NCBI GenBank assembly: GCA_024195585.1
Contig: SWBL01000113.1
Location: 79,010-143,009, forward strand
Reading direction: 5' to 3'
Length of the DNA: 64,000 nt
From: Aureobasidium sp. EXF-3400
Lineage: Eukaryota > Ascomycota > Dothideomycetes > Dothideales > Saccotheciaceae
Part shown: positions 1 through 64,000 of the stretch, piece after piece
Layout: every line of letters starts with the position of its first letter
Numbering within the stretch: the stretch's first letter is position 1
Program-made: the position numbers and the translations under genes
Notes under the pieces: model-generated
What the model was told of the DNA's origin: nothing
Database searches by the model: none
Seen by the model: only the letters and a program-made list of their open reading frames with translations

Positions 1-459
1 CGACAGGCTCTCTGCCTTGAAAAGATACACTGCATGACTAGAATGACTAGACCGTGCGATGACTCGAGCAGATGCTTGAGTGACGAGCTTGTCAAACAAT
101 GTCAAGACGAGGAAGTGACCACCCGCGCTCAATGATCTGCTCTTTCCGAATGTTGAAAATGCACCACCAAATTATTAGAACCCACTGCCATGTGTATAAT
201 TCAAGCTTACACAACTTGTATTCTCGTTTAGAATTGGCGATTGAATTTTGTTAGGATCACCAAGGGTTGAGGGTGCTACTCCAGTCTCAACATATAGAGG
301 TACGTTTTCCATTGAAACATAGGGGAAAGTACTGTACGCAGACTTTTGTGTAAAGACAGTGGTCAGAGGAAGGAAGTGATATCAGAACATGTTCTCATTG
401 GAAACGTAAAGGTCTGTTTTGGGTATATGAAAGTTTTTGAGGAGGGTGAACAAGGACAT
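1..459. other. left edge, no gene seen
   Basis: No coding exon is recognisable between the window edge and the last exon of the Emp24 gene. The stretch probably holds the 3' untranslated region of that minus-strand gene plus intergenic DNA. Confidence 0.5.
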
Positions 460-1192
460 CTAAACAACGTGCTTGACCTGTACAAGACCAATATCAGCGC
501 CTGAAGTCGAGAAAATGAATCAAGAAAACAGGGCTATGAGCGTACCTCGAAGAAACGCTTGAGCCACCAGACCTGGAAGATGCCCTCGCCAATCAAGACA
601 CCGAGCTGGAAGATGCTCCACCACTTGACTCTGGCGTTGGTGCTCTCGGCAGTGTTGCGGTGGGTACGTTCGCGGACGACAATGTAACCTTGCTCATCCT
701 TGACCTGTGCCAGCATCTCACCAAGAGTGCGCACTTCCTTCTCGAGGGGATCTTGAGGAGCCTCGCTCTCGGGAACGTAGACAATGCCGTGGACGTTGAA
801 GCTGACTTCCTTTGTGTTTGCCGACCAGTGTTCGTTGCTGAAGCAGTAAAGATAGCGACCATCCATGTGGGCAGTGAAGCTGTGATCGCCGCTGCTGACG
901 GAGCGCTCGTGGACTTGGTATGCGTTGGCGGGGTTTTGGATCTATCAAAGGTCAGCTTGTGTCGAAACAGCACAAAGGCAGCAACCAAAAAACATACCCA
1001 GAAGTCAATGTCGAGGTTTCCACTTCCACCAAACTCGCGATCGCCGACCTGGAAGGTGACGGTCATTTTGTCATCCGAGTGCAGCTCCTCGTGGAAGCAC
1101 TCGCGTGAGTGAGCCTTCAGCTGAATGTTGTGTGCCGAGCCGATGGCGAAGAGACCACAGAGGGCCGCATAAAGGAAGGCGAGGACGAGCAT
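460..1192 (-). CDS. emp24: Emp24-type p24 cargo receptor (COPII vesicle protein)
   Basis: Three exons on the minus strand: 1192-998, 941-546 and 477-460, giving 202 residues. The product is a type I membrane protein of the p24 family, which cycles between ER and Golgi and sorts cargo such as GPI-anchored proteins. A signal peptide (MLVLAFLYAALCGLFAIGSA) precedes the GOLD domain, which opens with HNIQLKAHSRECFHEEL. A luminal coiled-coil segment with the motif VKDEQGYIVVRERTHRNTAE follows, then one membrane helix (about residues 170-193). This stretch closely resembles yeast Emp24. The last exon is only 18 nt and supplies the cytosolic tail end VKHVV after FFE, restoring the FF plus terminal VV sorting signals. 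Without it the frame ends at once in FFEVRS and a stop. Intron 1 is 997-942 and intron 2 is 545-478. Length fits the family. Confidence 0.92.
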
Positions 1193-2939
1193 GTTTGCTG
1201 TCTGTCGAGAATCGTGACACACAAAGGGAGGCTTGGGGCAACGACAATAATTGTTTGGTCGAGATGTTGCGCTGTCCCTTGAACATGGAGGTGCACGGTC
1301 CCTGAGCTCTTGCAGCCCCCTATCCAAAACACGAACGGGTACTTGGATTTGTAGGCTTGATCTTCATGGCTGCTTCTATGGTTTATGTATCTACATATAG
1401 TTATGTATATTCTCTAGATAGCCCGCAATGTCAATATCAACAGTCATGTATTGGCGACCTGCAAGTGTATCCAAGACAGCTGGTTGCTGTTACCTTCGGT
1501 ATACCTTCCTGCCCTTGAAGCTTGTTGCTTGCCAAGTTTCGTGGCCCGGGCTCATCGAACCTCACTCCATACCGTACCTCTGTTCGTTCTTTTCTCTGGC
1601 AAGATGCATACATATGTCGGGTAGCCGTCTACAACAATCTCAACCCCAGAATTTGTTTCAAGACCGTTGTTTCTGGGAGGAGTGCCGGAGAATCCAAAAG
1701 TCCGTTGGACCTGCCTTTTCATCTGGACAGCAGTAGGCACTGGAAATCTCTTCTCTGGGGTCTTTCCTGCACCTGGATGCCTTTGGAAAATCTACTATTT
1801 CTTGTCACTCTTCACGGTACAGCTCGTGTATATCTGGAATGGTCTTCGTGGGTTCTGTATTGGACACTGGACTGGATATGGATGCAGGATCCGGAGACTG
1901 AAAGAGACAGAACTCAACTGGTTGCAACACATCATTCTCATCTGGACCAAGCTGTACTGTCTGGATGGCCTGGTACATGTATTGAGGACTGGTCCCTGAA
2001 GCTCGAACAAGACATGTACCCATGTCTACTAGGCGTCCGGGATTATTCGACGAGCCTCTGTTGATTAGATTATCCAGTGTCTGGACATGGGACTACACAA
2101 ATCTTTGCGCCTTCTCGAAATCTTTCAGACTGTTGTGTCATTCGTGGTGTTGCAGCGGCAATAGGACGTGTAGAGTACGTGCACGACCTGCATTTATGAT
2201 TTGTGATCGAAGCAAGTCACATAGATGAGATGAGGTCGGGGGTAGCATGCTTAAAACAGGTAAGTAATACCCTCCCCAGCATCAAGCACTTGTGATGGAA
2301 ACATTTCTATTGCAGAGTGTTGAATTATTTGGCTTGTTTGCATGAAGGAGGGCACCATAGAGGTAGGCTATATATTCAAGCAAGTTTGAATTTCCTTCAC
2401 CCGAGTGGGAAGGGTGGTCGAGTGGTTTCGGACTAAACTAGCACTCAGTGCCGGGGGTCCTGCCTACGGGAGCAGGATGGAAATCACTCACATGGCCATC
2501 TGGAAGGCTCCTCTCTTCGGAGAGGATTTCAGGGATAACCATTCATTTTTGCTTCTCAATTTCCTCTGTTTTTCCCAGTATAGCACACCTCCATGAGGTT
2601 GGTATAGGCAGATGTGTTGTTGTTGCAAAAGGAGCAGCTCGTAATATACACGGAGTTGAACACTTTGTTACGCGTCCTGATACGCGCTTTTTTGTTGTAG
2701 CCAGTGTTCAATCCTCCTCGAGGCCAACACATTTCACACTTCTCTCGACTTTCACATCCCATCACTTTCACTAGCCGGCTTACATCAAACTCGACACACT
2801 GCAAAGACTCATATGTGGCATGAAGAGTTCTATCTGCTCCTCTTCTCATTACCCCTGAATCCACACCAAGACCATCCTCTGAGTGTCTACGCATACTCAG
2901 CTGCGCTCACGATACCCGTGTCTTCCTTAGAACGACAAG
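1193..2939. other. intergenic, divergent promoter region
   Basis: About 1.7 kb between the divergent Emp24 and SANT-like genes. Open frames of up to 180 codons (1522-2064) occur but show no family resemblance, no good codon pattern and overlap other frames. A weak tRNA-like segment at 2403-2489 is listed separately. Confidence 0.5.
2403..2489 (+). tRNA. possible degenerate class II tRNA-like sequence
   Basis: The segment contains a perfect internal A-box-like element (TGGTCGAGTGG, 2415-2425). A strong hairpin with TCCTGC/GCAGGA arms could be a long variable arm, and GAGTG near the start can pair with CACTC at the end. The B-box position (GGATGGAAATC) deviates at two key bases and no normal anticodon stem-loop can be drawn. 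It is therefore more likely a tRNA relic or a chance match than a working tRNA-Ser or tRNA-Leu. Confidence 0.15.
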
Positions 2940-4177
2940 ATGCCACGCTCGAAGTCGCCCGTCCTTCCAATCTCACTCTTCGACATCTTCCTCGGCTCTG
3001 GACGCACCATCCGCAGACCCACTGGACCACCTGGAGTGAGCACAAGACAACCCACTCCACCATCTGAGAATGCTGACTTACGCAGTTCCCGTTTCTACAG
3101 GTTCCTGGCAAGACTGAACTCGTTCGAGTGCGCAGACGCACCAGTGGCCAGAAGAACAGCGGCGAAGAGCCCAAGGCCGCTAGTGCCAAAGGTAGCAACA
3201 AGGAGAACGCTCCTCCTGGTTCCAATCACAGCAGCAAGAAGGAGGAGAACAAGTCTAGCAGTAAAAAGGAAGACGCCAAGTCCAGCAGCAAGAAGGACGA
3301 CAACGAATCTAGCAGTAAGAAAGACGACAAAAAGTCCAACTCCAAGCCATCAAACGACAAAGCCGCAGATGCAAAGAAGGCAACCGACGAACCCAAGACC
3401 AACGGCGACAAACCTCAAGCTGCCGACAAAAATTCTTCTGATCCTGTTTTCACCTCTGAAGACGACGCAAAGATCTTGCTAATGGCATCTGAAGGAAAAA
3501 AAATGCCCGAGATTGCAAAGGCTATCGGCAAGACCAGGAAGCAGACTGGCAAACGCCTTGAAGCGATCAAGCCCAACGATTGGAAGGCACAGAAAGGGGG
3601 CAAGCACAGCAACGAACAAGCTGGTGCTGTCGACAAGAAGAACGACAAGGCCAATGAAAAGCAAGTCATCAAGGCAGACAAGAAGATTGAGGCACAAAAG
3701 AGCAAATCCAACGCCATCGATATGAGAAAGCAAGAGCAGGCACCATCAGCTGCGATTCTTCTGGGAGGTAAACTCGAGCATCAGCACCAGCACGCTCACG
3801 CTCACCGTCTTGACGTTCATCACCATGTTCACGACTCCCAACCTCGCCGCTCGACCCACGACCCCCCTCACGCCCGCCACGACTCAGCCCACGTCCCCCA
3901 GCACTCTCGCAGCCGCACCCGCCCACACAAATCCCACCACCGCCCAGCCGCCTCTGTCACTCCGTCCTCACGCACAGCCTACACAATCAAAACCATGCCC
4001 TCCCTCGCCGAAGACGACCTCTTCTCCTTTGGCGAACTCCAAGCCCTCTCCGAGTTGATCGGCAAGGATATGGAGGGAATGTGGCATCGCGTCAGTGCTG
4101 CTTTCTTTGGCATGACTGGCAGAAGAATCGCTGCTGAGGATATCAAGGAGAAGTTTGCTGGTTTGGAGATCGAGTAG
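2940..4177 (+). CDS. Lys/Ser-repeat protein with two SANT/HTH-like segments, function unknown
   Basis: Two exons, 2940-3035 and 3101-4177, join in phase to give 390 residues; the 65-nt intron has a gtgagc donor and ctacag acceptor. I do not recognise a named family. A short basic N-terminus leads to a low-complexity block (about residues 77-117) of repeated K-S-S-S-K-K-[ED]-D units. Residues about 149-195 form a predicted helical Myb/HTH-like unit (FTSEDDAKILLMASEGKK onward, ending KPNDW). A His-rich run (HQHQHAHAH, about 258) and a Pro/His/Arg-rich linker follow. The C-terminus (about 333-385) is a second helical segment with conserved-looking Trp and Gly positions. The composition suggests a nuclear DNA- or chromatin-binding protein, but this is inference. 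A further intron within the His-rich linker (possible gtaaac donor near 3768) cannot be excluded. Confidence 0.7.
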
Positions 4178-5536
4178 ACGAAGGAGGCGAAGAAGGAAGA
4201 AAAGAGGTAGGGATGGAGAAGGAGCGCTCAAGATGGCTATTCTTTTGCTCGGTGGGCAGTTGTGCTCTAGATAAGTTTTCTTGCTTTACAATCAAAAAGC
4301 AGAGAGGGAAGGAGGGGTTAAGGACGAACATCGTAAATCCCTTCTCCAATTATTCACTCTGGTCTGTTAGAGGCCAATAAAAACGCTCGTTATTTTTCCT
4401 TACTTTTTTTCAACTCACCATTACAACTTTCTTTGACCACGAAGACAAGTGACACCGCTAAAAGTTTCCTTCCACCGTGGTACAGAATCCTCAATCGTTC
4501 ATAGCCTCTACTAGAATGCTCTGAACGTGATGTCTCACTACCCTATGTCTTTGTATCTCTTTGTCTCTAACAACATGCTAAATCCCCGAAATCTTGCAAG
4601 CCAAAGTATTAGCGGCGAAGCAAGACCTGCAGAGGTAGAAAACATAGGTGATGAGGATGTCTAAAAGCAGTCAATCTGATGGTCCAGACTAAGTTGATGT
4701 ATAGGTCCATCTGCATCGCTATGACACTTTGCCCAAGCTGTGGGGGAAAAGGTCATTCTCATGCTTCAAGGAGGAAGACAATATATGAGACACAGATACA
4801 ATGCTGTTGTCCAGCAAAAGCTGACACATTGGTCGCACTGAAACTTGATAGAGCCATCAAATACAGTTGATGTCAAATAGCATGGAGGCGGAGAAAGAAA
4901 CTTGCAAAGTGTTCCGACACATGCATTTCAGAGTCAGCAAAGGAAAGCAGTCCTTGTAAGGATGATGCGGCACGTTTAGATGAGAGACACAGAGGAAACA
5001 AGGGACAAGAAAGTTTTGACAGTAGGAGAACAAATGTCTATGCAGTGTGTGTGGCTGGCTAATGGAGAGAAAACTAACAAAAGTGGTGATACACAAACGC
5101 TTTTTTTCGTGTATGCCTTGCTTGAACGCTTGCGCGAAACAGACCAGAAAGAAGAGATGCAGTGGGTTTCCTGTCTTGTTTGAACTCCCCTGTTCCAAGC
5201 TCCAACCACCAAAGAGAAAGGATACACGAGGGAGTAACAAAAACGACAAGGTGGGAGAGAGATATGCGACAAATTCCAAATCCGCTCATAACGCTCTGCC
5301 AAAAAGGAAAAACTTGAATGTTTAGAAAAGAGTAAAGGAGGCCGTTCGCTGAACCGGAATGAAAAAAGTTGGCACAAAAATGTGTGATGGAAACCACAAA
5401 ACGGAAGAAGAGACATTAGTAGTACAAAGAGGAAAAATCGTTGCCAGCCTTTTCGCATACGTAACAAAAGAATTTTGCTAGTCGGTTGATCCGAAACTTG
5501 CGTGTTGGACGGTCATAAAGTGATAAACCAGCTCTT
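4178..5536. other. convergent intergenic region
   Basis: The stretch lies between the ends of two convergent genes. Overlapping minus-strand frames at 4857-5467 are rich in Phe, Leu, Ser and Cys, as expected from translating A-rich untranslated DNA on the opposite strand. I see no supportable gene. It probably holds both 3' untranslated regions. Confidence 0.5.
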
Positions 5537-8500
5537 TCATGTCATGGCCATGAGACGTAGTCGAACATTCAGCTCCTCGGTTGGAGTCGCTAATCCATCA
5601 TCTGAAGATGTACGTTCGATAGCACTCGTCGAGCGTCGACTTCGACGATGGATGGTAGGTGACTCAGAGACCTCGCGTTTCCGTCGGCGTACTGATCGGC
5701 TTCCGTGCGAACCTATACTGCCTCCGAGACTCTTCGGGCTGGGCAGTAGATCTTCTGCGTCTCTGATGACCTTCTTAACCCTGTCACGTAATTCTTGGAC
5801 GTAAGGAATAATTCGCTTCAATGTCGCTGTGTCGAAGTGGACCTTGTCTCGCCCTTCGATATTGAGACCGGCGTTGGAAAGGCGCTTCTGTTGCAGAGCT
5901 TCTATCACAGAACGAGCGATAGCTTCCGAATTCTTTCGGGGCCTTCCAGGCGTTGCTGGAGTGATGAAGATGCTGTTGTCAGTTCTACTTGGAGAAACAG
6001 TCGCTTCCTCACTGTAGAAGTCAAATTCACCATCAGCTGGAGATTCAGGGAGCCCGAACAAAGGAGGTGGCATGAGATGGTCCATCGCTGGGAGTGGGTC
6101 GTCGAAAGCATCGTAATTGAAAGACGGCGATGAGGACGGTGAGAAGCGAGGAGCGAGTGTCTGTTCGTCAGATTCCTGGTCCGCAAGATCGATCATGGCA
6201 TCAACCTCGCTCCACATCTTTTTGTTGTCCCCATCAAGCACTTCCAGCATGACCGCTCGCATCTTGAGCTCCTTCAATTCCTCGATTAAAAGGCCCCAAT
6301 CTCGAAGAAGGCCGATGTTGGCGAGCACATTGGTCTGCTGATCCCGAATGGATTTTGGTACGAACATCGAAACACCGCTGTCAAGCCTCTTCTCCTCTGG
6401 GGCATTTTCATCTTCGAAATCGAAATCCTCGTTCCAGTCCTCTGTAACGCCCTTGCTGCCGATGCCCCACGTGCCGAATTTGTTGGTGCCTGTTCGTTTA
6501 CCGTCACCTTCTTGGGCAACTGGTACACTTTGACTGCGCACATGAAGTCCACTTGGCGCTCTCCTTCCCACTGACCTACTGCCACGAGTTTCGGCGTCCT
6601 TTTTACCGTGCACGGTCTTGGGACGAGGAGGAGAACGATTGTTTGGGCTTTTCTCAATGGGTTGCTGTTCGGACCAATCGAAAATACTGCTGCGCGTGTC
6701 CCTATCAGTGCTCCTAATAGTCGGTCGTTGTGGGGTCGTGTTTGCAGAGCTCGAAGCATGTCCGTGCGGTGATAAGAGATCAGGAGTGATACCAAGGTGA
6801 GCGAAGCGATTCTTATACGGAACTTGAGGCTCGTCGTCACCGTCTTCGGCAAAAGACCAAGAGCTTTCTTCATCGTCATCGGCATCGGTAACATCAGGGA
6901 AATGTTCGGCATGCTGACGAAGATCAGAAAGAGAGGGCATGGTCGGCGGCGACGATGGGAAGTTGGTTCGTGCAGGTGATTGTTTCATGTGAAGCATTGG
7001 CGAACTGCCCAAAGATTGTTGACGAGCGGAGCGAGCTGGTGTAGAAATCGCATCTTCTTCGTGTATAATGCTATGTCGTGGCTTGAGTGAATATCCTTGA
7101 TCGTGTAAAGGTCCTGTTTGGAGGTAATCTCTGAGCATGGTATGCTTGCCGTGAATGTGGAATGGTGGTGAATCGCCAAAAATGGTTTCTATAGAAGGAC
7201 CTCGCCTGCCTGGGCTCGACTTTGGCGCCCGCGTCCGGACCGAGTCGTAGATGGTGTCGCCTTGTGAATCAAGCATCTCGTCCTCACCTAACCTCATTTC
7301 GCTATCTGAACCGGCCAGATGTGATGCAGAATCGGCATGATGTGCCGCATGATGAATAGGCCGTGAAGGTGAAGGTAATGTGTCGAAATATTCACTGTCG
7401 TCGCTCTGCGGATTTGATGGATCGGCATGGTTGAGTGATGCACCCAAAGCGGACTGCGTCTGATGCGATGGTAGTCTAAGGTCTATTTCGGTAATGGGAC
7501 TGCTAACGGATGGCGGCTTAGTGGTTTGCGTAAGATCATCCAAGTCACGTTGTCTCGCGACGGCGTCGGATGGTTCATCGTGAGACAGGCTTTGTCTGTT
7601 GCCCATACTTGTGGGCGTGTTGGATCGAGCTCGCGCACCCGGCCGACGATATTTCGCGACGGGTGCTGCTTTGATGGGTGGTGGTTGCTTCCAGATCTGT
7701 GGCTCTGCGGGGAGAATGTCACTAACAGAGAAGGAGCTCGACGCCGACTCGATCCTAGACATCTCGGCAATGTCTTGTCTGTCCAATTCGTCCTCAATAC
7801 TTTTTCGCTCATCTATTCTGGAATCAAACGAGGTACTTTGGAAATCAACAGTTGCTCGTGAAAGTCGGTTCGAAGCAAGGGGCGTCTGCTGAGATGAGGA
7901 ATAAAAACGGTCGGCTACCGGGACATTGGACACCACATTCGAATCGGATACAGCTTCGAGATCATCGGCATCATCATCAAACTCAATGGGAGCAGCTTTG
8001 ATATTCTCTCTAGCAGACACCAAGACGGGCCGATATTTCCTATCCGCATACACCTTTTTGATGGGGTTAGGGATGCTGGTCGAGCTGCGACGCCGTGTCG
8101 ATTCCGGGGGAACTACAGCCTGTCTGGGAGCAAAATAGTTACGCCATTGAACGTCCTCGGGCATAGACTCTGCTGGGGAGTCGTAGAAAGAATGTCTGAA
8201 AGCTTCTTCTGCTTTGGGAACAACGGGAGTACGTCTCTCTTGCAGGGTGGCACTTCGTTTGTGGCTGGTTGCTGGGCGTCTCAAAGTCGGAACTGGAATC
8301 TTTGTGGTTGAGCCGCCATACGAGGCGGAAGTGGGCACTTTGCTCACCGAGGTGGAGCGTTTGACGAGTTTGTTCGGGGCTGTGTTGATGGGTGGAGTGT
8401 GGCTGGGGATCATCGGGGTAGTGGATCCCGAGGCTGAAGGAGCGACAGAAATGACGGAAGAATCAGGGCGGGAAGTTGAAGATTGCGTCGAGTCGCGCGA

Positions 8501-8797
8501 AGAGAAGGAAAATCTTTTGAGCCATGACGGCGTCTGATGGGGAGCGAAAGTAGGAGATATCGGAGGTGAGGCTTCTGCACCATGTCGAAAGGACGGAGGT
8601 GTGCCGCGAGGCATTGTATGGCCGTCTCTTTTCTTTAGCACCGTTCTTGCATGATCCGGCGCATTCCTCGCAGTGGCAGGTTTGTTGCTTGCGGAGCGAA
8701 GGGCCTGGCGAGCCGAGAAGGTGAAAGGGGGACAGAAGGAGGCCGGAGTCGCGTACGTGTCGACGGTCTGTACCGTGCAGGTTGCCGTCGATGTCAT
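5537..8797 (-). CDS. large disordered protein, probable Byr4/Bfa1-type septation-network GAP subunit
   Basis: A single open frame reads 1086 residues from ATG 8797. It stays open upstream to an ATG at 9085, so 96 more residues are possible, but that extension is low-complexity and the 8797 start (MTSTATCTVQTVDTYATPAS) looks more natural. Most of the protein is Ser/Pro/Arg-rich and disordered. Two ordered patches stand out: an acidic aromatic motif EDWNEDFDFEDE (about residue 786) followed by a helical segment with LRDWGLLIEELKELKMRAV (about 830-850), and a C-terminal helical stretch ending near VKKVIRDAEDLLPSPKSL. This arrangement resembles Byr4/Bfa1, which with Cdc16/Bub2 forms the GTPase-activating complex for the septation GTPase Spg1/Tem1 at spindle poles. 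The family call rests on remembered motif similarity and is moderate. It is otherwise an unknown cytokinesis- or cortex-type scaffold. Confidence 0.55.
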   Translation of the reverse strand: MTSTATCTVQTVDTYATPASFCPPFTFSARQALRSASNKPATARNAPDHARTVLKKRDGHTMPRGTPPSFRHGAEASPPISPTFAPHQTPSWLKRFSFSSRDSTQSSTSRPDSSVISVAPSASGSTTPMIPSHTPPINTAPNKLVKRSTSVSKVPTSASYGGSTTKIPVPTLRRPATSHKRSATLQERRTPVVPKAEEAFRHSFYDSPAESMPEDVQWRNYFAPRQAVVPPESTRRRSSTSIPNPIKKVYADRKYRPVLVSARENIKAAPIEFDDDADDLEAVSDSNVVSNVPVADRFYSSSQQTPLASNRLSRATVDFQSTSFDSRIDERKSIEDELDRQDIAEMSRIESASSSFSVSDILPAEPQIWKQPPPIKAAPVAKYRRPGARARSNTPTSMGNRQSLSHDEPSDAVARQRDLDDLTQTTKPPSVSSPITEIDLRLPSHQTQSALGASLNHADPSNPQSDDSEYFDTLPSPSRPIHHAAHHADSASHLAGSDSEMRLGEDEMLDSQGDTIYDSVRTRAPKSSPGRRGPSIETIFGDSPPFHIHGKHTMLRDYLQTGPLHDQGYSLKPRHSIIHEEDAISTPARSARQQSLGSSPMLHMKQSPARTNFPSSPPTMPSLSDLRQHAEHFPDVTDADDDEESSWSFAEDGDDEPQVPYKNRFAHLGITPDLLSPHGHASSSANTTPQRPTIRSTDRDTRSSIFDWSEQQPIEKSPNNRSPPRPKTVHGKKDAETRGSRSVGRRAPSGLHVRSQSVPVAQEGDGKRTGTNKFGTWGIGSKGVTEDWNEDFDFEDENAPEEKRLDSGVSMFVPKSIRDQQTNVLANIGLLRDWGLLIEELKELKMRAVMLEVLDGDNKKMWSEVDAMIDLADQESDEQTLAPRFSPSSSPSFNYDAFDDPLPAMDHLMPPPLFGLPESPADGEFDFYSEEATVSPSRTDNSIFITPATPGRPRKNSEAIARSVIEALQQKRLSNAGLNIEGRDKVHFDTATLKRIIPYVQELRDRVKKVIRDAEDLLPSPKSLGGSIGSHGSRSVRRRKREVSESPTIHRRSRRSTSAIERTSSDDGLATPTEELNVRLRLMAMT

Positions 8798-11700
8798 GTC
8801 ACTCGTAGGCGGAACGAGCGCAGGTGCTCGAGAATTGGACCGCGGTCGAGGAGTGACCGGGTCGAGTGAAGAAGGAACGGAAAGAGGGTGGAGGTAGGCA
8901 GAGGATCTATGCGAGTCTGAGCGACGAGCGAGGTTGTTGGGAGGGCGGTGTTGACGGTCGAGCCGTGTGTCGTGGTCGGGTCGGGCAAGCACAAGGCCCA
9001 GGGCAGACACGCCAATGCCGGTGCTCGTTGCACAGAGCTGTATAGGAGTGGGCGTCAGTCGGGAGGTGAGCAATCGAGACTGCAAGGGGGAAGAGAAAGG
9101 ACGGTCAATGCTGCTGCATGACGAAGAGTGCAGCCGCTGTACGAAGAGGTTTAGGCTTCATAGAGCGAGCAACAGGGGGAGGCACAAGCAGCAGCAAGTG
9201 CAGTCAGGGACGGAGACAGGATAGCGAGGGGCAGGGCCGTCGCATATCAAGCCATTGAATGGATGGCGGCAGGCAGCGTAGCGGCTGGGGACATTATAGT
9301 GAAAGCGGGTCTCTGTGCAGCTTACCGTGGGGATCGTTTTCATGCTTTGGCCGATGCCATGCGCCCATCAGCGAGACACACAACTCGAGGGCGGCGGCGG
9401 AGGGAGAGTGCAATTGGACGGACTGCTCAACGTGTATCCCGTCCTCGTCGTCTTCATAGTGGAGTAGGCTCGTCGCTCTACTGAACAGTCAAAGAGTCAA
9501 GGCCCGCAGCGCAAAGCCCCACAAACAAGGCACAGGCACAGACAGCAAAGGAAGGCTGGTTAGGATGCTGGACGGCGACCACTCGGCATTGTCTAAACTT
9601 TGGATGCCCAGTTTTTCCAGGATGCCATTGTTATGACCTGCGTTTCAAGCGCCTACCGCTACCCCTCAGCTCAGACGCCACCACGAGTGGCCGCTGAACG
9701 CTCATGCAACAAGAGATCAACCTCTAACGGCGTGCCAAACATTTATCAAAATGCTCCCGCAACTTCATCAAAGCCTTTCAAGAAGGAATGCCGCTGTCCA
9801 CAACAATTTGCTAGCCTTTGCCAACTCAATGCCAGCCATGCCTTCGTCTCCCAGCCACGCATGAGGGCTTGCATTCGTCGACTCTATTTCTGCCCTCACT
9901 ACCTAACTACAAGCACGTCGCTCTGTTTCATCTTTTGCTGCAGTCTGTTGTCAAATCTCTCTCCTTGCACAGCGCCCTCAACCGCCAAACGTTGTGCGAC
10001 TCCCCCAATCACCGTCGCGTATTCACCATCATCCTTGTAAATAGCAATCAATCCTTACGGCACATAGCTCCTCCCATACGCTCCGGCCTGCAACGCTGTT
10101 TCCTAATCCATGTACCCGTATTATGCCATTGCTTGCTAAACTACCACGTAACTTCTTGACCACTTGCCGTGAAACCCGACGTGATCGTCTACCTAACCCT
10201 AGAATTGAATGCTGAGACTCCAATCAAGCATTGTACAAGTCGAGAAATCAATTGCATCTCATCCTCGACCAACAAGACTCGTGGGTCCAGCTCAAACTTA
10301 ACAAGCGAGACGTCCACCACTCAAGCAGCCGTATGCTGCTTTGTATCAGCTGCAGGGTATTTAGCGTGGTCCTGTCGGTCCCTTTGATCCTTTGAAGCCC
10401 GGACAATGTTGCATTGCAACTCGCAGGGGCGTCTTTCCTTAGGCGTTCCACGCAAGCGCTTGGATCGTTTGGGGTTCTGTTATTTTCGAACCGCCGTGCA
10501 TCCAGCATCTGAGATCTGGCATGATGGTACACATGTACTCACACGACTCGTACGTGTACAGGATGAAACCGAGCCTCACCTCCATGCATTCATCGCGTGC
10601 CTGCGTGCAAAGGTAACAGCGAAAAGCCATGCAACGACGCACCAAAACATGACACATCCACCCATTATTCATCAGGCTTCAGCAAGCAACTTGAAACGCT
10701 AACAAGCATGGCAGACGGATCATCCGCTTTGGGCTTCGCCTGGATCGACTCGGTCCGCATGAGCTGTGGAGTTCACCGACGACACCTATGATGTCCAGCC
10801 GTGTGCAGCAGCGAAAAGAAGAAGGGCTTTGTGCACATCTTTCAACATGTCAAATTCTCAAAGTTACACAATCGACCTCGAATGACAAGCAGGGACTGAA
10901 CCATGATCCATCCCTTGATAGTTTGCTGGTCAAAGAGAGGATCACGGCTGGTCTTACGCAACGTCGGCTCGAGGGAGGCCGGGGAAAGCTGATCGCCAAT
11001 CTACCTCGCCAGGTCCGGGAGTTTGGTACTGCTCACTAACCTTCCACTTCTGTTCTTGTACCGTGGCTTGACTGTGAAACGGCACGGTCCTCGTCTTCGA
11101 CATGCGCAAGCCCGATTCGGAGTTGACGGAGGTTGACACCGCTTGGCAAGCTATCAGGACGACGGGGATAAATAGTAGAATGTCACTCTGTACACTGAAT
11201 ATACAAGGGTATATTTGTCGATCAAAGAACTCTGAGAGAAGAACTCAAGAGTCCGCTGCTATCTTCAACCTTGTTCAAACGTAGCCCTAGCTATACAGTT
11301 CTGCCCTACAGGAATAGAAATTCAGTTTCAACATGATTAATCACCTTACTGAAGGTTGCTCGGGCACCACATGCACAGATACTCAGCTCAACCCGGGTTC
11401 CAGCTCACTCAATCCCACTTTGAATGCACTCTGCTGATCCGCCCAATCGTATTTTGGCTTTCGTACCTTTTACTCAGGTTGTACAATTATTCGTGACCGT
11501 CTGGGGAACAAGCAGATCGATTCAAGCCACGGTCCTTTCTCCGCGGTTGATTGGTCACTGATCAAAATAGCTTGACCTCTTGTGAGGACGGACAAGGAGT
11601 GAACCATCGGCTGGCCGTGCTCGTTTTTCGTGCAGCTGGTCTGTGGTGATCTCGGATGAGGCATAGCAGAAGCCAAGCAGGCCGCTTCGACACGGCATTC

Positions 11701-12172
11701 TGAAGATGCGCGGTTCAATACAGCGTTAGAATGTATCGTCAGCCTGCATGACCCTATATTGATTATCGAGAATGCAAAAATATCATTGGTCGTTCGGTTT
11801 TGCTTATATGCCGGGTGTTGTTGCACTCGAGTATTCTCACGTGCTTTAGGTTCTGAGAAGCGCGATGGTCGAATTAGTGCTATCACTACGCTCGTTTAGC
11901 ATTACAAAGACGTTCGGTAAGCTATACGTACAAGATTTCTCATCCGCATCTCTTCCGCCACGCCCCTCACTGGTTTGACGGACAAGAGCTGGAAAAACAC
12001 GCAAGGGCATCGGATCACCGAACAACAAAGCCTCTTCCGTAAAAGCGTGATTTTGTTCCCTTTCCACGAAGGATTCGAAGCTCCACAAGGACGAAGATAG
12101 CGGTGAAGTCCCTACAGCCGTCACTCTAACCAAACACGCAAAAACTCACATCACTGAATCTTCTGTGATACC
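8798..12172. other. long gene-poor divergent intergenic region
   Basis: About 3.4 kb separate the divergent Byr4-like and GCN20 genes. Short frames such as 9600-10040 (+) and 11470-11886 (-) show no conserved domain, overlap frames on the other strand and lack convincing splice partners. Both genes may have long leaders or an untranslated RNA may lie here. I see no tRNA or repeat. Confidence 0.5.
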
Positions 12173-14465
12173 ATGGAAGCTGAGATCAGAGCCCAGATCC
12201 CTGGAATCGACCCTGTCGTGTCCGAGTATTCTGCAGGATATCTCAACCATGCTTCGCAGGCATACAGCGCGGAGGGCGACCCACTGTCCGATGCCGCGGC
12301 TGCCGTGACAGCTCTGTTGCTATCCGCTTCCGGTGACCTGTCTAGCCAAAATGAATTGACAATTCAGAACCTGGTTGAGAAGTTTGTCTCCAAGCTCTCG
12401 GCACAGTCTGGTCTTGATGGTGAAAAGCGCCAACAAGCACCTTCTGCCAGAAAGCTCGATCAAACCATTCAAGTCGGATCTGCAAGAAACATCTCTTCCA
12501 CTCTTGGCTTGACTGGTGGTGTCAACTTGGAGCACACCGGTAGACAGATTGAGTCGCGTGTCGACAAGAAGAAGCTCGAGAAGGCCGAAAAGAAGCTCCG
12601 TGCAAAGCAAGACAAGAAGGAATTCAAGACTGTCGAGTATGAGGCTTCTAAGCTTTTGGACCAGCCCGACGATGCTGCATCCTACGAAGAGTTCTTCATG
12701 AAGGTTAACCCTCTGCAACTTGGCTCGGACAACCAAGGCAAGAGTAAGGACATCAAGGTTGATGGCATTGATATCACTATTGGTGGCAAGAGAATCTTGA
12801 GTGATACCAACTTGACTCTGGCATATGGCCGCAGATATGGTTTGGTTGGTCAGAACGGTATCGGTAAATCTACTCTGCTCAGAGCTTTGAGTAAGAGAGA
12901 AGTTGCCATTCCTACTCACATTTCCATTCTTCACGTTGAGCAAGAGGTGAGGTTTCCCATATCTTTGAAATTCGATCTGTGACTGACTGAGGTAGATTAT
13001 GGGAGACGACACACCTGCTCTCCAAGCCGTTTTGGATGCTGATGTCTGGCGTAAGCATTTGCTGAAGGAGCAAGACAAGATCACCAAGGAGCTCGCAGAA
13101 CTGGAAGCCACCAGATCACAGATGGCAGATACATCAACAGACGCTGCTAAGCTTGACACTCAACGAGAGGGTCTTGATATCACACTCAGTGATGTTCAAT
13201 CCAAGCTCGCTGAGATGGACTCTGACAGAGCCGAATCTCGTGCTGCCAGTATTCTGGCTGGTCTTGGTTTCTCACACGAGAGACAGCAGTACGCCACAAA
13301 GACCTTCTCTGGTGGTTGGCGTATGAGATTGGCACTGGCTCGTGCTCTGTTCTGTGAACCTGATCTTCTCATGCTCGATGAACCTTCCAACATGTTGGAT
13401 GTCCCCTCTATCACCTTCTTGTCAAATTACCTGCAGACCTACCCCAGCACTGTCTTGGTGGTTTCTCACGACAGAGCCTTCCTTGACGAAGTCGCCACAG
13501 ATATTATTCACCAGCACTCCGAGCGCCTCGACTACTACAAGGGTGCCAACTTCCAATCCTTCTACAACACCAAGGAGGAGAGAAGAAAGACTGCCAAGAG
13601 AGAGTACGAAAAGCAGATGGGAGAGCGTGCACATCTGCAAGCCTTCATCGACAAGTTCCGTTACAACGCAGCCAAGTCGTCTGAAGCACAATCGCGTATC
13701 AAGAAGCTGGAGAAGATGCCTATCTTGGAAGCCCCTGAGAGCGAGTACACGGTCAAGTTCACATTCCCTGACGTGGAAAAGATGTCGCCTCCTATTATCC
13801 AGATGAGCGGTGTCTCTTTCGGTTACACTCCAGACAAGCCATTGCTCAAGAATGTTGATCTTGACGTTCAGCTCGACTCGCGTATCGGTATTGTTGGACC
13901 CAACGGTGCTGGTAAAACAACAGTGCTCAAGCTTCTCATCGGTGCACTACAGCCGACTACTGGTCTCATCTCTCAGAACCCTCGTCTGCGTATCGGTTTC
14001 TTCGCCCAACATCACGTCGATGCTCTCGACTTGAACATGAGTGCCGTTGGCTTCATGTCCAAGATGTTCCCTGGTAGGACCGATGAAGAGTACCGCAGAC
14101 ATCTCGGTGCTTTCGGTATTACCGGTATGACTGGTCTGCAGAAGATGGAGATTCTGTCAGGAGGTCAAAAGTCTCGTGTCGCTTTCGCTATTCTGTCACT
14201 CCAGAACCCTCACATTCTGGTTCTTGATGAGCCTTCTAACCACTTGGATATCGAAGCCATGGATGCTTTGGCAGATGCTTTGAGGAACTTTGGTGGTGGT
14301 GTACTCATGGTGTCTCACGACGTCTCACTCTTGCAAAACACCTGCACAAGTCTATGGGTATGCGACCAGGGAAGTGTTGAGCACTTCGATGGCGATGTCA
14401 ACGACTACAAGCGCAGAATTACAGCCCAGGCTGACGCAGCTGGTGTGGCAACTACTCACCACTAG
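12173..14465 (+). CDS. gcn20: ABC-F ATPase Gcn20, Gcn2-pathway translation regulator
   Basis: Two exons, 12173-12946 and 12996-14465, encode 747 residues; a 49-nt intron (gtgagg...ggtag) falls in phase after EQE. The protein has no membrane segments and carries two ABC ATPase cassettes, as in ABC-F proteins. Cassette 1 has Walker A GQNGIGKST (226-234), signature SGGWRMRLALARAL and Walker B LLMLDEPSNMLD. Cassette 2 has GPNGAGKTT, signature LSGGQKSRVAF and LVLDEPSNHLD. The roughly 200-residue N-terminal extension with a charged KKKLEKAEKKLRAKQDKKEF helix is typical of Gcn20, where it contacts Gcn1. With Gcn1 it helps uncharged tRNA activate the eIF2-alpha kinase Gcn2 on ribosomes. Length matches yeast Gcn20 closely. 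The next gene downstream is Ola1, another translation-linked ATPase on the same strand. Confidence 0.93.
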
Positions 14466-15075
14466 TCTCTCTATGGCAACGAAATCGTCACGCCTTTTAT
14501 ATGTAGCAGAGTCCATGTTGATATGAATTGAAGTGACAACATCTGCAGATGGTAGATGATCCGCCGAGCCGTGTCCCTGATGATCCTCTTTGCACAGCAT
14601 ATCTACCCACCTCGTCTGACTCTTAGTGAACACATGGAAATGCCAAAACATTCATACTCGCGATCCATACAGATGGGTCATGTTATCCAGTGAATATATC
14701 GAGTCCTCAAGCTATACCAATGCACGGGGTGCTACAGCTTCCTTGGGCGTTAGGTAATCGGCTTGTTCCGTTCAGCTCACAGGAGAAAAAAATGAGACGC
14801 CCAACGCCAGCGCATGTCGCACATCCCACCATCCCACTTCCAATCTTCTTACTCCCTCTCTCTCATACACTACATTTTCTCGGGGTCGGCCAGTCACAGC
14901 CCACTCCTGCATATCTGCGACCATTTCCTCCGCACTCGCTCCCCTCTCCTTCCTTTCTCGAGTATCCGCAGCAGGCCCTGCATTCGCGACAGCTCACTTG
15001 CGCATCTGCTGGTCGGCGAACACCAAAGCTCAAAGCTTTACTCTAGTCCGAACTTACGCCAAAGGTAGAGGAAGA
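14466..15075. other. intergenic, Ola1 promoter
   Basis: About 610 bp between two same-strand genes. The last 250 bp are pyrimidine-rich (runs of CTCTCT and CTTCTT), as common upstream of highly expressed fungal housekeeping genes. No other feature is seen. Confidence 0.5.
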
Positions 15076-16611
15076 ATGCCTCCCAAGAAGGTCGTCAAGG
15101 AGGAGAAGATCCCTTTGGGTCGTCCCGGAAACAACCTGAAGAGTGGTATCGTATGTAGGGAATAGTCCGCCAGAGTGCACACGCAACTGTCGCTAACGTC
15201 AATTGCAGGTTGGTCTGGCTAACGTCGGAAAATCTACCCTCTTCCAAGCCATCACCAAATGTTCTCTTGGTAACCCTGCTGTACGTACCACCGCACTCGG
15301 TTCGACGCTTCCTTCACTAACCCTTACTGCAGAACTTCCCCTACGCCACTATTGACCCTGAGGAGTCTCGTGTCATCGTTCCTGATGAGCGTTACGACTG
15401 GCTGTGCGAGCACTACAACCCCAAGTCGAGAGTCCCTGCTCACCTTACCATCTACGATATCGCTGGTCTGACCCGTGGTGCCTCTACTGGTGCTGGTCTC
15501 GGAAACGCTTTCTTGTCCCACATCCGTGCCGTCGATGCCATCTTCCAGGTCGTCAGATGTTTCGATGATGCCGAGATTATCCACGTCGAGGGTGATGTCG
15601 ACCCCGTTCGTGATCTCGAGATTATCAGCGAGGAGCTCCGTATCAAGGATATCGAGTTCGTCGAGAAGGCTCTTGAGAACCTGAAGAAGCAGACTCGCCG
15701 TGGTGGTCAGTCTCTTGAGATGAAGAAGCTCAAGGAGGAGGAAGCTACCACAGAGAAGATTCTTGCCCTTCTTCAGGACGGCAAGGACATCCGTCACCAG
15801 CACTGGACTCCCAAGGAGGTACGTTACTCTGCTTTTCACGTTTCCATCACACATCACCCCCTCTGCAATGATGATCCAACTTTTATACCCAGCTCTCAGA
15901 ATAACGGTTCATCGGAGAAAGGCTTAACCTGTTGGGATTGGACCCAACAGGGAGCTGGATCCAGAACTCTTTTGCTGTCAAGTCCCTTCTGAAACACGCC
16001 TCAGCTACCACATTTGCTTCAACTCGATCTTCCATGTTCATGGCTAACAAGATCCATAGGTCGAGGTCATTAACCCTCTCTTCCTTCTTACTGCCAAGCC
16101 TGTTGTCTACCTGACCAACCTCAGCGAGAGAGACTACCTTCGCCAGAAGAACAAGCACTTGCCCAAGGTTGTCGAGTGGATCAAGACCCACTCTCCTGGC
16201 GAGCCCATTCTTCCCATCTCTATCTCCCTCGAGGAGCGTCTTTCTCGCTTCGAGACCGACGCAGAGGTTGAGGAGGAGTGCAAGAAGATCGGCGGCAAGT
16301 CTGCCCTCCCCAAGGCCATCACCACCATGCGCAAGGCTCTCGACCTTGGCAGCTTCTTCACAACTGGTACCGATGAGGTCCGTCAATGGACTATCCGTAA
16401 CGGCACCAAGGCCCCTCAAGCTGCCGGTGTCATTCACGGTGACTTCGAGAAGACCTTCATTCAGGCCATCGTATACAACTTCAACCTTCTCAAGGAGTTG
16501 AAGACTGAAGCCGAAGTCAAGTCACAGGGAAAGATCATGACCAAGGGCAAGGACTACGTTGTTGAGGATGGAGACATTGTTCTCATCAAGGCTGGTGCCG
16601 CCAAGGCTTAA
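15076..16611 (+). CDS. ola1: Ola1, Obg-like ATPase (YchF family)
   Basis: Four exons, 15076-15150, 15209-15280, 15333-15818 and 16060-16611, encode 394 residues, the same length as yeast Ola1. All junctions are phase 0 with good GT...AG sites; the third intron is long for this window (241 nt). The TRAFAC-class P-loop VGLANVGKST starts exactly at exon 2, and switch motif DIAGLTRGAS, a coiled-coil insertion and the TGS domain (ending KGKDYVVEDGDIVLIKAGAA) follow in order. Ola1 prefers ATP to GTP. In animals it is reported to bind eIF2 and to influence the stress response and translation initiation; in yeast it associates with ribosomes and proteasomes. It is cytosolic. The gene follows GCN20 on the same strand. 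Confidence 0.95.
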
Positions 16612-17451
16612 ACAAGGAATTGTCGACGCCTTGGTTCTCAAATCTGTTGGATGAATGATGAGTGGGACTGTTTCTGGTCACTCTCCCAGGCTTCCTGTTT
16701 CTACTTTACTGCTCGGCAGTAAGACGTTACTGGCACCGGCCGACTGAGGCAGTGCTGAAGCAGCTTGCTGCGAAGAGTTGATACCCGGCCTGTTTTATGG
16801 CCAGCACATATAAACGGGGCTCCTCGATATATGTTGCGCACTCGCGTCATGCCCCGTTAGCATATGCTTGATAATGAAAAGTAAATGACTTTAACATGAT
16901 GAATATTCTTGCATTATCTCATGATTCTTTCAGCAATGTGACCAGTATGTGTTTCAGCGTTGGATCGGATGTAAGATGTTTCAAGTGCCCATGACAAGAT
17001 TGATTGATGGTTGATCCTGAAGGAATGTTCTGCCGGCCTCGTATGCACATGGGCGCATCCGAGGAATAGCTAAGGAATACCTAGCAAACCCTAGGCCATA
17101 TGTGAATTGGTGTGGGCGTCCTTCAGTCAGCCTCGTATAATTATACGGATGTGAAGTCAAGGGTGGAGCTTGGCGGGCAGAATTCAAATTCCGACAGCCG
17201 GTGACGTTGTGAGCCTTCCGACAGTCACATGTTGAAACACATTCGAGGCGGAGCTCTAGGCACGCAAGCAGATCAGCCTAGCTTTACGACGTTTGCAGGG
17301 GCCCGAGACAACAGACAAGAAAAGTCGACGAGTTGATCCAAGCCCATGACTTTGCGCGCCGACCGGATCTGAGGAACAAGACAATATCGCCCAGCTGTGG
17401 GCGCTTTTCGCATACCTACGATCTTGCCATGACCCATCGACCACCGATTGA
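16612..17451. other. intergenic
   Basis: About 840 bp holding the Ola1 3' end and the promoter of the VPS9 gene. A minus-strand frame at 16981-17187 has no recognisable content. Nothing else is seen. Confidence 0.5.
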
Positions 17452-20400
17452 ATGCACCCTCTAAACCCCTTTCTGCGGGCCTTCTTCAGAAGCACCCTTC
17501 CTTCGCAGTGTCTGCCCGTAAATCACCATATCCTCCTGGTCCCGACGACTGAATCGCTACTACAAGGCCGCGACCGCGAGACGACCGCGCCATATTCCGA
17601 CCTCGCCGTATCTGAAGAATTTCTCTCCAGTCATGTCATCCGCATACCTGGAGGCATCCCACCTGGATCTATGTCAAAAGATGGAGGGAACATTCGCGAG
17701 ACTAAAGGCAAGGCCAAGCAGTATAACACACTTAATGGCAGGACCGTAGTCGTCAAGGACACCTACGTCTACAGCAACAAAGGTTCGCCTCATCCACTGT
17801 CCTGCAGCGACACTGCTGACACTAGCCCGTAGGCTTCAAGAGCTTGACCCAGGCTCAACTCTTGACCGACACACTGTTTTGTCCCGACATCCCAGAAGCC
17901 CAGCAATGGCTCGTCTACTACATCTCCAGACCTCTAGTAGGCTCTTACGACCCCGTTCGCATCGTGCCGGCTACTATCAGGACGGCTGCTCAGCGCGCTG
18001 CAGACAAACCAAAGTCTTCCATTCCCTCGGCCTCGGACGTCAAAAAGAAGGATATCGCATCATTTACAGAACTGCTGACCGCATTTCCTCTGATTGCTCG
18101 ACAGCTGCAGAATGGTCTGGATAGAACACTCAAGGAATTTGCCGCACAATTCGAGGGCCCTGTACCAAATAAGTCGTCACGAGCGCCGTCTGTGAGCTCG
18201 CAAAGGTCGGATTACTCTTCGACTTCATTAGAAGATTCATTAGCCTCGCTCAGATCTTCGGTTTCTGGAAGCGAAAGCAGTATCCGTCTTTCGTCACTGG
18301 CCATAGAACCGGAAGAGGATTCCATGCGCTTTGCGCTTGAAAGTGCGACTACTGCTGCTATCGATTTGTTTCAAGGAGTTGACAGACAACAACTATCTCT
18401 CCTTGGTGCCACAACCGACTTGTCAGGTCCGGTAGTTGAGCGTATGATTGAACGTCATGTCGCCGAGCAGCTACATGAAACAATCCTATTCCCTCGAATA
18501 TGTAATATCCGCCGTTCAGAAGACCTTGAACTCGAACATCGCCTGCGGAAGATGGCCAACATTGATGTTGCACAAGTCGGCATACCCATAGAGGGTGGCA
18601 TGAGAGGAAAAAGGGACATGGCAATCCGGATCGATAGGGCTGTAGGCATTTTCAAGAAGATGGGCGTAGCCAGCAGTCCACAGGAAATGATCGAAGTTTT
18701 GCTAGAAACGGCAAAGACTGTTACCGCAACTCCCACCGCCAACGTAGGGAAACCAGGAACGCGACCGGATGGCACGTCAGAGAAACCAAGCATAGCCATG
18801 ACTATCAATGCCGATGCACTGGTCTCTATGCTTTTGATTGTCGTTATCAGAAGCTCTGTTCGTTATTTGCACGCCAGACTCTCCTATATGAGGCACTTTG
18901 TGTTCATTGACGATGTGGACAGTGGAGAGATGGGCTATGTGCTAAGCACTTTCGAAGCTGTACTGCTTTATCTGTCAAGAGACTCGGACGCTTTACGGAT
19001 AGCTGCAAGGAAAAACGCACGGTTATGGAAAGCAACAAGAAATGGAAATATATCAGATCTGCGGAAGATTCTTGAACCTGATGCTCCCTGGATTGCAGAC
19101 GGTCAAGTCATAGAAGAGGCGCCATCGTTCGACGACAGCTTCAGAGATCAGGACGCGTCAAGCCTGAGTTCACGGCTGAACGATGTACAGATGGGACAGG
19201 AACAGCGGTCCTCGATATCTGGAGATGATTTTGCTGCTGTTGGTGGATCTTTGGCTCACGTGTTTCCTTTCCAAAAACCGCCGACACCACCCCCAGAAGT
19301 CAGTCAGCCAAAACGAAAACGTGTGACTATGGCCAAATTACGCAGCGCGTCTGTGTCATCAGGATACTCATCTCCGTCGCGCTCCAGATCTAAGAGTATA
19401 GACTCTACAATCAGCAACGCCTCAGCAGGAGATAGCTCTCTCGACAAGATCTCACAATCACAAGGTCTGGGTGGAGACTCTATCTTGATGATGGCCATTG
19501 AGAATGGACAGCTCGCATCTTTAGAGTACCTGCTGAGTTTGGATCAATACTTCCCTATTGAGTTCATCCTGGAGGATGCCAATAATGAGGGAGTGACTCT
19601 GCTCGTTGCTGCAGTACAAGGCGACGACAAGAACTTAACAAACGCGTTACTAAATCACATCATCCGAAACGCTCCCTCCGATAGCACTCTACGATCATAT
19701 TTTGTTCGTCAAGACAGCAAAGGGAGAACATTCGCCCACTATCTTTTCAATCAGCCACATCTGATGGAGACGGTCGGCGAAATGCTGCCATGGCGGCTCA
19801 AGGACAAGAATGGCCAAACACCATTGTTTGCTTTATGCAGGTCGTATGATCACCAGGAATATCGTTGGATGGTCGAAACCGCATTGACTCTTGCGACAAA
19901 TACTCAACCAGATCAAGAACCACTCCACCTTGCTGATCACATAGACAACAAGGGCAACACTTTACTACATATTGTCAACGATCCTCATCTAACGGCGTGG
20001 CTCCTTCGTCACTGTGATTCAGATGTGAATGCAGCGAATGACAAACGTTTCACACCGCTGATGATGGCGAGCAAATACGGTAGACTCGACTTGGTTCGAA
20101 CATTCTTCGGTGACGCTCGAGTAGACCTACAAATTAAAGACATTAGAGGCCTAACAGCGGTCGAGCTAGCCAAGGACGATGAAGTCAGAAACCGAATTGA
20201 TGATTTGGTGTTGCTATCAACGCGGCCTGCAGCAGATGGACGGATTACTTCTGTCGTTCGCTCGTTCTTTGTAGAGGATGCCACTGTTCGACTAGTGCTT
20301 AAGTCTGGAGGCCCAAATCCAAACGGCACGATCACGGTTACCACCTGTCGTCGCTCTGTTGCTGATTTCGAACATCTCGCAAAATGGCTCTCAATTGAGC

Positions 20401-21332
20401 AGCCCGCATCTTGGATACCAACACATTTCAACCTGACATCGCCATTCTTGATACCGTCAAAGCCATCAAGGGCTGTTCTGCGTGATATTCAGCTCCGTCT
20501 TGACGCATTCTTGCAATGCCTTTTGACGCACTCTACTTTCTCCACGCATGAGATGGTATGGGAGTTCTTCCTTGTTCCCGATATCGATCCTGCCATGTTG
20601 GCCGAGCGAGCGAAACACAAGGCAGAGATTCGTGTCGAAAATGTTCGGGATGACTACGATCCAATCACAGATACACGGGAGGTCGAGTCGTTTGTGACTC
20701 ATGCAAAAGATCAACTTCGTGGAGTCTCGCATGCTGTGAAGTCCCTCATCAGACGCACTAATGCTCAGCGCGTGATCAACTCGGATCTGCATGATGCGCG
20801 AACGCTCAATAACACCGGCGTCGCAACTCTCCAGTTCCTTCCTCAAAAATATCTCACAGCATTCGAAATGTACACGAAAGCTCTGACGCCTTCCGAATCC
20901 GATCCCCTGGCAAGCTTTTACTACTCTCTGCACTCTGTTGCAAATTCATCAACAGCGGTTCTGGTTGCTCTCGGGCGGCCAACAAGCCTGATTGGCAGCA
21001 TGAACCAAGCTAGAAGGAACATCGAGAGAGCTCTGGGTTCGCTTAGCAGGCAATCCCGCTGGACACCAAACATAGGGCTGTTTGACGAGACGAGGCGGTC
21101 GATTGCAGCTGAAGCAGAAGAGAAAGCAACAAAGGCTCAAGGTGAGCTTGATTCTCTTGGTAGCGAACTACGCTACACGCAACAGACTGTTGCTGCCGAG
21201 TTGGCTGGTTGGCAAGAACAGCATGTCAAATTCGGCAAGAGAATGCTGAAGGATCTGGCCAAGGGCATGGTCGTGAAAGAAAAGGCCAGGCTCGAGAGTA
21301 TGAAGAGGGCACTAAGAGAGCTGCAAAGGTGA
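17452..21332 (+). CDS. VPS9-domain Rab GEF with ankyrin repeats and PX-like domain
   Basis: Two exons, 17452-17782 and 17833-21332, encode 1276 residues; the 50-nt intron splits a Gly codon (SNK-G-FKS). The start at MHPLNPFLRAFFRSTLPSQC is chosen because this N-terminus looks conserved and structured. Residues about 327-497 form a VPS9 domain, with INADALVSMLLIVVIRSSVR and SGEMGYVLSTFEAVLLYLS carrying the helices and acidic residues that contact Rab5-type GTPases. Ser-rich linkers surround it. Ankyrin-type repeats follow (about 660-900: GNTLLHIV, FTPLMMASKYGRLDLVR). A PX-like lipid-binding region comes next (about 913-1033: FEHLAKWLSIEQPASWIPTH). A charged coiled coil forms the C-terminus. 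It likely activates Rab5/Vps21-class GTPases on endosomes, combining membrane recognition and scaffold repeats much like animal VARP-type proteins. The exact substrate is not deducible. Confidence 0.88.
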
Positions 21333-21897
21333 AACAAGCATGGGTGTATCCACGGTACGTGTGCATTGGCGCTTCATGGAATTAGATTCGTTCTACTGTA
21401 CATTTAGCAGGAACTCGTGCCTCAGCCGGCGTTCGCAGGTCATGTAGCATTAGCAAGGCTTGGATGCAAGCATAACGACGATCTGAGTTGTTGATCTACC
21501 CATCACAGACTTAACTCGATGTTGTAGATCTCGTACAGCTGTGAACATATCTCTTTCTCCTCAAGTGATGCATATCATTCTCTGAGACTGATTCAAGACC
21601 AGAAGCATTTCGAGGAAGGTACATCTCTTCGCCGAGAGCTGTCATACATACGGGGTAGCTCTTTCCTCTTTAGGCAGGGAAGTGGTCTCGTTGCCTAAAA
21701 CGTGGACCGCCTCGACAGAAGATTCGGCAGCTGCTCACGTCCACACATCTCATTGCACCAGCCAACTCCTCCCCTTCCTCATCTTCTTCATTACACTCCT
21801 TCGACACGTTCATCTTACGTGTTCTTTGATACTACCTGTCTTTTTTCTTCTTTTCCTACGTGTTTCACCTCACTCGACACGTACCGCCTTCTCCAAG
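21333..21897. promoter_or_regulatory. intergenic with pyrimidine-rich leader of the H2B-like gene
   Basis: About 565 bp. From roughly 21740 to 21895 the plus strand is strongly C/T-rich with runs of CTTCTT and CTCC, resembling leaders of actively expressed fungal genes. The frame is open upstream of the ATG at 21898 (to 21682), but that translation is low-complexity and is judged untranslated leader. Unlike canonical core-histone genes, no divergent H2A gene lies here. Confidence 0.45.
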
Positions 21898-22872
21898 ATG
21901 CCTCCCAAGATCGCAAGAAAGCTCACTGCTGCTCAGATTCAACACGCAATCTCTCAGACGCAGCGTGTTGGAGAGTCTCAAACCGAAGAAGACGAAGATC
22001 TCCGGCGTGCAATTGCTGAGTCGCAGCGTGTGGACCAATCTCAAGCCACGCAGGAGGACGAAGTACAGCTTGACCAAGAGTCCCAAGTCGATGGCGACAC
22101 CCAGCCTGCTCAGGAGACTCAAGTCGATGAGAACACCCAGCCCGATGCAGCTGTTCCCACTAGCAGTGCTGACAGCGATGTCGTCAACGATGCATTGGCC
22201 TCGACTGCTGATGGCGCCAGTGCTGCCACCCCTGACACTGCTGCCTCTCCTGCCGATGAAGTCGAGACTAAGCCTGTCATCAAAAAACCTGCCGCAAAGA
22301 AGGTTGCGAGCAAGAAAGTTCCTGCGACTGACGGCAAGAAGGACGGTGAAGGCACCAAGAGAAAGCGTCGTCGCAAGCAAGACCCTACAAACTTCCAGGC
22401 ATACATCCACAAAGGTCTGTTTGTCTATTCACCTATCGGCACCACTCTTTGCGTATCAATGATTGACCCAGGCTCTCACAGTTCTGACACAGGTCCATCC
22501 TGGTTGTGCCATTACCAAGACGTCTATGCAGATCATGAATGACTTCATCAAAGGTAAGCAACATTCTGGCTTGTCTTTGTCATTCGAGATTATACAATTA
22601 ACATTTCATACACAGATCTTTGTCTTCGTATCGCAGACCTGGCTTCTGACCTATGCAAGAAGCTGAAGAAGGCTACCCTGCAAGCTCATGACATCCAAAC
22701 TGCGTAAGTGATATCCGCATGCTGGGTACTCCGTCCATAGCTGACCTTACTAACCCCATCGTTATATAGTACAAAGTTGGTTCTCTCGGGAGGACTCGCA
22801 AAACAAGCTCAGAGCGAAGGTGCAAAGGCCCTTCGTGCCTTCAACCAGGCCACCAAGCAAGGCCTTCGCTAG
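21898..22872 (+). CDS. divergent histone H2B-like protein with long SQ/TQ- and UIM-bearing tail
   Basis: Four exons, 21898-22414, 22482-22553, 22616-22703 and 22770-22872, encode 259 residues; junction phases agree throughout. Residues about 165-254 align without gaps to the H2B histone fold: AYIHKVLTQVHPG matches H2B SYIYKVLKQVHPD, and DIQTATKLVLSGGLAKQAQS matches [20 protein letters not shown], with SEG and KA also shared. By eye roughly 40 of about 89 positions are identical to canonical fungal H2B, so this is a variant, not the standard gene. The 160-residue tail is far longer than normal. It has ten SQ/TQ sites between residues 19 and 81, a tandem 21-residue repeat (14-34, 35-55) whose second copy fits the ubiquitin-interacting motif (EEDEDLRRAIAESQRVD), a 12-residue repeat (62-73, 74-85), an Ala/Thr/Ser linker, and a Lys-rich end with KRKRRRK. 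Ala249 sits where H2B carries its ubiquitylated lysine. It presumably dimerises with H2A-type histones in chromatin, perhaps in DNA damage signalling; that role is inference. Confidence 0.85.
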
Positions 22873-23604
22873 GGTCTTGCACTCCAAACACGCACTCTGA
22901 TTCGACAGCGCCCGACACGCATACATGTACGACACACTACCATGACACTACGACACACGACTATGAATGGCTAGAGGATATGAACTGTAACGACTTGGAC
23001 GATGGAACGACAAAGAATGCTTTCCACTTGCTTTTTACTACTGTGGAACAGCTATGGACGGATAACCTTTTATGTTGCTGGGGATATGCTGGTGATGGAA
23101 GAACAACATGCTATGATGCTACAGTTGCTTTTGCTATTCAGAACATACGATTTAAGACATGATCAGCTTTCAACACAAGACTTGTACGTTCACAAAGGTT
23201 GCCGAATGTGTCTATCTGTGTTAGAGATATGTACTTGTAAGGAGACCATTGACTTGTTCACAAAGTTCATTTCTCGTAGCCTCTGATTACTTACTAGCAA
23301 CACTTCAACCTGCACCATCAATACAGCTTCATGCTCCTCGAGTGCGCTAAAACTCGCGGGAGTTTGAGGTTAGACCTGCAGACGAGATGTAGCTCCAAGA
23401 ACGCCTACCTTTCCTGCCGCCATCAAGAAAGTTGAATGTTGATCACACAATGTCAGTGCATCGCGAGAGAAGGAGTACAACTTTAGATGAGCTCAAAGGT
23501 ATACCAACAACAGTCAAATAGAGTAAATGTATTAGTGCTATTGCGATTATCAACACTTGTGAGGCTTCTATTACACGTGTAGTCAGGAAGGCAAGTCCCC
23601 GAGT
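22873..23604. other. convergent intergenic region
   Basis: About 730 bp between the ends of the H2B-like gene and RTG2. It probably contains both 3' untranslated regions. Short frames at 22980-23286 show nothing recognisable. Confidence 0.5.
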
Positions 23605-25471
23605 CTACTGTACCTGGACCTTGAATCCATAACCCTCCTTCCCACCAATCCAATTTTTCTTCTTTCCAATCTTTTCAATCTTTTCCATTTCCTCATGAAC
23701 GATTGAACGTAGAGAGGAAGCTTGTTTATCTCTCGTTTGTAGCACCAACATCTTGTCTCCTTTGTGCGAAACACTCCATTGCGAAGTCAGATTCATGTAT
23801 TCATTGCCGCGGCCTGAAGGATAGATGGCTCCGATCAAAGCACCCACGGCACCGAGGTAGGCACACCACCAAGATGCTTTGGAGCCAACTAACGCTTGCA
23901 TGCTGTGTAGGAAAGGAACATCTGTGGGAGGAAGGTCTTTTTTGCCGCCCCAGCGGTTGCAGAGCAACAAAGCGAGACAGGCACGTTCAGCGTGTGAGAG
24001 ACCATGGGCGTGAGCTAGGAGACCAGTGGTTGTGCAGCGCAGAGCAGCAGCAGCGCGGATATCCTTAGGATGGGACGAGAAATGCGGAGATAGATTTGCA
24101 AAAGCCTGGATAAGCGGGGTACTCAGTCCTGTGTCAGAGGCGATAGAACCAGAAGGAATAGAATGTAGAAGCAATTCAGCATGGTGAGCAGATCCAGGGG
24201 TTGCGGCAGCAGAAGTGGCAACCACGACGGGAGATTGCTTGCGGATTTCTTGAGGTAGAGTGGAGAAGAGATAGCCTTCTCTGACGCCACCTTGACAGAA
24301 ACGGACTTCTTTGATGTGAGGCAGGGCTTCTGAGAGTGCGGTGACCAGGAATGCAACAGCGGGGATTTGGGTTGCTCGTCGTTGGGAAATGCGGAAGATG
24401 GCGCTGTCGTCTTCAGAGTCGAGGTGTGAGGTAGCTGCCTGTTGCACCGATGCCGTATCCAAGAATGAGCTTCTGTCAGCGCTGAAACCATTGATGAGCG
24501 AGATTGGATAAGGCGATACGGTGTGCTCGCTCATAAGCAAAAAGCCCCAACCCCTGAACCCGCCGCCAGAGAGGTACAAAGCAAAACCACCCTGCTGTTT
24601 CGCCAACTCCTGCAGCTCAGTAGGGATACTCAAGCTGTTGTACGCATCAGTAACAGTCTGCTTGACTTCCTCAGCAAACTGCTTTCTTGCTTTTTCTCCT
24701 TGCTTCTCGGCCTCTGCAATCCGGCGAGAAAGAGCAGCAGCCCCAAAAGGCATACTAACAGCACCCCTCTCAGGCATCTTGATCTCGCCGGTCTCTGCAT
24801 CGCTGACCAACCAAGTCAACTGCGTGCTTCCACCTCCCAAATCCATAACCAGACCTTTGACTTCACCCAAAGACGTCGCAACACCCAACGCACCAACCCT
24901 ACCCTCATCCTCCTTGGCAAGCATCTTGACCTCCCATCCAGTAGCTTTCTTAATCCTATCTCTAAATTCTTGAGAATTGACAGCAGTTCTAGTGGCTTCA
25001 GTAGCGAGAACGGTAATGTTCTGCTCGGGGACGCAGAAATCGGCGCAGGTGCGTTTGAAGTGGGTCAATTTGTCGACTACTGTTTTGATCACTTCGTCCG
25101 AGATGGGAACACGTGTGCCGTTGGATGAGTATTGCGCATCGTAGAGAGAAATCCCAGCGCGCGAAGTGTATAGTGTAGGTAAGATTCTTGTTGTTGGTGG
25201 TGATAGGTCGGTGATGGAGAAGCGGATGCCATTGCTAAATTGGTGGTTTGCTGTCAGTATTTTTTCGAATTAGAGTGTACTTGCTCTTTTGCTAGTTTCT
25301 TTGTTCTTGTGAAAGATCATTGGATGTTTTTTCGTCAAGTGTTTTTAACAGCTTTTTCTGAGTCTTTCGATGGGTCTTTACAGAGAAAAGAGATAAGGAA
25401 AGAAAAATGCTTTACCTTCCCATGTCAACCAGGCCGTAAAGATGTTCGGGATCGGGTGTGGTCAACGCCAT
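23605..25471 (-). CDS. rtg2: Rtg2, retrograde-response protein of the Ppx/GppA phosphatase fold
   Basis: Two exons, 25471-25416 and 25234-23605, encode 561 residues. The 181-nt intron interrupts the nearly invariant motif DMGSNGIRFSI just after the Gly, with reading phase preserved (AG|C for Ser). The ASKHA-type ATP-binding fold of exopolyphosphatases is seen in that N-terminal phosphate-1 motif and in VMDLGGGSTQLTW (about 147-159). ALYLSGGGFRGWGFLL follows. The C-terminal half has the helical HD-like region of the family. In yeast, Rtg2 senses mitochondrial dysfunction and releases Rtg1/Rtg3 to the nucleus, and it also sits in the SLIK histone acetyltransferase complex. Filamentous fungi generally lack clear Rtg1/3 partners, so the signalling output here is unknown. 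It ends convergently with the H2B-like gene. Confidence 0.92.
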
Positions 25472-25888
25472 GGTGGTTGTTGAATCTGTGTGAGGAGGTG
25501 TATCAATGTTTGCTTCAACTGTCTAGCAGGATAAACTCTTCTCGCAGTTTCGTAAGGAAAAGTGACCTTTGCATACGAAAAGACAATCAGACAAAGTCGT
25601 GAAAATAATCGAGGCTTGCTTACCAGCCACTAAGCTGTTTGCGATGACATCATTCTATAGATTGCTGCCTCGCCAGTGACATTCACTACCCAACAGGAAA
25701 GCGAAGTGAGTGGGAATATGTTATGACAATTGTGCTTGTTACTGACTGAGATCAAATACTTTGGATTACAATACAATTCATTCTGTTGGTTCTCATGGCT
25801 CATTTCAACCGTCTGCAGGTTCATGCAGACCATCCATTTCCTTCGAAAGCATGTCCTTCGTAAGTCATCAATGTCGTGTGTTGCAAAT
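25472..25888. other. intergenic, Rtg2 promoter
   Basis: About 417 bp between two minus-strand genes. It contains the 3' end of the HAM1-like gene and the RTG2 promoter. No further feature is seen. Confidence 0.5.
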
Positions 25889-28157
25889 TTAGACAGTCAA
25901 CAAGTTGAAGACATCGTTTCTCCATCCTCTGACCTCGGAGCCGTCCTGAATTCTCTCCTCGGCGTGAGCGGCCTCTTCGTTCCAAAGCTTGACCACACTT
26001 CCAGGTGCGTACTTGCCCTTGAAGACGCCCTTGCCAGGCTGAGCAATACCGACGCGAGTGTAGAGGTCTGGGTCTTCCTCGGGTTGCAGGCGTGCTGCAA
26101 TCGCCTTGAAGAAGGTGACGAGATCGTTGGGGTCGGCGATACGAGTAGCACGCAGACGCTCGCGCGCGTAGAGCAGTTCGCGATTGGCTGTGTGCAAGGC
26201 GTCTGCAATAGCAGTAGCAATCTGCTTCTCCATGACCTTGCGAACAATGGGTCGAAGGATGGGCTTGACGAGCCAAGCGACCCAGGAGAATTTGCTCTTG
26301 CGCAAGGTGTAATCGAGCTTGTGAACGTTAACGCGAACGGCCTTGAGGCTGAGAATCGACTCCATTCTGTCCTTTGCAATCTCCACATCGAGGTGGATGT
26401 CCAGACCCTTCTCATCAAGAGCGAATGATGTGATACCCTCATCAGCTAGTCTGAAGAGACCCGAGTGGGCGCGCATCCAGAAGCCAACTTCCTCAGCACG
26501 GGCAGAAATACCATCGATCTTGATGGTCACCAGATGAGATGAGGTAGAAGTAGTACGGAATCTGGCCTTGCGAATCTCAAAGTCATTGTAGGTCTCCACA
26601 CGGAGCTTGTAAGGCAAGAATGAGCTGTGGTTGACAGTCTTACCAGGCTCAATGATCAGATTCTCAAGCAAGAGATCAATGTCGGGAGTGCTGACCTCCA
26701 CACGAGGAATGGGTACATATTGGATAGCAGCGATCATCAGAGGGATGAAGATGTTGATGGCGTCAGTAAGGAGTTCCGGGTTTGTGGCGTTATGAAGAGG
26801 CGACAGAATGCGGAAGATCTGGAGACCATGCTGCATGAGCTTGGCCACGTCTTCGTCGTGTAGGACAGAGAGCAAAGTCTCCTGAAGTTGTCCGAGGAAG
26901 ATATCGATGTCGGTACGAAGGTCGGATTCAGAACCAACCTTGCGAGATTTTTCGCGTAGCTCATCAAACTTCTCACGAGCAGTATCGAAGAAGTCAGGGT
27001 CAGTAAGAAGAGTCTGGAGCGAGTTGCCGATATCCACCATGAGGTTCTCAAACTCGGGATCCTTCTCGGAGTGCGAAATAACCTTCTTGAATGCCTCCTC
27101 GAGCTTCTTCCAGGCTTCACGATCTCCGAAAGATGAGAGCAAAGACCAGAAGTTCTTACCAGCCTTGTCCATCTCAGCATTCTCATGCACATCCTCTTCA
27201 AGAGCATTGACAGTCTCCTCAACCGAACGTGAGTAAGCAACCGCATAACGCTTGAGTAGCGTTGAAAGAGTCGAGACGGATTGGTTGTAATCAGGGCGCT
27301 TTCTGAGTTGCATGACCGCCTGTTTCAGACGGTTGACCATGACCTGACCTTCATCACCAGAAAGCTTCTCCTCGGCACTTTGCTCAGTGTCTTGGGCGAC
27401 CTGAGCAACTCCATTTGCTACAACCTTGGAGACATCTGCAATGTCGTTTCCGAGATCCTTGCCTGAGGGTGGGGGTCCGGAGTCGGCTCCAGGTTTTGTC
27501 AGCTTGGCTTGTTCCTGCTGCGATGGCTCAATCTTCTTGCCTGCCTCTTCTGCAACATTTGACAGTGAGAAGGCAGCGTCCTTGAAAATTTCACGACCGA
27601 CAGTGTTCAGATCGGAGAGGAAGATGCGGAAATCAGAGTTTGTGAGAAGGAGTGATCCAATCGTTTGCAGGCTTTGGTAAGCTATTCAGTGTCAGCATAA
27701 ATTAGAAACAGAATCGCTCCCAGCAGTACTTACCAGCAGCAGTCTTGGCCTTCGACTGGGCCTTGTAGGCTCTCTGTGCTAGATCCTCTACATCGACGTG
27801 TACTCTGGACTGAGTCAATGACCAAATGAAATCCTGAATCTGATCCTCGCTGTTCTTGTGTACAAGCAATTCGATAAAGTCTTTCAGCCACTGTTTTGTG
27901 AACTTGGCAAGGCGTCTTCCCGAGTCACTGAGGTTTGGATCGGTAGGATTCAGGACATCAGAAGAGAGCAAGGATCTGAGGTTGACGACCAGCTGTTCGT
28001 TCGAGGGCATGTATCCATCGGCCAGGGCTCTAATCATCTGATACGAGTGCAGCTTCTGGTGAAGCTCACGCTGAAGGATTGTGTCATCGCGGTACTGGGG
28101 TAGCAAGGGCTGCGTATCGTCGGACTTTGACTTGCGGAATCCGAAGCAGGACGACAT
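25889..28157 (-). CDS. HAM1-like fungal protein, probable lipid-binding fold
   Basis: Two exons, 28157-27734 and 27681-25889, encode 738 residues; the 52-nt intron splits an Ala codon. The N-terminus MSSCFGFRKSKSDDTQPLLP contains an early Cys and basic residues that might anchor it to membranes. Residues about 40-500 are helical with many charged heptads and match the fungal family annotated as HAM1-like N-terminal. The C-terminal third (IDGISARAEEVGFWMRAH onward, then FALDEKGLDIHLDVEIAKDR) has the long amphipathic strands of BPI/SMP-like lipid-carrier folds, known as the HAM1-like C-terminal domain. The family is widespread in filamentous fungi and its biochemistry is poorly known, so I call a membrane-associated or lipid-transfer role only as inference. 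It is divergent from malic enzyme across 935 bp. Confidence 0.7.
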
Positions 28158-29092
28158 GGTGACTGCAGGGATGGCCGGACAATGATTAGTCGCAGCGAAC
28201 ACAAGGTGGAAGAGTTTCAATTGAGGGTGGGCAAGTGAAGACTATGAAAGATTCTAATGTGTAGCAAGCAAGCGGCAGGCAGCCGCGAGCACAAGAGCAA
28301 ACGTCGAAAGTTCGTCATGATATCGTCGTCATTGCGGGGAAGCAAGCATGTGAGAACAGGCTTGATGACATTCAGAGTCGCAGAGCCGCTACGGCTGGCT
28401 AGTTTGAGAAGGATGGTGATATGGAACAGGGGCTTTTGTTATGGCATTCTTGCTCTAAAAGCTCCGACCATGACAGGAGGTCTGGAGAGGCGATGTAAAG
28501 TGGAACTCAATATCAGATTAGGGGGAGAGCAGTCCGTCTCGGGCTGGCAAGAAGGCCGCACGGTGGCCGAGTCGGGACGCGACGACCGACCGTGACTAGG
28601 CTGAAAATATCCCTTCGGCGGAAAAAATCGGAGGCGTGGGGGCTGCTCCTACGGTTGTGCACGGCTTTGCGACTTCGGAAAACAGATAGCGGCAATTAAG
28701 ACGTATAACATGTTGAATTTTCAATCGATTGCAGAGAACAAAGCAAAAGGAAGCGGCTAAAACCATTCATAAACTTGGTAACAAGTCACGAACGAGAATT
28801 CAATTGAGGCAGTTGCAGCGAGGTTTGGGAAGAAGGTCAGGCTAGGCACTCGGCGTAGGGCAAGAGCGACCGGGCCGATAATTCGGCACCCCACAAAGGC
28901 TGGGGATGGTATAAGTTTTGGTGGAGCTTTATTGTCCAGAATGTAACTGCCCGACGTGCTCTGAGGCTCGCATTTTCGTAGGGCCTCATATGCCGAACAA
29001 AACTTCTTCCGACATGAGGCGACCTTTTTTTCAGTTTCATCAAAGATTATAAATTGCTGACCGCTGGCTGCTTTAGCCTGAATTCCTTCTCT
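28158..29092. promoter_or_regulatory. divergent promoter region, HAM1-like and malic enzyme
   Basis: About 935 bp between two divergently transcribed genes. The malic-enzyme side has a pyrimidine-rich stretch just before and after the start. No conserved site can be assigned with confidence. Confidence 0.4.
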
Positions 29093-31039
29093 ATGTCTCT
29101 ATCCTCGTCGCGCGTGCTCCGTTACCTACTTAAACGTCCTCTTCCCTCTTCCTCTGCCCGACGACCATCTGCTTTCTTTCACACTTCCTCCACCATGTCT
29201 TCCTCAGCATCAATTGCTCCTGCTCCTGCAGCAAACATCACTCAGAGCCACCCTCCTGCTGTCTCATCAAGGCAAACGTCAGTACTTTCTCCTCCAGCAG
29301 CCATTGAAGCTTCCCCAATGCTGACCTCTTTTTCAGAAGCGCCGACTACGACACCGCATACCCCATTGAGGTCCGCAAGTACCTCCGCACATACGGACTC
29401 ACCCCTCCAGCTGTCGAGAGCTTCGAGACCCAAGAAAAGAGATGCCTTCAGCTCCTTGAGAACAAGCAAACTCCCATTGACAAGTACCAATACCTCACCC
29501 ACCTGAGAAACACAAACGTCAACCTCTTCTACCGTCTCTTGTCTGGCAACGTCAAGGAGATCACCCCCGTCATCTACACTCCCACCGTTGGCGAGGCCTG
29601 CCAGCGATGGTCAGAGCTCTACACCCAGCCTGAAGGTGAGCTTACTCTGCCTACTGAATGCATCTAGTCCTTTCTGACTCCTTCCAGGCATGTACCTTTC
29701 ATACTCCGACAAGGGCAACCTCCACTCCATCATTCAGAACTGGCCCCACAACGTCGAGATCACCGTCGTTACTGACGGCTCGCGTATCCTTGGTCTCGGT
29801 GATCTTGGTATCAACGGTATGGGTATCCCTGTCGGCAAGCTCGCTCTCTACACTGCCTGCGCTGGTATCAGACCCGATGCCACTCTCCCCTTGACTCTCG
29901 ACTTGGGCACCAGCAACGAGGAGCTCCGTAACGACCCTCTGTACTTGGGCAGCAGACGTGACAATGTGACCGCCGATGAGGAGCGTGAGTTCCTTGATGA
30001 GCTCATGGCCGCCCTTACTGAGCGTTGGCCCGGTATTGTCATCCAGTACGAGGACTTCAAGAACCCCTTCCCCTCGCTCGAGCGCTACCAGAACACCTAC
30101 ACCATGTTCAACGACGACATTCAAGGTACCGGTGCCGTCATCCTTGGTGGTTTCATCAATGGTGTCAAGCAGTCCAAGGTTGCCGCCGCTGACCAGCGTG
30201 CCGTCTTCTTTGGTGCTGGCTCTGCCGGTGTTGGTGTTGCTAAGCAGCTCGTCGAGTTCTTCATGAACGAGGGTCTCACCGAGGACCAAGCCAGAAAGTG
30301 CTTCTGGCTGGTCGACTCCAAGGGTCTCATCACCAACGACCGTGGCGACAAGCTTGCCGAGCACAAGCTCTACTTCTCTCGTGACGACAACGAGGGCAAG
30401 CAGTACAAGACCCTCGAGGATGTCATCGAATATGTCAAGCCCACTATCCTCATGGGTCTCAGCACTATCGGTGGTGCCTTCACTCCCGAGATCATCAAGC
30501 GCATGGCCGAGTTGAACAAGATGCCCGTCATCTTCCCTCTGTCCAACCCCAGCAGCAAGTCTGAGTGCACCTTCGAGGACGCCATCAAGTACACCGAAGG
30601 CCGCGTCCTCTTCGCTTCTGGTTCGCCTTTCCCTGCCATTGAGTACAACGGCAAGACCCTTGAGCCCGGCCAAGGAAACAACATGTACGTCTTCCCTGGT
30701 ATTGGACTTGGTGCCATCCTGTCCAAGGCCGTCAACGTCACTCAGTCCATGATCTACGCCTCTGGCAAGGCTCTCTCAGAGTCTCTTACCCCCGAAGAGA
30801 TCGAGCAGAACTGGATGTACCCCGACATCCGCCGCATCCGCGAAGTCAGTGTTGTTGTCACCTGCGGTGTCATCCGCGCTGCCCAGAAGGCTGGTGTCGA
30901 CCGCGAGCTCGGCCTGCGCAACATGGACGACAAGGCTTTGACCGAGTACGTCCAGCAGCGCATGTACGACCCCTTCACCGAGGGCAAGAAGGTTCAGGAT
31001 GAGGTCAAGGAACTCGCTTCCCACCTCTCCAAGCTTTAA
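29093..31039 (+). CDS. mae1: NAD-dependent malic enzyme, mitochondrial
   Basis: Three exons, 29093-29277, 29337-29635 and 29688-31039, encode 611 residues. The start MSLSSSRVLRYLLKRPLPSS gives an Arg/Ser-rich mitochondrial presequence; an in-frame ATG at 29054 would lengthen it, and one at MSSSAS (29194) could give a cytosolic form. The enzyme oxidatively decarboxylates malate to pyruvate. Diagnostic segments are ADYDTAYPIEVRKYLR, VIYTPTVGEACQRWSELY, the malate-binding GLGDLGINGMGIPVGKLALY, metal-binding MFNDDIQGTGAVILGG, and the Rossmann motif VFFGAGSAGVGVA. The first intron is read with a gtcagt donor at 29278. A GC donor at 29272 would also be in phase, differing by two residues. Cofactor preference (NAD rather than NADP) is inferred from the family branch. 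Confidence 0.94.
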
Positions 31040-32206
31040 ACGAACATGACCATACCAAAAGTTGATTGATTTTGTACTGGGAAGGTCTCACGAGACCATT
31101 TGCATATACACGGGCCAGGTTAGGCCCAAGACCGTTTTGACATACACGCCACCGAACAGGCGTTCGTGGCATGACAGCAGGTTACAGGAACGTTTTTGAA
31201 GCGATAAGTTGTGTTTGTCGCTCACGTTCAACAAAAAGGGAGAGCCGGCCCTCGGCGCTGGGGTCTGGCAAAGCATTATTGTTTCATCTTTACGACCAGC
31301 GAAGGAGTTTTTAGTCTTTGGACCAGAAGTCCACATACCTAATGAATGACATATTTCTACGTTTTCTACAGCGCCTTTCTCCTGTGCTCTTGTGTGTTGT
31401 ACTTCAGAAGTTGGTCTTCTTATCGTGATGATGGGTCTACTATTGCGTGCTCGAATCGCCTTAATTAGTTGATGCTGTTAGTGTCAGATGTCGGTTGTGC
31501 TGCGAACGACCAAGTCCGCTTTGTAAATTGTGCCACCCTGTCATGCGATGTTCATGCTACTCGTGACCATTTCCAGCCACTTTTCTGCAGTATTAGATGT
31601 CGCTCCTTCTAGTCACACGGTACTTTGAGTATTCTGCATGTTTCGTTTGGTCAGAAATGGTCGACACTTGATTGTTGGCTTACAATTTTCGTCTCCATTG
31701 CTTTGGCTGTTGGAAATCCGGTGGAGTCTGCACCACCGCTCGCTTGAACAATTATCTGACTATTGCTAGGGAGCCCTTTACAAACAACAAGATAAACCAG
31801 ATCTGCTATATGAGAGGATAAAGATAAAAAGAGCAAAGAGGTTCAGATGGGTTTGCTTCCTTCTCTTTCTCTGTGATATCATGACTACAATCACAGCAGG
31901 TAGGGGATCAAAGTAGATCTAGAGTGGATCAAGTCAAGAATGTCAATTGCATAATTTTATGGATATCAAAGCGAAAAGAGAGAGCAGTGAGTTTGAAAAT
32001 AGAGGCATGGGCACAGCCAAAAGCAAGAGCAACCGGACACCTCAAGCTGTCTTTATACCGCTCATAAAACACAATACGCCTGGCTTTTTCCTCTTTGGAA
32101 AGCCATGAATGATATCATTCTGTCTCTTGTTCCTCTTTTCCTCTTTTCGAATGATGCTTGTCAGCAATTTTTACCACAACTTTCCCTTGTTTGACAGAGA
32201 CTTCAA
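31040..32206. other. convergent intergenic region
   Basis: About 1.2 kb between the ends of malic enzyme and the Reb1-like gene. No exon, tRNA or repeat is recognised. It is long for two 3' untranslated regions in this window. Confidence 0.45.
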
Positions 32207-34249
32207 TCAGTTGTAGTCTGCCTCTTCGTGCTCGGATTCAGGGACTTCAGGCTCTTGTTCTTCTTCAACCTCGCCTTCTTGCTCAGCAGCATATCCGTTT
32301 CCATTAGTTTCTGTCTCTTCTGCTGCACCCATTGTGGCATCGTTGTCGCCAGCATGAGCAACAGCATCAGCCAACTCTTCATCAATCTGCTGCTCAACAC
32401 CAATAGAAGGCATAGTCAAATCTCCCTCATCATCAGACTCCTGCACCTTCTCCTCGCTACGGAAAGTGCCCGTGCTTCTTCTGCCGCCGTGCGAAGCGCG
32501 ATGTTTGGGTGCTGAGCGCACGGCAAGCGCTGCAGGGTCGAAACTGGTCTCCAGCCAGTTGACCTGGTTCTCGAGGTTGAGCTTGAAGTCGTGAGTGTCA
32601 CCGACGGACTCACGCAACTTCCTGTAGACGACTTTGCGGTCGGCGGTGGAGTAGGGCGAACCACCGTGCAAGCGCGTCACCACAGCCCAGAAGGTGTTTT
32701 TGCTGGAGAAGGCGCCCATCTGTGCGCCGTAGAGGGTTTCGCGGGTAACGTCGAGCATATCGCCGACGGTCATTTCGTCGAAGCGGCGTTGGGCTTCGGC
32801 TTTCCAGCGGGTGGTTGTGTGAGGCGAAGTCATGCCGTCGTCGTAGAGTTCTTCTTCGTCTCTGACGATTTCTCCACGTGCAATGGCTTCTTCGCGTTCG
32901 CGTTGGGCGGTCTCTTCGCGGATCACGCGGGCCTTGATTTTGCGCCATTTCATGCTGCATTGGAGGCGGTTGCGCGAGCCGTTCATCTTTTGCACAACCA
33001 CGTTCCAGGCAATGTAGTCGTCTTCGATCTCGCGGCTGAGTGTGGTGTCCATGGTTGCTTGGACGGCCTTGAGACACTCGTCAACAGCCTGAGCAAGGCG
33101 CTGTTCTTCGTCCTGGGTCCAGACATCGGTGTGGCGTTGGTCGAGCGAGACATGGTTGCGCCAGCGGTCACGGCAGTCCTCTGGCATGCGGCCTACACGT
33201 TCGCCAATCTTGACCCATTTGTTGGGGGTCTCGGCGTAGGCGGTGCGCAGTAACTCATCTTGCTCCTCGGTCCAGCGTCCACGTTGGAAGTTGTTGTAAT
33301 GACGGCGGCAGTAGCGTTGCACGGCGCGACGGTTGCGATGAGGCAGGATGTCAGTAGCTAGATCGACGTAGACTTTGCTCATTTCGCGTGATGACGACTG
33401 AATCAAGCCAATGAGTTGATCGCGCGACAGTTCGTGATCGCGACAGAAAGTCAACATGTGAGTCTCGATCAGGTCGCATTCGACAGGTGTGAAAGGTCCT
33501 TGTTCAGGGTAGTCGCCAACTGATGCTCGAGGCATTGAGGATCGCTTGACGCGTTTGACGGCTTGTGCAGGCGAACCATTCTCGGTCGACTGTCGCTTGC
33601 GTTTCGTCTTGGGCTTTGCTGAAGAGGATTGCGGTTGCTCCTGGTCGTTGTCTGAGTCTGGTGGAACCTCGAATTGGCTGATGTCGTTTTCGGTATCCTC
33701 CATGGGTTCCTCAGGTTCCTCGGGTTCTGCGTCCAAAGCACCAACCTCAGCCTCAGCCTCCTCTTCTACCACATCTTCCTGCTGTTGCTCGGGCTCGACT
33801 GGGTGGTCCTCAGGGTTCTCATCGGCTTGTTCCTCACTAGGCTCCTGTGTCTCGGGCACCTCGACCTCCTGTGTCTCTTCGGGCTGGATAGACTGCTTCT
33901 TCGAGCGACCCTTGCGCGTTTTGGCCGGCTTCTCAGTGTGCTCCTCGGCGGCGTCGTCTGCCATGGCTTCGTCAGCAGCAGGCGCAGCGGCGTCGGCCTT
34001 GCGCTTGCGAGTCGACCTGGCAGCCTTTGCCTGGACAGGAGTCTCGTCAATGGTTTGTGGAATATTGGGTCGTGCAGGAGTCTGCTGCTCTCCAATTTCC
34101 TCAGACGCTGCGCGAATGCGCGCGCTGCTTCTCATTGGCTTGGAGGCCGAGCTGGCGCGTCCTTTTGCGTAAGTCTTGAGCTTGCCGGCTTTGCTCTTAG
34201 ATGTGCCTGGGGTTTGGACAGCGGCTGTGTCGGCCTGTGGTGACTCCAT
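32207..34249 (-). CDS. reb1: Reb1-like Myb-type DNA-binding protein
   Basis: A single exon of 680 residues. The N-terminal 240 residues are disordered, basic then strongly acidic and Gln/Glu-rich. The DNA-binding core (about 250-446) has several Myb repeats: a non-canonical one (FTPVECDLIETHMLTFC), a clear SANT/Myb repeat RGRWTEEQDELLRTAYAE ending RDRWRNHV, and one beginning VWTQDEEQRLAQAVDE ending MKWRKIKARV. A conserved-looking helical region (FDEMTVGDMLDVTRETLYG) follows, and the tail is again acidic. This layout matches the Reb1/Nsi1/TTF-I family, which binds rDNA terminators and many promoters, stopping RNA polymerase I and replication forks and clearing nucleosomes. Which paralogue it represents is uncertain. 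RAD54 lies immediately upstream on the same strand. Confidence 0.8.
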   Translation of the reverse strand: MESPQADTAAVQTPGTSKSKAGKLKTYAKGRASSASKPMRSSARIRAASEEIGEQQTPARPNIPQTIDETPVQAKAARSTRKRKADAAAPAADEAMADDAAEEHTEKPAKTRKGRSKKQSIQPEETQEVEVPETQEPSEEQADENPEDHPVEPEQQQEDVVEEEAEAEVGALDAEPEEPEEPMEDTENDISQFEVPPDSDNDQEQPQSSSAKPKTKRKRQSTENGSPAQAVKRVKRSSMPRASVGDYPEQGPFTPVECDLIETHMLTFCRDHELSRDQLIGLIQSSSREMSKVYVDLATDILPHRNRRAVQRYCRRHYNNFQRGRWTEEQDELLRTAYAETPNKWVKIGERVGRMPEDCRDRWRNHVSLDQRHTDVWTQDEEQRLAQAVDECLKAVQATMDTTLSREIEDDYIAWNVVVQKMNGSRNRLQCSMKWRKIKARVIREETAQREREEAIARGEIVRDEEELYDDGMTSPHTTTRWKAEAQRRFDEMTVGDMLDVTRETLYGAQMGAFSSKNTFWAVVTRLHGGSPYSTADRKVVYRKLRESVGDTHDFKLNLENQVNWLETSFDPAALAVRSAPKHRASHGGRRSTGTFRSEEKVQESDDEGDLTMPSIGVEQQIDEELADAVAHAGDNDATMGAAEETETNGNGYAAEQEGEVEEEQEPEVPESEHEEADYN

Positions 34250-34710
34250 GGTAGGGGTGGGTGTGATTACTGCGACGCGTCGTTAGTTGATCCAGAGCGC
34301 GCCACGATCAGAAAAGGAGGGTTGCGCAAAAAGTACCTCGATCAAGTTGTTCAGGCGGACTCGAGGAAAGACTCTGCGATTCGACGACAGCGTGTTGGGT
34401 TCCTGGTCCGGACTGCGACGATGAGAAGAATTAATTTGATGTTAAGAAATAATTGCACTATCTCGCGTCTTGGCACCCTGTCTTCCCCAGCTCCTCGGTT
34501 CAATCCTTTCCCCAGGCTTGCTCTCGCTTCAATTTGCTAACAGGCACAAGGATAGTGATAGAAACATGGTGATGAATAGAGATAATCATGATTTATCGTA
34601 TTGTACTTCTTCCAGTTCGTCAAATGCTACCCAGCCACGCTCAATGCATCATGCACAGTCATTAACATGTCAAGCTATAACCCCATATCTCTCAAAAAGC
34701 ATTCCACCAA
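34250..34710. promoter_or_regulatory. Reb1-like promoter with palindromic MluI cell-cycle-box-like site
   Basis: About 460 bp between RAD54 (its 3' end) and the Reb1-like start. The ten-base palindrome CGACGCGTCG lies at 34273-34282, about 24 bases upstream of the ATG, and contains ACGCGT, the core recognised by MBF-type factors in yeasts. One occurrence is weak evidence. Confidence 0.3.
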
Positions 34711-37289
34711 CTAATGGCTGATGTACTGGAACACAGCACTGACTATGTCCTCCGAACACTCCTGTCTGAGCAGCAAATCTTGGATCCTGCCCATTGCTCC
34801 CGCCTCGCCATCGTTGGTGAAGTGATTCCATGTGCTGGTATCACCATAGAGCATTGCGGGTGCTTTGATGAACTGCTTACCCTCCTTGCAACGCTTGCAC
34901 TTGAACGTGTCGTGCGTATCACTTGCAGTATCGCGTCGGTACTGGAAAAGCTCACGGAGACTTTCCGCCGAGAAATGACGTTCCACATCTTCTGCCGAAT
35001 CCACCACACAAGATGACAATGACTGCTTGTGTGATTGTCTCTGGAAGATCTTCTCTTCGATCGTTCCGGTTGCGATGAAGCGATACACAAAGCAGTCTTT
35101 CTTCTGTCCGTCACGCCAGACACGCGCAAGCGCCTGCTGATCTGCTGCAGGATTCCAGTCGGGGTCGAACAACACAAGACGGTTGGCGCCAATCAAGTTG
35201 AGACCACATCCACCTGCCTTTGAAGACAACAGGAAGACGAACTCGTTGCCTTCGGGGTCGTTGAATTTGTCCACCAGCTTGGCACGCTTGTTGACAGTCA
35301 TGGTACCGTCGAGTCTAAGACTGCCATAGTTTCTGGCGCGACAAAGCTTCTCGAAGATGTCAAGAGTCTGTGTGTAGTTCGAGATCAAGACAATCTTGTC
35401 GTTTGTCTCGTGTCTGATTCGAGCAAGCATACGATCAAGCACCTGCATCTTGCCTGAGTACCATGACTTGACATCTCTATCACGACCACGAGCATCCTTA
35501 GGTACAAAGTCTGCGGGGAACGTGCTTTCGCAGCCAGGCAAATCTTCTGGAAGGTTCAGTAGATCAGGATGGTTGCAGAGTTTCTTGAGCAAACCAATGG
35601 CCTTGAGAGGCTGACTGCCTTTACCCTTCAATAAACTCTTGATGTCAGGAGACTGCAGGAAGTGGTTGTAGAGATCCTTCTGGAAAGGTGCCATGTTACA
35701 GAAGACAACGTGTTCGTACTTCACAGGCAAATACTTGCTCAGAATATCGTTGGTGCGGCGGATGATAAACTTGTTGACCAAGGTCAAGAGTTCACTTAGT
35801 CGCTCGTCGCCCTTCTGACGGTCGGCATCGGAACCACCTGCATCGCGACCACGCAAGATAGGAAGCTCGAACTTCTTGCGGAACTCCATTCTTGTACCAA
35901 GGTAGTCGGGGTTGGCAAAGTTGAGTAGCGAGAAGTATTCCGAAAGATCGTTCTGGATGGGTGTACCAGACAGAATGACTCGCTTCTGCACATTGAGACC
36001 ATTCAGAGCCTGAAAAGTCTGACTGTCGGCGTTTTTCAGCTTGTGACCTTCGTCACAGAGCAAAAGGCCAATTGGCGTGTCTCTGAACTCGTCGACGTAG
36101 AGTCTGAGCGTGTCGTAAGATACAATAATAACAGGACGAATGATGGAACGACCTGATGCAATTGACCACTGGCGAATTTGCTGAATAAGCTCTTCCTTGG
36201 TGGCCTTGCCGTCGATAGCGAATGGATTGATAGCATCCTTGCCCAGCCATTTGACCAATTCGTTAGCCCAGTTACGGACCAAACTCGAAGGGCAAACGAT
36301 GATGGCCTTGTTGATTGACGGTTTGCCAGCATCTGGCGATTGCTTGAGAAGAGTCCACATGAGAGCGATACATTGTAGCGTTTTACCGAGACCCATCTCA
36401 TCTGCCATGATGCATCCTTGAGCCTTCTCGTCTATAAGTCCAGTTGTAGCACGATACAGGAACTGTGAACAGAGATTAACTTCTGACGGAATGATGTGCT
36501 CTTGCAACATACCTTGACACCCTCAATCTGATGAGGACGTAACACCTTGGCCAATCTGGGGTCTATGACAACAGGTACTCGAGGACGCTCCTCAACAACC
36601 TTCTTCTTCAATCCTAAGATATCTGCTAAGCTCTTGTGCATGATCGGTTCGTCCACCTTTTCCTTGGGCTCTTCTGTTTTTTCCTCGGATGCATCTTCTA
36701 TTTGTTTCGCAGGCTTGTCGTCAACGGTAGGATCGTAAAGAACAATGGCAAACTCTCCACTGGGATCATGAAGTGGCTTGGCAACGAAGACTGCACCCTG
36801 TCGCAGTCCTAGAAGAGGTGGGGGGCGAGAGGCATTGTATGCTCCGGAATCCTTGTTGAGAAAGGGGACGGTGAAGCGTTGACGCATCGACTGATCTTTG
36901 TCTTTGGGCTTGAAAACAGGAAAGCGATTGACATCTCGAGTAGCAAGAGCGAGTCGGTCTTCGTTACTGTAGGGCTTGTCGGCGTCATCTGCCTCGCCAT
37001 CGGCACCAGAATAGTTGACCTTTCTTCGCTTGCGTGCTGGCTTCTCAGAGGCTCTTGTGGGTGTCGCAGATCCAGGGCATTTGAAAGGCTTCATCAATCG
37101 GTCGGCAGTGATTGGGGTGCCGCCATACATGCGAGAACGCTTCTGGGTGGGCAGTGGCGTTGGTGCGACATTCTCCTTCTCGATGACGGCAATCCTGGCA
37201 AAGCACTGTCAGGGTTGTTCAATTGATGGGTGGGAGACGAGTAATGTACATTACGAATGGTTGTTATCTGGTCTGGTTGCCACTTACAT
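34711..37289 (-). CDS. rad54: Rad54, Swi2/Snf2-family recombination motor
   Basis: Three coding exons: the first two bases of the ATG at 37289-37288, then 37194-36513 and 36462-34711, for 811 residues. The product is a double-stranded-DNA translocase that stimulates Rad51 strand exchange in homologous recombination. Motif I is DEMGLGKT (249-256); LLLCDEGHKLKN is the Walker B/motif II box; RVILSGTPIQNDLSEYFSLL, LRLDGTMTVNKRAKLVDKFN and WRDGQKKDCFVYRFI mark later helicase motifs. The C-terminal KCKRCKEGKQF carries the paired cysteines of Rad54. The start codon is inferred to be split by a 93-nt intron (AT|G): splicing gtaagt...gccag joins AAT to GATTGCC and creates ATG-ATT-GCC in the right frame. 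Without it the first in-frame ATG is at 37130 (MYGGTPIT), 21 residues downstream. Confidence 0.93.
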
Positions 37290-37909
37290 TCACAAAAAGA
37301 ATCGTCGTGGTTTTGTCGAAAGAATGAGCCTCAGGGTGCCTAGAGGACGTGTTGGAGGGTGGCGTCTAGAACACGCGCGACCCCGTGACTGAGGCAGTTT
37401 CGAAAATTGAGAAGGCGCGACCATCATCTATTTAGCTATTCAGTCTTCGATAATGCAAAGGATGTTATGGATATAATAGATTATACAACATCCGAATCTA
37501 AGCACAGCAATTGCTGTCTGTAGGTCTTCGTGAAAGAAACCCATTACACTGACTAGGCTTCGAAGATTCATGAGCACCATGATGGTCGACCATGGAGCGT
37601 AGAACGGAGGCATCTTTAACCGGCCGCAGAAGTCGGAAGGAGCTTCCCCATATGCAAACAGGACAAACAACCATCTTGGAATGACATGTGGCTATAGTCT
37701 TGCATGTCTTTTACGGTTCGTAAGCGAATGAAGAGTTTGTATCTGCTGGATTAGATATCCTGATTGCTTGCAACTGGATTGTAGCGATATACAAGCGCAC
37801 CAATTCTAGGACTATCTGGGATTGACTGTCCGACTTATAAACGTGTTCAGCACTAAGCTTTCCAACCAAACGGCAGTTTACCACATACATTGCTTTGCGA
37901 TTCAGAAGG
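37290..37909. promoter_or_regulatory. divergent promoter region, RAD54 and UGGT
   Basis: About 620 bp between divergently transcribed RAD54 and UGGT, including the untranslated first part of RAD54 exon 1. No individual site is assigned. Confidence 0.4.
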
Positions 37910-40900
37910 ATGGTGCGATACCAGCACCTGGCAGTCAATACTGCCTTGGTTCTCGGACTGCAGGCCATCTGCACGAATGCCGCTCCTTCGGTGAACGTAG
38001 CACTCAAAACCTCGTTCAATTCGGCTCCTTATCTAGTAGAACTATTGTAAGACCTCTCTGCAGCCAAGTGGAAACAGCACTGACGAGACTTAGAGAGACA
38101 GCTGCAGATGAGAATGCGACCGCTTACTTTCCACTACTCGACCGAATCGCAGAAGGTCACTTCGACCATGCCTCGACCGATCAAGATCTGTATACCCTGT
38201 TCAAGAAGACGCTGCAAGAGGAAGGCCATCTCGCCAAAGCCGAAGACATTTCTTCGTTCGAATACGCCTTGTCCATCCATGCCGCTGCACCCAGAATTGA
38301 GGCACACTACCAGTTCTACAACACTACGGTAGAGCCTACACTCAAGAGTCGGTTGGATACAAGCTGTGAGACTTGGTTACACTTCAATAGCCAACAGTAC
38401 TGTGATCCCGATCTATCGAGTTCGTCAGGCAATTCAGTAGACCAGGAGTATGCATTCGAAATTTCCCCGCACCTTTGTCAGAATGCTGACATTCTACAGA
38501 CGTGTTCTGGACCTCCCATTCGATCGCATTGTGGGTGACAAGCAGAGCAAGACACCCGCTATCCTCTACGCAGACCTTATGTCCCCCTCATTCCGTCAGT
38601 TCCACAAGACAGTCAGTGCAACCGCCAGGGCTGGAAAGACATCGTACAGAGTGAGATATAGACCGTCTCTAAGCATACCTGGCTTTCCGCTCGCTGTGAG
38701 TGGATACGGTATTGCGCTTGACTTGAAGAGGACCGACTACATTGTCATCGACGATCGCAAAGCTGAGGACTCGGATGAGACAAAGATTGATGCCTCTGGT
38801 GCCAAGTTGGCAGACGAGGACGTGACAGATCTCAAGCCACTGTCCTCTAAGGAATTGCTGAGACTGGACATGAGAGCGTCTAGCTTTGTTATGGACAGTG
38901 CGGATCCATTCGATACCTTGTTGAAACTCACCCAGGACTTCCCGAAGCACTCGGCAGCCATGTCTGCGCACGAAGTCTCTGAGCAATTCAGAAAGGAGCA
39001 TCTGGCCAATCGTGAGGTATTCTTGCCATCAGGATACAACATCATTTGGATGAATGGTCTTCAGATCCTGGCTCGCGATTTTGATGCTTACGCGATGCTT
39101 GAGCATATGCGCCGTGAGCGTAAGTTGATTAACAGTGCTGGTGAGCTTGGCTTGACTGGAAAGGAGGCTGTACAACTCTTGTCACATTCCTCAATCTCAG
39201 AAGCTGCTTCGACCCAAGAACCGCAGCGTTATGACTGGAGAGACGAGCTTGAAGGCGGTAAAGTCATTATCTGGATGAATGACATCGAGCATGATAAACG
39301 TTATGCTGAATGGCCAGATCAAGTTAGAGCAGTAAGTCATAGTCTTGGTGCCCACATGGAAGTCACTAACAGTCAAAGTTGTTGCAACGAACATACCCTG
39401 GACAATTGCCTCCTGTTCGCAAAGAGGTACACAACCTCATTCTGCCCATCAATTTCGCCGACTACAAGGACGTGGAAATGGTTGTAGAAACTTTGCAAAA
39501 TTTCGTGAAGAGGAAAGTGCCTATCCGATTTGGTCTCGTGCCCAAGACGTCTTCCGTAGGATCCTCGGAGCAAGCCAAGACTGTATATCACTTGCTAGAC
39601 ACCTACGGTCTTGGTGTTGCCCTTGAATATCTTGAAAAGGTTGGTGATCCGTGCTAAATGTCGTTGAAATCTGCTGACCCTACCAGCTCTCGTCCAACCA
39701 AGGCCGAAAACTTTCTGGTCCAGTGCAGTCAGTCTTTGAGAATGCTATCAAGGGTCGCAAGCTCCGTAAGGATCGTGTTTCAGCGCCTTTGCAAGAGGTC
39801 TTGAAGGGCGACGATTTTGAAGCACGTGTTGCATCCGCACGCAAATATCTTGTCCGTCTAGGGGCATCTGGACCCAACCCGCCCTTCTTCGTCAACGGCA
39901 TTCCTCTTCCGATGTCTGATGAATGGCTTCAAGAGATGAGCCAGCGTATAAGCACTGATTTACGTACTGTGCAGAAGGCAGTGTTTGAGGAAGAGCTCAA
40001 TGATGAAAGCTACGTTCCTGAGGTGTTCTTATCTCGCACATCCGCTCGTCGTAATCCGTGGATCATCCCCGAAGACGAAAACAGCATTCGACAAGTCAAC
40101 CTGGCATCCATCTCCGATCTGTCTGAAGGCGCGATAGGATCGATTCCTAGCTTACCAGCCAGCAAGGATACCATCTCAAGCGAGTTGATCCACCTGGTCA
40201 TTATTGCAGACTTTGATACAGAAGCTGGTCAGAGTATGCTCTCCGACCTCATTGCCCTACGCAAGGAAGAATATGATCAGGTCGAGATTCTGCTCGTCCA
40301 CAACTCTGACAAGGAGTTGTCAACCTCGAGCTTTGCAGTTGATTTGTTCAAGACTATGATGTTGGGTCCCGTCGTCTCCTTGGATGCCTTGGAAGCCCTG
40401 GTGTCGAAGAAGAAGGTCGAGGTTTCTGAAGAAGACGTTGTCGCAGCTCAGGCATTCTGGTCATCAGCTGACAGGTTCCTCAACGATGTTGGCTTCGCTA
40501 GAGGCGAGCAAGGTATCCTGGTGGCAGGTAGGGTTGTTGGGCCCTTGCCATTATTCGAAGGATTCGATCGCGATGATTTTGTGACGTTACTGTCATATGA
40601 ACGCATGAAGCGCTTGATGCCGGCAGCAAAGGCTATCAAAGGTGTCAACGTTCTAGACAAGGCCAACACGGCTTTGTCGTTCTCCAAGCTATCGAACCTG
40701 ATTGCACTATCATCAAAATCAGACATCCCTGAGGGCATGTTTGATGCTTCTCCTCCTGCTCGAGCAGACATCTTCAATGGCTGGACTGGCTCACACACCC
40801 TCATCGAGCGTGGAGATTCCGAGTCTGCGACCATCCAAATTGTCGCCACCATAGACCCAGCATCTGAAGTTGCTCAACGTTGGGTACCCATTCTGAAGGT

Positions 40901-42689
40901 TCTCTCTGAGCTCTCTGGTGTTCATCTGCGCCTATACCTCAATCCCAAAGAAAGACTGGACGAGCTACCTGTCAAGCGTTTCTACCGACATGTGCTGGAG
41001 TCTAAGCCTAGATTTGACAAGCAAGGCTCTCTTCAAGGTACTCTGGCTCACTTTGAAGGTCTTCCAGCAGACGCCCTTCTCACAATGGCCATGGACATGC
41101 CACCTGCATGGCTTGTTGCACCTAAGGACAGCATTCACGACCTTGACAACATCAAGTTGAGCTCGACTCAAGGCAGGGATATCGAAGCGACCTATGAGCT
41201 CGAGAGTATCCTGATCGAAGGTCACTCTAGAGATGTTACAATCGGAACTGCTCCCAGAGGAGCTCAGCTTGTGCTTGGTACGAACAAAGATCAACACTTT
41301 GCTGATACCATCATCATGGCAAACCTGGGATACTTCCAGTTCAAGGCCAACCCGGGCTTCTACAACCTGACTCTGCAGAAAGGCAGAAGCGAGGAAATCT
41401 TCAAGATCGACAGTGCTGGAACTCTAGGCTATAGTCCTCAGACAGGTGATGAGACGACTGAGATTGCTCTTACCAGTTTCCGAGGTGCTACTATCTTCCC
41501 GCGTCTGTCTCGCAGAGCTGGCATGGAGGATGAAGATGTCCTGGAAAGCGCAAAGACGACGACAGATCACATTACCGACAAGGCCGACAAACTCCTTGCC
41601 AAGGTTGGTCTCGGAAGCGTGAAGTCCAGTGAAGTCCTCTCCAAAGCCCAAAAATTCGGATCTGGCTTGCTTTCAGGATCATCGACTGGCTCCACCACTG
41701 ATATCTCCACTCTGCCTCATGCCGACATCAACATCTTCTCGGTTGCCTCTGGCCATCTCTACGAGCGCATGCTCAATATCATGATGCTCTCCGTCACAAA
41801 GCACACCTCGCACACCGTAAAGTTCTGGTTCATCGAACAATTCCTCTCTCCCTCTTTCAAAGCATTTTTACCCATCATGGCTGAAGAATACAACTTCCGC
41901 TACGAAATGGTAACCTACAAATGGCCACACTGGCTCCGCGCCCAAAAAGAAAAACAACGCGAGATTTGGGGTTACAAGATTTTGTTCCTGGATGTTTTGT
42001 TTCCTTTGGATCTGGATAAAGTGATCTTTGTGGATGCAGATCAGATCGTCAGGACGGATATGTATGATCTCGTTACTTACGATCTACAAGGCGCACCCTA
42101 CGGATTCACTCCCATGTGCGATTCACGCACAGAAATGGAAGGCTTCCGATTCTGGAAACAAGGGTATTGGAAAAACTTCCTCAGGGGCTTGCCATACCAT
42201 ATCTCAGCTTTATACGTTGTTGATCTGGTACGTTTCCGCCAAATGGCTGCTGGAGACCGTCTACGCCAACAATACCATCAACTCTCCGCCGACCCCAACA
42301 GTCTCTCAAACTTGGATCAGGATCTGCCAAATCACATGCAACATGTGCTTCCCATCCACAGTTTGCCCCAAGAATGGCTCTGGTGCGAAACCTGGTGCAG
42401 TGACCAAACCCTCGGTGTAGCACGCACCATCGACCTGTGCAACAACCCCCAAACCAAAGAACCCAAACTCGAGAGAGCGAGACGTCAAGTTCCCGAATGG
42501 ACCATTTACGATGATGAGATTGCGGCGTTGGCGCAGAGGAAGGTTGGTCAAGGCAAAAGTCCTATTGCTGGTGGAGATGCGAGTGGTGCGGGTATTCAGG
42601 CAGAGATGCAGGAACAAGATGCAAGAGCGCAGAAAGAGGAGAACGAGAGGAAGGAGAAGCAGAAGCAAAAGGGTCATGATGAGTTGTAG
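37910..42689 (+). CDS. UDP-glucose:glycoprotein glucosyltransferase (UGGT), ER folding sensor
   Basis: Five exons, 37910-38046, 38094-38447, 38500-39331, 39379-39639 and 39687-42689, encode 1528 residues, usual for UGGT. The protein re-glucosylates misfolded N-glycoproteins in the ER lumen so that calnexin can rebind them. An N-terminal signal peptide (VNTALVLGLQAICTNAAPSV) leads into the thioredoxin-like region (ENATAYFPLLDRIAEG, TSYRVRYRPSL, SGYGIALDLKRTDYIVIDD). The C-terminal GT24 catalytic domain has NIFSVASGHLYERMLNIMML, the UDP/metal-binding FVDADQIVRTD (Asp1311-Ala-Asp1313), and PQEWLWCETWCSDQTLGVAR. It ends in HDEL, an ER-retrieval signal. At exon 4 two in-frame acceptors six bases apart (39373 or 39379) are possible; 39379 is used. 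Divergent from RAD54. Confidence 0.95.
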
Positions 42690-42991
42690 AGATTAGAAGC
42701 AAAACAGTAGAATAGAAACTTACTAGTATGGTAGGAAGACTATGCACGAAGAAAGAGAATGTTGTGACAAACAGAGACCCTTACTCCAATTAACAAGGTA
42801 GTGGTTCTTTTTACACACAAAATCGGCAAGATGAGAATTGATTGCATTACAACAATGAAAAGAAAAATGTGTTTTGGCTGGCCTCGGAAAATAATTACTC
42901 CTAATCAAGACCCTCCCATGGTAGATGGTGTTTCCATGTGTCGAGTGACCCATTGCAACACCACCACCGGCGGCGGCGGCGGCGGCACGTT
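42690..42991. other. convergent intergenic region with (CGG)6 tract
   Basis: About 300 bp between the ends of UGGT and SNF5. A CCA run followed by six CGG units occupies 42961-42985, six bases beyond the SNF5 stop codon, so it lies in that gene's 3' untranslated region. Confidence 0.6.
42968..42985. repeat. (CGG)6 trinucleotide microsatellite
   Basis: Six perfect CGG units are directly visible, preceded by CCACCACC. In the SNF5 mRNA this reads as (CCG)6 in the 3' untranslated region. Confidence 0.9.
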
Positions 42992-45555
42992 CTAATTGCC
43001 CGCACTGCCTTGCGTACCAGCATCACCGCTAGCAGCCAACCTAGCATCCACCATAGCCTTGTGCTTCCTGTTCTTGATGTGCAGTTCGAATTTGGCAATC
43101 GTCTCTTCCCTCATTGCAGTATAAAGCTTGCCAGGACAATCGTCACAGCGAATACGGGGTTGCCACATCCACTTGACTTCTTGTTTCTCGCCAGTGGCGC
43201 GGTTGGTATAGTTGGCGGGTGGAGGTGAGCCGGCCGGCAACGAGGCGTGGTCGATGGGGATGGGCTTATCGGTAGCGGGATCGATGGCGGCGAAGCGCAT
43301 CAGACCGGAGAAGCGAGAGGTTGGGTACATACGGTGCATTTCCGCGAGTGCGGTTTTCAGCCAGGGTGGTATGTCGGGCTGAGGCAGGGAATGTGTCAGA
43401 TCTGGAAAGATGATTCCAGGAAGCATGGATCTCAAGAGCGTTCACTTACTGTGGCACTATCTGGCAAAGGTGTAGTGGCGGCTTCGACTCGTCCTTGCGA
43501 ATCGTACTCGACATCCTTTGTGATTTTGGTCGGTGTAGGTGCTGGAAGTTTGGTCGTTGGTGTTGGTGCTTGTGGTTGAGCTTGGCGAGCAGGAGTGACT
43601 GCAGCCGCTGGTAGAGGTCGGTTCTGCATTGACGGCGTCGCAGGGCCCGCTGCTTGCTTCGCTGGTGTAGCAGTAGGCTTAGCAACTGGCATGGTGAACG
43701 ATGTAGGGAAGCCTGATAGAGGAGGTGCCGCACTACGGCCAAACTTCTTTCTGGCCAAAAATTGCTTGAACTTGTCAGGATTCAGACGAAGTTTGACAAT
43801 CATCGATGTTGGCTCTGCCGTGTCTTCACGAGCTGATGTCTCTTGAACACGTCTAGACGCTCTGGTCGACTCTGGTTGTGAGAGCATGGCAACATCAGGA
43901 GTAGCCGATCTGCCGTAGGTCTGACGCATAGCAATTTGTGCAGCACTGGCGGCACCTCTCATGCCTCTGGTTCTTGCCGTACCACTTGGAAGCTGAGTAG
44001 GTGCGGGAGACTCGGCTCCGGACTCTTCCTCTTCCAGCTCATCAGAATCACTTCCATCATTCAAGCGAGCACCAGGTCTACGACCTCTACCAGTTGCGGT
44101 ACGACGGACCTTGAAAATGCCACTGGCTTCCAGGGTTTCAGCAGCACCTGGAATGACTGTTGACACAACCAATGACCGCACGGTCCTTTGACGTTCCTTG
44201 AGATCTGGCAAAGCAGGACCACCACGTCTGTTGAGTTGACGCTTCTGTGCTCTCTGTTCACGCAGCATGGACAACTCAGTCTTTTCCAGTTCGGTCTCAG
44301 TAAGCTCGTACATGTATGGTGTCCAGTCCTTCTGACTCTGTTGCTGCCTGAACACATTGGGCACAGGTGACGGAAGCATATTTTCACGAATGTCAGGGTC
44401 CTCTATCGGTCGTCCATCAAATTCGTAATTGGTTACGAACAAGCTCTTGGTATAGAGCTGGCATTGCTCGCGAATTGAGTGCGCAATGGCTGTTGTAAAT
44501 TCACCAGAAAGCGAAAGATCCAGAGACATTTGTCTGGCAAACTCCTCGGGCGAATTAAGAGGATTGTTGATGTCCCATTCGAATTGATCCACCAGAGTAA
44601 TGTGTCCAATGGTAATATTGAGCTTGACAGTAATGCGCATGTCATCGTTCTTGTGCGCATTGTAAGGGGTCTCGGGTTCCGCAGATTGGCCAGCGGGGTA
44701 AACGTGGGGATAGTAATTGTTCAACTGATCGAGCAATTCCTGATGGACTTGACGAGCAAGCAGTTGGCTATGTTCGGTAGGCATCTTTAGGTCTTCGATA
44801 AGGTTCTCGGCGAAGAGCTGTGGAGAGACCAGGCGGTCATTGAGATTCCAGGTGAATGTGTCGCGCAGTCTCAGCTTCTCGAGCTCAAGATCGAGTCGTA
44901 CGGGTACGAGCTCCTCCAGGTATTCGGCCTGCTGTCCTGCGTCTTTCCTGGCAACGCGCAATTCGCGCGTCCTCCTGCCGCCAGCTCTACGGCGCGTGGC
45001 CGGATACTCCAGCCGTGTCCTGTCGTCGGTACGGCCATTTCCATAACCAGCATAGCCATATCCAAAGACAGCTCCAGGATGTTGTTGTCGCTGTTGTCTT
45101 CCCTCGTGGAGGTACCATTCCTTCTCCTGTTCCTTGAGCCTCAGAAGCTTGCGCGATTTCTCAGCCTGATCGTTCATGGCAGCAGCATATAGTGAGTCGC
45201 GTTGGATATAGCGCTCGAGGAGGACTTCCTGGTGTGCAGGGTTGTTTGGCGATTGAGGACGCGCGGGAATGCGCGAGCCAGAGCGCGAACGTTTCCTCGA
45301 CATGGCGACTCCGTTAGAGGATTGTGAAGGTGACGAGGTCACGTCGATACCTGATGCGGCCATGATGTCTTTGGCGCGCTGCTTTCCGTCACGAATAGCA
45401 TCACCAGCGTCCGAGGGAGGGTTTGGAGGAGGATCGGTCGAGGCGTTGGTGGGGGGAGCGGCACTTCTCCGACCTGGCGGGGGCTGAGCGAGATTGAAGG
45501 GCTGGCCGCTGTTTGGAAAGGGTGAGACGGCAGGATTGGTCGAGGGCGATTGCAT
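42992..45555 (-). CDS. snf5: Snf5/SMARCB1-type subunit of a SWI/SNF chromatin remodeller
   Basis: Two exons, 45555-43450 and 43378-42992, encode 830 residues; the 71-nt intron is phase 0 with a gtaagt donor. A Pro/Ser/Arg-rich disordered N-terminus is followed by the SNF5 homology region with two direct repeats: about 217-265 ([20 protein letters not shown]) and about 305-365 ([20 protein letters not shown]). These repeats bind other remodeller subunits. A long Arg/Pro/Thr-rich linker leads to a C-terminal conserved region ([20 protein letters not shown]) and a zinc-finger-like Cys-x2-Cys...His-x5-His ([16 protein letters not shown]). This C-terminal finger is a feature I associate with the filamentous-fungal Snf5 orthologue rather than Sfh1 of RSC; the distinction is moderately certain. 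Confidence 0.88.
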
Positions 45556-46238
45556 GGTTCAAGGAGTGTTTATCGCGAAGTGACTGAGTTGAGGATTAGC
45601 AGGCGCGTGGGGGGTCGCGTCGAGTGGAGATGGTGTGAGAGGGGAGGCCATGACAGAGTGATGGCGCGTCAAACTCGACAGCAGTTGGGAAGAGATGGAA
45701 GGAGGTAACAAGAAGGAGAAAAGGGACAGAGTTGGAAATGACATACCTTGGTCGAACATGCCCCTCTAAGGGCAGTTGGTCTGGCCGAGCGGGAAAGGAC
45801 GGTGCCTGAACCAAGCGGTGTGCGGCTCCGATGGCAGTACAAGGCCTTTGTTTCACGCCCTGTCAGCGCTGAGATGGTCGACGAGGTTTGCGCACCGATG
45901 ATTGGTGATCAACTAATGGCTATTTAGATAAATCATGCACATTCCCAATGAACAGCTCATTCGGCGCGTCTCTCTCCAGTCTCTCGACGACCCGGGTGCA
46001 CGGGCCGCCGACCAACTGCCATTCATTACCTTCACGTATTCGGACTTGTCGCTTATTCTGATTCACGTTATGAGGCCGAGTAACCATATAAGTCCATTTA
46101 TTGATTCATGAACATGATGCCTGTCGCTTGCACTTTCTTCAACTCCTGCTGCTACAATAAAACGCCTCGTCAGAATCTAATCATTTTGCTGCCCTTTGGT
46201 ATCCCTTTGCTGTCCTCAATCGTGCTTCCAACAGTCCT
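45556..46238. other. intergenic, Snf5 promoter
   Basis: About 680 bp between two minus-strand genes. It holds the VPS74 3' end and the SNF5 promoter. Minus-strand frames overlapping 45559-45856 have no recognisable domain and are judged leader sequence. Confidence 0.5.
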
Positions 46239-47482
46239 CTAAAGTAGGGAATCCAATCTCGTAAACACGCTCAGACAAGCAGCCACCACCTGTATCGAGT
46301 CAGCATATCTTCCTGCTGTAAGCCTTGGTCAAGATACATACCTCAAGTTGCAATTCTTTGTCCTTTGCATTGTTGACCTCGTCCATGATCACTTGTCCCA
46401 GATTGGCTCCAATGCTACCAGGTCCTCCTGTCCTTCGTGCAAAGGGGTATTGTGAGTACTCGGCCAGCAGCTCGTCCACCTGTGCAAATGCCCTCTCGCG
46501 TGCCTCATGTTGCAGCGTTGTCAATGCGTTCTCCAGCACGTTGGCAGCGTATGCTCCACAAACCATAGCGATGGTTCGCAGATATCTGAATTCCATCTCT
46601 TCGGGCAGGTATTCCGTGGGTGGTAGGACGACAGTACGGTTGGTCAGAACGTTACGGACACGACGACGAATCTCGTCCTTTGCACCGCCATCAGCCACGG
46701 GATGAGTTGCCATGTCGAACAACAGGAAGTTACGCTTCTCGGTACGCAGAATACCCTTGTCGACCAGTCCCTTTGCCAAGCGTTCTCGGACTTGCTTGAG
46801 TTGGTAGCCGATCTTCATGAGATTCCATGTTTCGCCTTGTGTATGTGTTAGCCTTGTGGTCTTCTATTGTTCATGTTGGGTCAGGAGCAGTATTACCACT
46901 CATAAGGTCTATCCACGAGCTCACGCTCATCTTCTCGCTGCTCTTCATCATCTTGAGTGCCTCGTCAAGCAGAACCTCGCCGGTCAGCGTGTCGTCAATA
47001 ACCTCGATAACTCTATCGGCCAGGGGGAAGCGTCTTCTGTTGGAATCCTTTTGCATGCTGATTCGTCCACGGAAAGCCAATTCAATGACGATACAGCCTC
47101 TGAGAGCATACGAGATGTTGTCGTTCCAGAAAGAGAGGTAGCCCTGTGTAGATATACATTAGAAGCAGTCCAAGATTTGGCAGCCTAGAGGGCGCAAAGC
47201 TACCTGCTTATCCTTGAGACCCATGAGCAGAATCTCCTCCATTAGTGTCAACTTGGGTTGCTTGAGTCTTTCGGCACTTTCGCTGATATCACGAGGGTCA
47301 AAAGCAATCTTGTGTCCATTTGCACCGCTTTCGTATGATGTCTCGAGACCTCCGGCTCTGTTCTCGTCGTTGCGCTTGTTGGTAGGCGCGGGAGAGCTGA
47401 CACGGCTTCCGTCTTCACTCTCAAGACCGGCAGCAGGACCAGCACCACCTCTTCTTCTTGTTAAGCCTGAGCTGGAGGCCAT
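46239..47482 (-). CDS. vps74: Vps74/GOLPH3, PI4P-binding Golgi glycosyltransferase sorter
   Basis: Four exons, 47482-47204, 47143-46897, 46835-46342 and 46289-46239, encode 356 residues. The protein binds phosphatidylinositol 4-phosphate on Golgi membranes and COPI, and keeps glycosyltransferases in the Golgi. A disordered Arg/Gly/Ser N-terminus precedes the GOLPH3 domain: [58 protein letters not shown], and a last exon of 51 nt giving [16 protein letters not shown]. That ending agrees with the family, supporting the small exon. Intron 2 uses an AAG acceptor. Introns are 60, 61 and 52 nt. Together with Emp24 and UGGT it forms a loose set of secretory-pathway genes in this window, without evidence of co-regulation. 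Confidence 0.94.
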
Positions 47483-47994
47483 GTTGAATTTGTGTGATGA
47501 TGTCGTGTGTTTGGTGTTTCGCGAGACGCCGGGGGTGCTTCGTGGCCGTTGAGTTCAGCTGTATGGAGGGGGACGCGGCAGGGAGCAGTGAACAAGGAAC
47601 AGCTGGGTCGGCAGCGCGTGGCAGCCCTAGAAGCTCAAGACGGGCGACAAAGTCGAATACAAAAGGAGATAATCAGGCGGCGCAAGATGAATTGATCAGG
47701 CCAATTGTTGTCGCATGTTTGGAGGATCAACCTTCCCCACCTAACGCGCCGCCTACTACCTCCCTTAAACAACTTTGAGGAATCTTGGCACTATCTTGTT
47801 ATCACCATGACACAGCTATATCAATTTCACTTCATTTCGCATCATGGCCTTCAATTTCCAGCTGCTCATGACCAAGGAAAATTTCATAGTACAAGGGCGC
47901 AGGACCTAATGGCTAAATACCTCTACAATGGCATGTGTGTAGCAGTTCGGATTTCTTAATAACATTCCATTCCATGCACTTTTAGGTGGCGCAT
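47483..47994. other. intergenic, Vps74 promoter
   Basis: About 510 bp between two minus-strand genes. No additional feature is seen. Confidence 0.5.
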
Positions 47995-48688
47995 CTAGTG
48001 GGCTATGTACGAGTCAGAGATGTGCCAATGAATTGTCTGCACGAGAAGACTTACCATCAGGCTGGCTGAGGATGTACTCAACAGCTTGGTTCACTATCGA
48101 TCGAGTCAGCAACAGTCCGGGTAGCCTAGAATGTGGGCGCAGCATACCGCTGTGGATGGCATCGGCCTCCTTGTCGGGGATCTCAATGCTGAACTCCTGT
48201 GGTAGATGTGAGCATCCGGACTCGTTTTGTGGTACATGACATGTGACGAACCTCCTCGATGGCCATGACGACCTCGACGGTGTCCAAGGAATCGAGACCG
48301 AGGTCGTTGGTGAAGTGTGACTGGGCCGAGAGCTGTGACGAGTGTAAGTTGGTGTCCAGGAGGTGATGGCGCGGTGAATTGATAGTACCTTGGAGGCGTC
48401 CGAGACCTGTTACAGAGAATTAGTGATGGACGCGGCAAATGTAGGCGTCAATGGATTGCGCACCTTGTCGAAGTTCTTCAGGAGGTCGAGGATGCGACCC
48501 TGAACCTCATCTTTTGAGAGACCAGCGTGTGCCGAGTAGCATCTGACGGCCGAGACAAAGGTCGAAGGAGCGGCGGTGGTCGAAGGCAAGAAGGATGAAG
48601 GAGCGACACGGCGGGTGATGGGGGCCTGAACTCTAGGAGCAGCCTGGGCAAGGCATCTGGCGGATCTGGCGACAGCGAAGCGGAACAT
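47995..48688 (-). CDS. acpA: mitochondrial acyl carrier protein (complex I NDUFAB1-type subunit)
   Basis: Six exons, 48688-48464, 48406-48389, 48332-48252, 48196-48148, 48093-48055 and 48002-47995, encode 139 residues. Two are micro-exons: 18 nt (VSDASK) and a terminal 8 nt that completes Ala and adds His and the stop (QPDAH). An Arg/Ala-rich presequence with RCYSAHAG near the cleavage region targets mitochondria. The acyl-carrier domain has the phosphopantetheine site FTNDLGLDSLDTVEVVMAIE, the Ser of DSLD carrying the prosthetic group, then EFSIEIPDKEADAIHSVNQA. In fungi this protein serves mitochondrial fatty-acid/lipoate synthesis and is an accessory subunit of complex I. Its neighbour, transcribed the other way, is the complex I 23-kDa subunit. 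The gene is unusually intron-dense for 420 coding bases. Confidence 0.94.
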
Positions 48689-48957
48689 TGTGGAAGGGCG
48701 GACTTGTGATGAGCGAGATCGAATGGAGTCTTGTCGTAGCTACTTGGTAGAGTCGTTGCTGCAAATGACGCTGGAAGAAGCTTGCCAAGCGCGAGCGGCC
48801 TTCCAATCGTGAAGGCCGGGGTAATCAAGACGTGATTGGCTGGACAAAACACTTACGCTGACCTACCCGCGTCCTGGTTGCTTGTAACTGCTCAAGGACG
48901 CCACTACCACCTAATACACCTTCGCCTCTCCTCTCCTCGCCCATACACAGCGCTATC
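48689..48957. promoter_or_regulatory. bidirectional promoter of two complex I genes with CCAAT boxes
   Basis: Only 269 bp separate the start codons of ACP and the 23-kDa subunit. Two CCAAT boxes in opposite orientation are visible: CCAAT at 48803-48807 and ATTGG at 48835-48839 (CCAATCA on the minus strand). The CCAAT-binding HAP complex is known to control respiratory genes in fungi. The first box straddles the left arm and loop of a perfect inverted repeat with eight-base arms (CGGCCTTC 48796-48803, GAAGGCCG 48811-48818). Confidence 0.65.
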
Positions 48958-49797
48958 ATGGCAAACACAAGGACCATGGCCGCAGCAGTCCTGCGCAACT
49001 CGGCTCGCCCTCTCGTCGCCTCGCCCCGTCTCTTCACACCCGCCTCCACCTCGCTCTTCTCGACATCGGCTGCCCGTCTCGCTTCTGGCACCGGCGCCCC
49101 TGCCCAAGGCTACCGCATGCCTGCTCCTGCACGATGGGACCAACAGAAGGAGAGCACCGCCGATAGACTCGGCAACTACTTCCTGCTCACCGAGATGATG
49201 CGCGGCATGTACGTCGTACTCGAGCAGTTCTTCAGACCTCCGTGAGTCGACCCGCCACCAAGAGACACACCTGTCCAGCTTTTAACATCAATCAAGTTAC
49301 ACCATCTACTACCCCTTTGAGAAGGGTCCCATCAGTCCTCGTTTCCGTGGCGAGCACGCCCTCCGCCGCTACCCTACCGGCGAAGAGAGATGCATTGCTT
49401 GCAAGCTGTGCGAGGCCATTTGCCCCGCCCAGGCCATTACCATCGAAGCCGAGGAGCGTGAGGATGGAAGCAGAAGAACTACTCGCTACGATATCGACAT
49501 GACAAAGTGCATTTACTGCGGTTTCTGCCAGGAGTCCTGCCCTGTTGACGCCATTGTCGAGTCACCAAACGCCGAATACGCTACTGAGAGTATGTTTCCA
49601 TATGCAACAACTAGCAACAACAGTTCACTAACTGCATTATAGCCCGTGAGGAGCTGCTTTACAACAAGGAGAAGCTTTTGATGAAGTGAGTTTCATGCAA
49701 ATTTATGCCTAGAAGCACCAACTGACTTCCATCCAGCGGTGACAAGTGGGAGCCCGAACTGGCTGCTGTTGCCAGAGCTGATGCCCCCTACCGATAA
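48958..49797 (+). CDS. complex I 23-kDa iron-sulfur subunit (NDUFS8/TYKY)
   Basis: Four exons, 48958-49241, 49297-49589, 49643-49685 and 49737-49797, encode 226 residues. The subunit carries two 4Fe-4S clusters (N6a, N6b) in the peripheral arm of NADH:ubiquinone oxidoreductase. A Ser/Arg/Ala-rich mitochondrial presequence precedes [20 protein letters not shown]. The two ferredoxin motifs are [16 protein letters not shown] and [16 protein letters not shown], all eight ligand cysteines present. The 43-nt third exon and the AAG acceptor of intron 1 are in phase. The final residues [20 protein letters not shown] match the family's end. Shares a short promoter with the ACP gene. Confidence 0.96.
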
Positions 49798-50479
49798 ACG
49801 GTTCATTTATGAAGATACCCTCCTACATACATCCAGGCTATACTGGTCCTTGCAGCCATGACAAGCAGGCACCATGAGCAAACACTCAGCTGCTAAACAC
49901 AATCCGCATGTACTCGAGATGGGTCGTGGCCATGGACATGGTCGCTGGCGATTACTCTTTGATAACCCGACAGAGGTTAATGTACAGTTTACGTTTCCTA
50001 CCTTTTACTTTTTTCTTGAGCATTAAAATCGGAGCACATCTTTTCTTTTGTCCCTTTTGCCATCTTCACGTGTAAAGACCTTTCGCTTCATAATCACTCC
50101 CGCAATGGCATAGAATGACAGGTGGGCTATAGAATTACACAATCTTTACAAAACAGAATCTACGTATCATGAGAGCGAGTCACTGGTTTGCCTGAGAACC
50201 CCAAGGTATGTATCGCTCTCAACGAAGCTTTGTAATTGGGAAGCTTAACCATATTAAAACTCGTATACAAGACAGCGCATCCTGCAAGCCACTCCATTAT
50301 CCGGCCGTAGAGGATGCGGATCAGCCTCGCCAGGTCACATGCCGTGTTCCAAGATGACTGCATCGCAAGGCAGCAACTTCTAGTCAGCCATATCGGCCCG
50401 TTTGCTTGCAGTATTTATATCAAGTCACTACCACTACCACGAACACTCTTGTCATTCATACAGATTTGTTTCTTCAATC
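49798..50479. other. intergenic
   Basis: About 680 bp containing the complex I subunit 3' end and the AAA ATPase promoter. The frame upstream of the ATPase ATG is open to 50402 and is judged leader. No other feature is seen. Confidence 0.5.
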
Positions 50480-52435
50480 ATGACAAAGACGCAGCCCAAC
50501 ACACCAGAACTTGCTGATACTCCTTCTTCCGACATTAAGTGTGAAGTCAAGACCTGGCATCTACTCCAAAAGGAAGACGGCACGGAAGAAAAGACTTCCG
50601 TTGAAGGCTTTGGTCATATTGAGCCATCAACAGATCACTTCGCACTGGTTGTCACCCGCAAGATAGACAAGAACCAAAAACTCGAGAAGACCACCCTCAA
50701 TGTCAATTCTCCTTATATCTTGAAGGCATTCCGAGATGTCGTCAAGTCACACCCGACTATCCCTTCGGACTTCTCGTCGCCTGTGTCAATCCCTATTCCC
50801 TCGGAAATGTTGTTTCACCACTGGGACGATTTGCACAGCTACACCTCCGACTTGGAAGACGATACTGCCCGTTCGCACCTCGACCTGTTGCTGAAGTTCA
50901 TGGACTTCGACATGGGTGTTGCAAGAAAGAGCTATCAAGCACAAGTCCGAAGCGGCCTCGTCGAGTTCGCCAGACTGGGCATTCTTTTCCGTCCCGGAGA
51001 CACAGTCGTCACCTATATCAAATCTCACCCCTGGCTTCTCAAAGTGGACAAGACTGCCTACGAACAAAATGACAAACGAGGCAAGTATTGCGAGATCCAA
51101 TGCTCGTATTCAGACTATGATGGCGAGAATTACGGCGTGAGCAAGAACCTGTTTCGCATATACCAAAAAGAAGATTTTGGATCGGACCATCCGTCCAAGA
51201 TTTTGGCTCTTAAGGTCTATCCTCGGGCATGTGCACCAGACGATGCGGATCTGGAGCGTCGTTTGCGTGAGCGAGGTCAACTATTCTTGTCCATCACTGG
51301 TGTCATGGTTCGACAGTATGACGGCGCTGCGCAATACCTGAAATTGCCGCCTCTTTCCTTCTTCCACCCAGACGAAAACGATTGGCCTCAGCTGTGGATG
51401 CCCTTCACCGAGACGGGGCGAGTCATTATTGATCGTAGGACCTTCGAGCAAGACCACCCTAGCGGCATCATCAGCAAACGCTCGTTCGAGTCACTAGATA
51501 CTGCTCTCTGTCCTCCTTACGTTATCGGCTTCTCCTGCAGCCGCAAAGACTGGTGTCGCTTCTACGTCACCAATCTCGCAGAAGTCTCGTGGAAGCCCAA
51601 TGCCTTTGACGAACTCATCCTTCCTCGAAGCCAACTCAACCTCGTTCGTGCACTAGTCACCTCACACACTTTCCCCGCCGACGCTCGCGACGAAGACCAG
51701 CAAAAAGGAAAAGGCCTCGTGTGTCTACTCCACGGCCCCCCTGGCTCAGGCAAAACCCTAACCGCCGAATGCGCCGCCGAAACAACCCAAAAAGCACTCA
51801 TCCGCGCCTCCATCTCCGAACTGAACAAACACAACTCAGCCTGGTTCTTCGAACACGAACTCGCCAGAGTATTGCGTCTCGCAACAACTTGGAAAGCCAT
51901 TGTTTTGCTCGACGAAGCAGACGTGTTCTTGGAAGCTCGTGGCGACGATTCTCACGATGCAGCGAATAGGAATGCACTAGTTGCAGTGTTTCTACGCCAT
52001 CTGGAATACTTTTCAGGCATTGTGTTTTTGACTACGAATCGTATTCATGTCTTTGATGCTGCGATGAAGTCGAGGGTGCATTTGGCTCTGGGATATCATG
52101 AACCTTCTCAAGACTCTCGTCGCCAGATTTGGAAACAGAGTTTGGAGAGACAGGCTCAGGAACTCTTGGGCAGCGCTGGAGAGGAAGTCAATATAGATGG
52201 TGCAGCGGAGCTGTTGAGCGATGAGAGGTTGAATGGCAGAGAAATCTCTAATGCTATTCATACTGCGAGCACGTTGGCGAGGTTTGCAGAGGAGTGCCTG
52301 GCATTGAGACATATCCAGGAGGTACTGGGTGTCAGAAGAGATTTCGAGGCTACGTTGGAGAAGATGAGGAAGAATACTCTAGAGCATGCTTCTGAGAGCA
52401 GCTCTGCGGTCAAGAGGAACTCGATCATCGATTGA
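50480..52435 (+). CDS. fungal-type AAA+ ATPase, function unknown
   Basis: A single exon of 651 residues from ATG 50480 (MTKTQPNTPE). The C-terminal third is one AAA+ module: Walker A HGPPGSGKT, Walker B AIVLLDEADVFLEA, sensor-1-like FLTTNRIHVFDAA, then a small helical lid. The N-terminal 400 residues form a conserved-looking region typical of a large filamentous-fungal AAA family: FGHIEPSTDHFALVV, HSYTSDLEDDTARSHLDLLL, FRPGDTVVTYIKSHPW, FYVTNLAEVSWKPNAFDELI. Members are numerous in Pezizomycotina genomes and mostly uncharacterised. There is no signal peptide or membrane helix, so it is probably cytosolic or nuclear. Substrate and partners cannot be told from the sequence or from neighbours. 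Confidence 0.85.
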   Translation: MTKTQPNTPELADTPSSDIKCEVKTWHLLQKEDGTEEKTSVEGFGHIEPSTDHFALVVTRKIDKNQKLEKTTLNVNSPYILKAFRDVVKSHPTIPSDFSSPVSIPIPSEMLFHHWDDLHSYTSDLEDDTARSHLDLLLKFMDFDMGVARKSYQAQVRSGLVEFARLGILFRPGDTVVTYIKSHPWLLKVDKTAYEQNDKRGKYCEIQCSYSDYDGENYGVSKNLFRIYQKEDFGSDHPSKILALKVYPRACAPDDADLERRLRERGQLFLSITGVMVRQYDGAAQYLKLPPLSFFHPDENDWPQLWMPFTETGRVIIDRRTFEQDHPSGIISKRSFESLDTALCPPYVIGFSCSRKDWCRFYVTNLAEVSWKPNAFDELILPRSQLNLVRALVTSHTFPADARDEDQQKGKGLVCLLHGPPGSGKTLTAECAAETTQKALIRASISELNKHNSAWFFEHELARVLRLATTWKAIVLLDEADVFLEARGDDSHDAANRNALVAVFLRHLEYFSGIVFLTTNRIHVFDAAMKSRVHLALGYHEPSQDSRRQIWKQSLERQAQELLGSAGEEVNIDGAAELLSDERLNGREISNAIHTASTLARFAEECLALRHIQEVLGVRRDFEATLEKMRKNTLEHASESSSAVKRNSIID

Positions 52436-55400
52436 GATGACTACACATGAGATATGCTAGAGCGAACACATACATAAACGATGTTTGGACTTTTGTTCCT
52501 TCCCTTTACTTTAGCACGCCATCAATCACAAATTTCTCCTCGGATCTGATCATAACAAATCTACATATGCAATCGTCTCAGCCATATCGCCCAAGCAAAT
52601 TTATCCAAATCTACCTCTCACTTTCTCCAGCTTTATAGATGTACAACCTCCCTGTGTGCTAAAGTCTATAACTTCCACCGTATTCCAACTACAGCTGAGA
52701 GCAAAATGTAGACTATAAGAAGGCACAGTTGTCCAAGGGAGCAGAGATATGTCCACGGAGACTCGACCATTTGTTACCTCTCAGTGGCTAGCATCTTGTT
52801 TTCTTGTTTACTTTTATGCATTTCGATAGCCATACGCTTTGGACGTACTTCAGTACACGGGGAGGGAAGTAGAAGTCAGACAAAGAAGCAAAGAGCCAGG
52901 ATAGCTTTCAGGAGAGATTCAATTTCCGCATCTGTAAGAGCATACCTTGTTGTGCTCGAGACATCAAGCTTTTTCTCTGGTAAGACGATTACCAACTCTC
53001 TCACGGCTGCCGTTATGTGCAGTGCTAAAACAGCATGAAATCGTGATGGTGGCAGGCGGTTCTGCGATCAAACCATGCAGCACACACGCGCAACCATGTG
53101 ATTTGATGTCAATGGAAAAGAGAGATTTTCTTACGTTGAACGTACTCTTTCTCGAGAATCGTTTTATAGCTTTGCGAGATAATGGTAGACGACACTTTCC
53201 TCTGATTAGACCTCGTGGCATCGAGAAAGGGGGTCTGATTTTGGGTAAGAGCATCATATGTCAAATCAACAAGGGCGATTCAGAAAGATCTGTTAGCCTC
53301 TTTAATCGTATCAAGCATCTATGGTGTGGTCAATACAGCTGTTTTTATTGCAAGAGCGGGAGCGAAGATGAGGTCAATAGCACTAGATCCTCTCGAAAAG
53401 GTAAGCAAGACATGGGCTTTTGTGCAGTATCTAACCATAAAGGTCCTATACGAAATAATGTGATGTTTTTAAAGAAGATAATATCAAAGAAAGGACCAGC
53501 AGTCCACCCGACTTGTAGTAATCAGAAGCTATCTCCATACTAGCTTAAGTAGTATTCCTCTTTTGAATCTTGTAGAAATCACCACAGGCTTTTCTTTCGC
53601 GAGTTGCAGAACTTAGAAACCTCTTCATCAAAACCCGACGATTCTGTAGGCTTTCACACGACGTTTTTCCTCCTTTCAAGCAGATGGATTGGAACGGAAC
53701 AGTGGCAACAGGCTGGACCAGTCGACATCAGGGACAAACGACGGTTACTACACTTCTGGTTAGTTCATCTCCAAGTCCATTCCTTCTGCCTGCAACACTT
53801 TCAGGACTTGATGCGTCGGTACCTCTGAGACCTGCGGACTCCGGTTATGTGCGCCATGCGCTCTTATCACGCGTCAAGCGTCTAGCCTGTCTTCCTTTCC
53901 AAAGTAGAAACATCTACCTAGGCGTACCAGGACGGAGATGACGGAGAGTCTATCAAGTTACACGAAGTCTAATGACACGCATGGTGACAGTCTTCCAATT
54001 CGATCACTAGTACGTCTCGTCGCTTGTACAGGCATCTCGACTCAAATCATGCTTACGCATAACAGTTTGTACAGTGCCGACTGGCACATGAAGTAAAAAT
54101 AAGGATCTCAACGCTTATCGGCAACCTTCGCTGCTTAGTGGCTGGCGCAATGCAGCCATTCTTCAAGAGAGGCTTGCATGAAGCTTGCTGGTTATACGTA
54201 CCTGGTCTAGAAATCTTGAGGGATGGTAGCACAAGAGCAGTGAACCATAGAGAAGAGCATAGATCTGCATGTTTCAGGTGTAAGCATGGTACCACAATGT
54301 CGATTTCATCTTGCGGTACAGGATCTGCCGTGATAATCAAGATGCAGGGACGTATCGACATGCCCCTGCCATGGAGTCTCAGCTGTTACTTCGCAGAGGT
54401 GAAGTGACAAGAGGCGAAGTACATCAGCTGAAAAGGCGTCCCGGCTAGAACGATCCGAAGAAACGAATAACATGCACCACATCTCTCTGAGTTGCCAACC
54501 CTGCATGGCTTCTTCTTGACATGCAGAATAGGCTCGACTGGTATGCAAGCTCCCGAGGATGCATGTGTAGACGTTGCAGTAGACTGCAGAGCTAAAAGGC
54601 ATTGGCCGGAACTCCGCATACTCCGGACGAACGCGTGTTTGCTCTCTCTCATGCTGGAGCGTTTGTGGATCGTTGGGATGTGGTTTCCGGACTCTTGATA
54701 TACGAGAAGTGGATGCTTCGACTGCGCGAGCTAGAGACTTCTCTCGATGGATGCTCGGTTTTCGTGGTTATGCTTTTGGGTTTCGAGCTCGCGTATGAAT
54801 CGATTTGGTGATTCGCCAGAAGGTTCGTGAGTCGTACAGAAGGTGCATCCTAACCAGCGCAACTTTGTTCCTGGCATACGATAGCTGCAGGGCTCGCTCT
54901 TCGGACTTCGTACCACGTCGTCCGCTAAGACACCGCTCTTCGACAAGCTGTCCAACCATGGTGTGGGCTATCATGCGTTTCGCCTTTTCCCCGAACAAGT
55001 TTCATAGTTCCACGAGAAAGTGCACTTGCTGTTGCTGGGGAGAGCAAACCATCCAAAAGAATTCTGGCTTGCATGAGACGAACGTTCATCAGGCGTCCTG
55101 GAGCAAGCTGTCAAGCGCGAGTCCGGCTGGAGAAAGGTGCGGCGTCCATTCAACGCGGGATGGCGGCATCAATCCTTAGACCCTCGTATCGAAACGACCA
55201 GCATGACTTTTTTTTGTGCTCGTGTTCACATGTCTTGGTTGCATGACTTGGGAGAAGTAGTTGCGTAGCTGCATGGTGTCTTTCTCGCGCAGTGGTTGCG
55301 TTGCTCTGCTCCATACGAGTATCACTATGTTTCATGCATTCGGCTTTGTCGGCCGGAGTCATGCAGCAAGAGCGAAGCTCAAGAAGTTGGTCGATTCGCA

Positions 55401-58036
55401 GTGGGCCCTTCTGCCGCGCGCGAGGCGCTTACTTGCATGAGGCTTTTCCTGTTCCCGTCAACAAAACTTGTGAAACCGGAAGAGAGGAAGACAAAGATGT
55501 CAAAAAGAGTAGATCTCGATGCACTGCATGAAGAATGTGGAGCATGTTGATGTTGAGGAAGCCTGCTTCCCAGCATCCGGGTTTTGGTCAGGGTTTCTCG
55601 AGGCTTCACCTAGCCTTGTGGATACAAGTTTCGTGGGTCTTATAGCGCATAAAGAAAAGAGTTCAGCGATTTTGCGATTGGGGTTGCAAGTAGCCAGAGG
55701 GAAAGAGCTGGGGATCCGTGGCCTTCGGCAGGTGTTCCCAAGTCTCTTATATCGCAGCATGCATTGTGTATATTTGCTTACATCTTCTGTTTCACGTTTG
55801 TATACAAACAACAATACAAGCAACGACATATCATCGCATCCTTCCTCCAACTCCCTACTGGAGTGAGATCGCGATTCCAGATTTCGATGCAATTGCTCAT
55901 ATCGTCACGAGTCCAGTGTCTCTCTCTCCTCTATCCTTGATTGTTCCCATCTCTTCAAAGCACACACGCAATTGCGGCTCCTTTCAATATCCGTTTTGCC
56001 GTTGCGTATCCGTGATTTCTCTCCTCTCCTATAAACCTGGGGAAATTTGTGCCATTGCAATTGACTTTGATGACTTTGTCCCTATGCACCGTCTTTCTCT
56101 ATAACACAGCCTCCATATACCAACGTGCAAATACATTACTCTTAATCTGCTGACTCGCAACACGAAAAAGAGTTTTATGAGCCTGGCGGGAGCGCGAAAG
56201 AACGAAAGAGGAAATTCGTTAGGCAGAGAAACACAACAAAGCAAACAAAATCTCTTCTACGTATTCTAGAAGTGCAATCTTGTTGCCAGCAGAGAAAACG
56301 AAGAAAAACACGACTCAGTAGATTAATGTAATAGTCAAAGAAAAGAGAAAAAAGCACGTGTGGAGCGGATCGAATGCCAACCATGGTCCATGGTTTAACT
56401 GCTTTCGCGATCTTCAGGAACACCCGCGTCCTTCCAAAAGGTTTCGAATATCGAGAACCTGTGCTTCTGCTTCCCGTGCTGAGCAAAGCTCACAAGCAAC
56501 ACCCTGTCCCTTGTGAGTCATGAAAGGGAGACAATGCGTGCCGGCGACTGTTTCCTTGAACTCGCGAGCGGGAAAGGAAAAGGCACTTGGTCAACAGAGC
56601 AGCAAAGCATACGTGTGTCTTCCTCCAGGGTCAGTTGTATGATCGGCACGCCTCACGACTGCCACAACACGATAGTCTGCACGCCTCTTCTGTCACCGAA
56701 TTGTGTTTACGGCGGGCGGGAAGGGCAATGGGGCAATGTCCATCTAACGATCCAGCGGTGAAGGGGTCCAAAGGAACAATTCCTTGATTTTTGTGCAAGA
56801 GTGAGTGTGATCTATTCTTGAAATTACGCCCATCAACATCGGTGCACGGGTGACTTCGTGAAAGATGACGTCGCAGATCTGGAGGAGAAGAGCAACATCG
56901 ATCAGAACCAGTGACTATATCGATAAAAGAACTTGGAATTGCTTGGGCAGCAACCAGGTACAAAGGAATAAGTTTGAGATTGATGATGTCGTGGATGCGA
57001 TAGAGTAGGTACATCTACGATCTCTGGCATCATGCCGTTATGTTTGGCTATGCACTGTGGTGAGATAATATGCAGGGTCTAAGAAGGCACGCGACAATCA
57101 ATTGTTTGTGTTGTGAGAGAGTGTACTTCTGTTGCTCCATCTGCAATAAGTGAAAGGGGGCAGAATGGCAAAATAAACCTCGGTCACCCCTAGACAATTA
57201 GCGACAAATGTCAGCTTGTAAACAACAATCTGGACTGCCACAAACGACTTTTGCGAAGTTATCAGAGTTTCCATACTTGTGCCGACTATACCAGTGACCT
57301 TCTCCTCACAAGAGCCGAGCAATTAAGCATTTGATGAAGATACACATACTGACAATAGGGCAAGGACTTCAGGTGAGGTTGTGTACATGGAGCGGGTGCG
57401 GGCAACGGCCAACGGCTTCTGGAAGCCTTAGAGATCAATCAACACATGTCTATGCGGGATGCGCTCAGAAGGCAAATTGAACAACTGCGTTCACGCTACA
57501 TGACAACGACTTTTTTGTCTGCGAAACGGGTTGTCAGTCTTCAGAATAGCATACCACGACTTTTGACTACATAGGATGGGTCTGAAAACACGTTATTGGG
57601 ATCGATAGCGTGAACGGTATGCCGAAATGAAAGGGAGATATGAACGGATGCGATGTAGTGTAGTGATTGTGATTGGTATGAAAGGTATCTATGCAACAAG
57701 CGAAATTAGATCTGACGTCGAGAAACAGGTGCTTTTGGTATTTGGGCTTGAATTAGAGTATACACAATCAAAAAGCGCCTAGACCCAGATGATAGGAGGG
57801 CACGCCGTATAAATTGATTGAAGTCAAAATATTTGACGTCAGTAAAAGCCTCTCTAGTCGAGGCGGTCTGCCTTTTCGGAGTCGACATGCGGAAGGGCCT
57901 GTCTATCCTTTTGCGCAATTAGGCCTTGGGCGCCTACTTCAAAGTCAACCCCAAGGTCCGAGCTTTGCGTTCCTTCCAACATCGAAAGGCCTGTCACGAC
58001 TGTCCAGAGCTTCTCGAATGTCGGTCCGTACCGAGA
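52436..58036. other. 5.6-kb gene-poor block
   Basis: The largest gap in the window lies between the ends of two convergent genes. Open frames (the longest 52947-53543, 198 codons, +) overlap frames on the other strand and resemble no family. I see no terminal repeats, no transposase or reverse-transcriptase motifs, no tRNA and no strong A/T bias of the kind left by repeat-induced point mutation. It may hold noncoding RNAs or unrecognisable relics. Confidence 0.45.
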
Positions 58037-61000
58037 TCAGTTGTTGTGCTTCTTTGTGGTGATGCTCCACGAGGTCCACTCGGTAAAAACACTGGGTTGG
58101 ATTTGCGACTTCGGATCGGCGTACCATTCCTTCTGGAGGTTGCTGTAACAGTCGGCAACATCCGAGTAATGCTTTGGATCCAGGTTAACCAGAATCTTGG
58201 CGAGGAATAAACTCGAGCGACTGCAAGCGTTGCTGTGCAACTTCGAAGCGTTGGCTCGGATTTCATCGTGGACGAAATGTAGCAGGGCGAGAACTTCGGA
58301 TGCTTCGTCGGCTTCGGGGAATTGCTTGGTCTTGTTGCAAGCTCCGAAGAATTGTTGCAACAAGCCGAAAGCCTTGTCCGAGATCTGCTTACTGGTGGTC
58401 GTTTTGATCAGCGTGATCATAGGTAGAACCAGATCCAGAGTTAGTTTGTTAGAGTGTTCCTGCTTTGCAAAGATCGTCAAGAGATCGAGGACACGGTTCT
58501 TGAAGTTAACAATGTTCTCCTTGGCATCCTTGTTGTCCTTCTTCTTGTTGCTGGTGTTCTTCTTGCGCTCTGTGAAAATGGTTGTGAGATGCCCCTCCAA
58601 GGCCATCATCTGATCGTCGTCCATATCAGACTCATCAAAATCCGAGTCACCCTCTGTAGGTTTCTGGGTTTTCAGTGCAAGAGCAAGTTTGTTCTCGAAG
58701 TCTTCAAGGTCAGCATCTTCAGCGTCTGCTTCTTCGTCCGAGTCATCCTCGGAAGCACCAGACTCGGCGTCGTCGACGACTTCGACATCACTGTCTACTT
58801 CAACGTCGCTGTCGTCTTCGCCGTCGATCATCTCTACGTCAGATGCGTCTTCGTCCGAGCCCGACTCATCATCCTCCTCGGCGTCATCAGCTTGCTCGAA
58901 GAGCTCTTGCTGGCCACTGAGATTCTCTGACTTGTCAAGGATGTCGAGCATTGATTGCAGACCCTCAGCATCAAGCTGTGAAGAGAAAGCTTCGAAAACT
59001 TGTTGAGCGATCTTACGGTAGACGGCAGAGGGCTTGGAGATGAAGCTGAGTAGAATCTCAACAAGCATGACAGAAGCATCTTCGCTCTTCTTCCATGACT
59101 GGTAGCACAACTCCAAGTCTTCCAGAACAGGAACGACATCGGCCTCACCGTTGTAGACAAGCAAGATAGAGAGGGCGTACAATGCCTTGAAAGCACGTAG
59201 AGGTGCTTGCTTGGTATCCTTTTGCTTTTGCTCAAGCTTCTTAAGAGCTTTCAAAGTCTTGTGAGCCATCTCCAAGTTCTCCACAATCTCCTTATCGGCT
59301 TTGGTTCGGAGACCAGTCTTGGATGCAGCATCAGTTGCCTTGACTTCTTCAACAACCTTCTCAAGGATAGCAAAGTCTTTATCCATGCGAGCAGACAGAA
59401 TGTGGTTGAGACAGGACATGAGACGCGAGCGGAACATTTCTTGGCTTGCTTCAGACAATGGAGGGGATGCTTTCAAAGCGCCAGCAGAAGCATCGGCATA
59501 GCCGAAGGGCACCATAGACAAGACAAGAGAAGCGATGTTCTCATTATCCTTACCTTCCTCGGGTTGTTGCTTACGAGCCATGTTCAGCATCATATCAGCA
59601 AGAAGGCGGCGCTTAGTATCGGCCTGCGGCTGATCCTCGGCATTGGGTCTAGCTGAGAGCTGTTGCAAAAGGGTCAGAGCGTCAGCTGCGCTCTCGTCCT
59701 TTGCGCGAGCGAAGAGCTCTTCGGCCGTTTTGGACTTTGTCAAACGGTCAAAATCCACAGCGCCGTTGCCTGATAACAAACCCTTCAGCATCATAGGAAT
59801 GCTTTCTTGATCAGACTTTGAGCGAGTAATCATTTGTGCTAGCGGACCCTTGGCTGCCTCGTGGAGGTATCGGTCCTGTCCGGCACGTTGGTTGATAATG
59901 CAGCGCATAGCGTTGGGGCTGAACACAGCATGAAGCAGCTGAACTGGGGCAGTTGAGATTCCCATAGAGACGACCTGAAGGCCCAAAGATTTGCGTTCGG
60001 TACTGGCAGATGCGGCAAACAGTCCCTCTGTCAACAGGTCAGCTCAATTGTTGAACATGGCAGTTGGTCTAGAAAGAATGTCTTACGATCTACGGCTTCG
60101 AGCCAGAACTTCTCGAAGTCGGAAACCTTCTCTTCCGACTTTTTGCTGGGCTTGTGGCGCTTATAGAGATGTGAGAGAATGATGGACCAAGCAAATGAGG
60201 GAGTGCTTTGTGCGGCACCAGTGCTGTTACCAGCTGAGCCGTCCTCAATTTGAGCGCCGTTGTCACGCAGAATCTTTGCTACGGTGCCTCTCTCCTTCGA
60301 AGAGAGAGGGTCGTTGTGATTCCATACTCCCTTGGGCAGCTTAGCATCCGGGAATAGCGTAGAAGTGGTCAACCAGATGGCAAGACCTTCAGGAGTTTTG
60401 CTCAGCTTGAAGGGCTCAAGTCTCTGGACGAGCAAATTGACATATTCGATATCAAGTTCTTTGATCTGAGTTAGTGTAGCCAATGTCTCATAGAGAGTTA
60501 CGCCGCATTCTCTTCGCAGCCAAGTGGTTTCTGTTGCAAGCTTGAAGATGTGATCAAGAACCTTTTCCCATTCAGCTACAGAGGCACCCTTTGCAAAGAG
60601 AAGTTGACTTTGAATGAGAGCCTTGAAACCAAAGCATCGACCTGTGAGGTGATCTCTTCTTTCCTGCGCAGGATCAGTAGTGCGTCATGAGTGAATGACT
60701 TGGCATTGTCGTACCTTGTTGTTGCTTTGCTCCTCGGGTTGAGTGATTGAGACGATCTTGTCGATGATAGCGGGAATAGTCAAGTCCACACCCTCAACAC
60801 CCGTGGCCGGAGATTTGGTGGTCAGCTTCAAAATCTCTATCAAAGCCACCGAGAATCCAGATCTCGCGGCTTTACGGCTACTGCAGAGACCTCTGATTAG
60901 TCGAGTAAGGGACTTGTCCAGGGCTTCGGAATCGGCATCTGCAAGGGTGCGTATCAGGTCTGCTGCAGCCTTCAATCTGGTTGCTTTCACATCGTCAGAC

Positions 61001-61131
61001 AGATCGTTGTAAAGGGCAGCCAATTTAGCGTCGGCAACACCAAATTCTACACGTCGCTTGCGCGAGGGATGAGTCGTATCCTGGACAGTCTCATTTTCCG
61101 TAGTCTCGTCTCGGCGACGCTTTCCAGCCAT
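58037..61131 (-). CDS. pol5: Pol5/Mybbp1a-type nucleolar protein
   Basis: Three exons, 61131-60715, 60663-60087 and 60027-58037, encode 994 residues; introns are 51 and 59 nt and the second splits a Gln codon. Despite the B-family-polymerase-like name, the family is a helical-repeat nucleolar protein required for rRNA synthesis and 60S assembly. The N-terminus (MAGKRRRDETTENE, then KRRVEFGVADAKLAALYNDL) and RDHLTGRCFGFKALIQSQLL agree with it. HEAT-like helices run to residue 700. A very acidic block at about 700-777 (DESGSDEDASDVEMIDGEDD and following) is characteristic, then a Lys-rich stretch and ENIVNFKNRVLDLLTIFAKQ. The ending is EWTSWSITTKKHNN. Probably nucleolar; the acidic block may bind histones or ribosomal proteins. 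Confidence 0.92.
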
Positions 61132-64000
61132 GGTGGAGAGTGTTTGATGAGGATGTGTCAGGGTATATGCGATGGCAGAGCAACCGCAGAGACAAATGGC
61201 GCCGCAAAGAATTTGTCTATGGGGAAGCTTCCACGTGAAAATTCATCCGAAAGTAGCATAGCACAACTTAGGACCCTGTTCATCGGATGCAAGCCGCAAA
61301 GCTGGAGCACAGCGAGCTTATATTTTTGACATTTCCACATGCATGTACAACACAAAGATTGATTAATGGTTTCTCCGCGATTGTGCCCACACTGCAGCCA
61401 CTGTTTTTCGATTTCAAATATAAGAGCCAAAACGCGAATCAGCAAAAAACGTCCCCCTGGAGATCAGACGCGTGAGGTGCAAGCCAGGCGTCGAGCTTGT
61501 AGCACACGGCCGAGAGAGCTACCACACCATTGAAGCTGTATGCGTCCTCGTACACGCATCGCACGGCGCACTTGGATCCGCTAACTCAAGGGCCCGATTT
61601 CTCAAGCCCTGCGAGTCAAAGGTCCACGCCCTCGCATGCAGCGTGACGACTAGCAAAATTACTTCTGTTCCTCGGATTGAGTGAAACATCATGCTAAGAA
61701 TTGAGCTTTCCATGGGTCTTCTTCTCCACTCCACCATCAAAAGTCAGGGTACGGGCCTTCGCGCATGATACTATGGTCCTCGTTAAGACCGGGGAGAAGC
61801 AATACATGCATTGGTGTCTCGTCGTCGCCCTGCCATCCGGCTGAATGGATGCGCTGAACAACGTCTACCTTGGTATTTCTCGAAGAACCTCAACGACCAT
61901 GACGAATGAGGCAGCATGTTTGAGTCGAGGGTTTCATGGTCTGCCGCAGGAGTGCAGATAGGTATCGTGACAAGAATCGATAGTGATGTTGATCGTTTGA
62001 TTGTTGAGCCTATCAATTAGTGGCGCCATTGTGGTTGGATTTTTTGTGTGCAGAGACGTGGCCGTTCATCGATGCGTGATATGTAAAATTTGGCTGCGAT
62101 AGACGTTGCTGTGAAAGGAGTGCAAGTTGCATGCTGCTTTAAGCTGGGGAAGTGCTGTTATATGACCGGTACAACGACCTACAATGCAGCTGGCATACTT
62201 TGAGTTCGAAAAGCCGTTAGCCAAATCAATCGCAGAAAGCCTCCCGCTCAGCACCATTAGTTTCAATTCCCAAAGCCCCATCCGACCCACATGCTTCCTT
62301 TTCTTTTTTCAATATTGAGGAAGGTCTGTTCTCCGCCGAGTAGCATCTACTGCAATCTAGACGATTGTGGTACGACGGTCTTGGTGCGGAGCGAACATGG
62401 ATCAAAGACAGATCACCATCTGCTGAGCGAGAAAAAACTTACGCGGGCCGGCGTCGAGGAAGTAGCGACAGCAAAGGTAATGGGAAGCGAACAAAGCAAA
62501 AGCAGTGGCTGTTCGCTAGGAGACGCCAATGAACGCGAATTGGAGAGTATGGAGGAGCAAAAAGAACGAGTCAATATCATCGATGTAAACGGGCGATATG
62601 CTTGGATAGATATATGGACAGGGACAACAGCCCTATACAGAGAACAAAGTAAGAATTGCATATCACGTGCAATGGCATATCAAGTATTAGCCAGTATCCG
62701 CACTGGCGGATCTGTCAATAACTTTGTTTATCACGCACACGATGACCAACCCTGACCTCCACAAATCTGTGTACGACCTGTAGCGCGCATATCGTGTGGA
62801 TACACGATCAAGCCATACCCGAGTCTTAGGGAATAGTCGAGAGGTGACACGACGATTGAGCTGCAGCTGAGCAAGCCATGAAAGCTATTTTCTCGCAAGG
62901 GACTGAAGCTCGGGTATCGCAAGTCCGCGACGCGATAGGGAAGCCCGTAATTCTAGTCAGAAAAGTCTTTGGCTCCGACGACGGTCTACGGCAAAGCCGC
63001 ATGTCAGTGTCCTTCAGGGCGTTCGTCGGTGCTTACTTACCAAACGCATCGTTGCAACGGAGACCAGTCATTAGTCGTGATATTGTGCTTCAGGATATTA
63101 AAGCAGAATTTGCAAAGAAAATCATCATATTTCGCATGTTGTGTTTACTACTGCAAATGATATGGCAACCAATCCCACAACATCAGGCAAGCGGAGCAAG
63201 TATGATGCAGCAGGCAGGTTAAGATGTGATCGGACGGCACAAAAAGTGACGTCGCATGCATGACTGACAATCGTGTCGTTCGCGGAGCATCTGCGATTGG
63301 AGAGAAGTGATGCACACGTCGGAGTCGAAGAGACTTGCGAAGCCACGCGAGCGCAGCACGCAAATGGCAGCTTGTGAATCCACTTTTGGTTGTCTACGAA
63401 ACGCCGTTAAAGGCGGGCGGCCGTGCGAGTACCGGTTTCAACCAGAAAGAAGGATACGCCAAAGGCGGACGCCAGAGGATCGTCTAGCCTGATCGCAGTT
63501 AGCCAACCAGAGGACGTGATCAGTCATCCGCACGTATTCCTGTTCCTTGCGGAGAACCACCCATGACGCCAGGTGGATAAATGAAGGGAAGGGTCTACAC
63601 ATTATTGTTATGTCGAATCAAGGCGTGATGTTGACGTATTTGCAACTTGACGATAAGATACCAAGGCATGCCAGGGCCAGAAAAGCTGGCCACGGCAGGG
63701 AGACGAAGATCAAAGGCGAAACGATAATGGGATTGTTCCTTGGAGTTTGATGTTCGTATGCTGCGGCAAGGAGAAGCAGCAAGTGGGCAGCAGGATGCGA
63801 GGACTGATTGATTGACAGAGATGCAGATGCCCTGTGAAGCAAATGGTGACACAAAATAGAAGCTGCATCTATTCCCGACTGGGTGGAGCTGCGACGGGCG
63901 ATGCTTGGTCTGTGGGACGGACGGCTTCGGCGGGCGGCGGCCCTTGTCAGCGTCGAGCAAACCTTTGACAATCTACCGAGCAACGAGACAATAATCTGCG
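61132..64000. other. right-edge region, no supported gene
   Basis: About 2.9 kb upstream of POL5 to the window edge. Frames at 62291-62755 (+) and 63595-63983 (-) are open but carry no recognisable domain or convincing splice context. The last few hundred bases could be leader or a first exon of a gene continuing beyond the window. Confidence 0.45.

Follow-up and report, generated by a model that had tools for sequence, protein, structure and literature searches.

Divergent H2B proteins are known from the mammalian germline, where H2B.L, H2B.W and H2B.N share less than 50% fold identity with canonical H2B, possess tails which do not align with it, and evolve under purifying selection overall, yet faster than the canonical protein; the H4-contact residues are altered in H2B.L and H2B.N, and most H2B.N proteins are devoid of the αC helix (PMC8857922). 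H2B.Z of apicomplexans and H2B.V of trypanosomes are lineage-restricted variants which are both thought to interact with H2A.Z (PMC3380720). Among fungi, the histone variant H4E of ascomycetes (H4v in Neurospora) is found across Pezizomycotina, has usually longer and variable tails, has no detected function, and was suggested by the authors to be of cDNA origin (PMC10878826). In oncohistone H2B E76K/Q, the contact between E76 and H4-R92 is lost (PMC8235166, PMC7949156), and oncohistone mutants have also been made in S. pombe (PMC12128920). Among the matches listed from the open-licence PMC literature, no paper describes an H2B variant gene from fungi or from Aureobasidium; a search there for an SQ/TQ cluster together with histone variant and H2B returned only a Rad9 paper.

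The gene analysed here lies in a window, that is, a stretch of 64,000 nucleotides, from the hybrid-like genome assembly of the black yeast Aureobasidium sp. EXF-3400, and is retained in both subgenomes. It appears to encode a functional fungal variant of H2B, for which the mammalian germline H2B variants and ascomycete H4E appear to be the nearest in kind. The resemblance to the mammalian proteins (low fold identity, non-aligning tails, accelerated evolution under constraint and altered H4 contacts) is one of kind, and unlike most H2B.N the Aureobasidium protein has the αC helix. A meiotic role is doubtful, as A. melanogenum is reported to be strictly clonal (PMC9535773). The gene shares lineage restriction with H2B.Z and H2B.V, while it differs from H4E in belonging to the H2B family, in being known from Aureobasidium only and in having introns in common with its parent. 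Unlike the oncohistone mutations, its change at position 76 occurs naturally, is conserved and introduces Leu (or Thr).

Gene structure and origin

The preliminary description, made from the letters of the window, had proposed a stand-alone four-exon gene for a non-canonical H2B, aligned gap-free with H2B over its C-terminal 90 residues with about 40 of 89 positions matching, and flanked by genes for a Rab GEF and Rtg2; these points are borne out. The predicted exons (21898-22872; Table 1) join in frame to 780 nt encoding 259 amino acids plus stop, all three introns are of the GT...AG type, and 40 of the 90 fold positions are identical to the genome's canonical H2B in a gap-free alignment. The neighbouring genes inspected in the window encode VPS9-ankyrin and RTG2 proteins, with no adjoining H2A gene, and an Rfam scan of the window gave 0 matches. 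On contig C79, the syntenic copy is likewise divided into four exons of identical layout. The left flank of the gene is collinear with C79, while the segment comprising RTG2 and the DNA right of it (window 23605-25269) is inverted relative to the variant gene there (L019).

Table 1. Predicted features of the H2B variant gene and its 5' region, in window coordinates
Feature	Position	Strand	Remarks
ACGTGT/ACACGT motifs (four)	21804, 21817, 21858, 21877 (21804..21882)		Upstream of ATG
Exon 1	21898..22414	+	Opens with MPPK; acidic extension rich in SQ/TQ (residues 1-122 or so), H2B-like basic tail (residues 123-162 or so), beginning of α1; 3' end within codon V44 at phase 1 (human H2B numbering), like canonical H2B
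UIM-like stretch	21985..22029	+	EEDEDLRRAIAESQR; residues 30-44; Pfam UIM and UIM_2 scores below both gathering scores
Intron 1	22415..22481	+	67 bp; matches canonical H2B intron 1 in codon and phase
Exon 2	22482..22553	+	End of α1, loop 1, first part of α2
Intron 2	22554..22615	+	62 bp; codon D68, phase 1; not in canonical H2B; found in C79 copy
Exon 3	22616..22703	+	H4-facing half of α2 (RIADLASDLCKKLKK, E76 to L), towards α3
Intron 3	22704..22769	+	66 bp; codon 97, phase 2, equal to canonical H2B intron 2
Exon 4	22770..22872	+	α3, αC, stop; Ala at K120 position, E105 to Gly, E113 retained

The canonical H2B gene was located elsewhere in the genome, in agreement with the proposed non-canonical nature of the variant, its paralogue. 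C700 and C517 each carry exon 1 and the first part of exon 2, with H2A beside exon 1 in divergent (head-to-head) orientation, and exons 2-3 are on C108 and C567. These pieces sit at contig ends, the assembly being broken at canonical H2B at the ends of all four contigs (L020, L021, L042, L043). In human H2B numbering, the introns of the canonical gene, two in all, interrupt codon 44 (phase 1) and codon 97 (phase 2). Two of the three introns of the variant are these two by codon and phase, and the extra one falls in codon 68. Since the variant shares both canonical introns in codon and phase, it is, judged by its sequence, a DNA-level duplicate descended from an H2B gene and not a retroposed copy. 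In the tree, 16 full-fold variant sequences are split from six other H2Bs by a single branch (support 99/99), which gives no date for the duplication as so few other H2Bs are included; P0020 and P0040 are on long branches.

Besides the two introns, the variant and canonical Aureobasidium H2B have in common a fold with αC and a basic tail preceding it. The variant differs in its low fold identity, the extra intron, an acidic SQ/TQ-rich extension of about 120 residues, the absence of E76, the loss of K120 in most sequences, the absence of H2A pairing and its fast evolution, so that the near-invariance, divergent H2A pairing and K120 ubiquitin site characteristic of canonical H2B are not found in it. 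An H2A query identified six places in the genome, with canonical H2A (C700, C517) and H2A.Z (C173, C19). The PF00125 search of the genome returned 18 places, from which the variant's own short exons on C113 and C79 were absent, so a divergent H2A partner may have been overlooked.

The four motifs upstream of the ATG are the densest cluster of ACGTGT/ACACGT in the window (4 of 31). The C79 copy contains five at the matching place (L018:8477-8547), out of 8 in 10 kb of L018, and canonical H2B has one shortly 5' of the ATG on C700 and C517. The cluster is a candidate promoter element.

Fold changes, acidic tail and proposed mechanism

In 16 variant sequences, 21 of the 90 fold positions are kept in at least 15, including K85 and T88, near the second DNA-binding loop. 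Another 20 positions lack the canonical residue in 16/16 and hold a single residue in at least 13, although human H2B has the variant's residue at three of them (62, 73 and 97), which are therefore not new. Position 76 is changed from E to L and position 79 to D in 16/16 full-fold sequences, AAYN at positions 81-84 is replaced by CKKL or similar, and positions 60, 64, 67, 91, 99, 118 and 122 are further variant-specific sites. When a pattern around position 76 was used, 24 of 43 sequences matched (L in 22; T in two, P0017 and P0023), the pattern demanding variant neighbours (e.g. LC at 80-81) and thus being unable to match canonical-like sequences; P0020 and P0040, which have Glu at this position, are other H2Bs and were excluded from the count. 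Position 75 is D or E in the matched variants and could partly compensate for the lost E76. The ubiquitin site K120 is kept in 2/23 sequences, while the acidic-patch residues E113 and E105 are kept in 20/23 and 9/23, respectively, counts that are not independent as the sequences are related. H4 of this genome retains the ALKRQGR stretch, which holds R92. Where the dimer meets the tetramer, H2B-E76 is joined to H4-R92 by a salt bridge, and the contact between H2B and H4 becomes less stable when E76 is mutated (PMC8235166, PMC7949156); the mutants considered here from these papers are K, Q and A, Leu not being among them, and E76Q is described as without the chaperone binding of E76K (PMC7949156).

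The tail consists of an acidic part of about 120 residues and, between this and the fold, a basic H2B-like stretch whose last residues are KRKRRRK. Its start (MPPK followed by A6) is invariant in 14 sequences, and the block AIA.TQ is nearly so. An SQ/TQ cluster domain, the type of target recognised by ATM/ATR-type kinases, contains at least three SQ/TQ within 100 residues. The tail encoded in the window has 10 SQ/TQ against 2.68 expected, with 0/5000 shuffles as high. Among the window protein and 30 of the 42 retrieved proteins, many of them truncated models or near relatives, at least three SQ/TQ within 100 residues are present in 30/31 (exception P0014, with two), and the shuffle fraction is below 0.05 in 28/31 (exceptions P0014, 0.67; P0016, 0.096; P0032, 0.051). 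The 12 proteins omitted were P0015, P0020-P0023, P0028, P0034 and P0038-P0042; tail sequence is present in four of them (P0015, P0023, P0028 and P0034). The excess of acidic over basic residues in the tail ranges from +4 to +19 in 31/31 variants. A repeat rich in Q, T and D (TQPD, ETQVD) may have generated the SQ/TQ sites as a side effect. The second copy of the AIA.TQ block in the window, EDEDLRRAIAESQ, resembles a ubiquitin-interacting motif, and its scores for UIM and UIM_2 (15.9 and 16.5 bits) are below the Pfam gathering score of 21; with matches at E≤1 in only 2/14 (UIM_2) and 1/14 (UIM) relatives, a UIM was rejected as a conserved feature.

The protein is best read as a replacement H2B which would form labile nucleosomes and whose tail is perhaps regulated by kinases. 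The proposal as a whole, namely an Aureobasidium H2B paralogue produced by DNA-level duplication, held by purifying selection and acting through labile nucleosomes, is modestly favoured. As the fold and αC are kept, the variant very probably still dimerises with H2A through the retained core. The dimer would, on balance, dock weakly on the H3-H4 tetramer and yield labile or partial nucleosomes, since position 76 is Leu or Thr and the helix neighbours 79 and 82-84 are changed as well. H2Bub-dependent signalling is probably bypassed in most species, as K120 is gone in 21/23 sequences. Far more tentatively, the acidic extension might lie in cis near both the basic tail and the DNA-binding face and loosen, shield or self-chaperone the dimer, and Tel1/Mec1-class kinases might tune it through SQ/TQ phosphorylation, which would add charge and drive eviction or mark damage. 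A bolder and improbable extension regards the variant as the H2B-side counterpart of H2A.X, in which the E76-H4R92 lock is given up and the SQ/TQ tail lets damage kinases switch the histone from bound to evicted; if true, a single H2B acting at damaged or stressed chromatin would combine labile docking with a kinase-target cluster.

The lost E76 contact and the acidic tail (31/31 sequences) would also suit a dimer that does not dock at all, i.e. a non-nucleosomal H2B-like protein pairing with H2A or another histone-fold partner off chromatin as a storage form, decoy or chaperone-like subunit. Mammalian H2B.L, whose putative H4 contacts are altered, acts outside the nucleus in a comparable way and is reported from the subacrosome (PMC8857922). 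However, the basic KRKRRRK beside the fold and the 21 kept fold positions, K85 and T88 included, suit DNA binding, and this explanation is considered rather doubtful. Deletion and tagging of the variant should be feasible in A. pullulans, as vectors for this species have been reported (PMC11838232).

Selection in the two subgenomes

The window and C79 copies share 65.7% amino acid identity over 210 codons, with a dN of 0.23, a dS of 1.45 and a dN/dS of 0.159 (bootstrap 0.081-0.246; 0.142 for the fold only), values to be taken as rough since dS is near saturation. The neighbouring VPS9-ankyrin and RTG2 genes have a dN/dS of 0.041 and 0.149, respectively, whereas 82/82 compared residues of canonical H2B are identical between the subgenomes (dS 0.05). 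By this comparison the variant is constrained yet evolves as an ordinary protein, unlike a histone, and its coding sequences indicate that it is under purifying selection and faster-evolving than canonical H2B. The near-identity of the canonical copies extends to synonymous sites, the dS of three other genes being 0.94-1.45, for which gene conversion, strong codon bias and assembly collapse are candidate explanations.

A dN/dS so close to that of RTG2, together with the alteration of even E105 or E113 in some sequences, might be expected of a plain replacement H2B under relaxed constraint, with little special function, which persists because losing any copy of H2B would be costly. Against this, the 20 changed-and-held fold positions (including the three as in human H2B) and the tail motifs retained in 14 relatives argue that the new state is itself conserved, which makes a plain replacement unlikely. 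Several database models of relatives are truncated, exon-skipping or intron-reading (P0015, P0021-P0025, P0028), as might be seen for a decaying pseudogene or a gene-prediction artefact, but the four exons are intact in both subgenomes with in-frame indels only, and the upper bootstrap bound of dN/dS is 0.246; a pseudogene was accordingly rejected, and this explanation retains very little probability.

Family assignment and relatives

By sequence, the protein is nearer to H2B than to H2A, H3, H4, CBF/NF-Y or TAF. A profile search of its 259 residues gave 51.2 bits for Pfam Histone (cut-off 26.4) and 17.3 bits for CBFD_NFYB_HMF, under the cut-off of 21.4; hence the closer affinity to CBF/NF-Y or TAF named beforehand in the preliminary description as an outcome contrary to its proposal did not emerge. 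Among solved structures the best match is to an H2B chain (E 3.2e-38). Of 179 solved-protein matches, the 60 listed all bear H2B-type names except 6kw3_T, which is labelled H4. The same holds for the 60 listed of 195 sequences matched in the profile search against PDB. In an alignment of 14 sequences (A2), matches at E≤1 were found to Histone in 14/14 (best 9.4e-21), to CBFD in 13/14 (best 9.6e-7) and to TFIID_20kDa in 8/14 (best 2.2e-4); P0002, the only one given in full, scored 56.5 bits for Histone and 21.8 for CBFD, slightly above cut-off. NCBIfam models gave nothing over their cut-offs on three relatives, the best match of each being an archaeal histone. The predicted structure of the relative P0002 has the histone fold (α1, α2 and α3) followed by αC, in a model of mean pLDDT 55.7 and pTM 0.29 overall whose VIA list covers residues 161-257 only. 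Membership of another histone-fold family (CBF/NF-Y or TAF12-like), at which the weak CBFD and TFIID_20kDa matches might hint, was rejected and is scarcely credible in view of the much stronger Histone scores, the H2B nature of the listed solved matches, the αC helix and the two introns shared with canonical H2B.

A profile search with the 14 relatives retrieved 40 proteins at E≤0.001. The 24 that bear an organism name are all from Aureobasidium (ten species or strains: melanogenum, pullulans, uvarum, namibiae, subglaciale, mustum, vineae and three EXF strains), and the other 16 bear none. The searches for relatives were limited to proteins that are 0.55-1.75 times as long as the query and share 5-residue words with it, and the 105-aa fold alone as query gave only 9 candidates; the named relatives are thus known from Aureobasidium only, which is no proof of absence elsewhere. 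Single members are already labelled 'Histone H2B' or 'histone-fold-containing protein' in databases. The A. pullulans models P0017-P0019, P0023 and P0028 variously drop or read through the exon 2/3 borders, and public annotation of the variant in this species is unreliable because of these differences. The C79 copy (210 aa) differs by one residue from P0012 of Aureobasidium sp. EXF-12298. Besides two almost identical copies of H4 (C31 and C98), the genome contains a divergent H4-like exon (C231:29669-29830; L035), which is perhaps the ascomycete H4E variant.
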